From assembly GCA_016195025.1 (NCBI GenBank), contig JACQAL010000048.1, positions 1-57,625 of the forward strand: a stretch of 57,625 nt of DNA. The letters are read 5' to 3'. Positions within the stretch are counted from its first letter, which is position 1. Each line of letters begins with the position of its first letter. Positions 1 through 57,625 of the stretch are shown piece by piece. The DNA is from Bacteroidota bacterium (GTDB lineage Bacteria > Bacteroidota > Bacteroidia > Palsa-948). The notes below the pieces were generated by a model. The model did not search any database. It saw only the letters and a list, made by a program, of their open reading frames with translations, and was not told the DNA's origin. The position numbers were made by a program, and so were the translations under genes.

Positions 1-106
1 AGTTTGGATGTCTTTGGCTACGATCGGTTATCAAACGAATCAAACGCTCTATCAAGTAAAAACAGGATTGTTTAAACAGTTCCTTGTGCAACAACTCAGA
101 ACACCA
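1..106 (-). other. Possible end of an unidentified ORF at the left edge
   Basis: Read on the minus strand, the frame after the stop of the 107-1165 gene stays open to the window edge and encodes a hydrophilic, helical-looking peptide containing LHKELFKQSCFYLIERLIR. It has no clear start (TTG codons only) and is too short to identify. A mobile-element ORF is one possibility, because the neighbouring RCC1 gene ends abruptly here, but nothing in these bases proves it. Confidence 0.2.
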
Positions 107-1165
107 CTAACTCATTTTCACTAATCTTGCGAAAGTCCTACGTATTTTAAAGATTGAATGGAAGTCGTCTCCTGAAATGGCTGTGATGCCACTTAGAGAT
201 GATGCCTGAACAGGAGTGTTTCTTTGAATTGCAGTTCCATCGCCCAATTGTCCATAAGCATTTTGCCCACAACCCCAGACCGTGCTGTCATCTTTAAGGA
301 ATAGGGAAGCATGCCCTGCGCCTTCAACTGCGATTATATTCCCTGCTCCCCAAGTTGAGCTTACCTGAACAGGTATGTATTTACCAGTAGTTGTTCCATC
401 ACCTAATTCTCCAAGTCCATTATATCCGCAAGCCCAAACCATACCATCACTTTTCAGGAAAAGACAATGAAAACCGCCTCTTGCTGAAATAGCAATAATT
501 CCGCTAAGCGATGTTATTTGTACTGGCATAGGATGCGCGTTATTATCCGATGTTCCTAATCCTAATTCTCCCCACATATTGTCTCCACAAATCCATACAG
601 TACTATCACTTTTTAAAAAAATAGAGGCAAACATCCCCGAAATACTAATTATGCCACTTAAGGAAGGTATCTTTACAGGAGTATTTCTTTGAATCGTTGT
701 TCCATCACCTAATTCTCCAAGTTGATTAATACCACAAGCCCATACAGTACTATCACTTTTTAGAAAAAGAGAATAATTTCTCCCTGCGGAAATGGCGATA
801 ATGCCTGTCAGTCCAATTACCTGAACAGGAATATTTTTTGAAATAGTTGTTCCATCACCTAATTGTCCAGATGTATTATCACCACATGCCCAAACAGTAC
901 TGTCATTCTTAAGAAAAAGAGAATGATTAGTCGATGCCGAAACAGCAATAATATTTGTTAATCCACTTACTAAAACAGGAAGAGAAGCATTACCATATGC
1001 ACCATTACCCAATTGCCCTGCATTATTACTTCCACACGACATTGCCTTTCCTTCACTACAAGCAAAAAGAGAATAATATTCCCCTGCTGAAATAGATTGG
1101 GCAGTTGTCTTGTAGACGATACTTAAACTAAGAACTGCTGCCAAGCCGAGTAAAACTTTTTTCAT
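107..1165 (-). CDS. Secreted RCC1-repeat beta-propeller protein lacking a sorting domain
   Basis: 352 aa. Residues 1-23 form a signal peptide (MKKVLLGLAAVL start, cleavage near TAQS). The rest is about six repeats of roughly 50 residues with the RCC1-like pattern LFLKSDSTVWACG..GELGDGT, expected to fold as a propeller. The paralogue at 5480-6868 has the same repeats followed by a T9SS sorting domain. Here the last repeat breaks off after DDFHSIF and ends in an unrelated basic tail (KIRRTFARLVKMS), so the sorting domain is missing and the protein may remain periplasmic or be non-functional. It is the last member of a minus-strand array starting at 6868. Ligand and role are unknown. Confidence 0.8.
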   Translation of the reverse strand: MKKVLLGLAAVLSLSIVYKTTAQSISAGEYYSLFACSEGKAMSCGSNNAGQLGNGAYGNASLPVLVSGLTNIIAVSASTNHSLFLKNDSTVWACGDNTSGQLGDGTTISKNIPVQVIGLTGIIAISAGRNYSLFLKSDSTVWACGINQLGELGDGTTIQRNTPVKIPSLSGIISISGMFASIFLKSDSTVWICGDNMWGELGLGTSDNNAHPMPVQITSLSGIIAISARGGFHCLFLKSDGMVWACGYNGLGELGDGTTTGKYIPVQVSSTWGAGNIIAVEGAGHASLFLKDDSTVWGCGQNAYGQLGDGTAIQRNTPVQASSLSGITAISGDDFHSIFKIRRTFARLVKMS

Positions 1166-1187
1166 TGTCTTTGACTCACCCCTCTTT

Positions 1188-1211
1188 CCCCTCTCTACGC
1201 GTAGAGAGGGG
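1188..1211. repeat. Cassette-junction palindrome, copy 1
   Basis: Perfect 24-bp palindrome with 12-bp arms CCCCTCTCTACG and its complement, inside a roughly 60-bp spacer conserved at four junctions of the 107-6868 array. Looser C-rich and G-rich flanks extend the pairing. As RNA it would form a strong hairpin between genes; no T-tract follows, so RNA processing or stability is as likely as termination. Confidence 0.9.
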
Positions 1212-1225
1212 ATGAAAGGGGAGAG

Positions 1226-1849
1226 TTATTTATCGGTGATTATTAATTTACCTGTTGTAATGACCTCACTTGTCCCTTGTCCCTTGTCCTCTGTTACTTT
1301 ATAAAAATAAATTCCGCATGGTAAACCATCGCGGGTGATTGTGAGATTCCTCGCTCCGCTCGGAATGACACTTTGTGTCACCTCTTGCCCGTAGCAGTTG
1401 TAAACGGTGAGAGTTGCGTTGTGTAATGGAGTATTTGTTTGCAAAGTTGCCTGCGTAGAGAAGGGGTTTGGGGAAATTGAAAATTCTGTTTCCATATTTA
1501 TTTGTAATATCCCAGCGCAAGAGTTAACTGTAACTGTTACAGTTCCCGTAGTAGCTGATGCGCCATTCGACAGATAGCAGCTATAAATAATGGTGGTAGT
1601 GGGGCTTGCAACAGGATTTGATATGTTTGGATTGTTCAAACTTCCGGCAGGGGACCATACATAGGAAAAAGGTCCAGGGTCGTTAGTACAAATTGCAGTG
1701 ATAGTTGTTGACTGTCCGTTACAAATAGTAACATCTGGAGACATAGTAACAGCAAGAGACGGAGACATTATAGCTTGAGGTGACTTTGTTTGCCCCTGCA
1801 CAACTGTCAGCGCGAGAACTGCTGCCGAAACGAGTAAAACTTTTTTCAT
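1226..1849 (-). CDS. Small T9SS type A protein with a PKD/Ig-like domain
   Basis: 207 aa. Signal peptide 1-20 (MKKVLLVSAAVLALTVVQGQ), almost identical to that of the 4736-5413 gene. Residues about 34-108 form one PKD/Ig-like domain (VTICNGQSTT...YVWSPAGSLNNPNISNPVASP), of the type repeated in the large adhesin at 15384-18257. Residues about 120-207 are a type A sorting domain (SPNPFS...NATLTVYNCYGQEV...GIYFYKV). The loop after QEV holds a palindromic element translated as TQSVIPSGARNLTI, and a CTTGTCC heptamer triplet follows at 1269-1289. Probably exported to the cell surface by the T9SS; binding target unknown. Confidence 0.85.
   Translation of the reverse strand: MKKVLLVSAAVLALTVVQGQTKSPQAIMSPSLAVTMSPDVTICNGQSTTITAICTNDPGPFSYVWSPAGSLNNPNISNPVASPTTTIIYSCYLSNGASATTGTVTVTVNSCAGILQINMETEFSISPNPFSTQATLQTNTPLHNATLTVYNCYGQEVTQSVIPSGARNLTITRDGLPCGIYFYKVTEDKGQGTSEVITTGKLIITDK
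1341..1381. repeat. In-frame palindromic element in a T9SS sorting domain, copy 1
   Basis: Reading on the minus strand: a TGACAC-aaa-GTGTCA hairpin followed by ATTCC...GGAAT around a GAGCGGAGCGA core. It is translated as VTQSVIPSGARNLT. The same element lies at the same protein position in the genes at 1910, 3653, 5480, 13020 and 14052. Confidence 0.85.
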
Positions 1850-1871
1850 TGTCTTTGACTCACCCCTCTTT

Positions 1872-1895
1872 CCCCTCTCTACGCGTAGAGAGGGG
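1872..1895. repeat. Cassette-junction palindrome, copy 2
   Basis: Same perfect 24-bp palindrome as 1188-1211, between the stop of the Kelch gene and the start of the PKD gene. The flanking bases towards both genes are also conserved. Confidence 0.9.
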
Positions 1896-1909
1896 ATGAA
1901 AGGGGAGAG

Positions 1910-3592
1910 TTATTTATCAGTGATTATTAATTTGCCTGTTGCAATGGCCTCACTTGCCCCTTGCCCCTTGTCCTCTGTTACTTTATAAAAATAAATTCCG
2001 CTTGGTAAACCATCGCGGGTGATTGTGAGATTCCTCTGACCTACGGTCGCCCCGCTTTGCGGGGTGCTCGGAATGACACTTTGTGTCACCTCCTGCCCGT
2101 AGCAATTGTAAAGCGTGAGAGTTGCGTTGTGTAATGGATTTTCTGATTGCAAAACTGTCTGTGTGGAAAAAGGATTGGGAGAAATAGTAATCGCTCTTTG
2201 CTCGAATAATTGTGAAACATTATTAGGACAACTTACAAAAGCAGAATCAACATATATACATAGATTATTATCAGTTATTGTTAAAGTATACATACCTATT
2301 GCAAGACCAGTGGCAGTTTGAGTTATTTGCGCTGTTGGATTCCATGAATAAGCATAAGGAAATGTACCGCCTGAAATATTTGCTGTTACACTGCCATCGC
2401 TTGAAGTGCATAATGAAGCATTTGTAATTGTCATGCTTGTAGTTAGAGCAGTTGGCTGTACGATGGTTGCTGTTGTGATTGTTGCACAAGAGAGGGAATC
2501 AGTTACGGTTACAGTATAACTTCCTGCACTGAGTCCAGTAATTGATGAAGTCGTTTCTCCAGTACTCCATAAATAAGAATAAGGTGGAATTCCGTTTGAT
2601 GCATTTATAAGAGCACTTCCGTCATTTCCTCCGTTACAATTTATATTTGTTGTAGATAAACTTGCAGAAGAAGGACACCATTCCCAAAAATCCTGTTTGA
2701 AATTAAAACTAAGAGTACTGCCATCATTTCCTGTTCCTATGTATCCTTTGTTACCTATTGAAAAACCAACAGCATAGTGTCTTGCTGTTCCATCAAAGAT
2801 TGTTTTTTGCGTCCATGCATTTGTTACTTGATCCCATTCCCAAAAATCTTTTTTATTAGCTCCATCATATCCTGTTGCGATATATCCTTTTAGACCGATA
2901 GAAAATCCAATGGCTTGGTATCGTGCTGTTCCGGCAAACTGGGCTTTCTGAATCCATGTGTTGCTTGATGGGTCGTATTCCCAAAAATCATTTTTATATA
3001 TTGGAAATTGCTGTCCTGTACCAATGTATCCTTTTGTGCCAATGGAAAAGCCAACGGCATTCTGTCTTGCCGTTCCACTAAAGTTTGCTTTTTGTGTCCA
3101 TACATTCGTTGCCTGATTCCATTCCCAGAAATCTGAGCGCAACGAATCAACATCACGCCCTGTTCCAACATATCCCTTTGTGCCGATTGAAAAACCGATT
3201 GCACTGCCTCGTGCTGTTCCCCCAAAATTTGCTTTTTGTGTCCACACATTTGTTGCCTGATTCCATTCCCAGAAATCCTGCTTATAAGTACCATCTACTC
3301 CTGTTCCTATATATCCTTTAGTGCCTATGGAAAAAGCAACTGCGTATCTTCTTGCCGATACAAAGTTTGCCTTCTGTGTCCACGTATTGTTTGCCTGATC
3401 CCATTCCCAAAATGTCTGCGTGTCGGCATTGTTATTATCATTTCCTGTTCCTACGTACCCTTTTGTACCTATGGAAAATCCAGTAGCATATTGTCTTGCC
3501 GTTCCACCAAAGTTTGCTTTTTGTGTCCACGCACCTTGAACTTTTGCAATTCCACAAAGAGCAATTAATAAGATGAGTAAAACTTTTTTCAT
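1910..3592 (-). CDS. Kelch-type propeller protein with SprB-like repeats and T9SS type A domain
   Basis: 560 aa. Signal peptide 1-20 (MKKVLLILLIALCGIA). Residues about 21-300 hold six or seven Kelch/galactose-oxidase-like repeats with the pattern W(T/I)QKANF.GTAR..A.GFSIG.KGY.GTG...DFWEW. Residues about 310-455 hold two SprB/PKD-like repeats (NCNGGNDGSALI...PPYSYLWSTGETT; then SLCTSSDGSV). The type A sorting domain covers about 465-560. Its variable loop carries an expanded palindromic insert (2025-2089) translated as PSTPQSGATVGQRN. The propeller resembles that of 14052-15263. Likely a surface-displayed binding protein; no catalytic residues recognised. Confidence 0.9.
   Translation of the reverse strand: MKKVLLILLIALCGIAKVQGAWTQKANFGGTARQYATGFSIGTKGYVGTGNDNNNADTQTFWEWDQANNTWTQKANFVSARRYAVAFSIGTKGYIGTGVDGTYKQDFWEWNQATNVWTQKANFGGTARGSAIGFSIGTKGYVGTGRDVDSLRSDFWEWNQATNVWTQKANFSGTARQNAVGFSIGTKGYIGTGQQFPIYKNDFWEYDPSSNTWIQKAQFAGTARYQAIGFSIGLKGYIATGYDGANKKDFWEWDQVTNAWTQKTIFDGTARHYAVGFSIGNKGYIGTGNDGSTLSFNFKQDFWEWCPSSASLSTTNINCNGGNDGSALINASNGIPPYSYLWSTGETTSSITGLSAGSYTVTVTDSLSCATITTATIVQPTALTTSMTITNASLCTSSDGSVTANISGGTFPYAYSWNPTAQITQTATGLAIGMYTLTITDNNLCIYVDSAFVSCPNNVSQLFEQRAITISPNPFSTQTVLQSENPLHNATLTLYNCYGQEVTQSVIPSTPQSGATVGQRNLTITRDGLPSGIYFYKVTEDKGQGASEAIATGKLIITDK
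1953..1973. repeat. Heptanucleotide repeat CTTGCCC in a sorting-domain coding region
   Basis: Three heptamers (CTTGCCC, CTTGCCC, CTTGTCC), coding on the minus strand for the DKGQGA segment. The same triplet recurs in the sorting domains of the genes at 1226 (1269-1289), 3653, 4736 and 5480, and without a gene at 7574-7631. Confidence 0.75.
2025..2089. repeat. In-frame palindromic element, expanded copy
   Basis: The same outer element as 1341-1381, but its core is replaced by a longer insert containing the hairpin CCCCGC-aaa-GCGGGG. The reading frame is kept and eight codons are added. Confidence 0.85.
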
Positions 3593-3614
3593 TGTCTTTG
3601 ACTCACCCCTCTTT

Positions 3615-3638
3615 CCCCTCTCTACGCGTAGAGAGGGG
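3615..3638. repeat. Cassette-junction palindrome, copy 3
   Basis: Same perfect 24-bp palindrome as the other junctions, between the M43-like gene and the Kelch gene. Confidence 0.9.
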
Positions 3639-3652
3639 ATGAAAGGGGAGAG

Positions 3653-4729
3653 TTACTTATCAGTGATTACTAATTTGCCTGTTGCAATGGCCTCACTTGC
3701 CCCTTGCCCCTTGTCCTCTGTTACTTTATAAAAATAAATTCCGCTTGGTAAACCATCGCGGGTGATTGTAAGATTCCTCGCTCCGCTCGGAATGACACTT
3801 TGTGTCACCTCCTGCCCGTAGCAGTTGTAAACCGTGAGAGTTGCGTTGTGTAATGGAGTATTTGTTTGCAAAGTTGTTGAAGTGGAGAAGGGGTTGGGAG
3901 AAACAGAAAAACTTTTTTGACTACCGTAGTTGTTTACTCCGGCAGGAGGATTTCCTCCCTGAGAAGTTTTCAAAGACGCCCTGCAACTATTTATTGCATT
4001 CCACATGACTGCTTTTTGTCCGGCTGTAAAAAAGCATTTCAATGCATCGTCCGCGTAAGTCATGTAATTTGTGCAAAGCGCAACCTGTGTCAGCCCGCTG
4101 CATGTATCCATAGAAGAAGAACATGAACCATCTGATGTATATGTATCGGGTATTCCATCCACATCAATTGCACACGCATTTCCAACCGTATATACTAATC
4201 CGAACCAATGCCCCAATTCGGAACTTGCAGTTTTTCCTAAGTTATAAGGCGGACAAGTTCCGTTCACCGTGCAGTAATGAATAACCAAAGCATCGGTGCT
4301 TGCAGTTGCACAGGGAAACTGCGAATAACCAATCAGCCCGCCTGCAAGATTGCAAACATAAATATTCAAATAACTGTCTCTATCCCAAATATCATCGCCA
4401 CCTGTTGCGGAAGACATTACTTTATTATCGCTTGTAAAGGATACAGCGGTTGTTTGCTTATGAATAATTCCATTCGTAGGGTTTCCATTGGGGTCTTGCT
4501 GCGCAAGCATAAACTGAATATTTGTATTTGCGGCCGGGGTGTATGTATTTGCACAAGTTGTGTCGCTGTAATCATAATTAAGAGTTTGCAACTGCTGAAG
4601 AATTGTGGGGTCAGAAACATTTTGCCCAGCGCTATTGTAAATTACATGAAACACCGTTGGAACAACGAGCGTTTGAGAAAATGATTTGCAAAAAATTGCA
4701 ATCAGAGAGAGAGTAAATATTTTTTTCAT
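3653..4729 (-). CDS. M43 (pappalysin-like) metalloprotease homologue with degenerate zinc site, T9SS type A
   Basis: 358 aa. Signal peptide 1-19. Residues 20-255 follow the M43 family (start LVVPTVFHVIYN; later DVDGIPDT and NYMTYADDALKCFFTAGQ, matching the family Met-turn region). The family zinc motif is HExxHxxGxxH. Here positions 170-180 read SELGHWFGLVY, so the first histidine is Ser170 (codon 4220-4222) and the third is Tyr180 (codon 4190-4192); Glu171, His174 and Gly177 remain. Two of three zinc ligands are lost, so it is probably a pseudoenzyme or binding protein. The sorting domain covers about 275-358 with a palindromic element at 3768-3808. Six bases separate it from the upstream gene, the only array junction without the palindrome. 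Confidence 0.88.
   Translation of the reverse strand: MKKIFTLSLIAIFCKSFSQTLVVPTVFHVIYNSAGQNVSDPTILQQLQTLNYDYSDTTCANTYTPAANTNIQFMLAQQDPNGNPTNGIIHKQTTAVSFTSDNKVMSSATGGDDIWDRDSYLNIYVCNLAGGLIGYSQFPCATASTDALVIHYCTVNGTCPPYNLGKTASSELGHWFGLVYTVGNACAIDVDGIPDTYTSDGSCSSSMDTCSGLTQVALCTNYMTYADDALKCFFTAGQKAVMWNAINSCRASLKTSQGGNPPAGVNNYGSQKSFSVSPNPFSTSTTLQTNTPLHNATLTVYNCYGQEVTQSVIPSGARNLTITRDGLPSGIYFYKVTEDKGQGASEAIATGKLVITDK
3768..3808. repeat. In-frame palindromic element in a T9SS sorting domain, copy 3
   Basis: Same two-hairpin element and same protein position as 1341-1381, one base different in the left arm; translated as VTQSVIPSGARNLT. Confidence 0.85.
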
Positions 4730-4735
4730 TGTTGT

Positions 4736-5413
4736 TTATTTATCAGTGATTATTAATTTGCCTGTTGCAATGACCTCATTTGCCCCTTGCCCCTTGTCCT
4801 CTGTTACTTTATAAAAATAAATTCCGCTTGCAAGATTGCCGCGCTCAATGACGACTGATGACTGATGACTGATGACTACTGACTTTACCTCCTGCCCGTA
4901 GCAGTTGTAAACCGTGAGAGTTGCGTTGTGTAATGGAGTATTTGTTTGCAAAGTTGTTGAAGTGGAGAAGGGGTTGGGGAAAAGAGAAACTGTCTGCTGA
5001 TAATTATTTTCATTAACTCCAATAATAAACCCACAACCGCCATTGTCAATGCTGTCATTATAGGTGGATTCTATATGTGTTGTATCATAAACCGCAGTCA
5101 CATGAATGTAAAACATTCCCCAATTGTAATTCGTGAATCCTATGTATGTTGTGTCTGGATTTCCAATGCAAGGATCATAATAAAAACCTGTCTGCTTAGT
5201 AAAAATATAAAGATTGGTATCTCTGTACACTTTATACCCCACTAAAGTATCTGTTTTTATAGAATCGGGAGGAGACCAAGAAAGACCCCAACAATTCCAT
5301 CCTGGAGGATATTGATACTGACAACTGAATTGTAAATTTTTAATTGGATTAATCTGCCCATGCACAACTGTCAGCGCGAGAACTGCTGCCGAAACGAGTA
5401 AAACTTTTTTCAT
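4736..5413 (-). CDS. Fibronectin III-like T9SS type A protein
   Basis: 225 aa. Signal peptide 1-19, nearly the same DNA as in the 1226-1849 gene (MKKVLLVSAAVLALTVVHGQ). Residues about 21-130 look like one fibronectin type III fold (LSWSPPDSIKTDTLVGYKVYRD...YIHVTAVYDT). The type A sorting domain covers about 145-225. In contrast to its neighbours, the sorting-domain loop has no palindromic element. It is filled by an ACTGATG heptamer repeat (4854-4881), giving KSVVISHQSSVVIERG. The same loop is thus occupied by two unrelated repeat types in adjacent genes. Confidence 0.85.
   Translation of the reverse strand: MKKVLLVSAAVLALTVVHGQINPIKNLQFSCQYQYPPGWNCWGLSWSPPDSIKTDTLVGYKVYRDTNLYIFTKQTGFYYDPCIGNPDTTYIGFTNYNWGMFYIHVTAVYDTTHIESTYNDSIDNGGCGFIIGVNENNYQQTVSLFPNPFSTSTTLQTNTPLHNATLTVYNCYGQEVKSVVISHQSSVVIERGNLASGIYFYKVTEDKGQGANEVIATGKLIITDK
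4854..4881. repeat. Heptanucleotide repeat ACTGATG inside a sorting-domain loop
   Basis: Three exact ACTGATG units and one variant (ACTACTG), translated on the minus strand as part of SVVISHQSSVV. Loss of one unit would shift the frame before the conserved GIYFYKV strand. Confidence 0.85.
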
Positions 5414-5441
5414 TGTGTGTTTTTATGACTCACCCCTCTTT

Positions 5442-5465
5442 CCCCTCTCTACGCGTAGAGAGGGG
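5442..5465. repeat. Cassette-junction palindrome, copy 4
   Basis: Same perfect 24-bp palindrome, between the RCC1 gene and the fibronectin-like gene; the flank towards the downstream start has a few extra bases. Confidence 0.9.
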
Positions 5466-5479
5466 ATGAAAGGGGAGAG

Positions 5480-6868
5480 TTATTTATCAGTGATTATTAA
5501 TTTACCTGTTGCAATGACCTCACTTGCCCCTTGCCCCTTGTCCTCTGTTACTTTATAAAAATAAATTCCGCTTGGTAAACCATCGCGGGTGATTGTCAGA
5601 TTCCTCGCTCCGCTCGGAATGACACTTTGTGTCACCTCCTGCCCGAAAGAATTGTAAATGGTGAGAGTTGCGTTGTGTAAAGGAATATCTGTTTGCAAAG
5701 TTGCCTGTGTGGAAAAGGGATTTGGGTAAATAGAAATACTATTTTCTCCTAAATATTCTTGTGTGGATGAAACGGAGCATGGAATTGTTACCTGCGTTGG
5801 TGAAGGATGAGGGGAATTATTTTGTATGCCGATACCCAATTGTCCATTGTCTGCAAGACCGCAGGCCCAAACTGTTCCATTATTTTTCACAAAAAAAGAT
5901 TGATAGGAAGAACCCCCAGCTGCTATAGAGAGGATATTTGAAAGAGAATTTATTTGTACAGGAATAGATTTATTGACGGTAGTACCATCACCCAATTCTC
6001 CATCTAAATTGTATCCGCAAGCCCAAACTGTTCCATTATTTTTTAGAAAAAGAGAATGTTCGCCCCCTGCTGCTATTGAAATAATGCCTAAGAGAGAAGA
6101 TATTTGAACAGGAGTCAATTTACTTATTGTAGTGCCATCGCCTAATTGTCCGGAACTATTCAGGCCACAAGCCCAAACCGTTCCGTTACTTTTGAGAAAA
6201 AGAGAATGCTCGCCCCCTGCTGCTATTGCAATAATGCCTGAGAGAGAAGGTATCTGTACAGGAGTACTTTTAAAAATTGTTGTTCCATCGCCCAATTGTC
6301 CATAACTATTCAAACCAAATGACCAAACTGTTCCATTGCTTTCAAGAAAAAGAGAGAAGTCATCTCCTGCTGATACAGCTACTATTTTGGGAAGCCCATT
6401 AACTTGAATAGGAATAGTATCGAAAATGGGTCCGCAAGCCCACACCGTACTGTCATTCTTCAAAAAAACAGATTCATTAGCACATATAGATATAGCGGAA
6501 ATTGCTGTAATGTTTACCTGCACGAGTAAACAAGTGGTATCAGTGTTTCCATCGCCTAATTGTCCATTTTGATTTTGCCCGCAAGCCCAGGCAGTTCCAT
6601 CGCTCTTTAAGAAAACAGAATGGTCGTCTCCCGCCCCAACAGAAATAATTCCTGTAAGAGAATTAATAATCAGAGGGCTTGATGTGTTTCCACTACTGCA
6701 CCCGTTGCCTAAATCTCCAGAGAAATTTCCTCCGCACGACCATGCGGTGGAATCTTTACAGACAAAAAGAGAATGATTATGTCCGCCAGCAATGAATTGT
6801 GCATTTGTCTGCCCGTGCGCAACCATCACCGTGAAAACAATTATCAGAGCGAGTAAAACTTTTTTCAT
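5480..6868 (-). CDS. RCC1-repeat propeller protein with T9SS type A sorting domain
   Basis: 462 aa. Signal peptide 1-19 (MKKVLLALIIVFTVMVAHGQ). Residues about 20-350 hold RCC1-like repeats of about 50 aa (HSLFLKS.GTVWACG.N..GQLGDGTT...PVQI.SL.GIISIAAGG). The type A sorting domain covers about 375-462 with a palindromic element at 5595-5635. It is the first gene of the array and sits behind the only good promoter of the region, so the six genes may be one transcript. It is the full-length relative of the truncated 107-1165 gene. RCC1 propellers usually bind proteins; the partner is unknown. Confidence 0.92.
   Translation of the reverse strand: MKKVLLALIIVFTVMVAHGQTNAQFIAGGHNHSLFVCKDSTAWSCGGNFSGDLGNGCSSGNTSSPLIINSLTGIISVGAGDDHSVFLKSDGTAWACGQNQNGQLGDGNTDTTCLLVQVNITAISAISICANESVFLKNDSTVWACGPIFDTIPIQVNGLPKIVAVSAGDDFSLFLESNGTVWSFGLNSYGQLGDGTTIFKSTPVQIPSLSGIIAIAAGGEHSLFLKSNGTVWACGLNSSGQLGDGTTISKLTPVQISSLLGIISIAAGGEHSLFLKNNGTVWACGYNLDGELGDGTTVNKSIPVQINSLSNILSIAAGGSSYQSFFVKNNGTVWACGLADNGQLGIGIQNNSPHPSPTQVTIPCSVSSTQEYLGENSISIYPNPFSTQATLQTDIPLHNATLTIYNSFGQEVTQSVIPSGARNLTITRDGLPSGIYFYKVTEDKGQGASEVIATGKLIITDK
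5595..5635. repeat. In-frame palindromic element in a T9SS sorting domain, copy 4
   Basis: Same two-hairpin element and position as 1341-1381; encodes VTQSVIPSGARNLT. Confidence 0.85.
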
Positions 6869-6915
6869 TTCCTAAAAATCAGTTTTTCAATTATGTGTAA
6901 AATAAATCTGAACAA

Positions 6916-6945
6916 CAAAAGTAAAAATTTATTTCGTAAAAGCAA
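6916..6945 (-). promoter_or_regulatory. Bacteroidota-type promoter of the 6868-107 array
   Basis: On the minus strand, TTTG-type -33 box at 6943-6945, 19-bp spacer, then -7 box TACTTTTG at 6916-6923. This matches the TTTG / TAnnTTTG form known for the primary sigma factor of this phylum. Transcription would start near 6910, giving a leader of about 40 nt rich in A and T. Confidence 0.7.
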
Positions 6946-7014
6946 ATGAAGGAGCGGAAGTTTTCAACTCTATGTAAGGATTTGCGCTCCTTGCCGTGAG
7001 AAGGAAGAAAAACC

Positions 7015-7049
7015 AAGACCTTCAAGGTTTTAGAAACCTTGAAGGTCTT
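7015..7049. repeat. 16-bp perfect inverted repeat
   Basis: Arms AAGACCTTCAAGGTTT and complement with a TAG loop, T-rich on both outer sides. It lies between two divergent genes, so termination of a gene is not an obvious role. Probably a dispersed palindromic repeat. Confidence 0.8.
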
Positions 7050-7098
7050 TCTTTTTATGCGACAATTTTGTACATTCTCACCGCACCCCAAAAAATAA

Positions 7099-7113
7099 TG
7101 TCAGAAACTGACA
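7099..7113. promoter_or_regulatory. Candidate operator in front of the HTH gene
   Basis: Short inverted repeat TGTCAG-aaa-CTGACA about 55 bp before the start at 7169, just upstream of a weak promoter (TTTTG ending at 7122, TACAATGT at 7143-7150). Autoregulation by the HTH protein is possible but is inference from position alone. Confidence 0.3.
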
Positions 7114-7168
7114 TGGCTTTTGTCATTTTATTTTTTTTCATTTACAATGTTCTTTTCAAACACACGCC

Positions 7169-7468
7169 ATGCAGGAAAAATTTTCTCTCAAAAAATACTG
7201 GCTCAAACAACTGAATGCAGCGCTTGATAAAAGAAAACTAACGCCCGAAAAAATAGCTGTACTGCTCAAAGAAAATAAAAGCAACATCAGCAATGCGCTC
7301 ACTGGCAAACGGTATTTTGCACCTGATAAAGCATATGAATGGTGCCTCAAACTTGCCATTCCGCCTCACGAAGTTTTTAATCTGCCCCTTCCGCAGCCCG
7401 TAACTGAAAAGCGCGTGTATGCGGGCGCTGAATTAACAACAACTAATGAAGCATCCATTCTTGATTGA
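7169..7468 (+). CDS. Small helix-turn-helix (XRE-like) protein
   Basis: 99 aa, no signal peptide. Residues about 18-60 fit an XRE/Cro-like HTH: LDKRKLTPEKIAVLLKENKSNISNALTGKRYFAPDKA, with NISNALTGKR as recognition helix and following turn. The remainder is a short tail ending ASILD. Likely DNA-binding; target unknown. The start at 7169 follows an AT-rich leader. It runs into the 21-bp repeat region, with no clear gene until 8094. It is divergent from the surface-protein array and could regulate either side. Confidence 0.7.
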   Translation: MQEKFSLKKYWLKQLNAALDKRKLTPEKIAVLLKENKSNISNALTGKRYFAPDKAYEWCLKLAIPPHEVFNLPLPQPVTEKRVYAGAELTTTNEASILD

Positions 7469-7573
7469 AACAAAAATAATCAGCATGCCCATGAGAGTTG
7501 CCACCGGAGAGATGATTGCCGCCTCAATCAATAGTATACCGAAACAACTCGGCTTTGCGAACGGAGGGATAAG

Positions 7574-7631
7574 GGACAGGGGACAGGGGACGGGTGAATT
7601 TCCCTTGCCGCTTGCCCCATGTCCCTTGTCC
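7574..7631. repeat. Inverted pair of heptanucleotide arrays
   Basis: Three GGACAGG-type heptamers at 7574-7594 face four CTTGCCC/CTTGTCC-type heptamers at 7604-7631, so the two arrays can pair as a long hairpin. The right-hand units are the same family as the heptamers inside the sorting domains at 1269-1289 and 1953-1973. Confidence 0.8.
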
Positions 7632-7685
7632 CATTTTCGGATTCCCGACTACCGATGGTATAAAGACACATTGGTTAAGATTGCG

Positions 7686-7958
7686 GTTGCTTCCATCCTG
7701 ACTAAAGTAACTTCAATTATAATTATGGTTGCTTCAATTAAGACCAAAGTCACTTCCATTGATATTGCGGTTGCTTCCATCTTGACTAAAGTAACTTCAA
7801 TTAAGAGTATGGTTGCTTCAATTAAGACCAAAGTCACTTCCATTGAGATTATGGTTGCTTCCATCTTAACCAAAGTCACTTCAATTAAAATTGCGGTTGC
7901 TTCCGTCAAGAGTATAATTGCTTCTATCTTGACTAATGTTACTTTAATTAAGATTGAA
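7686..7958. repeat. 21-bp tandem array, 13 units
   Basis: Units start at 7686, 7707, 7728 and every 21 bp to 7938, with no insertion or deletion. The core is GT(T/A/C)(G/A)CTTC(C/A)AT, and alternate units are more alike, giving a 42-bp higher-order period. Both strands are open: plus reads as VASI..KVTSI.I. heptads inside 7446-8066, minus as MEATIISMEVTLV heptads inside 7649-7984. I do not call either a gene with confidence: no signal peptide, no conserved domain, and the plus frame runs through the heptamer hairpin at 7574-7631. The rest of 7469-8093 shows no gene. Confidence 0.9.
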
Positions 7959-8005
7959 GACACCTTCTTCCCGATTAAAGACAATTTTCGTTACTGTTCG
8001 GGTAA

Positions 8006-8057
8006 CATAATGCAAACAATGCGAACGTATGCGAATACCGCGAATAAACAACATTCG
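8006..8057. repeat. Dispersed repeat, copy A (partner at 27957-28011)
   Basis: About 52 bp starting CATAATGCAAAC and rich in TGCGAA words. A near copy with a few substitutions and a small length change lies just after the TlpA-like gene at 27957. Both are intergenic. Confidence 0.75.
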
Positions 8058-8060
8058 ATT

Positions 8061-8088
8061 CCTTAATCCTTAATCCTTAATCCTTCAT
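8061..8088. repeat. Heptanucleotide repeat CCTTAAT
   Basis: Three exact CCTTAAT units and a CCTTCAT variant immediately upstream of the 8094 start codon, occupying the ribosome-binding region. Copy-number change would alter leader length or sequence for the 229-aa protein. Confidence 0.85.
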
Positions 8089-8093
8089 TAATC

Positions 8094-8783
8094 ATGGCAA
8101 ACAAAAAAACACCCAAAACCGTAGTAGTGCTTCCGCTGGAAGCAACCACCCACACCAGTGATTTCATTACCGATGCGCAGAACATTCACGATTTGCTGCT
8201 GAACAATGCTAACTTTCCCACCCTTCAGAATGACCTTCCGCAACTGCAGGCGGATATCAACCTGCTCACTGCCGATGAAGGCGATGTGCTCAAGCGCAAA
8301 CCGGGCGCAGCATCAGCCGCCAATGAAAAGAAATTGGAAATTTATAATCAATTAGACGGCATGCGCGCAACTGTTCAAAGGGTGGTGAACCTTCCGGCAA
8401 ACGTTGCCAACGCGGCTGCCATGGTGCAGGGCGCGGGCATGCTGGTGAAAGGCAAAGGAGGGCAAAAAGGAAAAGACAATCTTACCGTTCACAACGGAGA
8501 TATGAGCGGCTCATGCGATTTAATTGCCAAAGCCGCTGCCAAAAAAGCCGCCTACCTCTGGCAGCAAAGCACTGATAACGTAAACTGGGTGTATTGCGAC
8601 CCCATCTGCACGCTTGAAACAAAAAACACGGTGTTCAACCTTGCCGTGAAAACCGATTACTGGTTCCGCTTCCGCGCCATTCTGCCGGCAAAAGCAAGAA
8701 AGGTAAAAACGAGCAAGAAGTTAAAGAAAGAAAAAGCAGCCGATGCCGACTGGAGCCAGAGCGTGAAGATTACCGTGGTGTGA
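8094..8783 (+). CDS. Cytoplasmic-type protein of unknown function with a C-terminal Fn3-like region
   Basis: 229 aa, no signal peptide. Residues 1-110 look helical (SDFITDAQNIHDLLLNNANF...LLTADEGDVLKRKPGA). Residues about 130-229 resemble a fibronectin-like beta domain (AYLWQQSTDNVNWVYCD...TDYWFRFRAILPAK...WSQSVKITVV). The protein is lysine-rich near 195-215. Not recognised as any named family. Its last codons and downstream bases recur at 12126-12190, so another copy of this gene probably once lay there. The stop codon starts an inverted repeat (8783-8883). Confidence 0.75.
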   Translation: MANKKTPKTVVVLPLEATTHTSDFITDAQNIHDLLLNNANFPTLQNDLPQLQADINLLTADEGDVLKRKPGAASAANEKKLEIYNQLDGMRATVQRVVNLPANVANAAAMVQGAGMLVKGKGGQKGKDNLTVHNGDMSGSCDLIAKAAAKKAAYLWQQSTDNVNWVYCDPICTLETKNTVFNLAVKTDYWFRFRAILPAKARKVKTSKKLKKEKAADADWSQSVKITVV

Positions 8784-8818
8784 AATCAACGAAAAACGAA
8801 AAAGTACGAACGTACGAA
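8754..8818. repeat. 65-bp duplicated segment, copy A
   Basis: Covers the last codons of the 8094 gene, its stop and the following ACGAA-rich bases. It matches 12126-12190 with three differences. Confidence 0.85.
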
Positions 8819-8883
8819 CTACGAAATTTTCTATTCTTCGTACTTCGAATGTTCGTGAATTTCTGTTCGCACCTCGTTGATTT
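8783..8883. repeat. ACGAA-rich inverted repeat after the 8094 gene
   Basis: Outer arms AAATCAACGA (8783-8792) and TCGTTGATTT (8874-8883); inner CGAA-rich and TTCG-rich stretches pair imperfectly. A T-run follows on the plus strand, so it may also terminate the 8094 transcript. Similar elements lie near 35954 and 44215. Confidence 0.65.
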
Positions 8884-8945
8884 TTTCTATGCTGTAATTA
8901 AAAATATTTTATTACTATTGTGCTCTGCTGACAAATTATTTATGA

Positions 8946-9449
8946 ATGAAAAATTCTTCTTGCATAGTAAGTAGTATTTTTTTCTCTTTTCTTTTTTCTC
9001 TTTTCTCTCTTCTTGCCGCAGCGCAGTCATTAACTCCCAATGTGGTTGCTTCACAGGGCGATTATGTTACTTCCGCAGGCGGCTCTCTGTCATGGACATT
9101 GGGAGAAATATCAGGCGAAACTTATTCTTCCGCAACTAATTTTCTAACGCAGGGATTTCAGCAGCCCGACACTGTATATGTGACGGCTGTTTCAAATCCT
9201 GTAGAACAAACTATTTCTGTTTATCCGAATCCGGTTATTGATAACCTGATGATTAATTTTTCAGTTTCGGGAGAAAATTATTTTGCCGAAGTGTTTGACA
9301 TGACCGGGCGAATGCTCACGCGAAAATATATTTCATCGGCTCAAACAAAAATTTCATTCAGTCCGTTTTCAGAAGGAATTTACCTGCTCACTATCAGCAA
9401 TGCAGAAACTCATATTACATACTCTTTCAAAATACATAAGTTAAAATAA
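8946..9449 (+). CDS. Small T9SS type A surface protein
   Basis: 167 aa. Signal peptide about 1-27 (hydrophobic FFSFLFSLFSLLAAAQS). Residues about 28-80 form a short beta module (VVASQGDYVTSAGGSLSWTLGEISGETY...LTQGFQQPD), common at the N side of Bacteroidota sorting-domain proteins. The type A sorting domain covers about 90-167 (VYPNPVIDNLMINF...AEVFDMTGRML...GIYLLTISN). It lies six bases upstream of the collagen-like gene, so the two are probably co-transcribed. This sorting domain lacks the palindromic and heptamer inserts of the 107-6868 array. Confidence 0.85.
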   Translation: MKNSSCIVSSIFFSFLFSLFSLLAAAQSLTPNVVASQGDYVTSAGGSLSWTLGEISGETYSSATNFLTQGFQQPDTVYVTAVSNPVEQTISVYPNPVIDNLMINFSVSGENYFAEVFDMTGRMLTRKYISSAQTKISFSPFSEGIYLLTISNAETHITYSFKIHKLK

Positions 9450-9455
9450 CAGCAA

Positions 9456-12110
9456 ATGAAAAAATTCTTTACCCTTTCAGTCATTGCAGTTGCACTATCT
9501 TCTGCTTCTGCACAAGCGCCACAATCTTTCAAATATCAGGCAGTGGCGCGCGATGCATCGGGAAATGAACTGGTAACTACTGCGCTCACAGTTCGCGCAA
9601 CCATTCACGACATTAACCCAACCGGCACTATTCTTTATCAGGAAACATTTTCTGTTACCACCAATCAGTTCGGATTGTTTTCCGTTAACATAGGGCAGGG
9701 AGCCGTGGTGCAGGGAAATTTTTCAACCATCAATTGGGGAACAGGAGCAAAATACATGCAGCAGGAAGTTGATTTTGGAAGCGGATTTCAGAATATGGGA
9801 ACTTCACAATTGCTCAGCGTTCCTTACGCATTATATTCTTCTAACGGAACACCGGGACCCACCGGAGCAACAGGTACAATGGGACCAGCAGGCGCCAATG
9901 GCGCAACCGGTGCAACGGGTCCGGCAGGTGCGAATGGAGCAACCGGTCCCACTGGTTCTGCCGGTGCAAATGGTGCAACAGGAGCGCAAGGTGCAACAGG
10001 TGCTGCAGGTGCAAATGGTGCAACGGGTCCTGCTGGAATAAATGGTACTAACGGAACGAACGGCACCAATGGAGCAACGGGTGCAACTGGTGCAGCAGGA
10101 ACAAATGGAACTAATGGAGCAACTGGCGCCACAGGCGCAACCGGTCCTGCTGGAGCAAACGGTGCGACAGGTGCGACTGGAAGTGCGGGAGTAGTTACAG
10201 CAGTTTCACCACTCTCACTTTCAACGGGAACAATTTCAATTACAAGCCCGTTGCCTATTGCAAACGGAGGAACAAATAATGGAAGTTTAGGAGTAACCAG
10301 CGGTGGAATAATTTATGCCGATGGTTCTAAACTTATGAATAACGGTGCAGGCGTTTTTGGTAATGTGCTCACATCTGGCGGTGCGGGTGCGCCTGTTTGG
10401 TCTTCCACTTCAGGGCTTGTGAGGTGGGATCAGATTGCCGCTCCCACAGCAAATCTTTCTCTTGCACATGGCGCAAATACCACCGCATTCACATTTAATT
10501 CTGTTACTTCTGCCAATGCATTTGCTTTATCTTCCAGTTCACTCACATCAGGTACATTGCTCAACTTGTCTTCCGCTTCAACAGCGGGTACAGGAAGCGG
10601 TTCATCAACGGTGCTTAACATATCAAGGTCAGGCGCTAATGCAAACGCATCGCATACTGCTTACGGACTTTACAGTTCAGTTATAAATACAGGATCGCCA
10701 AACTGGAACTATGGCGGATATTTTAATGCTTCTGGTGCAAGCAATATGAATTATGGGGTATACGGAAATTCTACAGGTGGAACAGGCACCAACTATGGAG
10801 GATATTTTAATGCAGGCAGTTCTGCATCGAATTATGGTGTTGCTGCATATACAACTGGTAGCGGTGCTAATGATAATGCATCTGTGGGTATAAACCAATC
10901 AACAGGAGCGGGAGGCAGTCAATATGGTCTATATGGAGGCAAGTATGGTAATATCGTAACAGGTAGCGGTTACGCAGTATATGGAAATGCTATTGGTACA
11001 GGAACTACCAACTACGGTGGTTATTTTTCCGCATCGGGTGCCACCAATAATTATGGTATTTATTCGTCATCGGTAAATAGTCCAGGCACTGGATATGGTG
11101 GAGAATTTCATGGCGGCTATATAGGAGTAAATGGTGTTGCCGATGCAAGCACGTATACTTCTACAGCAATTGGTGTTTACGGCAGCGCAAATGGAACTGC
11201 AGGTAGCCGCTATGGAGTATATGGATCAGCAGCCAATGCAGGTCCGGCAGTAAATTATGGTGTTTTTGGTTATGCTGCGGGGGCAACTACTAACTGGGCA
11301 GGATATTTTTTAGGAAATGTCCGAGTAAGCGGAGGGAGTGTCGGCATTGGAATAGACCCTTCTTTCCCACTTGATGTTAACGGAACTGCCACTACCAGTT
11401 ATACTAATTATGGGTATCTCACTACGGGAGGTGCAGGAAATAATACAGGTTCATCCGGTTCAGTGAGTGTGTCTATCAGGGCATCTGGCAGAATTATTTG
11501 CTCTGAAATTGATGCAACCTCCGATGCCCGCATTAAAAAAGTTATTGGCGTTTCAAATAACGCAAATGATTTGAATACTTTGCTCGGCATCCGCATTAAG
11601 GATTATAAATTCATTGACACCATAGGAAAAGATAACCGCATTCACAAAAAACTAATAGCGCAGGAATTGGAAACCGTGTATCCCACTGCCGTAAGCAAAA
11701 TAAAAGACGAAGTGCCTGATATTTTCAGAATAGCCGAAATCAAAGGAGGAATTGTCACTGTGCCGAATAATCTCAAAGCCGGAGAAAAAGTAAAACTGAT
11801 TTTTGACAAGCGCACCGAGATTGCAGAAGTATTGAAAGCAGATGCAAACAGTTTTAAAGTAAATCTTGCTGACGAAGGAAAAGTGTTTGTGTACGGAAGG
11901 CAGGTGAATGATTTCCGCGTGGTAGATTACGAAGCGCTTAGCACATTAAGCATTTCTGCCATTCAGGAATTAAGCAGGCAATTGAATGAAACAAAAAATG
12001 AACTTAATGCATACAAACAAATTGTAAGCAAAGAGGAATTTGAAAAACTAAAAGCAGAGATTGAAAAACTAAACACTGTTACAGGAATAAAAGCAGAAGC
12101 GAAAAAGTAA
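9456..12110 (+). CDS. Collagen-like repeat protein with C-terminal peptidase S74 chaperone domain
   Basis: 884 aa. Signal peptide 1-19 (cleavage after SASA). Residues about 20-128 form an N-terminal domain ([26 protein letters not shown]) often found in such proteins. Residues about 131-245 are Gly-X-Y repeats such as GPTGATG and GPAGANG, expected to trimerise as a collagen-like helix. Residues about 300-640 contain repeated NYGGYF/NYGVYG strands. Residues about 687-830 are an intramolecular chaperone domain: [11 protein letters not shown] is the family start where the self-cleaving serine lies. A coiled coil ends the protein. No sorting domain is seen, as is usual when S74 ends the chain. 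Likely a trimeric surface fibre. Confidence 0.9.
9846..10190 (+). repeat. Collagen-like Gly-X-Y coding repeat
   Basis: Nine-bp-based repeat coding GAT/GPA/GAN-type triplets, with variants of about 36 bp. Both strands stay open through it. Slippage would change fibre length without frameshift, unlike the heptamers elsewhere. Confidence 0.85.
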
Positions 12111-12125
12111 TTCATTCATTTTATA

Positions 12126-12190
12126 AGCCAGAGCGTGAAGATTACCGTAGTGTGAAATCTACGAAACACGAAAAAGTACGAACGTACGAA
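12126..12190. repeat. 65-bp duplicated segment, copy B (orphan 3' end)
   Basis: Matches 8754-8818 with three differences, including the former last codons (SQSVKITVV) and stop of the 8094-type gene, but no body of such a gene precedes it. It marks a deletion or rearrangement in this 444-bp gene-free stretch (12111-12554), whose other content is the inverted-repeat element at 12231-12388. Confidence 0.85.
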
Positions 12191-12230
12191 ACAAACAGCC
12201 AATAATACACATTTCGTATTTTTCGTATAG

Positions 12231-12388
12231 TAGACCTCTTTCATAATTCAATTTTTTGCCACAAAGGCACGAAGGCACGAAGAAATACACACAAAAAATA
12301 CAGGGCTGTTCTTGGTGAATCTTGGTGACTTTGTGTTTTAGTGGCAAGTTGTTTTTTCTTTTCTGAAATGAATTATGAAAGAAGTCTA
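12231..12388. mobile_element. MITE-like 158-bp inverted-repeat element
   Basis: Terminal inverted repeats of 20 bp with one mismatch (12231-12250 and 12369-12388, ends TAGAC/GTCTA), and an inner pair TTGCCAC...GTGGCAA at 12256-12347 with repeated GGCACGAA and CTTGGTGA words. It contains no ORF. The size and structure fit a non-autonomous miniature element or a large palindromic unit; no target-site duplication is obvious. Confidence 0.6.
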
Positions 12389-12554
12389 GTTTCGTTTTTT
12401 GTTTCATCCCGATTTATCGCGGACGAAGATTCGAAACGATTCGTTATCCGTACCCGTTAAAAACTTTTTCACTAATTCCTTTCTCTGTTCAATTCATTTG
12501 CATACCTTTATGCTTTCCATCGCCAGTAATATTTTTGTTGTTTAATTTTTATGC

Positions 12555-13004
12555 ATGCTCAGAAAAATTTTCATAGCGGCATTTGTTTTTATTTTTTGCT
12601 CTGCTGATTTGTTTTCGCAGGCGGGAGAAGAATTTTCTTCGGCAGATGCCGACCCGCTCGATGGAATTTCGTATTACCGCCTGCGTGAAATTGATGTTGA
12701 CGGCAAAGAAACTTTTTCGCAACTGGTGGCGGTAAATGTTACCGATGAAAACGCGCTTGCCATTGAAAATATTTTTTCAGGCGATGGAATCACCTACCTC
12801 ACTGTTGACTGCAATTGCAAAAACGGTTTCGTGACGGAAATCATGGATATGACCGGCAAAAAAATTTACCTGCATACAACCGGGCAAGCCGCATCGCAAA
12901 CAGAAATCAGGATTAACTCTGAAAATTTTGCGCAGGGAATTTATCTCGTGAAAGTAAGCAACGGCTATAAAACACGCACACGGAAATTCGTAATTCATAA
13001 TTAA
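12555..13004 (+). CDS. Minimal T9SS type A protein: signal peptide joined to a sorting domain
   Basis: 149 aa. Signal peptide about 1-22 (MLRKIFIAAFVFIFCSADLFSQ), then almost at once the segment DPLDGISYYRLREIDVDGKETFS. In larger Bacteroidota surface proteins this segment directly precedes the sorting domain. The sorting domain covers about 75-149 (TEIMDMTGKKIY...GIYLVKVSNG). The usual effector part is absent, so the gene looks like a deletion derivative keeping both export signals and no cargo. It lies 15 bp before the next gene. Confidence 0.75.
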   Translation: MLRKIFIAAFVFIFCSADLFSQAGEEFSSADADPLDGISYYRLREIDVDGKETFSQLVAVNVTDENALAIENIFSGDGITYLTVDCNCKNGFVTEIMDMTGKKIYLHTTGQAASQTEIRINSENFAQGIYLVKVSNGYKTRTRKFVIHN

Positions 13005-13007
13005 CCA

Positions 13008-13015
13008 TACATTTG
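13008..13015 (+). promoter_or_regulatory. -7 box TACATTTG directly in front of a start codon
   Basis: A perfect TAnnTTTG box ending five bases before the ATG at 13020. If used, transcription would start at or next to the start codon, giving a leaderless mRNA. No good -33 TTTG is visible, so a chance match is possible. Confidence 0.35.
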
Positions 13016-13019
13016 CCGC

Positions 13020-14039
13020 ATGAAAAAAAATCTATTCTCCCTCTTCACCGCCACCATTTTTTATTTCACTTCCAACGCGCAAACTTTCTGGACAGAAGAT
13101 TTCGGAACGGGCTGCAACCAAAACCTGGCAGTAACTTCTTATACGGGTGTCAACGGAGCATGGACCATGTTAAACTCCGGTCCCGCCACTCAATGCGGAG
13201 GCAACACCACCCCCAACGAATGGTTTGTGAGCGCCATGGAAGCGGGTGCAGGCGCAGGCAATTGTGAAAAATCATGCAGTCCTTTTATTATTAACCGCAC
13301 GCTTCATGTAGGAAATATTCCCTCTTCGCCCAATGCAAGCATTTTTTGCCCGGCAGGCGATTGTGGCGCTGCTTACGATGCTGGCGGCAACTGCGCATTG
13401 CTTTCAACGCCTCCTTCCACTCAAACAGATAAAAGAGCGGAATCGCCCGTCATTAACTGTACCGGAAAATCAACTATCACGCTTGCGTTTAACTACATTG
13501 AAAACGGAGACGGCATAAACGATGACGCCACGCTCTGGTATTTTGACGGAGCAAATTGGTCGCAACTCAGCAATCCTGCAAAAACTATTGTATGCGGAGG
13601 CAGCCAAAGCACATGGACTGCCTATTCCATTGCGCTTCCCACTACTGCAAATAATAATCCGAATGTAAAAATCGGCTTCCGCTGGGTAAATGACGATGAC
13701 GGAAACGGCACCGACCCTTCCTTTGCTGTGGATGATATCACTCTCTCTGTTGCTCCCAACGCGGTTTCTCAAACAGATTTCGCTTCTCAAATTATTATTT
13801 ATCCCAACCCCTCCACTGGCATTTTTCAAGTACAAGTCGGCAACGGGCAGTTGGCAATTGGCAATGAATACAAAATAGAAATCTATAATGTAATGGGAGA
13901 AAAAGTGACACAAAGTGTCATTCCGAGTGGAGCGAGGAATCTCACCATTGATTTATCAAATCAGCCCAGCGGAATTTATTTCATTCAAGTAAAAACAACA
14001 GGAGGAATCGTGAACAAAAAAATAATCATCAACCATTAA
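13020..14039 (+). CDS. T9SS type A protein with a jelly-roll (MAM/lectin-like) domain
   Basis: 339 aa. Signal peptide 1-20. Residues about 24-245 form a cysteine-containing domain (DFGTGCNQ...GAWTMLNSGPATQCGG...LAFNYIENGDGINDDATLWYFDG...IGFRWVNDDDGNGTDPSFAVDDITL), a jelly-roll type common in Bacteroidota surface proteins. The same domain opens the beheaded gene at 15384-18257. The sorting domain covers about 255-339. Before it is a GGCAATT heptamer repeat (13839-13866), and its loop has the palindromic element (13905-13945). The 14052 gene follows after 12 bp, so the two are probably co-transcribed. Confidence 0.88.
   Translation: MKKNLFSLFTATIFYFTSNAQTFWTEDFGTGCNQNLAVTSYTGVNGAWTMLNSGPATQCGGNTTPNEWFVSAMEAGAGAGNCEKSCSPFIINRTLHVGNIPSSPNASIFCPAGDCGAAYDAGGNCALLSTPPSTQTDKRAESPVINCTGKSTITLAFNYIENGDGINDDATLWYFDGANWSQLSNPAKTIVCGGSQSTWTAYSIALPTTANNNPNVKIGFRWVNDDDGNGTDPSFAVDDITLSVAPNAVSQTDFASQIIIYPNPSTGIFQVQVGNGQLAIGNEYKIEIYNVMGEKVTQSVIPSGARNLTIDLSNQPSGIYFIQVKTTGGIVNKKIIINH
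13839..13866 (+). repeat. Heptanucleotide repeat GGCAATT inside a sorting domain
   Basis: Four heptamers: GGCAACG, GGCAGTT, GGCAATT, GGCAATG, coding GNGQLAIGNE just before the IYNVMGEKV strand. Confidence 0.85.
13905..13945. repeat. In-frame palindromic element in a T9SS sorting domain, copy 5
   Basis: Plus-strand copy of the element at 1341-1381 with one substitution (GAGTGGAGCGA core), at the same protein position after GEKV, although this gene is otherwise unrelated to the minus-strand array. Confidence 0.85.
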
Positions 14040-14051
14040 AATCAATACAGA

Positions 14052-15263
14052 ATGAAAAAACTTTTACTCCTATTTGTCATTGCGATGGGGCGTTTCGCTC
14101 CAGAAGCAATCTCACAAAACACATGGACACAAAAAGCAAATTTTGGCGGAACCGCGAGGCAAGGTGCTATTGGTTTTTCCATAGGTACTAAAGGATATAT
14201 TGGGCTTGGAGGAGACGCTTCTATGACCGGATATTCAGATTTTTGGGAATGGGATCAATCTGCAAATACATGGACACAAAGAGCAAACTATCCCGGTGCG
14301 GGATTGGTTTCTGGAATAGGTTTTTCCATCGGCACCGCAGGATATGTTGGAACAGGGTATGTTAACCATAATGATTTTTGGAAATGGGACCAGGCATCAA
14401 ACACATGGTCTCAGAAAGCAAATTTTGCCGGAGTTGGCAGATATAATGCCTGTGCTTTTTCAATCGGTACTAAAGGATATGTGGGCACTGGTTCATCAGG
14501 CGGTCCTCCTTACCTTAATGATTTTTGGGAATATGATCCTGCAACAGATTCATGGACACAAAAAACAAATTTCCCCATTAATGTTTCTGCGAGGGCAGCA
14601 TTTTCAACGGGTGTAAAAGGATATATCTGCAACGGATGGGATTATTCCAATAATCTGGTATCGGTTTATGAATATGACCCATCGAACAATGCATGGACAC
14701 AAAAAGCAAATTTTGGAGGCGCGAAAAGAAGCAATGATGATGGATTTTCATTTGCCGGTAAAGGATATGTTGGAACAGGAAGAGATGGCTCAATTTATTA
14801 TTCTGATTTTTGGGAATATGATCCTATAGCAAACAGTTGGACTCAAAGAGCAAATTTTGGCGGAGTAGCAAGAGCGGCTACTGTTGGTTTTTCCATTGGC
14901 AGTAAAGGATATTACGGAACCGGATTAAACTCTTCCGGAAATTTGTTGCAGGATTTTTGGGAATACAGCGCTATAAATAATGGAGTGAATGAAATCAATC
15001 CTGATAATTTAATTTCCATCTATCCAAATCCATCAAACGGAAAATTCACTTTGAGTTCTGAAATAACAAAAGGAGAAATAATAATTTATAACGTGCAGGG
15101 AGAAAAAGTGACACAAAGTGTCATTCCGAGTGGAGCGAGCCTGCCTGCCGGACAGGCAGGGAATCTCACCATTGATTTATCAAATCAACCAAATGGAATT
15201 TATTTTCTCAAACTGATAACAAACACCGAAGAACAGTATCAGAAGATTGTGAAAATACAATAG
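14052..15263 (+). CDS. Kelch-type propeller protein with T9SS type A sorting domain
   Basis: 403 aa. Signal peptide about 1-20. Residues about 23-310 hold six Kelch/galactose-oxidase-like repeats (NTWTQKANFGGTARQGAIGFSIGTKGYIG...DFWEWD), close relatives of those at 1910-3592. The type A sorting domain covers about 320-403. Its loop contains the palindromic element in a longer form with a CCTGCCTG...CAGGCAGG hairpin (15108-15169), translated as PSGASLPAGQAGNLT. Likely surface-exposed; ligand unknown. Confidence 0.9.
   Translation: MKKLLLLFVIAMGRFAPEAISQNTWTQKANFGGTARQGAIGFSIGTKGYIGLGGDASMTGYSDFWEWDQSANTWTQRANYPGAGLVSGIGFSIGTAGYVGTGYVNHNDFWKWDQASNTWSQKANFAGVGRYNACAFSIGTKGYVGTGSSGGPPYLNDFWEYDPATDSWTQKTNFPINVSARAAFSTGVKGYICNGWDYSNNLVSVYEYDPSNNAWTQKANFGGAKRSNDDGFSFAGKGYVGTGRDGSIYYSDFWEYDPIANSWTQRANFGGVARAATVGFSIGSKGYYGTGLNSSGNLLQDFWEYSAINNGVNEINPDNLISIYPNPSNGKFTLSSEITKGEIIIYNVQGEKVTQSVIPSGASLPAGQAGNLTIDLSNQPNGIYFLKLITNTEEQYQKIVKIQ
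15108..15169. repeat. In-frame palindromic element with a second nested palindrome
   Basis: The outer element is the same as 13905-13945, but the core is split by a 21-bp GC-rich inverted repeat (arms CCTGCCTG and CAGGCAGG). Frame is preserved and seven codons are added. Confidence 0.85.
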
Positions 15264-15294
15264 ACATTATTCAAAATAAGAAACTATGTGTATG

Positions 15295-15373
15295 TTGTCA
15301 TTTCGACCGAAGGGAGAAATCTCCTCATTCAGGGGGAGATTTCTCACCCTCAAAGCAGGGTTCGAAATGACAA
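15295..15373. mobile_element. Palindromic element abutting a beheaded gene
   Basis: About 79 bp with 12-bp terminal inverted repeats (TTGTCATTTCGA and complement) and an inner 11-bp pair GAGAAATCTCC (15314-15324) / GGAGATTTCTC (15335-15345). It carries no ORF. It ends about 10 bp before the point where the reading frame of the 15384-18257 gene begins without a start codon, so it may mark the breakpoint. Confidence 0.7.
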
Positions 15374-15383
15374 ACCTCTATAA

Positions 15384-18257
15384 ACATCTAATCTGAATAT
15401 CCAGAACGGATGTGCTGCTGCCTGTTTTGCAAATACGTATGTAGGTCCTAACGGGGCATGGACGCAAACTCCTACTGGAACAAACGACCCCGAAGCCAAT
15501 GCATGGTTTGTCAGCGGTGCTGAATGCGGCAATGCTGCCGGGCAATGCGGTTCCGTATGCGGAGCAACTGACCCTTCGCTGCACGTGGGAGCAAACGATG
15601 GAGGATGGTCGCCACAAGACCCGGGCGCTGCTTACAATGCCGGTGGGTTTTGCGGAACCTTTTTTTGCGTTACTGCCAACATGAGAATGGAATCACCTGT
15701 TATTAATTGCACAGGAAAATCTAACATTACAATTGCATTTAACTATATTGAAGATGGAGACGGAACAAATGATGATGCAACGCTGTGGTATTATAACGGA
15801 GCAACATGGGCGCAAATTGACCCGCTTGCTAAAACTCCCTTTGGCGCCTGCGCTCCCCAAGGCAAATGGACTGCATTTTCCATGCTTCTTCCTGCAAGCG
15901 CAAATAATAATGCGAATGTAAAAATTGGTTTTAACTGGACGAATAATGACGATGGCGCTGGCACCGACCCTTCCTTTGCCGTAGATGATATTACTCTTTC
16001 AGTAACAGGCGGCTCAGCACCTGTGGCAAATTTTTCTACCACCAATACCATTTGCGCGGGGCAGTGCATAAACTTCACCGACCTTAGCAGCAATGCTCCC
16101 ACCAGTTGGAGTTGGAGTTTTACAGGAGCAACTCCTGCCGCTTCCGCTTCACAGAATCCAACTAACATTTGTTACAACACTGCAGGAACATATACCGCAA
16201 CGCTCACCGCCACCAATGCAAACGGTTCAAGCAGCACATCGCAAACCATTACTGTGAATCCGCTTCCCACCGCAAACGCGGGAAGCAATGTTACAATATG
16301 CCAGGGGCAAAGTACAACGCTGAATGGAACAGGCGGAGGAACGTATGCATGGTCGCCCACAACTGCATTGAGCAATCCGAATATTTCAAACCCGGTTGCA
16401 TCGCCAACCACCACTACAACTTATTCCGTAACCGTAACAAATTCCTGCGGCTCATCCACGGCTTCAGTGAATGTGTCGGTTAATCCTTTGCCAACTGCCA
16501 CTGCAGGACCAAATTCAACTGTGTGTCCAAGTACAACAGTTACAATCACGGCAACAGGCGGAGGAACCTACGCATGGAACACGGGGCAAACCACCGCTTC
16601 TATATCTGTTGCGCCTTCGGCAACTGCATCCTATACCGTTACTGTTTCCAATGCCTGCGGTTCGAGTACCGCTTCGGCAACGGTTACAATTTCCAACACG
16701 CTTGTTACAACCATTGCAGGCAGCACAACAATATGTTCCGGTCAATCCGCCACGCTCACTGCCAACGGAGGAAATACTTTTTCGTGGAGCACCGGTGGAA
16801 CAAACGCTTCGGTGATTGTTTCGCCCACCGCAACTTCTTCCTACACAGTTTATGCTTCGAGCGGAACCTGTGCCGATACCGTGGCGGCAACGGTTACGGT
16901 TACTTCTCCTCCCTCTCCAAGCATTGCGGGGAACACCACCATTTGTTCAGGGCAAAGCGCAACGCTCACTGCCAGCGGAGGAAATACGTATTCATGGATT
17001 CCCGTAGGGCAAACCACTTCTTCGGTAATTGTTTCTCCGACCGCCACCAGCACTTTCACGGTGATTGCTTCCATCGGCTCGTGCTCCAATACGGCAACCA
17101 CTACTGTTACGGTGAATCCAACGCCAACCGCTTTCGGTTCAAACTTTACAATTTGCTCCGGCACAATGGCAACGCTTAATGGAGGTCTCGGTGGAAATTA
17201 TTCCTGGAGCACGGGACAAACCACTTCTTCCATTATTGTTGCTCCGACAACTTCCACAAATTATACCGTGATTGTTTCCAATGGGGTTTGCACCGATACA
17301 GGAATTCATTCGGCAACCGTTATTCCAATTCCTGTAGCAAGTATTTCAGGAAGCACAACCATTTGCTCCGGACAAATGGCTACACTCACCGCAAGCGGAG
17401 GAGGAACTTATTCATGGAGTAATTCCTCCACTGCTTCAACTATATCAGTTACTCCAACTTCCACCACTACTTATTCTGTGATTGCGACCGTTTGGTTCTG
17501 TAGCGACACCACAAGCGCAACCGTTTTTGTTTCTCCACCGCCTGTTGCCATAGTTTCCGGAGGAACAACCATCTGTTCCGGCAATAATGCAACTCTTACT
17601 GCCAGCGGAGGAGGAACCTATTCGTGGAGCACCGGTTCAAATAATTCTTCCATCACGGTTTCTCCTGCTGTTACCACCACTTATTCAGTAATTGTTACCA
17701 ATGCGGGCAACTGCACCGCATCCGCAACTGCCACCGTGAATGTAGATATTCCTGCTGCCAATGCGGGAAACAGCGTGAGCATTGTGCAGGGAAATTCTAC
17801 TGCGCTCTCTGCTTCGGGAGGAGGAACGTATAGTTGGAATACGGGGGAAACTTCTGCAGGCATTTCGGTTTCTCCTTCGGCAACCACCGAGTATTGCGTG
17901 TATGTTGCCGATGCAAAAGGATGCACCGATTCCGCCTGCGTCACAGTGTATGTGGAAGCAAATTGTTCCAACCTCGGTGAACTTTATCTTCCGAATGCCT
18001 TTTCTCCCAATGGCGATGGGCAGAATGATTCGCTGCTGGTGTACTATGGAAATTATCTCTGCATAAAAACACTGAGCATTACCATTTACAACCGCTGGGG
18101 AGAAAAAGTATTTCACTCGGATGACCCGCTATTCAGATGGGATGGCGCTGCGAAAGGAAATAAACTTGACAGCGGGGCGTATACCTATTATTTGAATGCC
18201 ACGCTGAATGATAATACTGAAATCCACCGGAAGGGAACTGTGAATCTTATGAGATAA
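15384..18257 (+). CDS. Large PKD/Ig-repeat adhesin with T9SS type B sorting domain, 5'-truncated
   Basis: 957 codons from the first sense codon after an in-frame stop at 15381. There is no ATG before 15585, where a GTG could start an 891-codon ORF. The upstream codons still read as the N-terminal domain of the 13020 gene (QNGCAAACFANTYVGPNGAW...DPSLHVGAND), so the true start and signal peptide are lost. Order: jelly-roll domain (to about 15996), one PKD domain (ANFSTTNTICAGQCINFTD), eight Ig-like repeats (TICSGQ.ATLTASGGGTYSWSTG), then a type B sorting domain of the gliding-motility-associated class (LYLPNAFSPNGDGQND...IYNRWGEKVF...VNLMR). Without a signal peptide export is doubtful: probably a pseudogene or a silent donor for recombination. 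Confidence 0.85.
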   Translation, partial: TSNLNIQNGCAAACFANTYVGPNGAWTQTPTGTNDPEANAWFVSGAECGNAAGQCGSVCGATDPSLHVGANDGGWSPQDPGAAYNAGGFCGTFFCVTANMRMESPVINCTGKSNITIAFNYIEDGDGTNDDATLWYYNGATWAQIDPLAKTPFGACAPQGKWTAFSMLLPASANNNANVKIGFNWTNNDDGAGTDPSFAVDDITLSVTGGSAPVANFSTTNTICAGQCINFTDLSSNAPTSWSWSFTGATPAASASQNPTNICYNTAGTYTATLTATNANGSSSTSQTITVNPLPTANAGSNVTICQGQSTTLNGTGGGTYAWSPTTALSNPNISNPVASPTTTTTYSVTVTNSCGSSTASVNVSVNPLPTATAGPNSTVCPSTTVTITATGGGTYAWNTGQTTASISVAPSATASYTVTVSNACGSSTASATVTISNTLVTTIAGSTTICSGQSATLTANGGNTFSWSTGGTNASVIVSPTATSSYTVYASSGTCADTVAATVTVTSPPSPSIAGNTTICSGQSATLTASGGNTYSWIPVGQTTSSVIVSPTATSTFTVIASIGSCSNTATTTVTVNPTPTAFGSNFTICSGTMATLNGGLGGNYSWSTGQTTSSIIVAPTTSTNYTVIVSNGVCTDTGIHSATVIPIPVASISGSTTICSGQMATLTASGGGTYSWSNSSTASTISVTPTSTTTYSVIATVWFCSDTTSATVFVSPPPVAIVSGGTTICSGNNATLTASGGGTYSWSTGSNNSSITVSPAVTTTYSVIVTNAGNCTASATATVNVDIPAANAGNSVSIVQGNSTALSASGGGTYSWNTGETSAGISVSPSATTEYCVYVADAKGCTDSACVTVYVEANCSNLGELYLPNAFSPNGDGQNDSLLVYYGNYLCIKTLSITIYNRWGEKVFHSDDPLFRWDGAAKGNKLDSGAYTYYLNATLNDNTEIHRKGTVNLMR

Positions 18258-18316
18258 ACTCCCGAAAAACTCTCCCGTTCTTAAAATATTCTTACTTTCT
18301 TCTTCGTCTGTTCCTC

Positions 18317-19363
18317 TCAGAACGTATGGAACGGATTTTGTTTTTCACCAACCGTGCTACCGCTTTTTCCTTTTGTATCTGTATCTAAAGAAGAGGAAGC
18401 AGATTTTGGTTTGCGGCTCATTTTATAAGAGAGGGTGATTTCATGCGCTGCGGCTCTTCCCGCCACTGCGTTAAGTGTTGAAGTCACCGCATCATAACTG
18501 TATCCGAAAGTGAACATTTTATGTTCAACTCCCACCATGAACGCAATGGCATCGCTGCGCCTGTACCATGCGCCAATGACAGCTTTCATATTCTCGTTCA
18601 GGTTGTAATCAACGCTTACGCCTGCCGACATTTCGGTGTTGCCTGCCTGCTGCGTCATTCTCACATTAGGAGATACATCCACTTTTTTCTCTCCGAGAAT
18701 TTTTACTCCTCCGATATACGTCATGCGCACAGGCAGCGTTCCTTTTACTCCTGTGAACGATTGATTGGGTTTGTTCAGATGAAATCCGGATACTCCCGCG
18801 AAGGCATTTAGTTTTGATTTATCGCGCGAAGGATTCATGTACCACACCAACCCGAAACCAACATCGGGATAACTTGCTTTGTTGTTCAGCACAACTTCGT
18901 TGGACGGATTGGATGAACTGTATGAACCCAGCACATATTGGCTTTCATAAGTCAGGTTGTTTGCGTCTAATGATTTCTGACCAATCCCTCCCATCAGCGC
19001 CAGGCATAAATTCTGGTCTGCGGCAATTTCTCTGTTGTAATCAACAGCAAGTGCAAGGTCGGTGGTTTTGAATGCGCCTGCTTTGTCGTTGATTGCGCTC
19101 ACTCCGACATCTAATTTTCCACCGCTCTTCATGTACAGAGGATACATTCCTGAAAAGTACATAGTGGTGAATCCTTTTTCAATGCTGCTCCACTGCGTGC
19201 GGTAGCCGAGCCCTGCTCTTAAATCTGAATTTGCTCCCATGATGGCGGGGTTCAACCGCAGGGGGTTTGCGTATGCTTGCGTGAAACGATAATCCTGAGA
19301 TTTCACAAGGCAGATGGCAGATGGCAGATGGCAGATGGCAAGAAATACAATTAGTTTTTTCAT
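18317..19363 (-). CDS. PorP/SprF family T9SS outer-membrane protein
   Basis: 348 aa. Signal peptide about 1-22, then the family start QDYRFTQAYANPLRLNPAIMGAN. The body has outer-membrane beta-strand character (RAGLGYRTQWSSIEKGFTTMYFSGMYPL; YIGGVKILGEKKVDVSPNVRM). PorP/SprF proteins work with the T9SS and are typically encoded next to type B adhesins such as SprB. Here the gene follows the 1391-aa adhesin by 69 bp on the same strand, so it is probably its dedicated partner. The signal-peptide codons consist largely of four GGCAGAT heptamers (19309-19336), so unit loss or gain would switch the gene off. Confidence 0.92.
   Translation of the reverse strand: MKKLIVFLAICHLPSAICLVKSQDYRFTQAYANPLRLNPAIMGANSDLRAGLGYRTQWSSIEKGFTTMYFSGMYPLYMKSGGKLDVGVSAINDKAGAFKTTDLALAVDYNREIAADQNLCLALMGGIGQKSLDANNLTYESQYVLGSYSSSNPSNEVVLNNKASYPDVGFGLVWYMNPSRDKSKLNAFAGVSGFHLNKPNQSFTGVKGTLPVRMTYIGGVKILGEKKVDVSPNVRMTQQAGNTEMSAGVSVDYNLNENMKAVIGAWYRRSDAIAFMVGVEHKMFTFGYSYDAVTSTLNAVAGRAAAHEITLSYKMSRKPKSASSSLDTDTKGKSGSTVGEKQNPFHTF
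19309..19336. repeat. Heptanucleotide repeat GGCAGAT in the PorP signal peptide
   Basis: Four exact GGCAGAT units (GCCATCT on the coding strand) giving LAICHLPSAICL. Seven is not a multiple of three, so every copy-number change shifts the frame after codon 8. Candidate phase-variation tract. Confidence 0.9.
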
Positions 19364-19432
19364 TGGAAGATATTTTTTGTTTTTAATTTTGTTTTTTTTC
19401 TTTTCCCCCTTTAGGGCAGGGGCTTTTTATTT

Positions 19433-22400
19433 TTATCGTATAAGATTAATCAGGCCTGAGGTGTTAATTACATCTCCGTTTGTAAGGGTTCCTTTCACAT
19501 AATACACATACGCTCCTTCAGGAAGTTCCTGCCCGCCAATCTGCCGCCTGCCGTCCCATCCTACTTTTATATCTTTTGTTGACCAGACAAGTTCTCCCCA
19601 TCGGTTGTAAATTCCAAATTCAAAACCATCTATCCCTTCTCCGTGCGCGAAGAGAACATCATTTTGCATGTCTCCGTTAGGAGTGAAAGCAGTGGGCACC
19701 CAGAAGGTGGGTTCAATTACATAAATAGTTACCGAATCGGTATTCACGCAGCCGAAAACATCCATAACAGTTACAATATAGGTGGTGGTAACCGTTGGAT
19801 TCGCTATCGGATTATAAATGCTGATATTACTTAATCCTGTTGCCGGGCTCCATGTATATTCAACGCCTCCGGTTGCGGTAAGTTGTGTGGACGAACCAAC
19901 GGTGATAGTGTCGTTCGGTCCTGCTTCTGCATTAGGAAGTTCATGCACGGTTACTGTTATCTCATCCATTACGGGCCCGCATCCGGGACCGGTAACTGAA
20001 AGCGTATAGGTAGTAGTTGAATCCGGGCTCGCCATTGGATTGGGAGAAGTGGCGCTGCTTAAACCAACGCTTGGAGACCATGAATAATTTTGCCCGGTGA
20101 TAAGCGCTGCGCCAATCTGAATGCTGTCGTATTCGCAAATCGCAACATCGGGTCCTGCAAGTGCGAAGAGAGGCGCAAGCATGGTTACAACAACAGAATC
20201 TGTATTCGTGCATCCGGTTGCTGTGTTTGTCACAGTCACAATATAATTTGTTGTGGGAGCAATGGGGCTTGCTACAGGATTTGCTATTGCCGGATTGTTC
20301 AATGTGCTTGCGGGAAACCAACTGTATGTATTTCCGGCAACGGGCGCGCTTCCGATTTGTACGGAATCATTGTTGCAGATGACGGTATCTTTTCCTGCAT
20401 TGGCAAGCGGCAGCGCATTGATAAGCAATGTATCGGTTTTTGTTGCGGAACAGGTTCCATCGCTGATGGTGAGGGTAATGGTTTTTGTTCCTGCTGTTGA
20501 GTACATTATTCCATTTGGATTTTCATTACTGGATATCTGTGGCATTGCTCCTGCGCCAAACGACCAGCTGAATGTCCAGTTTCCCCCTGTGCTTCCCGTA
20601 TTCATAAAGTTCACTGCGTTACCCACGCATTGCGGAGCAGTGGAATTGAAATTCACACTCGGAGTTTGATTGATGAGAATTGTTTGCATGCTTGTATCCG
20701 TACAGCTTCCCAGCGTGGTGACAAGCGTAACGGTTTGTAATCCTGCTATGCTGTAAATAACTCCCATCGGATTTTGCGCAGTGGAAGTGGCAGGCGCAGA
20801 ACCGTTGCCAAAACTCCATGAGTACATTGCTCCGCTTGTGCCCGTATTCTGAAAGTTCACCGAATCGCCAGTGCACATCGGTGCGTTGGAAGTGAACGAT
20901 GCCACCGGTGACGGATTCACGGTGATGGTTTGTGTTGCTACTCCCGAACAAGTGCCATCGCTGATAGTAAGCGTAATTGTTTTTGTTCCTGCCGTTGCAT
21001 ACAAAATGCCTGAAGGATTTTGTGCAGTAGATGTCTGAGGCATTGCTCCCACACCAAAATCCCAGAAGTAAGTCCATTGTCCGCCTGAACTTCCTGTATT
21101 CGTAAAGTTCACGCCTGTGTTGGCGCATTGTGGTGCGTTGGAAGTGAAGGTTACAGTGGGCGATTGATTAATGTTGATGGTTTTTGAAATGGTGGAAGTG
21201 CAGCCGGTGGCTGAATTAGTAATAGTAAGTGTAACGCTTTTTGTTCCGGCAGTAGAATAAATAATCCCGGTTGGATTCTGAAGGGTTGAAGTTGCAGGCG
21301 CTGCTCCGCTTCCGAAATTCCACGCCCATGTAACTCCGGCTGCAGTTCCGGTATTTGTGAAATCAACCGGCATGCCTGTGCATTGCGGGGCGGTGGAGGA
21401 AAAATTGGCAACGGGCGTTGCGCTGATGACGATAGTCGCAGTGTAAGTGCTTGGGCAGAATCCGTTGTTATCCACCGTGAGCGTAATGGTTTTTGTTCCC
21501 GATGTGGAATATATTACGCTGCTGGGATTTTGTGCCGATGAAAGCGCAGGCGTTGCGCCCGCACCAAAATCCCATGAATAATTCCAACCCGTTCCGGTCG
21601 TTCCTGTATAAGTGAAATTAACTTGCGAACCCACGCATTGCGGAGCATTGGAGGTGAATAAAGGAGCAGGAGTTTGAGCGATGTTGATGGTTTGCATGGC
21701 GGTTGCAGAGCAAGTTGAGGTTGTGCTCGTAGTGGTTAAAGTAACGCTCTTTGTTCCGGAAGTGGAATAAGTAATAGCCGTTGGATTCTGAAGGGTGGAA
21801 GTGGCAGGTGTTGCACCGCTTCCAAAGTTCCACAGCCAGGTTACGCTTGTTGCAGTACCTGTATTGGTAAAGTTAACATTCATTCCCGTGCAAGCCGGAG
21901 CGGTGGAACTGAAACTTGCCACAGGAGTTTGATTGATGGTGAGTGTTTGAGTGGCACTGGTAACGCATCCGAAATTATTAGTAATGGTTTGTGTTACTGT
22001 TTTTGTTCCCGCAGTGCTGTACATTATTCCAGTTGGGTTTTGAGCAGTGGAAGTTGCAGGCGAAGCACCAGCGCCAAAAGACCACGCATAAATTGTTCCC
22101 GCGCCCGTGCTTCCGGTATTAGTAAAGTCAACTGCGCTTCCCGTGCATTGCGGAGCAGTGGATGTAAACGATGCTGTCGGAGAAGGATTAATGGTAATGA
22201 CCTGCGAATTGGTTATCACGCATCCGCCCGGAGTAGTAATAGTGAGTTTCACTGTTTTTGCTCCTGAAGTTGTATAAGATACTCCTGCAGGATTAGGAGA
22301 TGTTGCCATTGCAAATGTTGCTACTGAACCGGAACCGAAATTCCACAGGTAACTGTAATTGCTGATTACCCAATCGGCATAAAAGTTCACTGCCTGCCCC

Positions 22401-23608
22401 ACACAGGAAGGAGCCGTGGAGGTGAAGTTTGCATTCAGATTAATTACTTGTATGCCATACGCTTTCACTGTCTGCCCTTCAATGTTGCAAAAATTATCGC
22501 GCGCGGTAACGGTGAAGTAGTGAGGATAATTGAGGGCATCGGCAGGAGCAGGAGTCCAGCTGAAAGTGCCGGTGGGTCGGGTAAGAGAAGGACATCCGTT
22601 TGCTACTACAAAAGTAGAAGCAGGAATGGCTGCTGTGGCGGTAGAAGTCATGGTTACGCATTGCGCGGCATCGGCATCGGCAGCGCCTGTGGTGAAACTA
22701 TAGGCGCAGCCCACCACCGCTGTATCAATATAAGTATTTGTTGCGTTAATTCCATTGAGGGTAGGCAGGTTGTCTGCTCCGGCAAGTACGCTTACCTGGA
22801 TGTCGCGCTCCACGCTTCCAATCAAAATCCCATAACGGTATTCTTTTACTAAAATAGCCATGACGGTAACTTCGCCCGAAGCGGTTGGAAACATACATAC
22901 ATCGCCTGTGGTAGCGTTAAAGGTTACAGGAGGAGTAGAAGTGAGGGGCTGGGTGGGGGTGTAGGTGCCGGTATAGGTAACAGTATTGACAGGGTCTATC
23001 AAAGGTGTAATAAGTGAATACGCTACGGAATCACCGTCAATATCCACCGCTCCGTTGTTGAAGCAAAAGGTCTGACCGGTGTAAACAAAGGCAGCGGGGT
23101 CGTTGGCAAAGAAGGAGGCGTTATTGCCGGGAGTAATGGTGTTATTCAGGGTTGCATATACATACATTGCCATTGTGCCGGGAGAAACGATGGTGGTAAT
23201 GGCGGCATTTCTGGCAGTTTGTGAAACAGAAAAGTTCCAGTCGGTTTGAGCGGAAGGTAATGTAACGCTGGCAGTATAAACCCATTTTTCTCTGCCAGGC
23301 GTTGCGCCTCCGCTGCAGGTGGTGGTGGCGGTGGGGCATACCGGAACCACATTTCCGTTATTTACTCCCGCTCCCGAAGTAACAGTGGCAGTAAAACTTG
23401 CATTTGCAGAAGTTATTACGATGGGAACAGTTGCCGGTGCAGGTATTCCGCTGCAATCGCGGTAAAAGGTGTAAGTAATGTTGTAGGTAAGCCCTGCAGT
23501 ATGGGTATAAGTTATTTGACCTCCTGCCATGTGGCTTGCTTTTGCTTCATAAGAATGGAAGAGCGAAAAAGATGAAGCGAAGAATAAAAGGATAATTATT
23601 TTTTTCAT
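19433..23608 (-). CDS. Giant PKD-repeat adhesin with T9SS type B sorting domain (SprB-like)
   Basis: 1391 aa. Signal peptide about 1-24 (cleavage near EAKA), then the SHMAGGQITYTHTAGLTYNITYTFYRDCSG domain start typical of large Bacteroidota surface proteins. Eight PKD repeats of about 85 aa follow (FTSTAPQCTGS.VDFTNTGS...YSWSFGAGASPATSTAQNPTG), then three Ig-like repeats (AGKDTVICNNDSVQIG; YSWSP..GLSS) and a type B sorting domain in the last 90 residues (VPTAFTPNGDMQND...YNRWGELVW...GLINLIR). Type B proteins include SprB, the mobile gliding adhesin. With the PorP-like gene downstream this forms an adhesin-partner pair, probably one operon. Confidence 0.92.
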   Translation of the reverse strand: MKKIIILLFFASSFSLFHSYEAKASHMAGGQITYTHTAGLTYNITYTFYRDCSGIPAPATVPIVITSANASFTATVTSGAGVNNGNVVPVCPTATTTCSGGATPGREKWVYTASVTLPSAQTDWNFSVSQTARNAAITTIVSPGTMAMYVYATLNNTITPGNNASFFANDPAAFVYTGQTFCFNNGAVDIDGDSVAYSLITPLIDPVNTVTYTGTYTPTQPLTSTPPVTFNATTGDVCMFPTASGEVTVMAILVKEYRYGILIGSVERDIQVSVLAGADNLPTLNGINATNTYIDTAVVGCAYSFTTGAADADAAQCVTMTSTATAAIPASTFVVANGCPSLTRPTGTFSWTPAPADALNYPHYFTVTARDNFCNIEGQTVKAYGIQVINLNANFTSTAPSCVGQAVNFYADWVISNYSYLWNFGSGSVATFAMATSPNPAGVSYTTSGAKTVKLTITTPGGCVITNSQVITINPSPTASFTSTAPQCTGSAVDFTNTGSTGAGTIYAWSFGAGASPATSTAQNPTGIMYSTAGTKTVTQTITNNFGCVTSATQTLTINQTPVASFSSTAPACTGMNVNFTNTGTATSVTWLWNFGSGATPATSTLQNPTAITYSTSGTKSVTLTTTSTTSTCSATAMQTINIAQTPAPLFTSNAPQCVGSQVNFTYTGTTGTGWNYSWDFGAGATPALSSAQNPSSVIYSTSGTKTITLTVDNNGFCPSTYTATIVISATPVANFSSTAPQCTGMPVDFTNTGTAAGVTWAWNFGSGAAPATSTLQNPTGIIYSTAGTKSVTLTITNSATGCTSTISKTININQSPTVTFTSNAPQCANTGVNFTNTGSSGGQWTYFWDFGVGAMPQTSTAQNPSGILYATAGTKTITLTISDGTCSGVATQTITVNPSPVASFTSNAPMCTGDSVNFQNTGTSGAMYSWSFGNGSAPATSTAQNPMGVIYSIAGLQTVTLVTTLGSCTDTSMQTILINQTPSVNFNSTAPQCVGNAVNFMNTGSTGGNWTFSWSFGAGAMPQISSNENPNGIMYSTAGTKTITLTISDGTCSATKTDTLLINALPLANAGKDTVICNNDSVQIGSAPVAGNTYSWFPASTLNNPAIANPVASPIAPTTNYIVTVTNTATGCTNTDSVVVTMLAPLFALAGPDVAICEYDSIQIGAALITGQNYSWSPSVGLSSATSPNPMASPDSTTTYTLSVTGPGCGPVMDEITVTVHELPNAEAGPNDTITVGSSTQLTATGGVEYTWSPATGLSNISIYNPIANPTVTTTYIVTVMDVFGCVNTDSVTIYVIEPTFWVPTAFTPNGDMQNDVLFAHGEGIDGFEFGIYNRWGELVWSTKDIKVGWDGRRQIGGQELPEGAYVYYVKGTLTNGDVINTSGLINLIR

Positions 23609-23690
23609 GTTAAATGATTTATTAATACGTGTTTTTTATTGGGGACAATTATTTCTGGGTTTAGAAACAGCAGCATGATTTAAAGAGGGA

Positions 23691-23698
23691 CAAAGGTA
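23691..23698 (-). promoter_or_regulatory. -7 box TACCTTTG upstream of the giant adhesin
   Basis: On the minus strand a perfect TAnnTTTG box, about 80 bp before the start at 23608. The -33 region has no clear TTTG. Start near 23686 would give a leader of roughly 78 nt. Confidence 0.45.
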
Positions 23699-23748
23699 AA
23701 AAAAAAAGATATTGGAGAAATAATTTTTTACATGGCTCAGCGGTCGCT

Positions 23749-23921
23749 TTTACAACCGCTGGGGAGAAAAAGTGTTTCACTCGGATGACCCGCTATTCAG
23801 ATGGAATGGAAGTGCGAAAGGAAATAAACTTGACAGCGGTGCGTATACCTATTATATGAATGCCACGCTGAATGACACTACGGAAATCAACCGGAAGGGA
23901 ACGGTGAACCTTATGCGATAA
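23749..23921 (+). pseudogene. Orphan fragment of a T9SS type B sorting domain
   Basis: Plus-strand codons from FYNRWGEKVFHSDDPLFRW to TVNLMR and a TAA at 23919-23921. They are nearly identical to the last 57 codons of the 15384-18257 gene (18089-18257), with substitutions such as D to N and L to M. There is no start codon, signal peptide or body, and the fragment lies antiparallel to both neighbouring genes in a 354-bp gap. It is a remnant of a deleted paralogue or a donor segment for gene conversion. Confidence 0.88.
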
Positions 23922-23962
23922 AATCCTGTTCTTATAAAAAAATTCTCTTCAGGAAGATTTTC

Positions 23963-25459
23963 TCACGCATTGTTTTTTTTGAACCAGATAAAGATTGCCT
24001 CGCAAAGCATGCGATCCACTTCGTGGTTTTTGATTCTTTCACGCAGGAATGTTTCCAACTCCTGCATTTTTTTCTTTGCCTGTCCCGCTTCGCTCTTGTG
24101 CTGGTAAATTTCTGCCAGGCGGTGAATGATTTTTGCATGAACCGAAGTTGATTTATCGTGATAATGCCGCAGGTACGAGCGCTCGCGGCTCTGAAAAAGA
24201 TTCACCGAATCAATTTCATAAATGCAAACGAGCGAAAGAATATGCGCGTCTTCGAGAATATCCTGGCGCATTCCTTTGTACACTTCCAGAATTTTTTCCA
24301 GCCAGCGGAAAGCGGGCTTGAATTCATTCAGCGCAAGGCACCGTAGCGCGAGATTGTAATACAAAATCATTTTTGATTCTCCGTCATACAGCGCATCAAA
24401 CTCTCCGGCTGCTTCATTTATTTTAATCCGGCTGTTCGTGAAACGCTCCAGCGTGCGGTCGGTGAGCGCAAGGCGCGTTTCGGCTTCCAGATAATTGAGA
24501 AAGATGAATGACTGCTCAAAAAGATTTTGCGAAGCGTGTTTTTCGTGAACCATTTTTTCAAGTGTGTGAAACGCTTCTTTTGCTTTTTCCGTCTGCTTGT
24601 TTTCTTCCGCAAAAATGAAATACTGTTTGAAGCAGGCGATGTAAGAAATGGAATTTACTTTCTGATAGGAGTCAAGAAATTTAATGAGCGCCATTTGTTT
24701 TTCTGTGTGTTCGAGCGCTTTTTTATAATCGTGCGTGATGTGTTCGTGGTAAATAGCGTTCACCTGGTGAAAAATAATTTTTGCTTTTTTCGTGAGCGCG
24801 TTTTCTTCTTTGCGAAAAAGCGGAGAAGAAATAATTTCGTTTAGCGTAGATTCTGTTTCCTTATCCAGCCGCATACTCGAATTTTTTTTCAGCGCAGTCA
24901 GCAGATGATTCAGGTGATTGCTGTAACTGTTCAGGTTGAAAATTTTCCGGTGCACTGCATCTTCCTGCTGTTCTATTTTCTGCACTTCGCGGAAATATTC
25001 ATCGTGGGTTTTTGCGCTGCGGTTGATGATGATTTTCCGCAGGGAACATAAAATGCCGAGGCGGTAAAGGTCTTCGTACTTTTCGGCAAGTTTCTGCGCT
25101 TTGTTCAAATAATAATGCGTGTACTGGTGAAGCCCTTTGAGAATAAAATTTTTTATGATGCGTATGTGGTTGCCGATGTTGATTTCGATTTCGCGCGAGT
25201 AATTGTAATCAATGAGGCAGCGGAGAATAAAATCAAAAAGATAACTGGTGCGGATAATTAATTTCTGCGTGGTGTTGAATTCAGGATAAGAAATAAAATC
25301 TTCTTTATCCGCTTCCGTTCTTTTCTTCAGCAGGTTAAAAAGTTTTAAATCAATTTTCCCCTTCCGCGATTTTTGTTTTTCAAGTTCAATGGAGATGTAG
25401 CGCTTCTCCGTTTTGGAAAGCGAATGAATGAGATGGTGGAGTTTGATGAGTCCTTTCAT
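23963..25459 (-). CDS. Helical (TPR-like) protein of unknown function
   Basis: 498 aa, no signal peptide or membrane segment, strongly helical and charged. It starts MKGLIKLHHLIHSLSKTEKRYISIELEKQ and continues with regularly spaced helix pairs such as HQYTHYYLNKAQKLAEKYEDLYRLG and ALEHTEKQMALIKFLDSYQK, which look like degenerate TPRs. I do not recognise a named family. It is monocistronic, with the sorting-domain fragment downstream and the 25668 gene divergent upstream. A cytoplasmic scaffold or regulatory role would be guesswork. Confidence 0.8.
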   Translation of the reverse strand: MKGLIKLHHLIHSLSKTEKRYISIELEKQKSRKGKIDLKLFNLLKKRTEADKEDFISYPEFNTTQKLIIRTSYLFDFILRCLIDYNYSREIEINIGNHIRIIKNFILKGLHQYTHYYLNKAQKLAEKYEDLYRLGILCSLRKIIINRSAKTHDEYFREVQKIEQQEDAVHRKIFNLNSYSNHLNHLLTALKKNSSMRLDKETESTLNEIISSPLFRKEENALTKKAKIIFHQVNAIYHEHITHDYKKALEHTEKQMALIKFLDSYQKVNSISYIACFKQYFIFAEENKQTEKAKEAFHTLEKMVHEKHASQNLFEQSFIFLNYLEAETRLALTDRTLERFTNSRIKINEAAGEFDALYDGESKMILYYNLALRCLALNEFKPAFRWLEKILEVYKGMRQDILEDAHILSLVCIYEIDSVNLFQSRERSYLRHYHDKSTSVHAKIIHRLAEIYQHKSEAGQAKKKMQELETFLRERIKNHEVDRMLCEAIFIWFKKNNA

Positions 25460-25583
25460 AATGAAATAAACTTTACAAATGTAATTATTTCAGAATGTTC
25501 AAGGTTTATTATTCAGATTATTGCCGCTCAATGATTTAATTGATTGTTTTTTATTTAGGAACTATATTTTTTGCTTACATTTG

Positions 25584-25615
25584 TTTGCCTGCATAGAAGC
25601 GTACTTCTACTTTTG
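25584..25615 (+). promoter_or_regulatory. Promoter of the thioredoxin-like T9SS gene
   Basis: TTTG at 25584-25587, 20-bp spacer and TACTTTTG at 25608-25615: a full Bacteroidota-type promoter. Leader about 45 nt to the ATG at 25668. A second -7-like box (TACATTTG, 25576-25583) overlaps upstream. Confidence 0.65.
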
Positions 25616-25667
25616 ACAGACAAAAATTCAGAAACAATTTTTATACACTAATTAAATTTTTTATCCG

Positions 25668-27359
25668 ATGAAAAAAACACTACACATCCTCGCTGCTCTG
25701 GCGCTCGCGTTCTCTTTCGGAGAAACAAAAGCGCAACTGGCTGACGGCAGCACCGCTCCCAACTTTACATTCACCGACATGAAGGGAAACACGCAAGACC
25801 TCTACACCTACCTGAACGCAGGCAAGGTGGTGGTGATTGATGTGTCGGCTACCTGGTGCAACCCGTGCTGGGTTTATCATACTTCCGGTGCGCTGGACCA
25901 ATTTTACAATACCTACGGACCTTCCGGCAGCAATAAAGCAACCGTAATTTTTATTGAAGGCGATGCCGCCACCAACGATGCCTGCATGACCAACACGGGA
26001 GGATGTTCCAAAACTCCCTCACAGGGAGATTGGACATTAAATACGGCATATCCCGAATGCAACCCCACTACCGCGCAGGGAATCGGCACGTTCAATTCGA
26101 ATTACGCCATTGCTTATTTCCCTACCATGTATATGATTTGTGTGGATAAAAAAATTAAAAAGGTTGACCAATATACCGCAGCGCAATTAGCAAGCGCATT
26201 GAATGCAACCTGCCCGCCTCCTTCTGCCGGAAACGATGCCGGTGTTTCTTCCGTTGCAGCGCCCAACGCGTTTGCCTGCGGAACATCCTTCACTCCCTCA
26301 GTGACTATACGCAATTTCGGCAATGCAGCGCTTACTTCGTGCACCATTAATTATAAAGTGGACAACAACCCGGTGCAAACCTATAACTGGACAGGCAACC
26401 TGTCAAGCGGCTGCTCTATTTATACTACCGGATGCACGGCTACCATTACGCTTCCCTCCATTACAACCGCACTGGGAAGCCATACTTTTACGGCTTACAC
26501 CAGCAATCCCAACAGCGGTGCGGATGTCAACACCGCAAACGATTCGCAGAACATTACCTTTAACGCAGTTACTCCTTCAACTTCTCCCGTTACGGAAGGA
26601 GTGGAAGGAACTTTCCCCGATGCAACCTGTGCCGTGGTGAATCCCGATGCAGGCACCACCTGGGTAAAACATATTCCGGGAGGAAATGGCGCAAGCGCAA
26701 ATTCTTCTTTTATGGATTGCTATAATTATGCCGCGACCGGAGAGATGGACTACATGGTGCTCGCTCCCATGGATTTTTCAAACGCAACCAGCGCGCAACT
26801 TACATTCGATGTTGCGTATGCTCCTTACGATGCAACCTACTTTGAAAAATTAGATGTGGAAGTTTCCACCAACTGCGGTGCAACCTGGACGAATGTTTAT
26901 TCCAAACAATCCACCACGCTGGCAACCGCTGCCGCTAACACTAATCAGTGGACGCCTTCTTCTACCCAGTGGCGCACTGAAACAATTAATCTTTCTTCTT
27001 ATCTCGGGCAATCAAGCGTGCTGGCGCATTTCATCTGCACAAACGGCTACGGCAACGAACTGTATGTAGATAACATTAACCTCAGCGCGCTGACCAGCGT
27101 GAGCGAAATGGACATGAGCAATTACATTTCTGTTTTCCCGAACCCGTCAGCCGGAGAAGTATATGTTAACGTAAGTCCGGTTTTTGAAAAAGCGCTCGAC
27201 TTCAAAGTAACCAATATGTTTGGCGAAACAGTAAAGAAGTTCAGCGATGCTTCCAAGCACATTGAATTCACGCTGAACAATCTTCCGAACGGAATGTATT
27301 TTATAGAAATTCAATCCGGCAATTCGAAGACAGTTAAGAAAATCATGCTGAACAAATAA
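25668..27359 (+). CDS. Secreted thioredoxin-like protein with T9SS type A sorting domain
   Basis: 563 aa. Signal peptide about 1-22. Residues 23-190 form a TlpA/thioredoxin-like fold (APNFTFTDMKGNTQDLY) with the active-site motif WCNPCW at Cys64 and Cys67. Residues about 195-300 form a beta domain (NDAGVSSVAAPNAFACGTSFTPSVTIRNFG), residues about 310-480 a jelly-roll (MDYMVLAPMDFSNATSAQLTFDVAYAPYD...YVDNINL), and residues about 490-563 a type A sorting domain (VFPNPSAGEVYVNV). A thiol-redox domain sent to the surface is unusual but known in this phylum. It leads a plus-strand cluster with two further CxxC proteins. Confidence 0.9.
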   Translation: MKKTLHILAALALAFSFGETKAQLADGSTAPNFTFTDMKGNTQDLYTYLNAGKVVVIDVSATWCNPCWVYHTSGALDQFYNTYGPSGSNKATVIFIEGDAATNDACMTNTGGCSKTPSQGDWTLNTAYPECNPTTAQGIGTFNSNYAIAYFPTMYMICVDKKIKKVDQYTAAQLASALNATCPPPSAGNDAGVSSVAAPNAFACGTSFTPSVTIRNFGNAALTSCTINYKVDNNPVQTYNWTGNLSSGCSIYTTGCTATITLPSITTALGSHTFTAYTSNPNSGADVNTANDSQNITFNAVTPSTSPVTEGVEGTFPDATCAVVNPDAGTTWVKHIPGGNGASANSSFMDCYNYAATGEMDYMVLAPMDFSNATSAQLTFDVAYAPYDATYFEKLDVEVSTNCGATWTNVYSKQSTTLATAAANTNQWTPSSTQWRTETINLSSYLGQSSVLAHFICTNGYGNELYVDNINLSALTSVSEMDMSNYISVFPNPSAGEVYVNVSPVFEKALDFKVTNMFGETVKKFSDASKHIEFTLNNLPNGMYFIEIQSGNSKTVKKIMLNK

Positions 27360-27384
27360 GTTCTGGTTTAGTTTTTGTTTTAAG

Positions 27385-27422
27385 TCATCCCGTACAGAAA
27401 AAATGTACGGGATGATTTTTTT
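27385..27422 (+). terminator. Rho-independent terminator after the thioredoxin-like gene
   Basis: 12-bp perfect stem TCATCCCGTACA (27385-27396) with its complement (27404-27415), 7-nt A-rich loop, and a T-run to 27422. It lies 25 bp after the stop at 27359. Confidence 0.92.
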
Positions 27423-27443
27423 AGAAGAACAAATAAATTGCGT

Positions 27444-27953
27444 ATGAAAAAAAATATTCTTTTCCTGCTTGCGGGATTCATTCTTGTTTCTTTCATTGGC
27501 GATACGCGGAAAATTCCATCGGTAGATTTGAAATCGCTCGATGGAAAAACAGTGAACAGCGCTAAATTCTCCAACGATGGAAAGCCCCTGATTATTTCTT
27601 TCTGGGCAACCTGGTGCAGCCCCTGCAAAAAAGAACTCAACACCGTAGCCGATGCGTTTGACGACTGGAAAAAAGAAACAGGCGTGAAACTCATTGCCAT
27701 TTCCATTGACGATTCAAAAAGTTCTTCCAACGTGAAGCCCTATGTGGATTCCAAAGGATGGGAATTCGAATGCTACCTCGATGTAAATTCTGATTTCAAG
27801 CGCGCCATGAACGTGAACATGCCTCCGCACACCTTTATTGTGGACGGAAGCGGAAACATTGTTTGGCAGCACGTGGGTTTCAAAGAAGGAGACGAAGCGC
27901 AATACATTGAAGTGGTGAGAAAACTTGTGAAAGGCGAAAAGATTGAGCATTGA
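27444..27953 (+). CDS. TlpA-family thioredoxin-like protein
   Basis: 169 aa from the ATG at 27444; an in-frame TTG at 27438 is less likely because MKK is a normal signal start. The signal peptide or anchor spans about 1-18. The thioredoxin fold has FWATWCSPCKKEL with active cysteines 58 and 61, and the cis-proline region reads MPPHTFIVDGSGNIV. Probably a periplasmic or membrane-tethered disulfide reductase. It lies just behind the terminator at 27385-27422, so it needs its own promoter. It precedes the DUF6029-type and Omp28-like genes. Confidence 0.92.
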   Translation: MKKNILFLLAGFILVSFIGDTRKIPSVDLKSLDGKTVNSAKFSNDGKPLIISFWATWCSPCKKELNTVADAFDDWKKETGVKLIAISIDDSKSSSNVKPYVDSKGWEFECYLDVNSDFKRAMNVNMPPHTFIVDGSGNIVWQHVGFKEGDEAQYIEVVRKLVKGEKIEH

Positions 27954-27956
27954 CAG

Positions 27957-28011
27957 CATAATGCAAACGATGCGAACTCATGCGAATGCCGCGAATAAAA
28001 TTCTACATTCG
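27957..28011. repeat. Dispersed repeat, copy B (partner at 8006-8057)
   Basis: Near copy of the TGCGAA-rich segment at 8006-8057. It fills the short gap between the TlpA-like gene and the DUF6029-type gene. Confidence 0.75.
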
Positions 28012-28033
28012 CAGAGCAGATTCTCAATGTAGT

Positions 28034-29692
28034 ATGAAAAAATCCTTCTACTTTATTTTTTTTACTTCCTTATTCCCTTTTCTTTCTCATTCGCAGGAAA
28101 ATAATTCTTCTTCCAATGCCGGAGAAATTCACGGCAACATGCAGATGGACGCGCAGTATTACAATCCCGATTCTTCTATTGGTGCCGCACCCGTTCCCGA
28201 AAAAATGCTGATGAACGGTTTCATGAATGTGATTTACACCAAGGGAAATTTCACCGCAGGCGCGCGCTACGAAAGTTATCTCAATCCCATTCAGGGATAC
28301 GACCCGCGCTATAAGGGAAGCGGCATTCCTTACCGGTTCGCCAGTTACAAAGCCGATGAACTGGAAGTAACTGCCGGAAATTTTTACGAGCAGTTCGGAA
28401 GCGGGCTCGTGCTGCGCGCCTACGAAGAAAAGGGATTGGGCATTGATAATGTGCTGGACGGGCTGCGCCTGAAATATTCCGTGCACGGATTTTACCTGAA
28501 AGGATTAACCGGCAAGCAGCGCAGTTATTTTTCTCAGGGACCCGGCATTGTGCGCGGCTTCGATGGAGAAGTTCATCTGAGCGAACTCATTTCCAAATGG
28601 AATGAATCGCCCACGCAAATTATTATTGGCGGAAGTTTTGTGAGCAAATTCCAGAGCGGAGACAAAGTGGTGTATCAGACCAGCGCGCTGAATGTTCCAC
28701 AAAACGTGGGCGCGTATGCCGGAAGAATTTCGGTGAGCCGCGGAAGAATAAATTTAATGAGCGAGTACGCTTTTAAATTCAACGACCCTTCGGCATTCAA
28801 CAAATATATTTACCGCCCGGGCGAAGCGTTTTTGTTCAACGGAAATTATTCCATGAAGGGTTTTGCGCTTTCGCTCGGAGCCAAGCGCACCGATAATTTT
28901 TCTTTCAAGAGCGACCGTGGCGCTGCCGGCAGCGATTTGAATATTAATTTTCTTCCCTCTCTCGCGCGCCAGCATACCTATTCGCTTCCCGCCCTTTATC
29001 CCTATGCCACACAGCCCAACGGTGAAATTGCCTTTCGCGGAGAAATCAGCAAGAAGTTTAAAAAAGAAACTGCGCTCGGAGGAAAATACGGAACCGACAT
29101 CACGCTAAATTTTTCCCGCGCCTACGGGCTTGACACCACGCACACCCTTCCTTTTTATGACAGCACACGAATCGGGTACACCACCAACCTGTATAGTTTG
29201 GGGCAACTTTATTTTTCCGATGTCAACATAGAGTTTCATAAAAAGTTTTCTCCGAAAGTCAAACTCATGCTTTTGTTCGCCAGCCAGGCATATAATAAGG
29301 ACATCATCCAGGGCGTTCAGGGCTTCGGAACTTTTTATTCCACCATCGGCATGAGCGAACTCACCTATAAATTTGCCGGGGAAAAATCCATCCGCTGGGA
29401 ACTCCAGCATCTTTCCGCGAAGCAGGACCAGAAAAACTGGGCGATGAGTTTGGTGGAAGTGGGGCTGAGCGAAAACTGGTTAGTGAGCGCAACCGATATG
29501 TATAATTACGGAAACGAGGATGCATCGAAACGGTTTCATTACTATAATGTGACTGCTGTATATGTAAAAAATGCAACGCGCATTGCGCTCGGCTACGGCA
29601 GGCAGCGCGCGGGAATTTTCTGCGTGGGCGGAGTATGCCGCTATGTGCCTGCATCAAACGGATTGCTGCTGTCGGTTACGTCAAGTTTTTGA
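28034..29692 (+). CDS. Outer-membrane protein of the DUF6029 type
   Basis: 552 aa from ATG 28034. An upstream in-frame ATG at 27980 lies inside the dispersed repeat and would put 18 hydrophilic residues before the signal peptide, so it is rejected. Signal peptide about 1-20 (KKSFYFIFFTSLFPFLSHSQE). The body alternates polar and aromatic residues as in a beta barrel (GNFTAGARYESYLNPIQGYD; EVTAGNFYEQFGSGLVLRAYEEKG). The match to DUF6029 is from memory of such sequences, not a search. Its place between TlpA-like and Omp28-like genes suggests a shared envelope role. Confidence 0.82.
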   Translation: MKKSFYFIFFTSLFPFLSHSQENNSSSNAGEIHGNMQMDAQYYNPDSSIGAAPVPEKMLMNGFMNVIYTKGNFTAGARYESYLNPIQGYDPRYKGSGIPYRFASYKADELEVTAGNFYEQFGSGLVLRAYEEKGLGIDNVLDGLRLKYSVHGFYLKGLTGKQRSYFSQGPGIVRGFDGEVHLSELISKWNESPTQIIIGGSFVSKFQSGDKVVYQTSALNVPQNVGAYAGRISVSRGRINLMSEYAFKFNDPSAFNKYIYRPGEAFLFNGNYSMKGFALSLGAKRTDNFSFKSDRGAAGSDLNINFLPSLARQHTYSLPALYPYATQPNGEIAFRGEISKKFKKETALGGKYGTDITLNFSRAYGLDTTHTLPFYDSTRIGYTTNLYSLGQLYFSDVNIEFHKKFSPKVKLMLLFASQAYNKDIIQGVQGFGTFYSTIGMSELTYKFAGEKSIRWELQHLSAKQDQKNWAMSLVEVGLSENWLVSATDMYNYGNEDASKRFHYYNVTAVYVKNATRIALGYGRQRAGIFCVGGVCRYVPASNGLLLSVTSSF

Positions 29693-29758
29693 ATCTGCGA
29701 AAAACGAAATCTTACGAAACTACGAAACGGAAAATAAAAAATTGTAACTTAGTCCTTC

Positions 29759-30727
29759 ATGAAACCAATTCATACCTCTTACCTCTTACTTCTTACTTCT
29801 TACTTCTTGCTTGCTTTTCTATCGTGCGATAAAGTGAAAGAGCCCTACGTGAAAACAAACAGTTCATCTGCCGGATGCCCGCCTCCTGTTTTTACTGCGA
29901 AGGCGCCCATGCGCAAAGTGCTCATTGAAGAATACACGGGCATGCGCTGCGGAAACTGCCCGGGCGCTGCCTTGATTCTGGAAAACCTGCGGAACACCTA
30001 CGGAAATAAACTCATCGGCATTGCCGCTCATGCAAATTATTATGCGCGCCCCGTTCCTCCCGAATCAATGCCCTGCAGCGCGCCTGCCGGAGCGTTCAGC
30101 CATTACCTGGGATGCACTGCCGGAGAAAATTATTTTACGGTGTTTAATTTCCCCGGAAACCCTTACGGGCTGGTGAACCGCCATTCTGTGAGCGGCAGCC
30201 CCATTATTGACCCCAGCAACTGGGACGCGGCTTTTCAGAGCATTGATAGTTTGCCGCCCGATGCCGACATTAACATTATTACCGATTACAACACCGCCAC
30301 GCGCAAACTCTGCATCTCGTGCAAAACCACTTTTCTGAAAGCCATGAACGGAGCGTATAACCTTTCAGTTCTTTTTGTGGAAGACAGCATTTTGGACTGG
30401 CAGGAAGATTATTCCCTCACACCCTGCTATGTTCAGAATTATGTTTTCCGCAATGTGCTGCGCGATGACATTAACGGAAACGGGCTCGGCTTCGGAGAAC
30501 AAATTGCTTTGGGCGCCATTGCTGTCAATGATACAGCGGTTAAAAGTTATTCGTACAATGTGCCTGCCGGATTTTCCACTTCTATTTTTTCACCCAACCC
30601 CGCCTCCACTCCGCTTTCTCCGTGCGATTACAAGCATTGCTATGTGCTCGCATTTGTTTTTGATGCCAACAGCGCCAGCCCCACTTACAGGGAAATTCTC
30701 CAGGCGGAAATAAAAAAAATTCAGTGA
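29759..30727 (+). CDS. Omp28-related lipoprotein with a CxxC motif
   Basis: 322 aa. Lipoprotein signal with lipobox LAFLSC (Cys23). Residues about 45-170 resemble the Omp28 family, a thioredoxin-like fold: KVLIEEYTGMRCGNCPGAA with Cys64 and Cys67. The signal-peptide codons are built from CTTACTT heptamers (29771-29812) and read YLLLLTSYFLLAF. Probably anchored in the outer membrane. It ends 18 bp before the stop of the convergent secDF. The function of Omp28-type proteins is poorly defined; the conserved cysteines suggest thiol chemistry. Confidence 0.88.
   Translation: MKPIHTSYLLLLTSYFLLAFLSCDKVKEPYVKTNSSSAGCPPPVFTAKAPMRKVLIEEYTGMRCGNCPGAALILENLRNTYGNKLIGIAAHANYYARPVPPESMPCSAPAGAFSHYLGCTAGENYFTVFNFPGNPYGLVNRHSVSGSPIIDPSNWDAAFQSIDSLPPDADINIITDYNTATRKLCISCKTTFLKAMNGAYNLSVLFVEDSILDWQEDYSLTPCYVQNYVFRNVLRDDINGNGLGFGEQIALGAIAVNDTAVKSYSYNVPAGFSTSIFSPNPASTPLSPCDYKHCYVLAFVFDANSASPTYREILQAEIKKIQ
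29771..29812 (+). repeat. Heptanucleotide repeat CTTACTT in a lipoprotein signal peptide
   Basis: Six heptamers (CATACCT, CTTACCT, CTTACTT x3, CTTGCTT). The same heptamer read in another phase and orientation forms the GldD signal peptide at 34553-34587. Confidence 0.9.
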
Positions 30728-30744
30728 AAGTTAACTCAGAAATT

Positions 30745-33700
30745 TTATTGCACGATTGTTTTCCTCCTCCTGTCAAAATCAATTACAATAGGAGTGGCAA
30801 TGCAGATGGAAGAATACGTTCCGATAACGATTCCGATTAAAAGCGCAAACGCAAACGAACGAATCACCTCCCCGCCAAAGAAGAAAATGGCAACCAATAC
30901 GAAGAACGTAATCAGCGAAGTAATCATGGTCCGGCTCAGCGTGCTGTTCAGCGCGTAATTGATGATGCGGTTTTTTTCTTCTCCGGGAATGAGCGCGCTC
31001 TTTCCTTTATCTGCAAGATATTCGCGTATCCGGTCGAACACCACCACGGTATCCGTCATTGAGTAGCCCATTACTGTTAGAATTGCCGCTATGAAGTCTT
31101 GGTTGATTTCCAAAGTGAATGGAACTATGCCATCGAAGATTGCATAGCACGAAAGCACCACGAGCACATCGTGGAAGAGCGCAACCGTTGCGCCCAATCC
31201 ATATTGCCATCCTTTGAAGCGGATGAGAATGTACAGGAACATCAGCGCGCAGGAAAATAAAATCGTCCACACCGCATTGTTGCGCAAGTCGCGTGAAATG
31301 GTTTCGCCCACCTTTTGCGATTGCATCACCTTGTATTTATTGTTGAGCGAGCCCAGCCCTTCGTTCAGTTTTTGTTCCACCGTTTGCTCGGCAGTGCTGC
31401 TGGTATCGTCAATCATATACGAAGTGGTAATACGCACCTGCTCGTTTCCGCCAAATGTTTTCACTTCGGGATGAACGCCAAAACTTTTTCGCAGCGCTTC
31501 GCCCACTTGTTCCGTTTGAACAGGATTTTCAAAACGCACATAGTAACTTCTTCCTCCTTTAAAGTCCACGCCCATGGTGAAGCCGTGATGCTTGAAAAAG
31601 AAAATGGCGCCCGTGAGAATAATCACGCTGGAGAAAATGTAATATGCTTTCCTTCTTTTCACGAAATCGAAATTCACATTCTTGAAAGAGTTTGCAGTAA
31701 GCGGAATGGAAAAACTTATATCCATTTTTCTTCCGAGAAGGGTTTCAAATACAAGGCGCGAAATAAATATTGCGGAGAAGAGCGAACAGAGAATTCCGAT
31801 AATCAATGTTGTTGCAAATCCCTGCACCGGACCGGAACCGTATGCATATAAAATAATTCCGAGCAGAAGCGTGGTGATGTTTGAATCGAGGATGGAAGAC
31901 ATCGCGTGCTTGTAGCCGTCCGCCACCGCAAGTTGAATTCCTTTTCCCGCGCGGATTTCTTCGCGGATGCGCTCGTAAATAAGAACATTCGCATCCACCG
32001 AAATTGCCACCACGAGAACAATTCCCGCAATGCCGGGAAGCGTGAGCACCGCGCCCAGCGAAGCAAGAACTCCAATGATGAAAAAAGTATTCAGGAGCAG
32101 AACAATGTCAGCGACAATTCCCGATTTCGCATAGTAGAACATCATAAACACAAAAACAAGAATGAGCGCAATCACAAATGATTTGAAACCTGCGCTGATG
32201 GATTCTGCACCAAGTGTTGGACCCACCACCGTTTCTTCCACGATGCGCGCGGGCGCGGGCATTTTTCCCGCCTTCAGAATATTTACTAAGTCATCTGCTT
32301 CGCGCGAAGAGAAATCACCGGTGATTTGAGAACTTCCCCCGGAAATTTTTCCCTGCACAGTCGGGTAGGAATACACATAATCATCGAGCACAATCGCAAT
32401 GCTTTTTCCAATGTTATCTCCCGTAAGCGCTGACCATGTTTGCGCGGCTTCATCGGTCATCGTCATGGAAATATGCGGGCGCCCGCCACCGCGCTGTTCG
32501 TATTCTTTGCGCGCGTCTGTCATAATATCGCCATAGAGTGCGGGCTTTTTATCTCTGCGCGTAACTTTCAGCGCCACCAATTGCGTAACTGATTCCGCGC
32601 CTTTCACCGGCTTGTATGTCCATGCGAACTTCACGTTATCGGGAAGAACGCGTTTTATTTTTTCGTTGGTGAGATAAGACATCACGCGCGCGGTGTCTTT
32701 TATCAGCGAGCGTCCGACCACAGGTCCTTGAACCGCTTGTCCTTTCTGGTCAATGAATGGCTGCATGTAGAAGAACAACGGGTGCTCGCGCTTTGCTTTC
32801 GCCATAGCGGAAGTGTCCTGGTTTGTTTTAGCAGCCGCTGCTTTTTTCGAAGTGTCTTTCTTTTCTGCGCCAAGTTTCGAGAGAAGAGATGCGGTGTCTT
32901 TCTTCGCAGAATCTTTTTTGACAGCAGTTGCTGAAGAATCTTTTTTTATTTCAGAAGATTTAACAGCGGTAGAATCTTTTACAGAAGTTGTATCGCCTGA
33001 ATTTTCCGAAGAAAGAATTTCCGCAAGGCGCTTGTCTGCGTCAACTAATTTTCCAATCAAATCCTGGTTCTCATACGTTTCCCAGAATTCAAGGTTGGCA
33101 GTTCCAACCAAAAGTTTCCGAACGCGCTCTTTGTCATTCACACCCGGAAGTTCAATCAGGATTCTTCCCGATGCTTCGAGTTTCTGAATGTTCGGCTGCG
33201 TTACACCGAACTTGTCAATACGTGCGCGCAATGTTTTTTCGGAAGTGGCAATGGCTTCGTCCACGCGCTCTTTAATCAGTTTCACCACTTCATCATCGGG
33301 CGTATTGAAATCGATTTTGCCTTTCATCTCAATCGTTCGGAAATAACTGGAGATGGAAACGCCCGGGTCAACTTTTTTCATTTCCTCCGCGAAGATTTCC
33401 GCAAACGGTTTTTTCTCTTTGTATTCGCGGACGCGCGCTTGCCCCAATGCCTGGTTTAATTTTTTATCATCGGGCTTGGAAGACATGTTGCGGATAATGT
33501 CAGGAACAGAAACTTCGAGCGTTACGTTCATTCCGCCTTTTAAATCGAGACCGAGATTTATTTCATGCTCTTTGCAATCTTCATAGGTGAAAATGGAACT
33601 ATATAAAGGAAAATCAACTTTAAGTTTTCTTACCGAATCAAGAAATGTGTTCTGCGCTTTCATGCGGACAGAATCGAGAATGGATTTTTCCATTTCTGCG

Positions 33701-33876
33701 TTTCCGTTCGATTTCTTTTTTGCGAGTTCAACAATTTCGGGTTTGGCTGCAATCATTTCTGCGTTTTCGCGCGCCTGTGTTTCAACTTTTCGGGTTATCC
33801 ACGAAAATGAAAGATAGAACAGGCAGGCAAGCCCGAGCATAATTGCGAATATCCGAATGGCGCCTTTGTTTTGCAT
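30745..33876 (-). CDS. secDF: Fused protein translocase subunit SecD-SecF
   Basis: 1043 aa. A single chain, as is common in Bacteroidota. The SecD half has a TM at about 11-28, a first periplasmic domain (YSSIFTYEDCKEHEINLGLDLKGGMNVTLEV), an Ala/Lys/Ser-rich insert near 290-350, and a five-TM block after about 575 (SISAGFKSFVIALILVFVF...GIAGIVLVVAISVDANVLIYERIREE). The SecF half starts about 735 (KRRKAYYIFSSVIILTGAIFF, then GVDFKGGRSYYVRF) and ends with VMGYSMTDTVVVFDRIRE and GGEVIRSFAFALLIGIVIGTYSS. It uses proton motive force to finish protein export through SecYEG, supporting the many exported proteins here. Confidence 0.98.
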   Translation of the reverse strand: MQNKGAIRIFAIMLGLACLFYLSFSWITRKVETQARENAEMIAAKPEIVELAKKKSNGNAEMEKSILDSVRMKAQNTFLDSVRKLKVDFPLYSSIFTYEDCKEHEINLGLDLKGGMNVTLEVSVPDIIRNMSSKPDDKKLNQALGQARVREYKEKKPFAEIFAEEMKKVDPGVSISSYFRTIEMKGKIDFNTPDDEVVKLIKERVDEAIATSEKTLRARIDKFGVTQPNIQKLEASGRILIELPGVNDKERVRKLLVGTANLEFWETYENQDLIGKLVDADKRLAEILSSENSGDTTSVKDSTAVKSSEIKKDSSATAVKKDSAKKDTASLLSKLGAEKKDTSKKAAAAKTNQDTSAMAKAKREHPLFFYMQPFIDQKGQAVQGPVVGRSLIKDTARVMSYLTNEKIKRVLPDNVKFAWTYKPVKGAESVTQLVALKVTRRDKKPALYGDIMTDARKEYEQRGGGRPHISMTMTDEAAQTWSALTGDNIGKSIAIVLDDYVYSYPTVQGKISGGSSQITGDFSSREADDLVNILKAGKMPAPARIVEETVVGPTLGAESISAGFKSFVIALILVFVFMMFYYAKSGIVADIVLLLNTFFIIGVLASLGAVLTLPGIAGIVLVVAISVDANVLIYERIREEIRAGKGIQLAVADGYKHAMSSILDSNITTLLLGIILYAYGSGPVQGFATTLIIGILCSLFSAIFISRLVFETLLGRKMDISFSIPLTANSFKNVNFDFVKRRKAYYIFSSVIILTGAIFFFKHHGFTMGVDFKGGRSYYVRFENPVQTEQVGEALRKSFGVHPEVKTFGGNEQVRITTSYMIDDTSSTAEQTVEQKLNEGLGSLNNKYKVMQSQKVGETISRDLRNNAVWTILFSCALMFLYILIRFKGWQYGLGATVALFHDVLVVLSCYAIFDGIVPFTLEINQDFIAAILTVMGYSMTDTVVVFDRIREYLADKGKSALIPGEEKNRIINYALNSTLSRTMITSLITFFVLVAIFFFGGEVIRSFAFALLIGIVIGTYSSICIATPIVIDFDRRRKTIVQ

Positions 33877-33951
33877 AATCTACGAATTACGAATTAATCG
33901 AATTACTAATGACAGGAAATCAATGTAATTAGGATTTTTCATTAAGGGCTG

Positions 33952-33959
33952 CAAATATA
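33952..33959 (-). promoter_or_regulatory. -7 box TATATTTG before secDF
   Basis: Perfect TAnnTTTG match on the minus strand, about 75 bp before the secDF start and after the gldD stop. No clear -33 box. Confidence 0.4.
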
Positions 33960-33981
33960 AATAAAATGGAATATGAAGCAG

Positions 33982-34647
33982 TTATTTTCCCTTAGCATGA
34001 ATGGCGGGATTTTTTTTCCAATTAAACGTTGTAATCATTCGCTCTACATCTTTTTTCAGAAAGTCAATCACAGGCGCAAGTGAATCATAATTGGGATGCG
34101 CGAAAAAATATAAAGCCCCGCGCATAAAATGATGCGTGCTGTCGGTCAGATAAAATTGAAGGTTGGAAGCAGCGTTGCCTTCTATTTCGAACAGGAGTCC
34201 GTAAACTTTTGCGCTGTCGCGCCTGATGGGCGTTTCGGGCATGCCGCTTGCTTTCACTTCGTGCTTGGTGGCAAGCGTCCAGGAATCGTCCAGATATTTT
34301 TTGAGCGGATGATTTTTGTCAATCGTTTTATAACTGAGATTGATTTCCGCTTTGAATTTCGGATACACAATATTTTTCCAGCAGGGTTCGGCATTCATAT
34401 CCGAATCAGCAAGCACAATTCCATAGTTGGACGGATATTCAAATTCAAACGGACAGGAATCTTTGAAGAGAGAATATTTTTTTTCTGGTAAGTTAATTCT
34501 ATAATACGCGAATGGTTTGGGAACAACAATATCATCGCTGTCGCTGCCACAGGAAGTAAGAAGTAAGAAGTAAGAAGTAAGAAGTAAAAATGCAGCCACT
34601 AAAAAAACTTTTGACTTTTGACTTTTAACTTTTGATTTGACAATCAT
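33982..34647 (-). CDS. gldD: Gliding motility lipoprotein GldD
   Basis: 221 aa. Lipobox LLLTSC with Cys33. The mature part follows GldD: PFAYYRINLPEKKYSLFKDSCPFEFEYPSNYG, then CWKNIVYPKFKAEINLSYKTID and YGLLFEIEGNAASNLQFYLTDSTHHFMRGALYF. Required for gliding in Flavobacterium; also found in non-gliding Bacteroidota. ATG at 34647 overlaps the gldE stop by four bases, a translational-coupling arrangement. The first 33 codons are two heptamer arrays (34608-34635 and 34553-34587), giving KSKVKSQKSKV and LLLTSYFLLLTS. Confidence 0.95.
   Translation of the reverse strand: MIVKSKVKSQKSKVFLVAAFLLLTSYFLLLTSCGSDSDDIVVPKPFAYYRINLPEKKYSLFKDSCPFEFEYPSNYGIVLADSDMNAEPCWKNIVYPKFKAEINLSYKTIDKNHPLKKYLDDSWTLATKHEVKASGMPETPIRRDSAKVYGLLFEIEGNAASNLQFYLTDSTHHFMRGALYFFAHPNYDSLAPVIDFLKKDVERMITTFNWKKNPAIHAKGK
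34553..34587. repeat. Heptanucleotide repeat GAAGTAA in the GldD signal peptide
   Basis: Five exact GAAGTAA units (TTACTTC on the coding strand), ending next to the lipobox cysteine codon. A change by one unit would frameshift gldD. Confidence 0.95.
34608..34635. repeat. Heptanucleotide repeat CTTTTGA at the GldD N-terminus
   Basis: Four heptamers (CTTTTGA x2, CTTTTAA, CTTTTGA), coding the basic n-region KSKVKSQKSK of the signal peptide. It lies 20 bp from the second array in the same gene. Confidence 0.9.
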
Positions 34648-35942
34648 ACTGCGATTGGAACGGTGACTTTCACTCTTTTTATTTTTCTATTGTCAGCGCT
34701 TTCCACGGTGAAGATAAAATCTTTTCTGCCATAGGCGGATTCACCTTTGGCGGAGAACTTCACCTCTTCTCCTTTTTTCGGAATGTTTCCGGTGAACTCA
34801 ATTAAAAAACCTGCGAGCGTATCGGCTTCGCGCCCGTTCGGAAGTTCGAAGAGCGATGAATCAACACTGAGTTTGCGCGAAAGATCGCTCAGCGAAATTT
34901 TTCCTTCGAAGACATAATTATTGTCATCCAGTTTTGAGTAAACAAGTTCATCATCGTCAAACTCATCGTTGATTTCTCCAACAATTTCTTCAATCACATC
35001 TTCGAGCGTAACAATTCCGGATGTTCCCCCGAATTCATCCACCACAATTGCCATGTGTGTTTTGCGATGCTGGAATTCTTTCAGCAGGTCATCGTTCTTT
35101 TTATTTTCAGGAACAAAAAACGGCTCGCGGATTAATGTTTGCCATTTGAAATCATCTTCTTTATCCAAATATGGAAGCAAATCTTTCACGTAAAGTATTC
35201 CGGAAATTTTATCAATGGTTTCTTTATAAATCGGCACGCGCGAATATTTTGACGCAAGAATTTCTTCCATCAGTTTTTTGAAAGGCGAGTTGAATTCAAA
35301 TCCTGTAATATCCATTCGCGGAACCATAATTTGTTTCACGCTCACCTGTCCGAACTTCACAATTCCCCTCAGAATTTTTCTTTCCGGTTCGGGAGTGTCG
35401 GAAGTAATTGTTAAATCGAGCGCGTGCGATAAATCTTCCACCGAAATGGTGTGCATTTTCTTTTTCACTTTTTTATCTATGAACGAAGTGGAAACAATCA
35501 GCAGTGAACTCAGCGGGAAAAGAAATTTTTCAAGGAAAGAAACCGGGTAAGCCATGAACCGGGAAACGCTGAGCGAATGCTGGTTGGCAAAAACTTTCGG
35601 AATCACTTCTCCGAAAAGAAGAATGAGAAAAGTAACTGCAATAACTTGTATAAGAAATGCAACGATTGGATTGGAAATAAAATTTAATTCTTCTTTCGCA
35701 ATTATTTCTGAAATGAGAACGATTCCGATGTTCACCAAGTTGCTCGCGATAAGAATGGTGGCGAGCAAAAGTTTCGGCTTGTCGTAAATCTGCAAAACAA
35801 TTTTGTCGCGCGCAGAAAATGACTTGCGCAGTTCATCTCTGCTTCTTGGCGAAAGAGAAAACAAAGCAACTTCCGAAGCCGAAATCAATGCCGACAGGCA
35901 AAGAAGAATAATGGTAGATATGATGGCGATGAACAAACTCAT
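34644..35942 (-). CDS. gldE: GldE, CNNM/CBS/CorC-type membrane protein
   Basis: 432 aa. An N-terminal DUF21/CNNM membrane domain (residues about 1-185, four hydrophobic segments including ITFLILLFGEVIPKVFANQHS), a CBS pair (about 200-330, IMVPRMDITGFEFNSPF and MAIVVDEFGGTSGIVTLEDVIEEIVGEI) and a C-terminal CorC_HlyC domain (about 345-425). This is the architecture of magnesium/cobalt efflux-type proteins. In gliding Bacteroidota the form next to gldD is named GldE, and the 4-bp overlap with gldD supports it. Confidence 0.95.
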   Translation of the reverse strand: MSLFIAIISTIILLCLSALISASEVALFSLSPRSRDELRKSFSARDKIVLQIYDKPKLLLATILIASNLVNIGIVLISEIIAKEELNFISNPIVAFLIQVIAVTFLILLFGEVIPKVFANQHSLSVSRFMAYPVSFLEKFLFPLSSLLIVSTSFIDKKVKKKMHTISVEDLSHALDLTITSDTPEPERKILRGIVKFGQVSVKQIMVPRMDITGFEFNSPFKKLMEEILASKYSRVPIYKETIDKISGILYVKDLLPYLDKEDDFKWQTLIREPFFVPENKKNDDLLKEFQHRKTHMAIVVDEFGGTSGIVTLEDVIEEIVGEINDEFDDDELVYSKLDDNNYVFEGKISLSDLSRKLSVDSSLFELPNGREADTLAGFLIEFTGNIPKKGEEVKFSAKGESAYGRKDFIFTVESADNRKIKRVKVTVPIAV

Positions 35943-35953
35943 TTTGAAATCTT

Positions 35954-36030
35954 CGAAAAGCGAACACTACGAACAATACGAAAGAGATACGATTTTTTGT
36001 TTCGTAGTTTTCGTACAAATTCGTTTTTCG
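35954..36030. repeat. ACGAA-rich inverted repeat between ssb and gldE
   Basis: Arms CGAAAAGCGAA (35954-35964) and TTCGTTTTTCG (36020-36030), with further TACGAA / TTCGTA words inside. It fills the gap after ssb. Confidence 0.65.
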
Positions 36031-36039
36031 GTGATTAAA

Positions 36040-36459
36040 TTAGAACGGCAAATCAGCAGTGCCTGCGTTTTCAACGGCTGGCGTTTCGTGAGGCGTTCCG
36101 TTATCTTCTCCGTTTTTGTCGCGTTTCCTGTTAATGATGGTAAAAGTATCGGCAACAATTTCCACGGTGAAACGCTGATGGCCTTCTTTGTCATTCCATT
36201 TGCGTGTGCGGATTTTTCCTTCAAGATAAACGCGGTCGCCTTTTTTGAGTTCAGATTTTTCAACGCTCTCGGCTAAACTGCGCCACATCACAATGTTGTG
36301 CCATTCGGTTTGCTCGCGCTTCTCTCCCGAATTTTTGTCTCTGAATGATTCCGTAGTCGCTAATGGAAAACTTGCAACGGTAACTCCGCCATCCAGGTGC
36401 CTGATGTCCGGATCTTTTCCTGAGTTTCCCAAAAGAATTACTTTGTTTACTCCTCCCAT
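36040..36459 (-). CDS. ssb: Single-stranded DNA-binding protein
   Basis: 139 aa. OB fold in residues 1-110 (GVNKVILLGNSGKDPDIRHLDGG..VASFPLATTES; TEWHNIVMWRSLAESVEKSELKKGDRVYLEG). The acidic/proline tail ends DLPF, the Bacteroidota form of the DIPF tip that recruits repair partners. It lies between mutY and gldE, a conserved order in the phylum. A good promoter precedes it (36493-36522). Confidence 0.97.
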   Translation of the reverse strand: MGGVNKVILLGNSGKDPDIRHLDGGVTVASFPLATTESFRDKNSGEKREQTEWHNIVMWRSLAESVEKSELKKGDRVYLEGKIRTRKWNDKEGHQRFTVEIVADTFTIINRKRDKNGEDNGTPHETPAVENAGTADLPF

Positions 36460-36492
36460 AGTTAGTAGTTTTGGTTGTAAAAATTTAACTTA

Positions 36493-36522
36493 CAAAGGTA
36501 AAAAATTCAGGCGCATTTCAAA
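36493..36522 (-). promoter_or_regulatory. Promoter of ssb
   Basis: Minus strand: TTTG at 36519-36522, 18-bp spacer, TACCTTTG at 36493-36500. A start near 36487 gives a leader of about 28 nt without a Shine-Dalgarno sequence, as usual in Bacteroidota. Confidence 0.7.
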
Positions 36523-36547
36523 ATCCATTCGGCTGAGTAAATGTGAT

Positions 36548-37573
36548 TTACCTTTTATTAAGCAATTTTTCATCGAAATATTTTTCTATAAGGCGAGGAA
36601 ATGCAAAATTATTTGCCTGACTTTCATTAATATAGAATGAATCCGGAGGTTGTGAAAAAGAATTAGAATCTATTTCCCAGAATTTTGCGAAAATGACCTG
36701 ATGACTAAGGATATGTCTCATTGATGCTGTGCATTTCAAATTTCCGCTCTTCCATCCATCCATTCTTCCATTTTTTATTTCCTTGTTCGTTTCAATCATC
36801 GGGAAGTCATAAAGATTTTTCCAGATGTCATTTCCGGTTCTTTTGCGGATTAAAATTTTTTCTTTATCTCTTACGATGAAGTAATTGAAAAATCTTTCCC
36901 TGATTTTTATTTTTTTTGATTTTACGGGAAGAACACCCACCAGATTTTTTTTAAACGCCACGCAATTTTTTTTCAGCGGACAAATTTTGCAATCAGGATT
37001 TTGTGGCACGCACTGCAAAGCGCCAAATTCCATTATTGCCTGATTAAATAATCCCGGATTTTTTTTATCGAGAAGAGAATTTGCTTTCTCCAAAAAAACT
37101 TTTTTTCCTTCGGCTGAATCAATAGGAATTTTTATTCCGAAAACTCTTGAGAGAACACGAAATACATTTCCATCCACAACTGCATAAGGTTTGTTAAATG
37201 CAAAAGAAGCAATGGCGCTTGCGGTATATTCTCCAACTCCTTTCAGTTTTTTAATTTCTTCAAACTCGGCTGGAAATTTTCCTTTGAGATTTTTGGAAAT
37301 AAATTTTGCGGTTGCGTGAAGATTTCTCGCGCGTGAATAATAACCCAGACCTTGCCATGTTTTAAGAACTAAATCTTCTTTCGCCTGAGCAAGATGGCGA
37401 ACGGTTGGAAATTTTTTTACAAACTCTCTATAATAAGGAAGACCTTGCGCAACCCGCGTTTGCTGAAGAATAATTTCCGAAAGCCAGATTTTATACGCGT
37501 CTTTTGTTTTTCTCCACGGCAGGTCGCGTTTATTTTTTTCATACCATTGCGAAATAATTTTAGAAAAATTCAT
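36548..37573 (-). CDS. mutY: A/G-specific adenine glycosylase MutY
   Basis: 341 aa from the ATG at 37573 (MNFSKIISQWYEKNKRDLPWRK); an ATG 33 bp upstream would add residues foreign to the family. Helix-hairpin-helix LKGVGEYTASAI followed by the catalytic aspartate in AVVDGNVFRVL; the N-terminal catalytic glutamate lies in LSEIILQQTRV. The iron-sulfur loop is CPQNPDCKICPLKKNC. The C-terminal NUDIX-like part recognises 8-oxoG. It removes adenine mispaired with 8-oxoguanine. Runs divergently from the HU gene. Confidence 0.97.
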   Translation of the reverse strand: MNFSKIISQWYEKNKRDLPWRKTKDAYKIWLSEIILQQTRVAQGLPYYREFVKKFPTVRHLAQAKEDLVLKTWQGLGYYSRARNLHATAKFISKNLKGKFPAEFEEIKKLKGVGEYTASAIASFAFNKPYAVVDGNVFRVLSRVFGIKIPIDSAEGKKVFLEKANSLLDKKNPGLFNQAIMEFGALQCVPQNPDCKICPLKKNCVAFKKNLVGVLPVKSKKIKIRERFFNYFIVRDKEKILIRKRTGNDIWKNLYDFPMIETNKEIKNGRMDGWKSGNLKCTASMRHILSHQVIFAKFWEIDSNSFSQPPDSFYINESQANNFAFPRLIEKYFDEKLLNKR

Positions 37574-37624
37574 GCCATTCAAAAATTTAACATTCGAAAA
37601 TAACAATCTTTAGATTATATATCT

Positions 37625-37632
37625 TACCTTTG
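37625..37632 (+). promoter_or_regulatory. -7 box TACCTTTG of the HU gene
   Basis: Perfect TAnnTTTG match 33 bp before the ATG at 37666, followed by an A-rich leader typical of highly expressed genes in this phylum. The -33 region is weak. Confidence 0.55.
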
Positions 37633-37665
37633 TAATAGAAAACTAAAAACCAAAAATTAAAATTT

Positions 37666-37962
37666 ATGACAAAAGCAGAAATAGTCGCAAAGATTTCTGA
37701 TAAAACCGGAATTGAGAAAAAAGAGGTCATGGCAATTATAGAGGCCTTTATGAGTGTTGCTAAAAATACAATGTGCGATGGAAAAAATATTTACCTGCGC
37801 GGATTCGGAACGTTGTTCATTAAAAGGCGCGCAAGAAAACCGGGCAGAATTATTTCACGCAATACAACCATCATGATTCCCGCTCACAATATTCCGGCTT
37901 TCAAACCGGCAAAATCTTTCGCGAATCGTTTGAAGAAGAGCGTTCCTGTGAAGGAAGATTAA
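37666..37962 (+). CDS. hup: HU/IHF-family DNA-binding protein
   Basis: 98 aa. The whole chain fits the family: MTKAEIVAKISDKTGIEKKEV...AIIEAFMSVAKNTMCDGKNIYLRGFGTLFIKRRARKPGRI, with the DNA-intercalating proline region in IMIPAHNIPAFKPAKSFANRL. Compacts and bends DNA. In Bacteroidota a copy of this family is usually next to mutY, as here. Fifteen bases separate it from the TPR gene. Confidence 0.95.
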   Translation: MTKAEIVAKISDKTGIEKKEVMAIIEAFMSVAKNTMCDGKNIYLRGFGTLFIKRRARKPGRIISRNTTIMIPAHNIPAFKPAKSFANRLKKSVPVKED

Positions 37963-37977
37963 GTATCTTTCCCTCCT

Positions 37978-38733
37978 ATGACTCGTGATGAGCGAAGTCG
38001 AATCACGGTTCGGCAAAAATTTATTATTCTTCTCGCTGTTGTTTTAGCAGTGCTTTTATATTTTGCTCCGAAACTTCCTTCGGAAAAAAAATCTGCAGAA
38101 GTTTCAGAAGCGAATTCAGATTTTATTTCATCGTTTGAAGAAGCAAAGAAAAATATTTCTTCCGAGCAGAAAATTATTTTCGACAAAACGGAAAGCAGTT
38201 TGAAAAAAGCCGAAGAAGAAAAAACAGAAACAGCATGGATTGCTTCTGCCGGTGATTTTCTGAAAGGCGCGCGATTAATTCAAGGCGATAAAAAAACCAT
38301 TCTATATAAAGGAGCGATTGAAAGTTATGAAAAAGCATTGGCGCTTAATTCTGAAAACCTTTCCGCCAAAACAAATCTCGGAACTGCCATTGTGGAAAGT
38401 TCTTCTTTGCTTGGAACTCAGCCGATGAAAGGAATTTCTCTGTTAAGGGAAGTGATTCGGAAAGATTCCAATAACATTGACGCCAACCTTCAGTTAGGAT
38501 TATTTTCCGTAACTTCGCAGCAGTTTGATAAAGCCATTGAACGGTTCAAACGGATTCTGAGAATAGATTCAACGCGCATTGACATGTATGTTTATCTCGG
38601 AGACACCTACATGCAAATGGGCGAGAAACAAAAAGCAATAACGAGTTACGAAAATTATAAGACAAGAGTAAAGGATACTTTAATAATAAAGGACATTGAC
38701 CAATACATTAAAAAATTAAAACAACAACAGTAA
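37978..38733 (+). CDS. Membrane-anchored tetratricopeptide-repeat protein
   Basis: 251 aa. Cytoplasmic start of 13 residues, one TM (residues about 16-30, IILLAVVLAVLLYFAP), then a Ser/Glu/Lys linker and three or four TPRs (YKGAIESYEKALALNSENLSAKTNLG; NIDANLQLGLFSVTSQQFDKAIERFKRIL; IDMYVYLGDTYMQMGEKQKAITSYENY). A gene of this type often lies between the HU gene and RNase G in Bacteroidota. The first 13 codons (MTRDERSRITVRQ) come from a palindromic segment, CGTGAT (37984-37989) facing ATCACG (38002-38007), so the N-terminus may be recent. Confidence 0.9.
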   Translation: MTRDERSRITVRQKFIILLAVVLAVLLYFAPKLPSEKKSAEVSEANSDFISSFEEAKKNISSEQKIIFDKTESSLKKAEEEKTETAWIASAGDFLKGARLIQGDKKTILYKGAIESYEKALALNSENLSAKTNLGTAIVESSSLLGTQPMKGISLLREVIRKDSNNIDANLQLGLFSVTSQQFDKAIERFKRILRIDSTRIDMYVYLGDTYMQMGEKQKAITSYENYKTRVKDTLIIKDIDQYIKKLKQQQ

Positions 38734-38745
38734 AAAATTAAATTT

Positions 38746-38838
38746 ATGCCATCTGGAAAAAAAAGAAAGCGCAAAAAAATGAACACGCATAAACGCAAAA
38801 AGCGTTCGCGCAAAAACCGTCACAAAAAGAAAAGGTAA
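38746..38838 (+). CDS. 30-residue AURKAIP1/COX24-like (bS22/mS38-type) basic protein
   Basis: 30 aa: starts MPSGKKRKRKKMNTHKRKKR and ends KNRHKKKR. More than half of the residues are Lys or Arg. It matches the tiny Bacteroidota proteins annotated as AURKAIP1/COX24-domain, whose relatives bS22 (mycobacteria) and mS38 (mitochondria) sit on the small ribosomal subunit near the decoding region. It lies 12 bp after the TPR gene and just upstream of rng, its usual place. It is easily missed by gene callers because of its size. Confidence 0.88.
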   Translation: MPSGKKRKRKKMNTHKRKKRSRKNRHKKKR

Positions 38839-38845
38839 ACAGCAT

Positions 38846-38869
38846 TGGAATAATGGAATAGTGGAATGA
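38846..38869. repeat. Octanucleotide repeat TGGAATAA
   Basis: Three 8-bp units (TGGAATAA, TGGAATAG, TGGAATGA) in the gap before rng; the gap (38839-39008) otherwise holds only AT-rich bases with a loosely complementary CATTCC stretch. Confidence 0.7.
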
Positions 38870-39008
38870 TGGATTTTGCAAGTCCATCTTAATATTTTCT
38901 TCAAACTTTTTCTACGATTTATTTTCCATTTAACAGTAAGAATTTTTATTTCCTTCTGTATTTTTCCATTCCAATATTTCATCCTTCCCACATTTCAATT
39001 TACTTTCA

Positions 39009-40559
39009 ATGAACAACGAACTATACATCAATGCAACTTCTTCGGAAGTTGTCATTGCTCTTTTACAGGATAAAAAACTCAAAGAACTTCACCGCGAAAA
39101 ATCAGACGCAGGATTTTCGGTGGGCGATATTTTCCTCGGAAGAGTAAAAAAAATTATGCCCGGTCTCAACGCAGCGTTTGTGGATGTGGGCTATGAAAAA
39201 GATGCCTTCCTTCATTACCTTGATTTAGGTCCGCAGATTTTATCGCTGCTGAAATTCACTAACAAAGCAATTCACGGACAGAGCGAAACACATTTGCTTG
39301 ACAATTTCCCTTTCGAAAGAGACATTGTCAAGACAGGAAAAGTAAACAAAGTGCTGAACTCAAACCAAAATGTGCTGGTGCAGATAATGAAAGAACCGAT
39401 TTCGCAGAAAGGTCCGCGCCTTACTGCCGATGTTTCTCTGCCCGGAAGATTTTTAGTTTTGATTCCTTTCCAGGAAAAAATTTCTCTCTCGCAAAAAATC
39501 CGCAGGCAGGAAGAGCGTGACCGTTTGAGAAGATTGGTGCAAAGCATCAAGCCGAAAAATTTCGGAGTCATCATCCGCACCGTTGCCGAAAACCAGAGCG
39601 TTGCCGACCTCGATGCCGACTTAAAAGATTTAATCAGCAAGTGGGAAAAATTATGGCAGGCGTTAAAGAGCGCAGTTCCTCCTAAAATCATGCTCGGAGA
39701 AATGGACCGCTCGATTACAATTCTGCGCGACATGCTCAATGCTTCCTTCTCAAATATTTTTGTGAACGATCATAAACTCTTCGGAACAATTAAATCCTAC
39801 ATACATCAGATTGCGCCCGATAAAGAAGGCATTGTAAAATTTTATAAAGGGAGCGAGCCCATCTTCGAACATTTTGGAATTGACAAGCAAATAAAATCTT
39901 CTTTTGGAAGAATTGTGAATCTGAAGTCAGGCGGTTACTTAATTGTGGAACACACCGAAGCCATGCACGTGATTGACATAAACAGCGGACACCGCACGCA
40001 ATCAAACAAAGATCAGGATACAAATGCGCTGGATGTAAATATGGAAGCCGCGGAAGAAATTGCACGGCAACTTCGCCTGAGAGATATTGGCGGAATTATC
40101 GTTTGTGATTTTATTGACATGCGCAATCCGAATAACCGCAGAACGCTCTATGAAAAATTAAAAAACGCCATGCAAACCGATCCGGCAACGCATACCATTC
40201 TTCCTCCAAGCAAATTCGGATTGGTGCAGATTACGCGAGAGCGAGTTCGCCCGCAGGTGAAAGAAAAGACAACGGAAAAATGTCCGAGTTGCGGAGGAAG
40301 CGGAGAAATTCAGTCAAGCATTTTGCTGGTAGATCAGATTGAAAAAGATTTGAATTATTTGATGAAGGAACAAAACCAAAAAAACATCACGCTGGCGGTT
40401 CATCCTTTTCTTGAAGCATACTTCACCAAAGGTATTCCAAGCAAAAGCCAGAAATGGTTTTTAAAATATGGTAGAAGAATCCGCGTGAAGCCCGTTTCTT
40501 CTCATCATATTTTAGAATATCATTTCTTTAACAAGGATGAAGAGGAAATAAAAATTTAG
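39009..40559 (+). CDS. rng: Ribonuclease G / E family endoribonuclease
   Basis: 516 aa. S1 RNA-binding domain at about 35-120 (VGDIFLGRVKKIMPGLNAAFVDVGYEKDAFLHY). The catalytic core has the magnesium aspartates in HVIDINSG and IVCDFIDMRNP. The Zn-link motif CPSCGGSGE lies near residue 420, which in RNase E/G binds zinc at the dimer interface. Length fits RNase G; there is no long RNase E tail. It cleaves single-stranded RNA in rRNA maturation and mRNA decay. Confidence 0.97.
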   Translation: MNNELYINATSSEVVIALLQDKKLKELHREKSDAGFSVGDIFLGRVKKIMPGLNAAFVDVGYEKDAFLHYLDLGPQILSLLKFTNKAIHGQSETHLLDNFPFERDIVKTGKVNKVLNSNQNVLVQIMKEPISQKGPRLTADVSLPGRFLVLIPFQEKISLSQKIRRQEERDRLRRLVQSIKPKNFGVIIRTVAENQSVADLDADLKDLISKWEKLWQALKSAVPPKIMLGEMDRSITILRDMLNASFSNIFVNDHKLFGTIKSYIHQIAPDKEGIVKFYKGSEPIFEHFGIDKQIKSSFGRIVNLKSGGYLIVEHTEAMHVIDINSGHRTQSNKDQDTNALDVNMEAAEEIARQLRLRDIGGIIVCDFIDMRNPNNRRTLYEKLKNAMQTDPATHTILPPSKFGLVQITRERVRPQVKEKTTEKCPSCGGSGEIQSSILLVDQIEKDLNYLMKEQNQKNITLAVHPFLEAYFTKGIPSKSQKWFLKYGRRIRVKPVSSHHILEYHFFNKDEEEIKI

Positions 40560-40571
40560 AACTGACATTAT

Positions 40572-40733
40572 CTAATTTTTCTTCTTCAGCGCGCCAATAA
40601 TCACCACCATTCCCCACGGAAGAGCAATCGGTGCGATGTAAATGGTAGAGATTCCAAAAATTAATCGCAAGAGAATTGCAACTCCGATTGTGGATGAAAA
40701 CCCGATGAGACCTATTTTAAGAATTTTATTCAC
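40572..40733 (-). CDS. Small membrane protein, unknown function
   Basis: 53 aa from a GTG at 40733 (VNKILKIGLIGFSSTIGVAI...). The longer form from ATG 40760 would start inside the groEL terminator hairpin and is less likely. Two hydrophobic segments are separated by a short turn (LLRLIFGISTIYIAPIALPWGMVVIIGAL), ending in KKKN. It looks like a real small membrane protein, but nothing identifies its role. Convergent with rng (12 bp) and downstream of groEL. Confidence 0.55.
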   Translation of the reverse strand: MNKILKIGLIGFSSTIGVAILLRLIFGISTIYIAPIALPWGMVVIIGALKKKN

Positions 40734-40746
40734 GAAGTAAAAATTA

Positions 40747-40774
40747 AAAACCCCCGACATACATCGAGGGTTTT
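40747..40774 (-). terminator. Terminator after groEL
   Basis: Minus strand: AAAACCCTCGA, six-base loop, TCGGGGGTTTT with one mismatch, then more T residues. Lies 31 bp past the groEL stop and fits a rho-independent terminator of the groES-groEL operon. Confidence 0.75.
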
Positions 40775-40804
40775 CTTTTGACTTTTGAATTAATTACTTT
40801 TGAC

Positions 40805-42439
40805 TTAGTAATCCATTCCACCGCCCATTCCGCCCGGCATTGCAGGCATAGCGGATTTTTCTTCTTTGATTTCAGCAAGCACGCATTCAGTGGTGAGAAT
40901 CATTCCTCCGATGGAGGCAGCGTTCTCAAGCGCAATGCGCACAACTTTGGTCGGGTCAATCACACCGGCAGCAATGAGGTTTTCATATTCATCGGTGCGT
41001 GCGTTGAAACCAAAGTCGCCTTTTCCATCGCGGACTTTCTGCACACACACAGAACCTTCCACGCCTGCATTTGCTGCAATCTGGCGGAGCGGTTCTTCGA
41101 GCGCGCGTTTCACAATTTGAATTCCTGTTAACTCATCTTCGTTGGAACCCTTCATTTTTTCTATCGCGTCAACAGCGCGGAGATAAGAAACTCCACCGCC
41201 ACAAACGATTCCTTCTTCCACGGCAGCGCGGGTTGCATGAAGCGCATCGTCCACGCGGTCTTTCTTTTCTTTCATTTCAACTTCGGTGGCAGCGCCAATA
41301 TAAAGAACGGCAACGCCTCCGGCAAGTTTTGCCAAACGCTCTTGCAATTTTTCTTTATCGTAATCGGAAGTTGTGGTTTCAATCTGCGTTTTGATTTGAT
41401 TCACACGCGCAGTGATGTCGGCTTTTTTTCCTGAGCCGCCAACAATGGTTGTATTGTCTTTATCCACGGTAATTTTTTCTGCTTTACCGAGATAAGAAAG
41501 GTCAGCGTTTTCCAGTTTGAATCCGCGCTCTTCGGAAATCAAAGTTCCTCCGGTGAGTGTTGCGATATCCTGAAGCATTTCTTTTCTGCGGTCGCCAAAG
41601 CCGGGGGCTTTCACTGCGCAGATTTTTAATGCACCGCGGATTTTATTTACAACGAGCGTTGCGAGCGCTTCGCCTTCGAGGTCTTCACAGATGATGAGAA
41701 GAGGTTTTCCGGTTTGCGCTGCTTTTTCAAGAATGGGAAGCAGTTCCTTCATGCCTGAAAGTTTTTTATCGTAAATCAGGATGTAAGGATTTTCGAGAAC
41801 GGCTTCCATGTTATCAGCATCCGTAACAAAATAAGGAGAAACATATCCGCGGTCAAACTGCATTCCTTCCACCACTTTCATTTCGGTTTCGGTGCCTTTC
41901 GCTTCTTCCACAGTAATTACTCCTTCTTTTTTCACTTTCGCCATTGCTTCGGCAATGAGTTTTCCGATTGCTGAATCGTTGTTGGCAGAAATGGTTGCAA
42001 CCTGCTCAATCTTTTTGTTGTCATCGCCAACAGATTTGGATTGCTTTTTCAGTTCAGCAACCACCGCGTCAACTGCTTTGTCAATTCCGCGTTTCAAATC
42101 CATCGGGTTTGCTCCGGCAGCAACATTTTTCAATCCTGCTGTTACAATCGCCTGCGCGAGAACAGTTGCAGTAGTTGTTCCGTCACCGGCAAGGTCAGCG
42201 GTTTTAGAAGCAACTTCTTTCAAAAGTTGAGCGCCCATGTTTTCAACCGGGTCTTTGAGTTCGATTTCTTTTGCAACGGTTACACCGTCCTTGGTAATTT
42301 GCGGTGAACCGAATTTTTTGTCAATGATGACATTTCGGCCTTTCGGTCCGAGTGTCACTTTCACTGCGTTTGCGAGTGCGTCCACTCCGCGTTTCATCGC
42401 ATCGCGCGCAATTGTTTCGTAGGTTATTTCTTTTGCCAT
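40805..42439 (-). CDS. groEL: Chaperonin GroEL (60 kDa)
   Basis: 544 aa, full length. Family landmarks: [33 protein letters not shown], the nucleotide loop [28 protein letters not shown] and the C-terminal tail [10 protein letters not shown]. With GroES it folds cytosolic proteins in an ATP-driven cage. groES lies 39 bp upstream. Confidence 0.99.
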
Positions 42440-42478
42440 TTTATTTTTTGATTTGTGATTGTTGTTTTGTTTTTTTAA

Positions 42479-42763
42479 TTATCCGATTACGCCAAACACA
42501 TCGTCCTGGCGCATGATGAGGTATTCTTTTCCGTCAACGGTGATTTCTGTGCCGGAATATTTTCCGTAGAAAACCGTATCGCCCGGTTTCACTGTCATAG
42601 GTTCATCTTTCTTTTTGCCGGGACCTACTGCTACGATGGTTCCTTTCTGCGGTTTTTCTTTTGCTGTGTCGGGAATAATAATTCCGCCAGCGGTTTTTTC
42701 TTCTGCAGCAGCGGGTTCAACCAGAACTCTGTCGCCCTGCGGTTGGAATTTTACTTTTGCCAT
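42479..42763 (-). CDS. groES: Co-chaperonin GroES (10 kDa)
   Basis: 94 aa. Mobile loop [19 protein letters not shown] and roof/base residues [24 protein letters not shown]. Forms the lid of GroEL. No CIRCE element (TTAGCACTC inverted repeat) is visible in the 159 bp before the start, so control by HrcA is not suggested. Heptamer-like TTTAAG repeats occupy 42772-42805 in its leader. Confidence 0.99.
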
Positions 42764-42771
42764 GGTTTTGT

Positions 42772-42805
42772 TAGTTTAAGATTTAAGTTTAAGGTTTAAA
42801 GTTTA
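42772..42805. repeat. Degenerate heptanucleotide repeat GTTTAAG in the groES leader
   Basis: Four or five units of TTTAAG/TTTAAA at spacings of 7, 6, 7 and 7 bp directly before groES. The indel suggests decay of the tract. Confidence 0.6.
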
Positions 42806-42922
42806 TTGCGAGGCGTAATGTCAGAGATTATGCCAACTCGCTTTTTATTTTTTGTTCGGACAATTTTTCAGTATTAATTTATTTTTTATCAAAGAATGTC
42901 AGTTGTGAAGTGACAAAATTTC

Positions 42923-43288
42923 TTATTTCGGTTGTTGTGCAGGAGCAGGTTGCTGCTGAGCCGGCTGTTGTTGCTGGGCAGGCATGCTCGGAGCGGCATT
43001 CCCGCCAGGCATTGGCATTTCCGATTTTCCCACGATGGATTCTTTTGTTTCTGCCTGCTTGCTGCCCGTTCCCACAAGTGCGGCAAAGGCAATGCAAAGC
43101 ACCACGAGTCCGCCAACAAATCCCCAGGTAATTTGCTCGATGAGTTCCACCTGCTGGCGCGCGCCAATAAACTGGCTGGTGGACATAAAGTTTGACGCAA
43201 TGCCACCGCCTTTGGGATTTTGAATCAGCACGATTAAAATCAGAAGCGCGCAAACAATAATAATGACGATGGAAAGAAAAGTTGACAT
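42923..43288 (-). CDS. secG: Preprotein translocase subunit SecG
   Basis: 121 aa. Two TMs (about 3-20 and 52-72) around the family loop LIQNPKGGGIASNFMSTSQFIGARQQVELIEQITWG, then a Gln/Pro/Ala-rich tail (MPAQQQQPAQQQ). Part of SecYEG. Order LptE, 297-aa protein, SecG, GroES, GroEL is a familiar Bacteroidota arrangement. Confidence 0.95.
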   Translation of the reverse strand: MSTFLSIVIIIVCALLILIVLIQNPKGGGIASNFMSTSQFIGARQQVELIEQITWGFVGGLVVLCIAFAALVGTGSKQAETKESIVGKSEMPMPGGNAAPSMPAQQQQPAQQQPAPAQQPK

Positions 43289-43309
43289 GATAAATAAATT
43301 TTAGTTTGT

Positions 43310-44203
43310 TTACTTGCCCCTTTGGTCTTGTAAAAGTTTTTTAATTTTCTCCAAAAGGGGGGCGAATATATGAATCTTTTCGGGATGCTTCACCATTAAA
43401 ATTTCATAAGCGCGGAGGGCTTTCGGAAGGTTTCCCTGGCGTAAATAGATGCCTGCAAGCGTTTCGGAAACAAAGGTTTCGTCATCTGAAATACTTTTCT
43501 TCGCCATTGCCTCGGCAGAATAAAATTCAACCTTTGGTTTTGCAATTGCTTTGGAAGTTTCTTCAAGAATAAATTTATCTACCAGTTCGCTCTGCTGTTT
43601 TTTCTGAACGGTTTTTTCTTCCGCGGAAGATTCAGGATTTTTTCCGCTCACAACTTTCAGCCAGTCATTGAAGGAATAAGTTTCCAGTTTCCGGTTTTCA
43701 GTTTTCGGTGTTTGAATTTCCTGGAACTTTTCTTCCTGAAGCAAATCAACCGTCATTGAAGTGCGGTACGCTTCGCGCAGCATTTCTTTTTCGTGCAGTT
43801 GAAGTTCATCGTATTCGTCTTTCTTTGCTGTTGTCATTCCGAGCGGAGCCGAGGAATCTTTACCCATCGGCATTTCCTGAAGAACAGCAATCGGTTCCAG
43901 CTTCGGAAAGATTTCATTTATTGGTTGTGCTACTTCTAACTTCTCACTTCTCACTTCTAACTTTTCTTCTCTCTTTTTCTTAATGAGATTATATAAAACT
44001 TTTCCGCCTGGCGCATACGCGGAAGTGATGTGTAGGTTTTTTTCGTAGTCAATGCTGTTCTGGTTGTGAAGATTTTTCAGATGGAGCATTCTTCCCGTCT
44101 GGAAGTAAGGATATTCTTCCACTAATTTTTCCAAAGCAGAAATAGAATGCCCGTTCAGATTTTCGGGGTGAGAAAGGTATTGTATGAAATCTTGCTTGGT
44201 CAT
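43310..44203 (-). CDS. Conserved Bacteroidota protein with a C-terminal TPR-like motif
   Basis: 297 aa, no signal peptide. The N-terminal part (MTKQDFIQYLSHPENLNGHSISALEKLVEEYPYFQTGRMLHLKNLHNQNSIDYEKNL) looks helical. The C-terminal 60 residues (FVSETLAGIYLRQGNLPKALRAYEILMVKHPEK) form a TPR-like hairpin. It lies 21 bp before secG. Two repeat types interrupt its variable middle in frame: ACTTCTA heptamers (43932-43966, REEKLEVRSEKLEV) and a palindromic copy (43833-43858, SSAPLGMT). Function unknown; the conserved place suggests an envelope-related role. Confidence 0.85.
   Translation of the reverse strand: MTKQDFIQYLSHPENLNGHSISALEKLVEEYPYFQTGRMLHLKNLHNQNSIDYEKNLHITSAYAPGGKVLYNLIKKKREEKLEVRSEKLEVAQPINEIFPKLEPIAVLQEMPMGKDSSAPLGMTTAKKDEYDELQLHEKEMLREAYRTSMTVDLLQEEKFQEIQTPKTENRKLETYSFNDWLKVVSGKNPESSAEEKTVQKKQQSELVDKFILEETSKAIAKPKVEFYSAEAMAKKSISDDETFVSETLAGIYLRQGNLPKALRAYEILMVKHPEKIHIFAPLLEKIKKLLQDQRGK
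43833..43858. repeat. In-frame palindromic element in a cytoplasmic protein
   Basis: Copy of the ATTCCGAGCGGAGC..GAGGAAT core found in the T9SS sorting domains, here read in another frame and orientation as DSSAPLGMTT. It shows the element is not restricted to sorting-domain genes. Confidence 0.75.
43932..43966. repeat. Heptanucleotide repeat ACTTCTA/ACTTCTC
   Basis: Five heptamers (ACTTCTA, ACTTCTC x2, ACTTCTA, ACTTTTC) inside the coding region of the 297-aa protein, encoding the charged KLEVRSEKLEV segment. Confidence 0.85.
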
Positions 44204-44214
44204 CGTTAATTTTT

Positions 44215-44318
44215 CTGGTAACGAAGTAACGAATTTAATAACGAATAGTACGAATTAAGAATTCAAATAAATTCTGATTCGTTAAATTCGTAAAAGAGAT
44301 TCGTAATTTCGTTACCAG
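44215..44318. repeat. 104-bp ACGAA-rich inverted repeat between lptE and the 297-aa gene
   Basis: Perfect outer arms CTGGTAACGAA and complement, with several AACGAAT words on the left and ATTCGT words on the right. It fills most of the 145-bp gap and would fold into a long hairpin in the operon mRNA. Confidence 0.75.
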
Positions 44319-44348
44319 AATATTGATATAGTTCATTGAAAACTCTTC

Positions 44349-44969
44349 TTACCAGTTTATCATTGCCTTGTTAAAAATATCCTGAGCCAGTTGCTTGTTG
44401 ATGTCATCAATCAATTGCGCCTGCACCGAAGTTAAACTTTGCGAACTCGAATAATCGGAGTAGCGCGAAAAAGTGGTTTCAAAATTTTGTTTCTCGTCTT
44501 TTGCATTGGTGAATTTCACGTTCACAGTAATGGTGAGGCGGTTGAGCGCTGCCTGGTCACCGGACTGAATGGCAACCGGAGCGGTGAGATAATTTATAAT
44601 CTCCCCTTCAAAATTCAAATCACCATTTTTTGAAACAATTCCCAAATTTGTTTGCGAAGTGAAAATATCTTTGAGCGCTTCGGTGAGCGATTGCGCAAGC
44701 GTGGGCGGAGCCAGCGAAGCATTGTTGCGGAAAGTTTGTATGGCAACTGTTTTCACATCGGGAGAAACCGATGCGCCTGAGAAAGAGTAATGTACTTTGC
44801 AACCCTGAAGAAGCAAAATAAATAATGAATAATAGATAATGGCATGCTTCCTATATAATAAGGAAAAAGGACTGAATATCGTGTGTGCTATTTTCACGCT
44901 GATTCTGAAAGAGTTTAATTTTGAGGGAAACTTCAATGAAAATGATTGAATATTCAATTTCAGCCGCAT
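44349..44969 (-). CDS. lptE: LptE-like outer-membrane lipoprotein
   Basis: 206 aa from ATG 44969; a GTG at 44897 would give a 33-residue signal peptide of more normal length. Lipobox LLLQGC. The mature protein reads KVHYSFSGASVSPDVKTVAIQTFRNNASLAPPTLAQSLTEALKDIF and ends SLTSVQAQLIDDINKQLAQDIFNKAMINW, the pattern of Bacteroidota LptE proteins. LptE plugs the LptD barrel that inserts LPS. The signal peptide contains ATAATGA-type heptamers (44822-44842). The frame stays open upstream to 45320 only because it runs through the 21-bp array; those residues are not part of the protein. Confidence 0.85.
   Translation of the reverse strand: MRLKLNIQSFSLKFPSKLNSFRISVKIAHTIFSPFSLLYRKHAIIYYSLFILLLQGCKVHYSFSGASVSPDVKTVAIQTFRNNASLAPPTLAQSLTEALKDIFTSQTNLGIVSKNGDLNFEGEIINYLTAPVAIQSGDQAALNRLTITVNVKFTNAKDEKQNFETTFSRYSDYSSSQSLTSVQAQLIDDINKQLAQDIFNKAMINW
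44822..44842. repeat. Heptanucleotide repeat ATAATGA in the LptE signal peptide
   Basis: Three heptamers (ATAATGA, ATAATAG, ATAATGG), giving AIIYYSLF on the coding strand, just before the lipobox. Confidence 0.75.
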
Positions 44970-45042
44970 TGAATTCCTACGGAAAAACCTGACTACTTTT
45001 GGCATATGTTTATTATTCGTCATTTTTTGCACTACCGTCACA

Positions 45043-45361
45043 CCTGCAGGTATCGCGCCAGGTCCTGCAGGGAAAATCATTTTCCCTGCAGGAATGTTCA
45101 TTTCCTCTGCAAGTCCGTTCATCATTCCTGCATGGATGGCGTTTTCCCTGCAAGTCCGTTCATCATTCCTGCATGGAATGGCGTTTTCCCTGCAAGTCCG
45201 TTCATCATTCCTGCATGGAATGGCGTTTTCCCTGCAAGTCCGTTCATCATTCCTGCAGGGAACATCATCTTCCCTGCAAGGAACATCATTTTCCCTACAG
45301 GGATGGCGTTTTCCCTGCAAGTCCGTTCATCATTCCTGCATGTCCGTTCATCATTCCTTGC
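45043..45361. repeat. 21-bp tandem array, 16 units with CCTGCA core
   Basis: CCTGCA-type cores begin at 45043, 45064, 45085, 45106, 45127, 45147, 45168 and so on to 45356. Spacing is 21 bp except twice 20 bp (units beginning 45127 and 45294). Alternate units are more alike, giving a 42-bp higher order. All three plus frames and the lptE frame stay open through much of it. The two 20-bp units break the frame, so the array is not maintained as protein code. It separates lptE from the TonB receptor gene. Confidence 0.92.
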
Positions 45362-45522
45362 AAAAACGTTGTTTTTTCATCAAATTCCATGTCTTCCCCT
45401 ATATTTCTGCACCTTATTGCTGCCTTACATGACTCCTCAGCGCGTAAACGACTTTTAAAAAATTCTTCATCAGCCGTATCAATGTATCGGTGCAGCAATT
45501 TTTTTATTTCGGAAGCGCTCAT
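45295..45522 (-). CDS. Antitoxin-like small ORF overrun by the 21-bp array
   Basis: 75 aa from ATG 45522. The first half reads MSASEIKKLLHRYIDTADEE, then FFKSRLRAEESCKAAI. It resembles the start of small Bacteroidota proteins often encoded before RelE-type toxins. The last 25 residues (GMMNGHAGMMNGLAG) are translated 21-bp repeat. No toxin gene is present, so it is probably a remnant interrupted by the array. Resemblance to antitoxins is from memory of sequence style, not a search. Confidence 0.45.
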   Translation of the reverse strand: MSASEIKKLLHRYIDTADEEFFKSRLRAEESCKAAIRCRNIGEDMEFDEKTTFLQGMMNGHAGMMNGLAGKTPSL

Positions 45523-45568
45523 TGTTTTTCTTTTCTTCAAAGATACGAAGAATAGTCCTGACAATCTC

Positions 45569-47998
45569 TCAGAAATCAAGTTTATAATAGAACAAAGGTA
45601 AAAAACCTAACTGGTAATCTTCGCGTATGGGATTTTTAGTTGGGTTCTTCGGGTCGGGGTCATAAGTGAGTTGCAAAATATTTTGCGTGTTCAGTATGTT
45701 GATTAAATCCAACCCGAGTTCGTGCGTAACTTTTTTGCGGTTGGCTTTCAAACCGATGTTTATATCCCACCTGAAATAATTATGAAAGCGCTGCGCATTG
45801 CGCATGGAATCGAGTTCAATGAATTCTCCCTGCTGGTTTGATTTGATGATGTCGGCAGGAGAATATCTTCCACCGCCCGCCCAGGTAATTTTTGTTCCAG
45901 TGGTGAGCGTGGAGTTTTTCTTCTTGCCCACTTTAAATTCTTTCGCGAACAAAAAATTAGTGGCGAACTTTTCGTCAAAGTCAGTGCTGCGCAAAATTCC
46001 ATCGCTGCCTTTGTATTTTGTGTCAAACACCGAAGCGGTGAGCATGTAGAAAAAACTTTTGCTGAAGAATTTTTCCACCGTTAATTCAAATCCATAATTT
46101 CTCCCCGTGCCTTTGTTCGCCAGCGTATGCGGGAAAAATCTTCCGTAGCCCGTTCCCTGATTCAGCAGCGAAAAAGAAGAACGGGAAGTGTCAATCGGCA
46201 CTTCGTATAAATACTGATAGTACGTTTCCATTTTCACGCGCATATTATCGGAAGCGAAAATGTCATAGGCGAGAACATAATGAATGCTTCGCGTGAAACC
46301 GATGTTGCGGTTCGGGAAAAAATAATTTCCCGAAGAATCCTTCATGCGGTTGAAATAAATATACGTTGGCTGCATCTGGCTATGCATTCCGAACCCGATG
46401 CTGAGCGTTTGCTTCTCTTTCATCCTCCAACTGGCGCCTGCGCGCGGCTCGATAGATGAACTTCCGTTCAGCACGAAATACTGCGCATGCAGCCCGGTGG
46501 TGAAAGAAAATTTATTTGTCGGCTTGAATTTGAACTGAACATAGGGCTGAAGCAATGCAGTGCTGCCGATGAAATCATTCCGTCTTTCAAATTTCCAGGT
46601 GAGCGCGTTGCGGTTGCTGTCGAGCAAATCGAAATCATATTTTTCAATGTATGCGCCTGCCTTCATGCTCACGCGGCTGCTGAATTTATGGCTGGCAAAA
46701 AAAACGAAGGAGGTTTTCTGCTGAATGTATTCGTATCCCATTTTCTCTATGAGCGAATCCACTTTGTAACCGGTATCGCGGTACACCAGCAAATGATGCG
46801 CCCATGATTCATCGGTGGAATGTGCGAGAGTGAACTTGAGAAAAGTTTTTTCGTTCAGCGTTTTTGTGTACGAAGCGCCAATCACTCCCATGGAAGAACC
46901 GAAATACTGGTCTTTGTTTTTTTCTCCATAAATATCTTCCTGCGGTGTGCTGTCTTTGCTCACCACAATATTGATGGAACTTTTTCCTCCCACACCGAAG
47001 ACAGAAAAATTATCTCCGTGCTTGCCGGGAAAATTAAATTTGAAAGCCGCATCCTGGTATTTCGGAATTGCCGAAGTGCCAATGCGTATGTGCAGCGCCT
47101 GAAATAATTGCAGAGAAGAATAACGATACGTGAGCAGATAAGACGAGCCGCTTTGTTTTGAAATCGGTCCTTCAGCCGCGAGTTCTGTTCCGAGAAAACC
47201 AAACTGCCCGGTGAATTCGTGCTTCTCGTTGTTTCCGTTTCGCATCCGCAAATCAAAAACTCCGGCAACGGCATTTCCGTATTCCGCAGGAAATGCTCCG
47301 GTGTAAAAATCAGAGTTGTCGAGCGTTTTGCTGTTGATGATGTTCACCGCACCGCTGGTGGTTCCCGCCACGGCAAAATGATTCGGGTTGGGAATGTTCA
47401 CGCCTTCGAGCCGCCACAACAATCCGAGTGAAGAATTTCCGCGCACCACAATTTCATTATCGGAATCATCGGTTCCCTGAACGCCCGCGAAGTTCGAAGC
47501 CATGCGCGCTGGGTCAGTGCGGCTTCCCGCATAGCGGTTGGTTTCATCCACCGAAAAAGTCCGCGCGCTCACGGTTGCCATTTCATTCCGCGCCTCGCCT
47601 TTTTTTGTTGCAGTGATAACTACTTCCTGAACTTTCACCGCGCTTTCTTCCATTTCAAAATTCAGAATCACTTCTTTTGCGGAAGTTACAATCACATCGG
47701 GAATGGTGTAAGGCTGGTAGCCGAGAAAACCTGCGCGCAAAGAATATCTTCCCACCGGAACATTCTGCATTCTGAAATTTCCATTCACATCGGTTACTGC
47801 CCCGGAAACTTTTGCCGAGTCCTTCAGCAGAAAAATATTCACTCCGGGAAGTTCCGACTTCGCATCTTTATCAAGAATTCTTCCGCGGATGGTTTGGGTG
47901 AGTTCCTGCGAAAAACATGCTTCGACTCCGCTCAGCATGACAAGCAGCCAAATGGAAAACCGTAAACTGTAAACTGTAAACCGGAAACTGATTTTCAT
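45569..47998 (-). CDS. TonB-dependent receptor with N-terminal carboxypeptidase-like domain
   Basis: 809 aa. Signal peptide about 1-31. CarboxypepD_reg-like domain about 35-115 (IRGRILDKDAKSELPGVNIFLLKDSAKVSGAVTDVNGNF). Plug domain about 120-225 (EVVITATKKGEARNEMATVSARTFSVDE; DSDNEIVVRGNSSLGLLWRLEGVNIPNP). The barrel runs to the end, with terminal aromatic FYKLDF. Takes up a nutrient across the outer membrane with TonB energy; substrate not readable. No SusD partner is present. The signal peptide is made of TGTAAAC heptamers (47961-47988). The 48008 gene lies nine bases upstream on the same strand, so they are probably co-transcribed. Confidence 0.95.
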   Translation of the reverse strand: MKISFRFTVYSLRFSIWLLVMLSGVEACFSQELTQTIRGRILDKDAKSELPGVNIFLLKDSAKVSGAVTDVNGNFRMQNVPVGRYSLRAGFLGYQPYTIPDVIVTSAKEVILNFEMEESAVKVQEVVITATKKGEARNEMATVSARTFSVDETNRYAGSRTDPARMASNFAGVQGTDDSDNEIVVRGNSSLGLLWRLEGVNIPNPNHFAVAGTTSGAVNIINSKTLDNSDFYTGAFPAEYGNAVAGVFDLRMRNGNNEKHEFTGQFGFLGTELAAEGPISKQSGSSYLLTYRYSSLQLFQALHIRIGTSAIPKYQDAAFKFNFPGKHGDNFSVFGVGGKSSINIVVSKDSTPQEDIYGEKNKDQYFGSSMGVIGASYTKTLNEKTFLKFTLAHSTDESWAHHLLVYRDTGYKVDSLIEKMGYEYIQQKTSFVFFASHKFSSRVSMKAGAYIEKYDFDLLDSNRNALTWKFERRNDFIGSTALLQPYVQFKFKPTNKFSFTTGLHAQYFVLNGSSSIEPRAGASWRMKEKQTLSIGFGMHSQMQPTYIYFNRMKDSSGNYFFPNRNIGFTRSIHYVLAYDIFASDNMRVKMETYYQYLYEVPIDTSRSSFSLLNQGTGYGRFFPHTLANKGTGRNYGFELTVEKFFSKSFFYMLTASVFDTKYKGSDGILRSTDFDEKFATNFLFAKEFKVGKKKNSTLTTGTKITWAGGGRYSPADIIKSNQQGEFIELDSMRNAQRFHNYFRWDINIGLKANRKKVTHELGLDLINILNTQNILQLTYDPDPKNPTKNPIREDYQLGFLPLFYYKLDF
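47961..47988. repeat. Heptanucleotide repeat TGTAAAC in the TonB-receptor signal peptide
   Basis: Four heptamers (CGTAAAC, TGTAAAC x2, CGGAAAC), read on the minus strand as SFRFTVYSLRF right after the start codon. Confidence 0.85.
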
Positions 47999-48007
47999 GC
48001 TGCAATG

Positions 48008-49099
48008 TTAAAACTTAATTGCCAATGCAAGATACGGGAACGCTTTGAAAATATCCTGCGGGTAATGCAGAATTCCCAAATCAATGCTGAGTTTTTCTTT
48101 CAGGAAACGAAACCCGTAAATGGCGGTGTGCTGGTAAAAATAGTCGCACACTTTTCCTTCGGCAACATAATGACAGTTTTTAAACGGCAAAAAAATATTT
48201 TCCCCCACAAACTGAAACCTCCGGCTTATGCGCAATGCTCCGCTTACCATTATCAGCGGCTTCGGGTAAAAAGTTGTTTCGTTGTTCACGTCTGAAAACG
48301 TATAGCCCGTTCCGAAAGTGAGATTGTTGTTTGCATTTCCGAATGTAGCAAGTCCATACAGCGCGCCCAGTTTAAAATTTGTCTGGCGGAATTTCACCAG
48401 CGTTTGCCCGTACACTGCGCCTGCTCCCAGATACATCACGTCCGAAACTTTTCTTCCGTACTTCGGCATCACATAAAACCCCAGCGGAAGAATTGCCCCG
48501 CTGCCGATGGAAAAACTTTTTGCAATGCCGTAATTAAAGTTGTTGTAGAGAAAATCCATTGTTTGATAATACCCTTCTTCTTTGTTCATCGGGATAGCGG
48601 ACGGAGTTAAAAAATATCTGGGCGCATTAAAATTCGGATACCGGTATTTTCCTTTCCTGCGGATGTCTTTTTCATCTATGAGCCGCATTTCTTTTATGCG
48701 TTCCAGCGGAATTATTTTTTTGCCGGTGGATTTGGTTTCGATTTCGATTTCAGTTGCCGTTTGAGAAATTATTTTTCCGTGAAGCAATCCGCCATCCTTC
48801 ATGTAAAAAAGAAAATACATTCCGTTGCCCGCCTGCTCGATGAAAGAAATATTTTTTAATTCGAGCGAGAGCAAGCCGAGATTGTTGTCGCGAAAACTTA
48901 TTTCTCCCTGCTTCTGCCCTATGATTCTTCCCTTCAGAAGCAAGCCATCGTTTGTTTCAACTATGCAATAGGAAGAAGTATCGGCAGGAATTTTCAGTTT
49001 GGTGGAATCCTCCGAAGGAGTCCTTGCGGACTGCGAGAATGCAAAAAGATAAATGAAGAATGAAAAATAAAATGCAGCAAGAATTTTTTTCACGAACAA
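48008..49099 (-). CDS. Envelope protein of unknown function
   Basis: 363 aa. Signal peptide about 1-23 (FVKKILAAFYFSFFIYLFAFSQS). Residues about 40-130 include two similar beta segments (CIVETNDGLLLKGRIIGQKQGEISFRDNNLGLLSLELKNISFIEQ; YFLFYMKDGGLLHGKIISQTATEIEIET) recalling the repeats in the upstream gene. Residues about 165-363 have beta-barrel-like alternation (GIAKSFSIGSGAILPLGFYVMPKYGRKVSDVMYLGAGAVYGQ). Probably an outer-membrane protein working with the 49115 gene (15 bp away) and the TonB receptor. Confidence 0.8.
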   Translation of the reverse strand: MFVKKILAAFYFSFFIYLFAFSQSARTPSEDSTKLKIPADTSSYCIVETNDGLLLKGRIIGQKQGEISFRDNNLGLLSLELKNISFIEQAGNGMYFLFYMKDGGLLHGKIISQTATEIEIETKSTGKKIIPLERIKEMRLIDEKDIRRKGKYRYPNFNAPRYFLTPSAIPMNKEEGYYQTMDFLYNNFNYGIAKSFSIGSGAILPLGFYVMPKYGRKVSDVMYLGAGAVYGQTLVKFRQTNFKLGALYGLATFGNANNNLTFGTGYTFSDVNNETTFYPKPLIMVSGALRISRRFQFVGENIFLPFKNCHYVAEGKVCDYFYQHTAIYGFRFLKEKLSIDLGILHYPQDIFKAFPYLALAIKF

Positions 49100-49114
49100 A
49101 TTTACGAGGAAAAT

Positions 49115-50479
49115 TTACTTTGGTTCCTGCCCCATTGAATGGCGCGAAGGAGCGCGGCTTGGAATCTTTGCTTTTTTATTTTGCAGCCATTCGGGCGTAC
49201 GGAAAATGTATCCGATGGTAATTCCTGCCGTAATGGTCATTGGAAAATTTTTTCCAAGATACCAGTAGCAATACCTGCGCGGGTCATAATCGTCATATCG
49301 TTGCCAGTAATATGTTGGTTTTGTTCCGATGGTTGTTTTGCTTTCAAAGCCGTAGCCAACGCCAAGGTAATAGCCCAGTGTGATTGTGTTTCCAAAAATA
49401 AATTGCCTTCCGTAAACCAAATTAATTACGAGCGATTGATATTTATTAGTGAAAGTGGTTGTCCCTTTTCCGCTATAGGTTCCATAGCCATAATAATATC
49501 CTCCAGTATCTATAGTATAGGTAGTGGAAAGCGCGCTCAGAATAATTTCCGGTTTGAAATATCTTCCTTTCAGCGGGTGAGCGTATTTTGCTCCTTCAAT
49601 TTCTATATCGGAAGAACTGCCGAGAAAAAATTTCGGACCGAAGCGAAGAAATATTCCTCTGGGCATTCTCCTTTCCTGCTTGTCAATTGCGCTGGTTCCG
49701 ATTCCGTAAATTCCAAAACCGGCTTCCCAATTGAATCCGGGTTTGTTCATCCATTCATACGTGAACGCAAGATGATGGCTGAGCGGAGAAAAAAAATGAA
49801 ACTTGAGAACACTGGTCTTATCAAGAATGGCGCGGTTGCTTATGCTGTAAGGGTCTTCCTTATATTCATAAACAATTTGCCCGTCTATGGTCACGGTTTT
49901 GATTTCTGATTTTGCGAGTGTCATGGTTGGACCTTCCGTTTCATTGTATAATTTGAATTTCACTTCATCGGTTCCCACTTCACTCACTTTTGCTTTGAGA
50001 ATGCTTCCGTCTTTTTTTGTAATCAGGTCAGGACCTAATCCGGTTTTTATGTCAATCACCGTTTGCCCTTCCACCTTCATCGTTTTGATTTCCGATTTTT
50101 TTATGCTGATGGTGGGACCATCGGGGTCGTTAGCGAGTTTGAATTTTACTTCATCGGTTCCAATGTCAATGACTTTTACTTTGAGCATGTCTCCGCTTCT
50201 TTTCACAATAATGTCTTCGCTGATGGTGCTGGCTTCTCCTTTCACATCAATAATCGTTTGCCCCGCCACCCTGAGCGTTTTAATTTCTGAACGCTTTAAC
50301 ACCACAACCGGGCTTTCGGCTTCACCGAAAATTTTAAACTTCACTTCTTCGGTTCCGATTTCGGTAACTTTTGCGCGGATGAGGTCGCCATTTTTTTTCA
50401 CGATGGTATCTTGTGAATGCACGACTGATGCAGTGAAAAAAATAAGAAAGGAAAGAAAAAAAATCTTTGTGGTTTTCAT
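49115..50479 (-). CDS. Envelope protein with a triplicated 60-residue module
   Basis: 454 aa from ATG 50479 (MKTTKIFFLSFLIFFTASVVHSQ signal peptide); an ATG 21 bp upstream adds a non-signal start. Three consecutive modules, residues about 25-85, 88-148 and 150-205, share the pattern D.I.KK.GD.LKAKV.EIGT.EVKFK....E.P...L..SEIKT..V.GQT..D.K. The last 230 residues resemble an outer-membrane barrel (LKFHFFSPLSHHLAFTYEWMNKPGFNWEAGFGIYGIG). The module resembles segments of the downstream 48008 protein. Function unknown; first gene of a three-gene operon. Confidence 0.82.
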   Translation of the reverse strand: MKTTKIFFLSFLIFFTASVVHSQDTIVKKNGDLIRAKVTEIGTEEVKFKIFGEAESPVVVLKRSEIKTLRVAGQTIIDVKGEASTISEDIIVKRSGDMLKVKVIDIGTDEVKFKLANDPDGPTISIKKSEIKTMKVEGQTVIDIKTGLGPDLITKKDGSILKAKVSEVGTDEVKFKLYNETEGPTMTLAKSEIKTVTIDGQIVYEYKEDPYSISNRAILDKTSVLKFHFFSPLSHHLAFTYEWMNKPGFNWEAGFGIYGIGTSAIDKQERRMPRGIFLRFGPKFFLGSSSDIEIEGAKYAHPLKGRYFKPEIILSALSTTYTIDTGGYYYGYGTYSGKGTTTFTNKYQSLVINLVYGRQFIFGNTITLGYYLGVGYGFESKTTIGTKPTYYWQRYDDYDPRRYCYWYLGKNFPMTITAGITIGYIFRTPEWLQNKKAKIPSRAPSRHSMGQEPK

Positions 50480-50497
50480 TGAATTGGCTTTAAACCA

Positions 50498-50505
50498 CAA
50501 AGATA
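50498..50505 (-). promoter_or_regulatory. -7 box TATCTTTG of the 50479-45569 operon
   Basis: Perfect TAnnTTTG on the minus strand about 20 bp before ATG 50479 and just past the amidase stop at 50510. A -33 box would have to lie inside the amidase gene and is not clear. Confidence 0.45.
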
Positions 50506-50509
50506 ATTT

Positions 50510-52894
50510 TTATTCAATGATTAACTTTCGGAAAACAGTTTCACTTCCGCTGGTAAATTTCAGCAAGTAAATTCCGCTGTGCGCTTCGCCTAAGTTCAAT
50601 ATTCCATGTTCAAGGTTTGAAGTTTGAATTAACCGCCCTGTTACATCAAACACTTCTGCTTTTTCAACTTTAAACTTCAAACCTGAAACCTGAAACCTGC
50701 CGTCAGGCGATGGATTCGGATAAATTTCAATTGCACCGGAATTATTCTGTTCATTCACTCCCGTAGTAGAAACACAATTCCATGTTGCTTGCCATCCTGC
50801 ATTGTTTACAAACGGGTCTGATTTAAAATGAACGGACATCACCCCGCTGTTTGCCGTTACAGTTCCTGGCGAAACCGTTCCCGTATAAATTCCAATCAGC
50901 GCGGGCGATTGCGTGATTTGACCGTCATAAATCCATAGCGAATCAAAATTTGTTTCCAAATCAAAACTTGTGAACGACATAGTAACCGATGAAGCGTTTG
51001 CCGGCTGAATGATATCCGTCCAATCTTCGTTTCCGCCATAAGGATTGGAAGGCCCGCCCGTATCATCAAAAGTTCCCGAACAATTTATCTCCATGTAATT
51101 GCAGGTGGGAGTAGTGAAAGGACCTCCCTGCGTGTGAGAAGTTCCATCCCAGATTCTCCAGTAGTATGTTGTGTTCGGCATGAAGGCAAGATAATCGCTG
51201 GGGTTCGTGTTCAGCGCAAAACCTCCGGGGCATCCGATGGAAGTTAAATTCGGAATTGCTTTGTTCCAGTAATAAGAAAAGTTCGGGTCGTCTGAAACAT
51301 CCACAAACCATCCGCTTCCGGAATTTTGCCAGGTAAGATTCACGCCTAAGGTCGGGCAGCCCAGCGCGTTCACAGCAAGATTGGTTGGAGTAACAGTGGA
51401 AGCATTGCTCGTCCATGATGCATTCCATCCGCTTGCGTTTGTGGCGCAATCGGAACGAAACTCAATGCACATTTTCCCGCTGCTGGCAACGAGCGTTCCG
51501 GGATTTGTTGTGCCCGTGAATTTTCCAATCAGCGGAGCCCACACATCGGTTCCGTCATACACATATAAATAATCCCACGTGTTCTCTGTATCAAAACTGC
51601 TGAAGGTGAGCGTTACGGAAGTTGCGCTTGACGGAGCAATCACCCAAACCAAGCGTTCATCATCCGAATAATTTCCGCCTGCTCCGCCCGAATCATAAAA
51701 AGTTCCTGATGCCGCAGTGAGATTTGTGGGCGCGGGCATCGGGTTAATGAGTTTGAAATAATAATCCCAGTCCCAGTTGGGTCCCGGGTCGGTATGCGTT
51801 TGGTTGGGATAATGCTGATGCCCTTTTATTTTTGTGCACGAGCCGGGAATTCCCGATTGATTATAATACGTAGTGGAAAGCCAGGGCCAGAAACCTGTGC
51901 GGATGTTCGGAATTCCATAGCCGCTGCCGCAAATATCTTTTACAAGATTGGCAGAAGAAGTATACATAGCCGTAGTGTACCAACCGGTTTGCGAGGCGTA
52001 GCCCTCGTGCTCAATGCCGATGGTGTATGGGTTTTCACTTCCCACATGCCATGCTTTGTTCGCTTCCAGAACCATTTGCGTGCACTGCCCGTCAGAACTT
52101 CGCATCACATAATGCGCAGAGACCTGCGAAGAAGAATTCTGAAACCAGGAAATGGCGCCCGCGTAACTTCCTTCGGTATCGTGAATGGTAACTGCGCTGA
52201 TTTGCGTTCCGCTGCGCGAACTATAATTGGGAGAACTCACCCACAATGCAGGAGGATAATCGGCAGATTGCACTACGGGAAGAAAACTTCCTTTGAAAGT
52301 ATTCCCGTTCTTGTCATAAATTTTACCGGCAGAAGCAATAACAAAGGAAGAACTCAGCACGTTGAAATTTTCTTCTCCGAAAATTTTCACCCTATCAATA
52401 GCGTAAGTCGGAAAATTATATTTCGCAGCGCAGTCCGCATTATTCAGGAAAGAAAAAACCGAATAGAGATGCGTGCACAAGGCATAATTGCTTAAAAGAT
52501 TTCCGTTATCGGGAAGTTCGCTCAGGAAAACAAGAACGGGAACTTGATTTTCAATTTTAGAATCAGCCAGAAGATTTTTTTGCGCCTGCTCGTAGGCATC
52601 GGCATACGCGATAATATTTTTTTCAGGAGAAGAGATTAGTTCGGCTGCGCTGAAATGCGAAAGGTTGGAAACCACCGTTAAGTTATTCTGGAAATAATTT
52701 TTTCCATCCTGCACCAAGCCCATCACGCCATAATACTCCGGCAAACCCATGCAACTCTCCGGAGAACCTGCATTATGCGTGATGTGATGAAAGCGCGAAT
52801 TGGTAAACGCCACCGCTTCTAAAATTCCTTTGGGAATGGACGGATGCAGTTGATATGCTTTGTCAAAAAAGTTTTTGTAATTGTTTTCCGGCAA
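50510..52894 (-). CDS. Secreted N-acetylmuramoyl-L-alanine amidase with two CUB domains and T9SS type A domain
   Basis: 794 aa from a TTG at 52894; the frame is open further up to 53002. Residues 1-215 resemble a degenerate transglycosylase-like domain (IPKGILEAVAFTNSRF...GVMGLVQDG). Residues about 230-380 are an Amidase_2 (AmpD/PGRP) fold with likely zinc ligands His238 (TIHDTEG), His359 (KGHQHYP) and Asp369 (THTDPGPNW). Two CUB-like domains follow (about 395-500, TWDYLYVYDG; about 620-730, NFDSLWIYDG), then a sorting domain. It probably cleaves peptidoglycan stem peptides outside the cell. The upstream codons (QKIIFTLLSAAKAGQ) look like a signal peptide without a start codon. Confidence 0.9.
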   Translation of the reverse strand: MPENNYKNFFDKAYQLHPSIPKGILEAVAFTNSRFHHITHNAGSPESCMGLPEYYGVMGLVQDGKNYFQNNLTVVSNLSHFSAAELISSPEKNIIAYADAYEQAQKNLLADSKIENQVPVLVFLSELPDNGNLLSNYALCTHLYSVFSFLNNADCAAKYNFPTYAIDRVKIFGEENFNVLSSSFVIASAGKIYDKNGNTFKGSFLPVVQSADYPPALWVSSPNYSSRSGTQISAVTIHDTEGSYAGAISWFQNSSSQVSAHYVMRSSDGQCTQMVLEANKAWHVGSENPYTIGIEHEGYASQTGWYTTAMYTSSANLVKDICGSGYGIPNIRTGFWPWLSTTYYNQSGIPGSCTKIKGHQHYPNQTHTDPGPNWDWDYYFKLINPMPAPTNLTAASGTFYDSGGAGGNYSDDERLVWVIAPSSATSVTLTFSSFDTENTWDYLYVYDGTDVWAPLIGKFTGTTNPGTLVASSGKMCIEFRSDCATNASGWNASWTSNASTVTPTNLAVNALGCPTLGVNLTWQNSGSGWFVDVSDDPNFSYYWNKAIPNLTSIGCPGGFALNTNPSDYLAFMPNTTYYWRIWDGTSHTQGGPFTTPTCNYMEINCSGTFDDTGGPSNPYGGNEDWTDIIQPANASSVTMSFTSFDLETNFDSLWIYDGQITQSPALIGIYTGTVSPGTVTANSGVMSVHFKSDPFVNNAGWQATWNCVSTTGVNEQNNSGAIEIYPNPSPDGRFQVSGLKFKVEKAEVFDVTGRLIQTSNLEHGILNLGEAHSGIYLLKFTSGSETVFRKLIIE
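50668..50695. repeat. Heptanucleotide repeat CCTGAAA in the amidase sorting domain
   Basis: Four heptamers (CTTTAAA, CTTCAAA, CCTGAAA x2), coding RFQVSGLKFKVE between the conserved NPSPDG and EVFDVTGR strands. Confidence 0.85.
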
Positions 52895-53005
52895 TGCATC
52901 TTTGAGTGGAGAGGTTTGCCCGGCTTTTGCTGCGCTCAGGAGGGTAAAAATTATTTTTTGAGTGCTTGTTGGAAATCCGGTAAGAGGAAGATAAGAAGGC
53001 AGTTA

Positions 53006-54760
53006 TTACTGTATTACCACCTTCTCCGTATAAACCTTACTCTCGCTCTGCACTCTCATAAAATATATTCCTTTGGGCTGATTTGAAATATCAATTGCTG
53101 ATTGTGGATTGGAAATTGCCGATTTGTATATCTCCTGCCCCAGGTCATTGTAAATGGTAACGCCTGTGGTGAGCAAAGCCGAACCATCTTTTGCGCCTTG
53201 CGTCTGCGCTGCATCTTGCGGCAGTTGCAATGTGAATAATCCGGTTGACGGATTTGGTGTAATAGTAATAGTAATTGCAGATTGCAAACTTGTAATTTTG
53301 GTTTTAGAATTCTGAACCATTGAAGAAGAAACAAGAGGATGATGAAAATATTTTCCTTCATCTGCATAATAAATATAAGAGGTTGGATGATTAAATGGTT
53401 TCGGTTGTTTTGTTGTGTCAGTTATAATACGTGAATAATCTGAAGATGTTGTTGCACAATTAAAAGGTTTAACGTATGCTCCAAATTCTGCTCCTTCACT
53501 CACACTAAAACCATCTTTAAGTTCTATTTCTTTTCCTGCACGGTAGGTAATATCAGCGGAGAATGAAGTAGAAACTAACCTGTTATTTGCTATGATATTT
53601 TCAAAAGCATCTATTTCAATAGGATTAAAATTCTTAATCCCTACAAATCCATAAGGAAAATCAACACTTATATTTCTGTCCATTTGATTGTAATATTCAA
53701 GAGGTACAGAAGATGAAGGATAATTAGAAGGAAAAAAATCGGGATAAGTACTAAAAGGATATAAATAATTTTGATTATAGAGTGAATATAGATTAAAAAG
53801 AAACATATAGTCCAATCCCGGATATTCACCTGTGTTTCCGCCTATACCATTTCCACCTACCGATGGGTCTGCATCAAGTGGATTTCTTAATTCATTTGTA
53901 GATGACCAATACACATTTCCGAAGTTTCCATTTCCATAATTGTACGGACCTGTACATGGCGCTGCATTCAACATACACTCATATCTCTGATTAGAAACTG
54001 CATTTCCCTCACTCTTTAAAAGACTTAATATAATAGCAGTATGCTGATAAAAAAAAGGTAAACCAGGCAGGGAAGAGGAAGAGCACGGCACGTCACACCG
54101 AGGTTCTGTCATATTAAACATAGCATCAGATGTATTAATCCATGAATCTCCAATGGCTGCAATCTGTAAACTTTTATATGTTGGGTCATCTGCAACACCT
54201 ATGTCAAGGATCTCAAGTGCTCCAGGTATTAAGAGCCACACAATAGAATTACCTGAAGCAGGGATATATGTTGTTTTTCCAGTTATAGCATTTGCTGCTA
54301 CAGCAACTCCAGTAGATAAATGACTAAAATTACCACTACCTGTATTAGGGCTACAATCCGGAGCTTGACTACCATTGTTTCGCATACAATTACCATTAAC
54401 AGGATTTATTATTATCCAATCACAAAGACCACTCCTCCAGCAATCATTCGCCCAGCTAACCATTCTATCTGTAATATTAATTGCTTCCTTTTGAATATCG
54501 GTATTTTTGTCACCAATATTATTTAACGGCAAATTATTGTATTTAACTCCAGGAGGAATATACTTAGCAACCAATGCACAGCCCATCAATATTTCTATCG
54601 CCTCATCTATGCTTTCGTCATCTGCAGGATCTGGGGCATTGCCTATAAAAGAAGAACCGACCAACAGAAGCAATCGAAGAAGATGTGATGCCTTGGTTGA
54701 AATGCACGTAATTGTTAGAGAGAAAATCAGAGGCAACATCCTCCCGAAGAAAAAAACCAT
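53006..54760 (-). CDS. Frameshifted T9SS type A protein, C-terminal part
   Basis: The family-like sequence in this frame begins at about 54658 (GSSFIGNAPDPADDES). The residues from the ATG at 54760 to there are read out of frame, so that start is probably not genuine. Residues describe a large extracellular region (GDSWINTSDAMFNM; GGNGIGGNTGEYPGLDYMFLFNLYSLYNQN) and the pattern ITYRAGKEIELKDGFSVSEGAEFGAYV, which fits the 3-coathanger stack domain of Bacteroidota surface proteins. A type A sorting domain ends it (TLQLPQDA...IYNDLGQEIY...GIYFMRVQSE). Heptamers at 53094-53121 lie in its loop. Restoring one base at 54659 joins it to the N-terminal part. Confidence 0.82.
   Translation of the reverse strand: MVFFFGRMLPLIFSLTITCISTKASHLLRLLLLVGSSFIGNAPDPADDESIDEAIEILMGCALVAKYIPPGVKYNNLPLNNIGDKNTDIQKEAINITDRMVSWANDCWRSGLCDWIIINPVNGNCMRNNGSQAPDCSPNTGSGNFSHLSTGVAVAANAITGKTTYIPASGNSIVWLLIPGALEILDIGVADDPTYKSLQIAAIGDSWINTSDAMFNMTEPRCDVPCSSSSLPGLPFFYQHTAIILSLLKSEGNAVSNQRYECMLNAAPCTGPYNYGNGNFGNVYWSSTNELRNPLDADPSVGGNGIGGNTGEYPGLDYMFLFNLYSLYNQNYLYPFSTYPDFFPSNYPSSSVPLEYYNQMDRNISVDFPYGFVGIKNFNPIEIDAFENIIANNRLVSTSFSADITYRAGKEIELKDGFSVSEGAEFGAYVKPFNCATTSSDYSRIITDTTKQPKPFNHPTSYIYYADEGKYFHHPLVSSSMVQNSKTKITSLQSAITITITPNPSTGLFTLQLPQDAAQTQGAKDGSALLTTGVTIYNDLGQEIYKSAISNPQSAIDISNQPKGIYFMRVQSESKVYTEKVVIQ
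53094..53121. repeat. Heptanucleotide repeat ATTGCTG/ATTGGAA in a sorting-domain loop
   Basis: Four diverged heptamers (ATTGCTG, ATTGTGG, ATTGGAA, ATTGCCG), giving AISNPQSAIDIS on the minus strand at the same sorting-domain loop as in other genes. Confidence 0.7.
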
Positions 54761-55226
54761 TTAAATCGCCATCTGTCTGAGGAAAAGCATCACTTGAGAC
54801 AGCACTATTTTGTGGATTTGCCGGGCAAGTTGGACATCGCCAATATGATTCAGCAGTTTCGTCTAAGCGGTTAAACGCTTTTAATGCATAGTAAAGTTCC
54901 TTTACTGTTTCCGAAGCATCCTGATTACTTTGTTTTAAAAGTGCGTATTCTGTTGCAAGCACTCCAAGGTACATACCCAATTGTTTTGTTGATTCAACAA
55001 ATTGCTCTGAATTTGTAGAGGACTGTGGACTCGTAGCTCCAAGTGCTCTTACAGAAGCAGGCAAACTGCATCCCTGACAATCGTCAACAAGAATATAATC
55101 GTTCAAAAATCTATACCGATAATACCAGTATTTTCTGAGATTTTTAGCTGCGTCAATTTCAGATTGCGATTGTGCAAATGCTCCAAATTCTGACATAAAT
55201 AACAGAATAAAAATTATTTTTTTCAT
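54618..55226 (-). CDS. Frameshifted T9SS type A protein, N-terminal part
   Basis: 202 aa from ATG 55226 (MKKIIFILLFMSEFGAFAQS, signal peptide). An ATG at 55250 would overlap the previous gene's stop. The mature part is helical with a CxxC pair (DDCQGCSL) and RCPTCPAN. The reading frame is natural up to GITSSSIASVG; after that it gives RFFFYRQCPRSCR and stops, while the +1 frame continues as GSSFIGNAPDPADDES into the 53006 ORF. The extra base is 54659. Either a pseudogene or a sequencing error in a gene of about 740 codons. Confidence 0.78.
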   Translation of the reverse strand: MKKIIFILLFMSEFGAFAQSQSEIDAAKNLRKYWYYRYRFLNDYILVDDCQGCSLPASVRALGATSPQSSTNSEQFVESTKQLGMYLGVLATEYALLKQSNQDASETVKELYYALKAFNRLDETAESYWRCPTCPANPQNSAVSSDAFPQTDGDLNGFFLREDVASDFLSNNYVHFNQGITSSSIASVGRFFFYRQCPRSCR

Positions 55227-55236
55227 GAAAGAAAAT

Positions 55237-55722
55237 TTATACATTATCACCTATACGTTTAAAATTTATTTTATAATCAATACTTGAATAATTGGTTTCA
55301 ATCCATAATGCCGTATGTGTTAACTTGCGTATCTTCCAATCAATTGAACCCGAAGACGGAAACGGAGCAGGACCAAAAATGGGAATACTATAAGAATATA
55401 TTTTTATATCAATATCATTGTAAGGTTTATCAAAACTAAAATTTCCATAAATACTACATCCGCCTTGAAATGATGAGGTTCCTTTCTTGGCATTAAAATA
55501 AAACTTGTTACCAACAGCACTACTATTGAGACAAGGTTTTGCAAGAAAAGCAGCAGTAGAATCAATGCCGTTAACTTCCCAGTATTCGAGAGCCCACACA
55601 GCGGTAGTGAGACGTTCATAGGGGCTGCGGAAACTAATACAAGGTCCATCGGGATATTTTTTGCAGTCGGTAATGAAAGAAACAACCAACATAAAAAGTA
55701 ATATATATTTTCTTTGTTTCAC
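55237..55722 (-). CDS. Lipoprotein of unknown function
   Basis: 161 aa. Lipoprotein signal MKQRKYILLFMLVVSFITDC with Cys20. The mature part (YPDGPCISFRSPYERLTTAVWALEYWEVNGID; CSIYGNFSFDKPYNDIDIKIYSYSI; WKIRKLTHTALWIETNYSS) resembles small lipocalin-like Bacteroidota lipoproteins in style. Stop lies 10 bp before the next gene; three bases separate it from the gene upstream, so it is in an operon. Confidence 0.82.
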   Translation of the reverse strand: MKQRKYILLFMLVVSFITDCKKYPDGPCISFRSPYERLTTAVWALEYWEVNGIDSTAAFLAKPCLNSSAVGNKFYFNAKKGTSSFQGGCSIYGNFSFDKPYNDIDIKIYSYSIPIFGPAPFPSSGSIDWKIRKLTHTALWIETNYSSIDYKINFKRIGDNV

Positions 55723-55725
55723 TTA

Positions 55726-56307
55726 TTAATAATAAATACTCGCTGTTGTTATCATATTGCTTTTGTGCTGTGCTTTGTCATACATAAATATTATGTACCG
55801 TATTTCATGAAACGGAGAAAAAAAAGGCTTTTGCAGTATTTGAATTTTTCCTTCAAGTATTTGCGAAGGTTGTAAGATTACTTTTACAAGAGTAGGAAAT
55901 CCGCCAATAGTAACGGAAGAGGTTATTGGCGAAGTCGGCATCAGAGGAATGCGGTAAAAAATTTTCAACGTGTCCATTTGAGTAGTAGATTGGTCTGCAT
56001 CCCAAGTTAACCAACTGCCCAATGAATCTTTGTAATAATAGGTTGCAACTAAATTTCCATTTTTGAAAATACCGGCAGTATCACCTGCTGCCAAACCAAT
56101 ATCGCCATCTTTATCACAAAACTTAATATTTATAACAAGTGAATCATTGCCATATTTTTGATAACTATCATAAGCAATTTTCGGTTTTGTATCTGAAGAG
56201 CAGGAAAGACAAGTGGAGCAAGGTGTGGGTATAATTGGCGCTCTATCTTTTTTGCACGTGATAATAAAAACCAGCGTGCATATAATAAAAAGATATTTTA
56301 TTTTCAT
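55726..56307 (-). CDS. Lipoprotein with a DKDGDIG motif
   Basis: 193 aa from ATG 56307 (MKIKYLFIICTLVFIITC; lipobox Cys18); an ATG nine bases upstream is also possible. The cysteine-rich linker PCSTCLSCSS is followed by a beta domain with FCDKDGDIGLAAGDTAG, the acidic loop found in many Bacteroidota lipoproteins that may bind calcium. No name can be given. Probably co-transcribed with both neighbours. Confidence 0.82.
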   Translation of the reverse strand: MKIKYLFIICTLVFIITCKKDRAPIIPTPCSTCLSCSSDTKPKIAYDSYQKYGNDSLVINIKFCDKDGDIGLAAGDTAGIFKNGNLVATYYYKDSLGSWLTWDADQSTTQMDTLKIFYRIPLMPTSPITSSVTIGGFPTLVKVILQPSQILEGKIQILQKPFFSPFHEIRYIIFMYDKAQHKSNMITTASIYY

Positions 56308-56358
56308 TGGGTTCAATCGTTAGTTGAAAACTATGTCCCTTTAAGAAATGATTTAATA

Positions 56359-57625
56359 TTATTTTTCTTGTTTCATTTTCTCAATTTCATTTTCCAATTT
56401 TTTATTTTGCTCTTTTAATGTATTCATCTGCTTTTTCATATCTACAAGATAGAGCATTATTTCTTCTATTGATTTTTGCTGCAAAGTTGCAGTGCTTCCT
56501 AAATCCAAACCATTATCTATAATTTCTTTTTCCGCAGGATAATCAGGTAAATGCTTATTCTTGGTATAATATTCTTCTACTTTATCCAAAGACATAGGAA
56601 TATAATCATTCGAAAAAACTTTATCCTGCCAGTTACTAACAGTTACAAAAGTTGATTTGGAAACTATTTTTCCATCAACAGCAAGGAGAAAATCACTATG
56701 AGTTCCCGTAATTCCTTTAGTGTTTCCTATTATTACTGTACCGTTTACATGAAGATTGGCATACGGATTATTTGTTCCGATTCCAATATTTCCTGAGCTA
56801 TAATAAATATCATTTTGATTTATTCCCTGCAACCATTGACTACTTGTGAAAGGCTTCCCATTTATAAAATACTGATGTCCGGCAGTTACATTAACATCGC
56901 CATTTACATCTAATTTCGCCTGCGGAGAAGATGTCCCTATTCCCACATTACCTCCCTGCTCGGTGAGCGTCATCACAGGGCTACCCGGTGTTCCAATCAT
57001 AAATACGGATTGCGTGGGAACACTGTTGCTAAGTGCTCCGCCAAGTACAGGTTCCAAATCCCATGTGGAAACATAATCTTTTCCTGAAGTGGGATTCAGA
57101 AGATGATTCTCTAACCTTATGCCCTGGTGGCTTTGTGGGCAACTGGTGCAAAAAGTATGTGTGGTTGCAACATGCAGTTTTTTCTGCGGGTCATCTGTTC
57201 CTATTCCTACATTACCAGGATGGTTTGTCGTTGGAATATGCCCACTGGAAGTGATGCGCATCTGTTCATTGCCATCGGTTTTAAAAACCAAATCCTGCGC
57301 ATCAGTTGTTCCGAGAAAATCGGTTGGAGGACTCGTGCCAGTATTTCCGGCAGTGCACCATGGTGCAACAGTGCAAATAGTTTGCGGCACAGGTCCCCCC
57401 GTTTTCAAATTTCCGTTTGCATCCACTACTGTAAATCTATCCCCGCTCCCAGCCAGATTATTTACGGTAAGATTATTTATGCTCCCTGTTGTTTTCACCG
57501 TAAGCGTGTTGGTCTGCACATCGGTTGCGGCAAGCACTCCGTTGCTGGCAAGGTTGCCGAGAATGGAAGTGTTTCCGTGCACCTCAACCACGGGTGGTCC
57601 GCCCGGAACAATGGGAAGCGGAGGA
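56359..57625 (-). CDS. Tail-fibre-like protein with C-terminal coiled coil, start outside window
   Basis: At least 421 codons; the frame is open to the right edge and reads LPIVPGGPPVVEV before the first GTG, so the start lies beyond. Repeated modules read GNVGIGT.DPQ.KLHV and GNIGIGTNNPYANLHVNGTV, the beta-helical repeats of fibre proteins. The C-terminus follows the Bacteroidota form (NWQDKVFSNDYIPMSLDKVEEYYTKNKHLPDYPAEKEIIDNGLDLG) and ends in a coiled coil (LVDMKKQMNTLKEQNKKLENEIEK). Unlike the 9456 gene it has no DARIKK-type self-cleaving serine motif. Probably a trimeric extracellular fibre. Confidence 0.85.
   Translation of the reverse strand, partial: PPLPIVPGGPPVVEVHGNTSILGNLASNGVLAATDVQTNTLTVKTTGSINNLTVNNLAGSGDRFTVVDANGNLKTGGPVPQTICTVAPWCTAGNTGTSPPTDFLGTTDAQDLVFKTDGNEQMRITSSGHIPTTNHPGNVGIGTDDPQKKLHVATTHTFCTSCPQSHQGIRLENHLLNPTSGKDYVSTWDLEPVLGGALSNSVPTQSVFMIGTPGSPVMTLTEQGGNVGIGTSSPQAKLDVNGDVNVTAGHQYFINGKPFTSSQWLQGINQNDIYYSSGNIGIGTNNPYANLHVNGTVIIGNTKGITGTHSDFLLAVDGKIVSKSTFVTVSNWQDKVFSNDYIPMSLDKVEEYYTKNKHLPDYPAEKEIIDNGLDLGSTATLQQKSIEEIMLYLVDMKKQMNTLKEQNKKLENEIEKMKQEK

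Follow-up and report, generated by a model that had tools for sequence, protein, structure and literature searches.

We describe an array of eight neighboring genes for predicted type IX cargo proteins in which one lineage of C-terminal sorting domain (CTD), together with its stop codon, a palindromic spacer and in places the start of the next signal peptide, was probably (at about 0.8) distributed among unrelated cargos by local recombination. The window, meaning the whole stretch of 57,625 nucleotides analyzed here, corresponds to the complete contig C48 in a 3.5-Mb draft assembly of 79 contigs. As the initial annotation had it, positions 107–6868 are filled by six open reading frames (ORFs). 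All lie on the minus strand, and they comprise five intact genes and a broken one (Table 1). The array is nonetheless one of eight genes (g1–g8) rather than six, counting those on a second contig, C3, that we join to it by inference. The middles of the proteins, said at first to differ throughout, are unrelated except in g1 and g6, both of which have RCC1 cargo. The labels Ig-like and Fn3-like are those of the initial annotation, and no Pfam family matched either cargo at the threshold used. An Rfam search of the whole window gave no match.

Table 1. Array features on contig C48 (the window; positions without prefix) and contig C3.
Feature	Position	Strand	Details
Insertion sequence end and contig end	1..141	+	terminal repeat TTGCGAAAGTCCTA; tail of probable transposase ORF
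g6, 5' part	142..1165 (ORF 107-1165)	-	RCC1 cargo, 5' part only; cut by insertion sequence
Spacer g5>g6	1166..1225	-	palindrome 1187-1212
g5	1226..1849	-	Ig-like cargo, array-type CTD
Module A in g5 CTD	1337..1381	-	45 nt; codes for VTQSVIPSGARNLTI, beta-hairpin
Spacer g4>g5	1850..1909	-	palindrome 1871-1896
g4	1910..3592	-	Kelch and SprB repeats, array-type CTD; site 1 holds a nested insert
Module A in g4 CTD	2021..2089	-	split in frame by 24-nt GC-rich inverted-repeat insert (STPQSGATVGQ)
Spacer g3>g4	3593..3652	-	palindrome 3614-3639
g3	3653..4729	-	M43-like cargo, array-type CTD; signal peptide of its own, upstream junction lacks the spacer
Module A in g3 CTD	3764..3808	-	
Junction g2>g3	4730..4735	-	6 bases, no spacer
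g2	4736..5413	-	Fn3-like cargo, array-type CTD; site-1 hairpin differs
Alternative site-1 hairpin module, g2 CTD	4841..4887	-	SVVISHQSSVVIER
Spacer g1>g2	5414..5479	-	palindrome 5441-5466
g1	5480..6868	-	RCC1-repeat cargo, array-type type IX CTD; first transcribed
Module A in g1 CTD	5591..5635	-	
g6, 3' part	C3:141-569		array-type CTD
g7	C3 877-2688		cargo of unknown type, CTD; PF18962 above its cut-off
g8	C3 2695-4611		glycosyl hydrolase 39-like cargo, CTD; PF18962 above its cut-off

The CTDs of g1–g5 match TIGR04183/PF18962 at 34–40 bits (cut-off 23) and are 76–92% identical in nucleotide sequence, while array CTDs other than that of g7 span 64–92%. Near-identical sorting-domain ends, originally ascribed to all six ORFs, are present within the window in g1–g5; g6 has no sorting domain there because an insertion sequence cuts the gene at approximately position 141. 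A 300-nt block is present four times in the array, and exact repeats reach 99 nt, far beyond chance. Across the four junctions that hold the spacer, nucleotide identity starts at 30% ahead of the CTD, climbs to 89–100% through most of it, reaches 100% in the spacer, and drops to 38% at some 30–60 nt into the next gene, so that cargo identity of 30–38% around the junctions stands against about 95–100% near the spacer. In a CTD tree drawn from this genome and its relatives (117 columns, with the two variable turns, sites 1 and 2, omitted, and with many weak forks), the seven CTDs of g1–g6 and g8 form a single clade among 39 family-1 CTDs (support 96/91). The g7 CTD falls outside this clade, and the g2 CTD groups with that of g3 at 99%. 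On this tree one CTD lineage sits on at least six cargo types, and the seven CTDs have a single origin.

A single CTD clade, and the presence of RCC1 cargo in both g1 and g6, would also be expected from plain tandem duplication of one gene whose cargo diverged fast, under relaxed or positive selection, while its CTD remained constrained. Constraint on the protein does not, however, account for the silent sites: between g1 and g6, 7 of 32 fourfold sites differ in the CTD versus 52 of 93 in the cargo (Fisher p = 0.001), indicating that the ends are younger than the middles, as the comparison proposed at the outset had anticipated. Nor does it account for the identity of the non-coding spacer. 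The cargo families are moreover unrelated to one another and have their own orthologs elsewhere (M43 in congeners G005 and G002, Ig in the Bacteroidota metagenome assembly palsa_971, and Fn3 in G004), and for M43 and Ig duplication is refuted outright, as these orthologs bear another CTD. We therefore regard tandem duplication as highly improbable.

The relatives of individual cargos also show a separation of cargo and tail. The M43-like cargo of g3 is 73% identical to its G005 ortholog and 49% identical to a gene of G002, whereas the corresponding CTDs share 29% and 36% and in both relatives belong to another subfamily. In these two genomes the M43 gene occupies one locus, between phospholipase-like and serine hydrolase-like genes (names read from translations); no M43 gene adjoins the phospholipase-like gene of the window's own genome (G000, C57:87631-88623). 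Parsimony over the two congeners suggests that their state is ancestral. The Ig-like cargo of g5 is 61% identical to that of L115 in palsa_971, where the CTD (32%) and the signal peptide are different. Taken together, these comparisons show tail replacement in the M43 and Ig cargos, as two events. Whether the g3 product could be an active M43 metallopeptidase was considered separately: it matches PF05572 at 36 bits, but the zinc-binding motif HExxHxxGxxH is replaced by SELGHWFGLVY in g3 and SELGHWFGLFH in the G005 ortholog, the first His being lost in each, and peptidase activity is not predicted from this sequence.

A different account is that the cargos, each already bearing a family-1 CTD, were gained in the normal way and that gene conversion alone later homogenized the ends of neighbors. 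The Fn3-like gene fits it well: the G004 ortholog of g2 has a family-1 CTD, yet the g2 CTD clusters with that of g3, and the g2 site-1 hairpin is a sharp-bordered patch with sequence on either side nearly identical to the g3 CTD. The M43 and Ig relatives do not fit, since their CTDs come from another subfamily and resemble family 1 little at the DNA level; these CTDs are too dissimilar for conversion over long homology, and each of the two cargos calls for one join or more where cargo meets CTD. Conversion alone is hence a rather unlikely explanation of the whole array. In the reading that we prefer, local spread of one CTD lineage by recombination, the common block of 3' end, spacer and 5' start includes 50–100 nt of perfectly matching sequence at most junctions, and a crossover or gene conversion within such blocks could swap the intervening sequence. 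Homologous recombination or conversion would be the agent. On these comparisons cargo and CTD have different histories, and exchange is documented as part of the past of the locus.

The 5' ends add a further element. Near-identical starts had been claimed for all six genes; the DNA coding for the signal peptides of g2 and g5 does match at 58 of 60 bases, but other pairs match at only 19–45 of 60, and the M43 gene begins with MKKIFT. Read by eye, the N-termini of the array proteins consist of MKK, a hydrophobic stretch and A/G-Q. Because the Fn3 ortholog in G004 keeps a recognizable HGQ-NPIK start as in g2, g2 is the likely donor and transfer probably ran from g2 to g5. The g5 gene is accordingly composite: its cargo has one source, its start most likely came from g2, and its CTD belongs to the array lineage.

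Six other contig ends (seven in all) also contain the ~140 bases with which the window opens; these bases hence represent the end of a multicopy insertion sequence, from which the last dozen codons of the g6 ORF derive. Contig C3 starts with the opposite end of this insertion sequence, with TTGCGAAAGTCCTA at both ends, and the flanks on C48 and C3 have ATACG in common, corresponding to a 5-bp target duplication. When the two flanks are joined they read HSIFK-YDNSVWACGYNQSGELGDG, an RCC1 repeat in frame. We infer from these features that C48 and C3 adjoin across the insertion sequence, a join not in the assembly itself. Following g8 on C3 are nadB-like, NifU-type and pyrG-like genes (identities read from translations). 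At the other side of the array, the flanking gene at 8094–8783 did not serve as a synteny anchor, being of a multicopy family and without a close congener copy.

With 79 contigs, some ending in insertion sequence, and with exact repeats in the array long enough to mislead a short-k assembler, an artefact of assembly or binning deserves consideration. Each CTD has its own substitutions, however, even the longest exact repeat would fit inside an ordinary short read, G+C amounts to 0.41 for the array against 0.43 elsewhere on the contig, and open frames continue through every joint, all of which make an artefact very improbable. Comparison of the locus between genomes, suggested from the outset, reached as far as the congeners allow: the array junction was found in none of 59 related genomes, all from outside the species, and the M43 gene stands at a different locus in two congeners. 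Within that range, the pattern named at the outset as refuting the idea, an unchanged order in relatives with ends evolving no slower than middles, did not appear.

The palindrome in the spacer is perfect over 26 bp (24 were counted at first), and the identical hairpin spacer recurs at four of the five junctions, as described initially; the exact 26-mer was found nowhere else in the genome. Folded as RNA, the hairpin reaches −36.4 kcal/mol (z = −6.7 to −7.3). A hairpin this stable (z about −7), perfectly symmetrical and present at four of the five junctions, might suggest a site of site-specific recombination or cassette integration, as in integrons. Such a site should accompany every cassette, but the g2>g3 junction lacks the element, and GTTRRRY-type core sites are absent on direct reading. 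In addition, similar hairpins with other loops lie directly 3' of CTD stop codons on C46, C60, C74, C76 and C18, some of them as tandem units of ~88 bp that include a copy of the CTD end, and variant-loop elements also occur on C19 and C39 with no CTD ahead. An integron-like role is on these grounds scarcely credible. Because related elements are found away from CTD genes, the palindrome is a dispersed hairpin repeat, frequently in the company of CTD ends, and not a dedicated recombination site. Of the cassette exchange through homologous ends envisaged by the initial annotation, the history survives, resting on one CTD clade on six cargo types, M43 and Ig cargos that elsewhere carry other CTDs, and a copied signal peptide; the special part assigned to the palindrome does not. 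As an intrinsic terminator the spacer was rejected, since its strong hairpin is followed by no T run and none of the four spacers was called in a terminator scan. The hairpin is a candidate for a part in mRNA stability.

The CTDs themselves contain a second type of repeat. The peptide VTQSVIPSGARNLTI appears at one place in most array CTDs, and its 45-nt coding sequence, module A, occupies one beta-turn in 19 of 153 catalogued CTDs from two subfamilies; among family-1 CTDs it is seen in this array only. Between the two subfamilies, mean identity is 89% over the 45 nt, versus 36% and 47% in the 45-nt flanks. A control on hairpin identity between CTD families lacking module A is weak (mean 32%, maximum 100%) because the two family patterns overlap, and the argument uses only the contrast between flank and core. 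Among the 33 near-exact copies of the core in the genome, 16 occupy this one CTD site, 15 lie inside an intergenic MITE (~117 bp; its ends are AGGACTTACGC) and 2 are elsewhere. Six congeners hold 0 to 3 copies of the core, and one G005 CTD codes for the module. In a predicted CTD structure (mean pLDDT 86), which matches the solved CTDs 8glk_D and 8qb1, module A is modeled as a strand-turn-strand hairpin at residues 45–61, with the KGQG repeat capping the hairpin predicted to follow. The presence of module A changes the net length of the CTD by only about one to three residues. The module may have moved either by conversion through the conserved motifs on both sides or by insertion. A more speculative proposal, which we advance as doubtful, is that CTD beta-turns are docking places for short dispersed repeats: hairpin-coding modules would jump or convert between subfamilies, sometimes nested in frame, and such repeats together with the palindromic spacer would keep CTD ends recombination-prone, the genome continually re-tailing its secreted proteins. 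Separately, exact matches to the module A core were seen in 15 viral contigs, which says only that the core motif is widespread.

The genome codes for at least 150 type IX sorting domains and for a PorU sortase (1280 bits against a cut-off of 420). Based on these families and on PorU, the array products are likely exported by Sec and then brought to the cell surface by the type IX machinery in a CTD-directed manner. Like other type IX cargo with a type A CTD (TIGR04183/PF18962), they combine a putative signal peptide, a cargo and a C-terminal Ig-like domain with PNP and GIYF motifs. What differs is the row of eight genes, seven of them with one CTD lineage, the repeated junctions and the repeat-derived modules in CTD turns. 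Domain rearrangement is known from the gingipain/HagA proteins of Porphyromonas gingivalis, mosaic surface proteins in which type IX cargo modules have likewise been re-assorted by recombination (PMC5266723); there, related adhesin modules lie inside a few proteins, whereas here whole unrelated cargos share a common tail and spacer along a gene row. MITEs have been reported in association with 29% of CTD genes in P. gingivalis (PMC4596501); in both organisms dispersed inverted repeats (BrickBuilt and others in P. gingivalis) adjoin type IX CTD genes. BrickBuilt is another element, described as strictly intergenic, while the present repeat begins right after the stop codon of the CTD, whose own coding sequence also includes repeat-like modules. 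Rickettsia palindromic elements are similarly dispersed repeats in frame within protein-coding genes, but they are about 150 bp long and enter many unrelated genes (reviewed in PMC10969869); as a coding repeat, module A has 45 nt and always corresponds to the same predicted beta-hairpin of a single domain family. Given that, of its 33 near-exact core copies, 16 are at one CTD site, 15 in the MITE and 2 elsewhere, we rejected the view of module A as a Rickettsia-type repeat across unrelated genes.

The finding extends the known modularity of type IX cargo, with unusual repeat content, and is not a new kind of system. In the open-access literature we found no account of CTDs being exchanged by way of common junctions, and nothing direct on CTD domain shuffling, gene conversion or palindromes in connection with type IX secretion. 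Bacteroidota genomes sometimes contain more than 100 type IX cargos with very different functions; to our knowledge, the acquisition of the sorting tail by new cargos is not well documented. The present locus catches this re-tailing step, in that the same cargo has two tails in related genomes, a single genome joins one tail lineage to six types of cargo, and two neighbors have a signal peptide in common. With strain collections, re-tailing becomes testable, and the recurring hairpin module indicates which portions of the sorting domain accept foreign sequence.

An insertion sequence with 5-bp target duplication splits g6, an RCC1 gene of the array, and seven contigs end in this element. A second element, a MITE of ~117 bp, is present in 15 near-identical copies, and its ends are similar to those of the insertion sequence.

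Where the hairpin palindrome recurs in tandem with the last codons of a type IX sorting domain (CTD), the units look as if 3' ends had been multiplied. CTD turns at many loci carry further stretches resembling dispersed repeats (VGNGQSAMGN, DPSTSLRV, LPAGQAG, NPDSYRD, and SPSQGEGGG), some of which are also found in congeners.

Features at the array and elsewhere in the genome
Feature	Location	Details
Insertion sequence	window 1-141; C3:1-136	multicopy; terminal repeat TTGCGAAAGTCCTA
MITE	L073-L092 (C4, C17, C18, C33, C38, C49, C57, C60, C62, C72, C76, C77, C78)	AGGACTTACGC...GCGTAAGTCCT
Palindrome/CTD-end tandem units	C46:10300-10554; C76:10386-10569; C74:15919-16840	
Tandem-repeat ORFs	window 7446-8066; C57:84087-84668	42-nt units
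Uncharacterised family member	window 8094-8783	several copies in genome
M43-like gene (g3)	window 3653-4729	

The tandem-repeat ORFs consist of short repeats with the patterns VASILTKVTSI and YATLMST; the one in the window adjoins a small helix-turn-helix gene. The uncharacterised protein, for which Pfam gave no match, has copies at C42 (81%) and C76 (71%).

Catalytic zinc-site residues are lost in the M43-like protein of g3 and in its orthologs from congeners G005 and G002 (SELGH, HNLGH). These proteins apparently form a non-enzymatic lineage.
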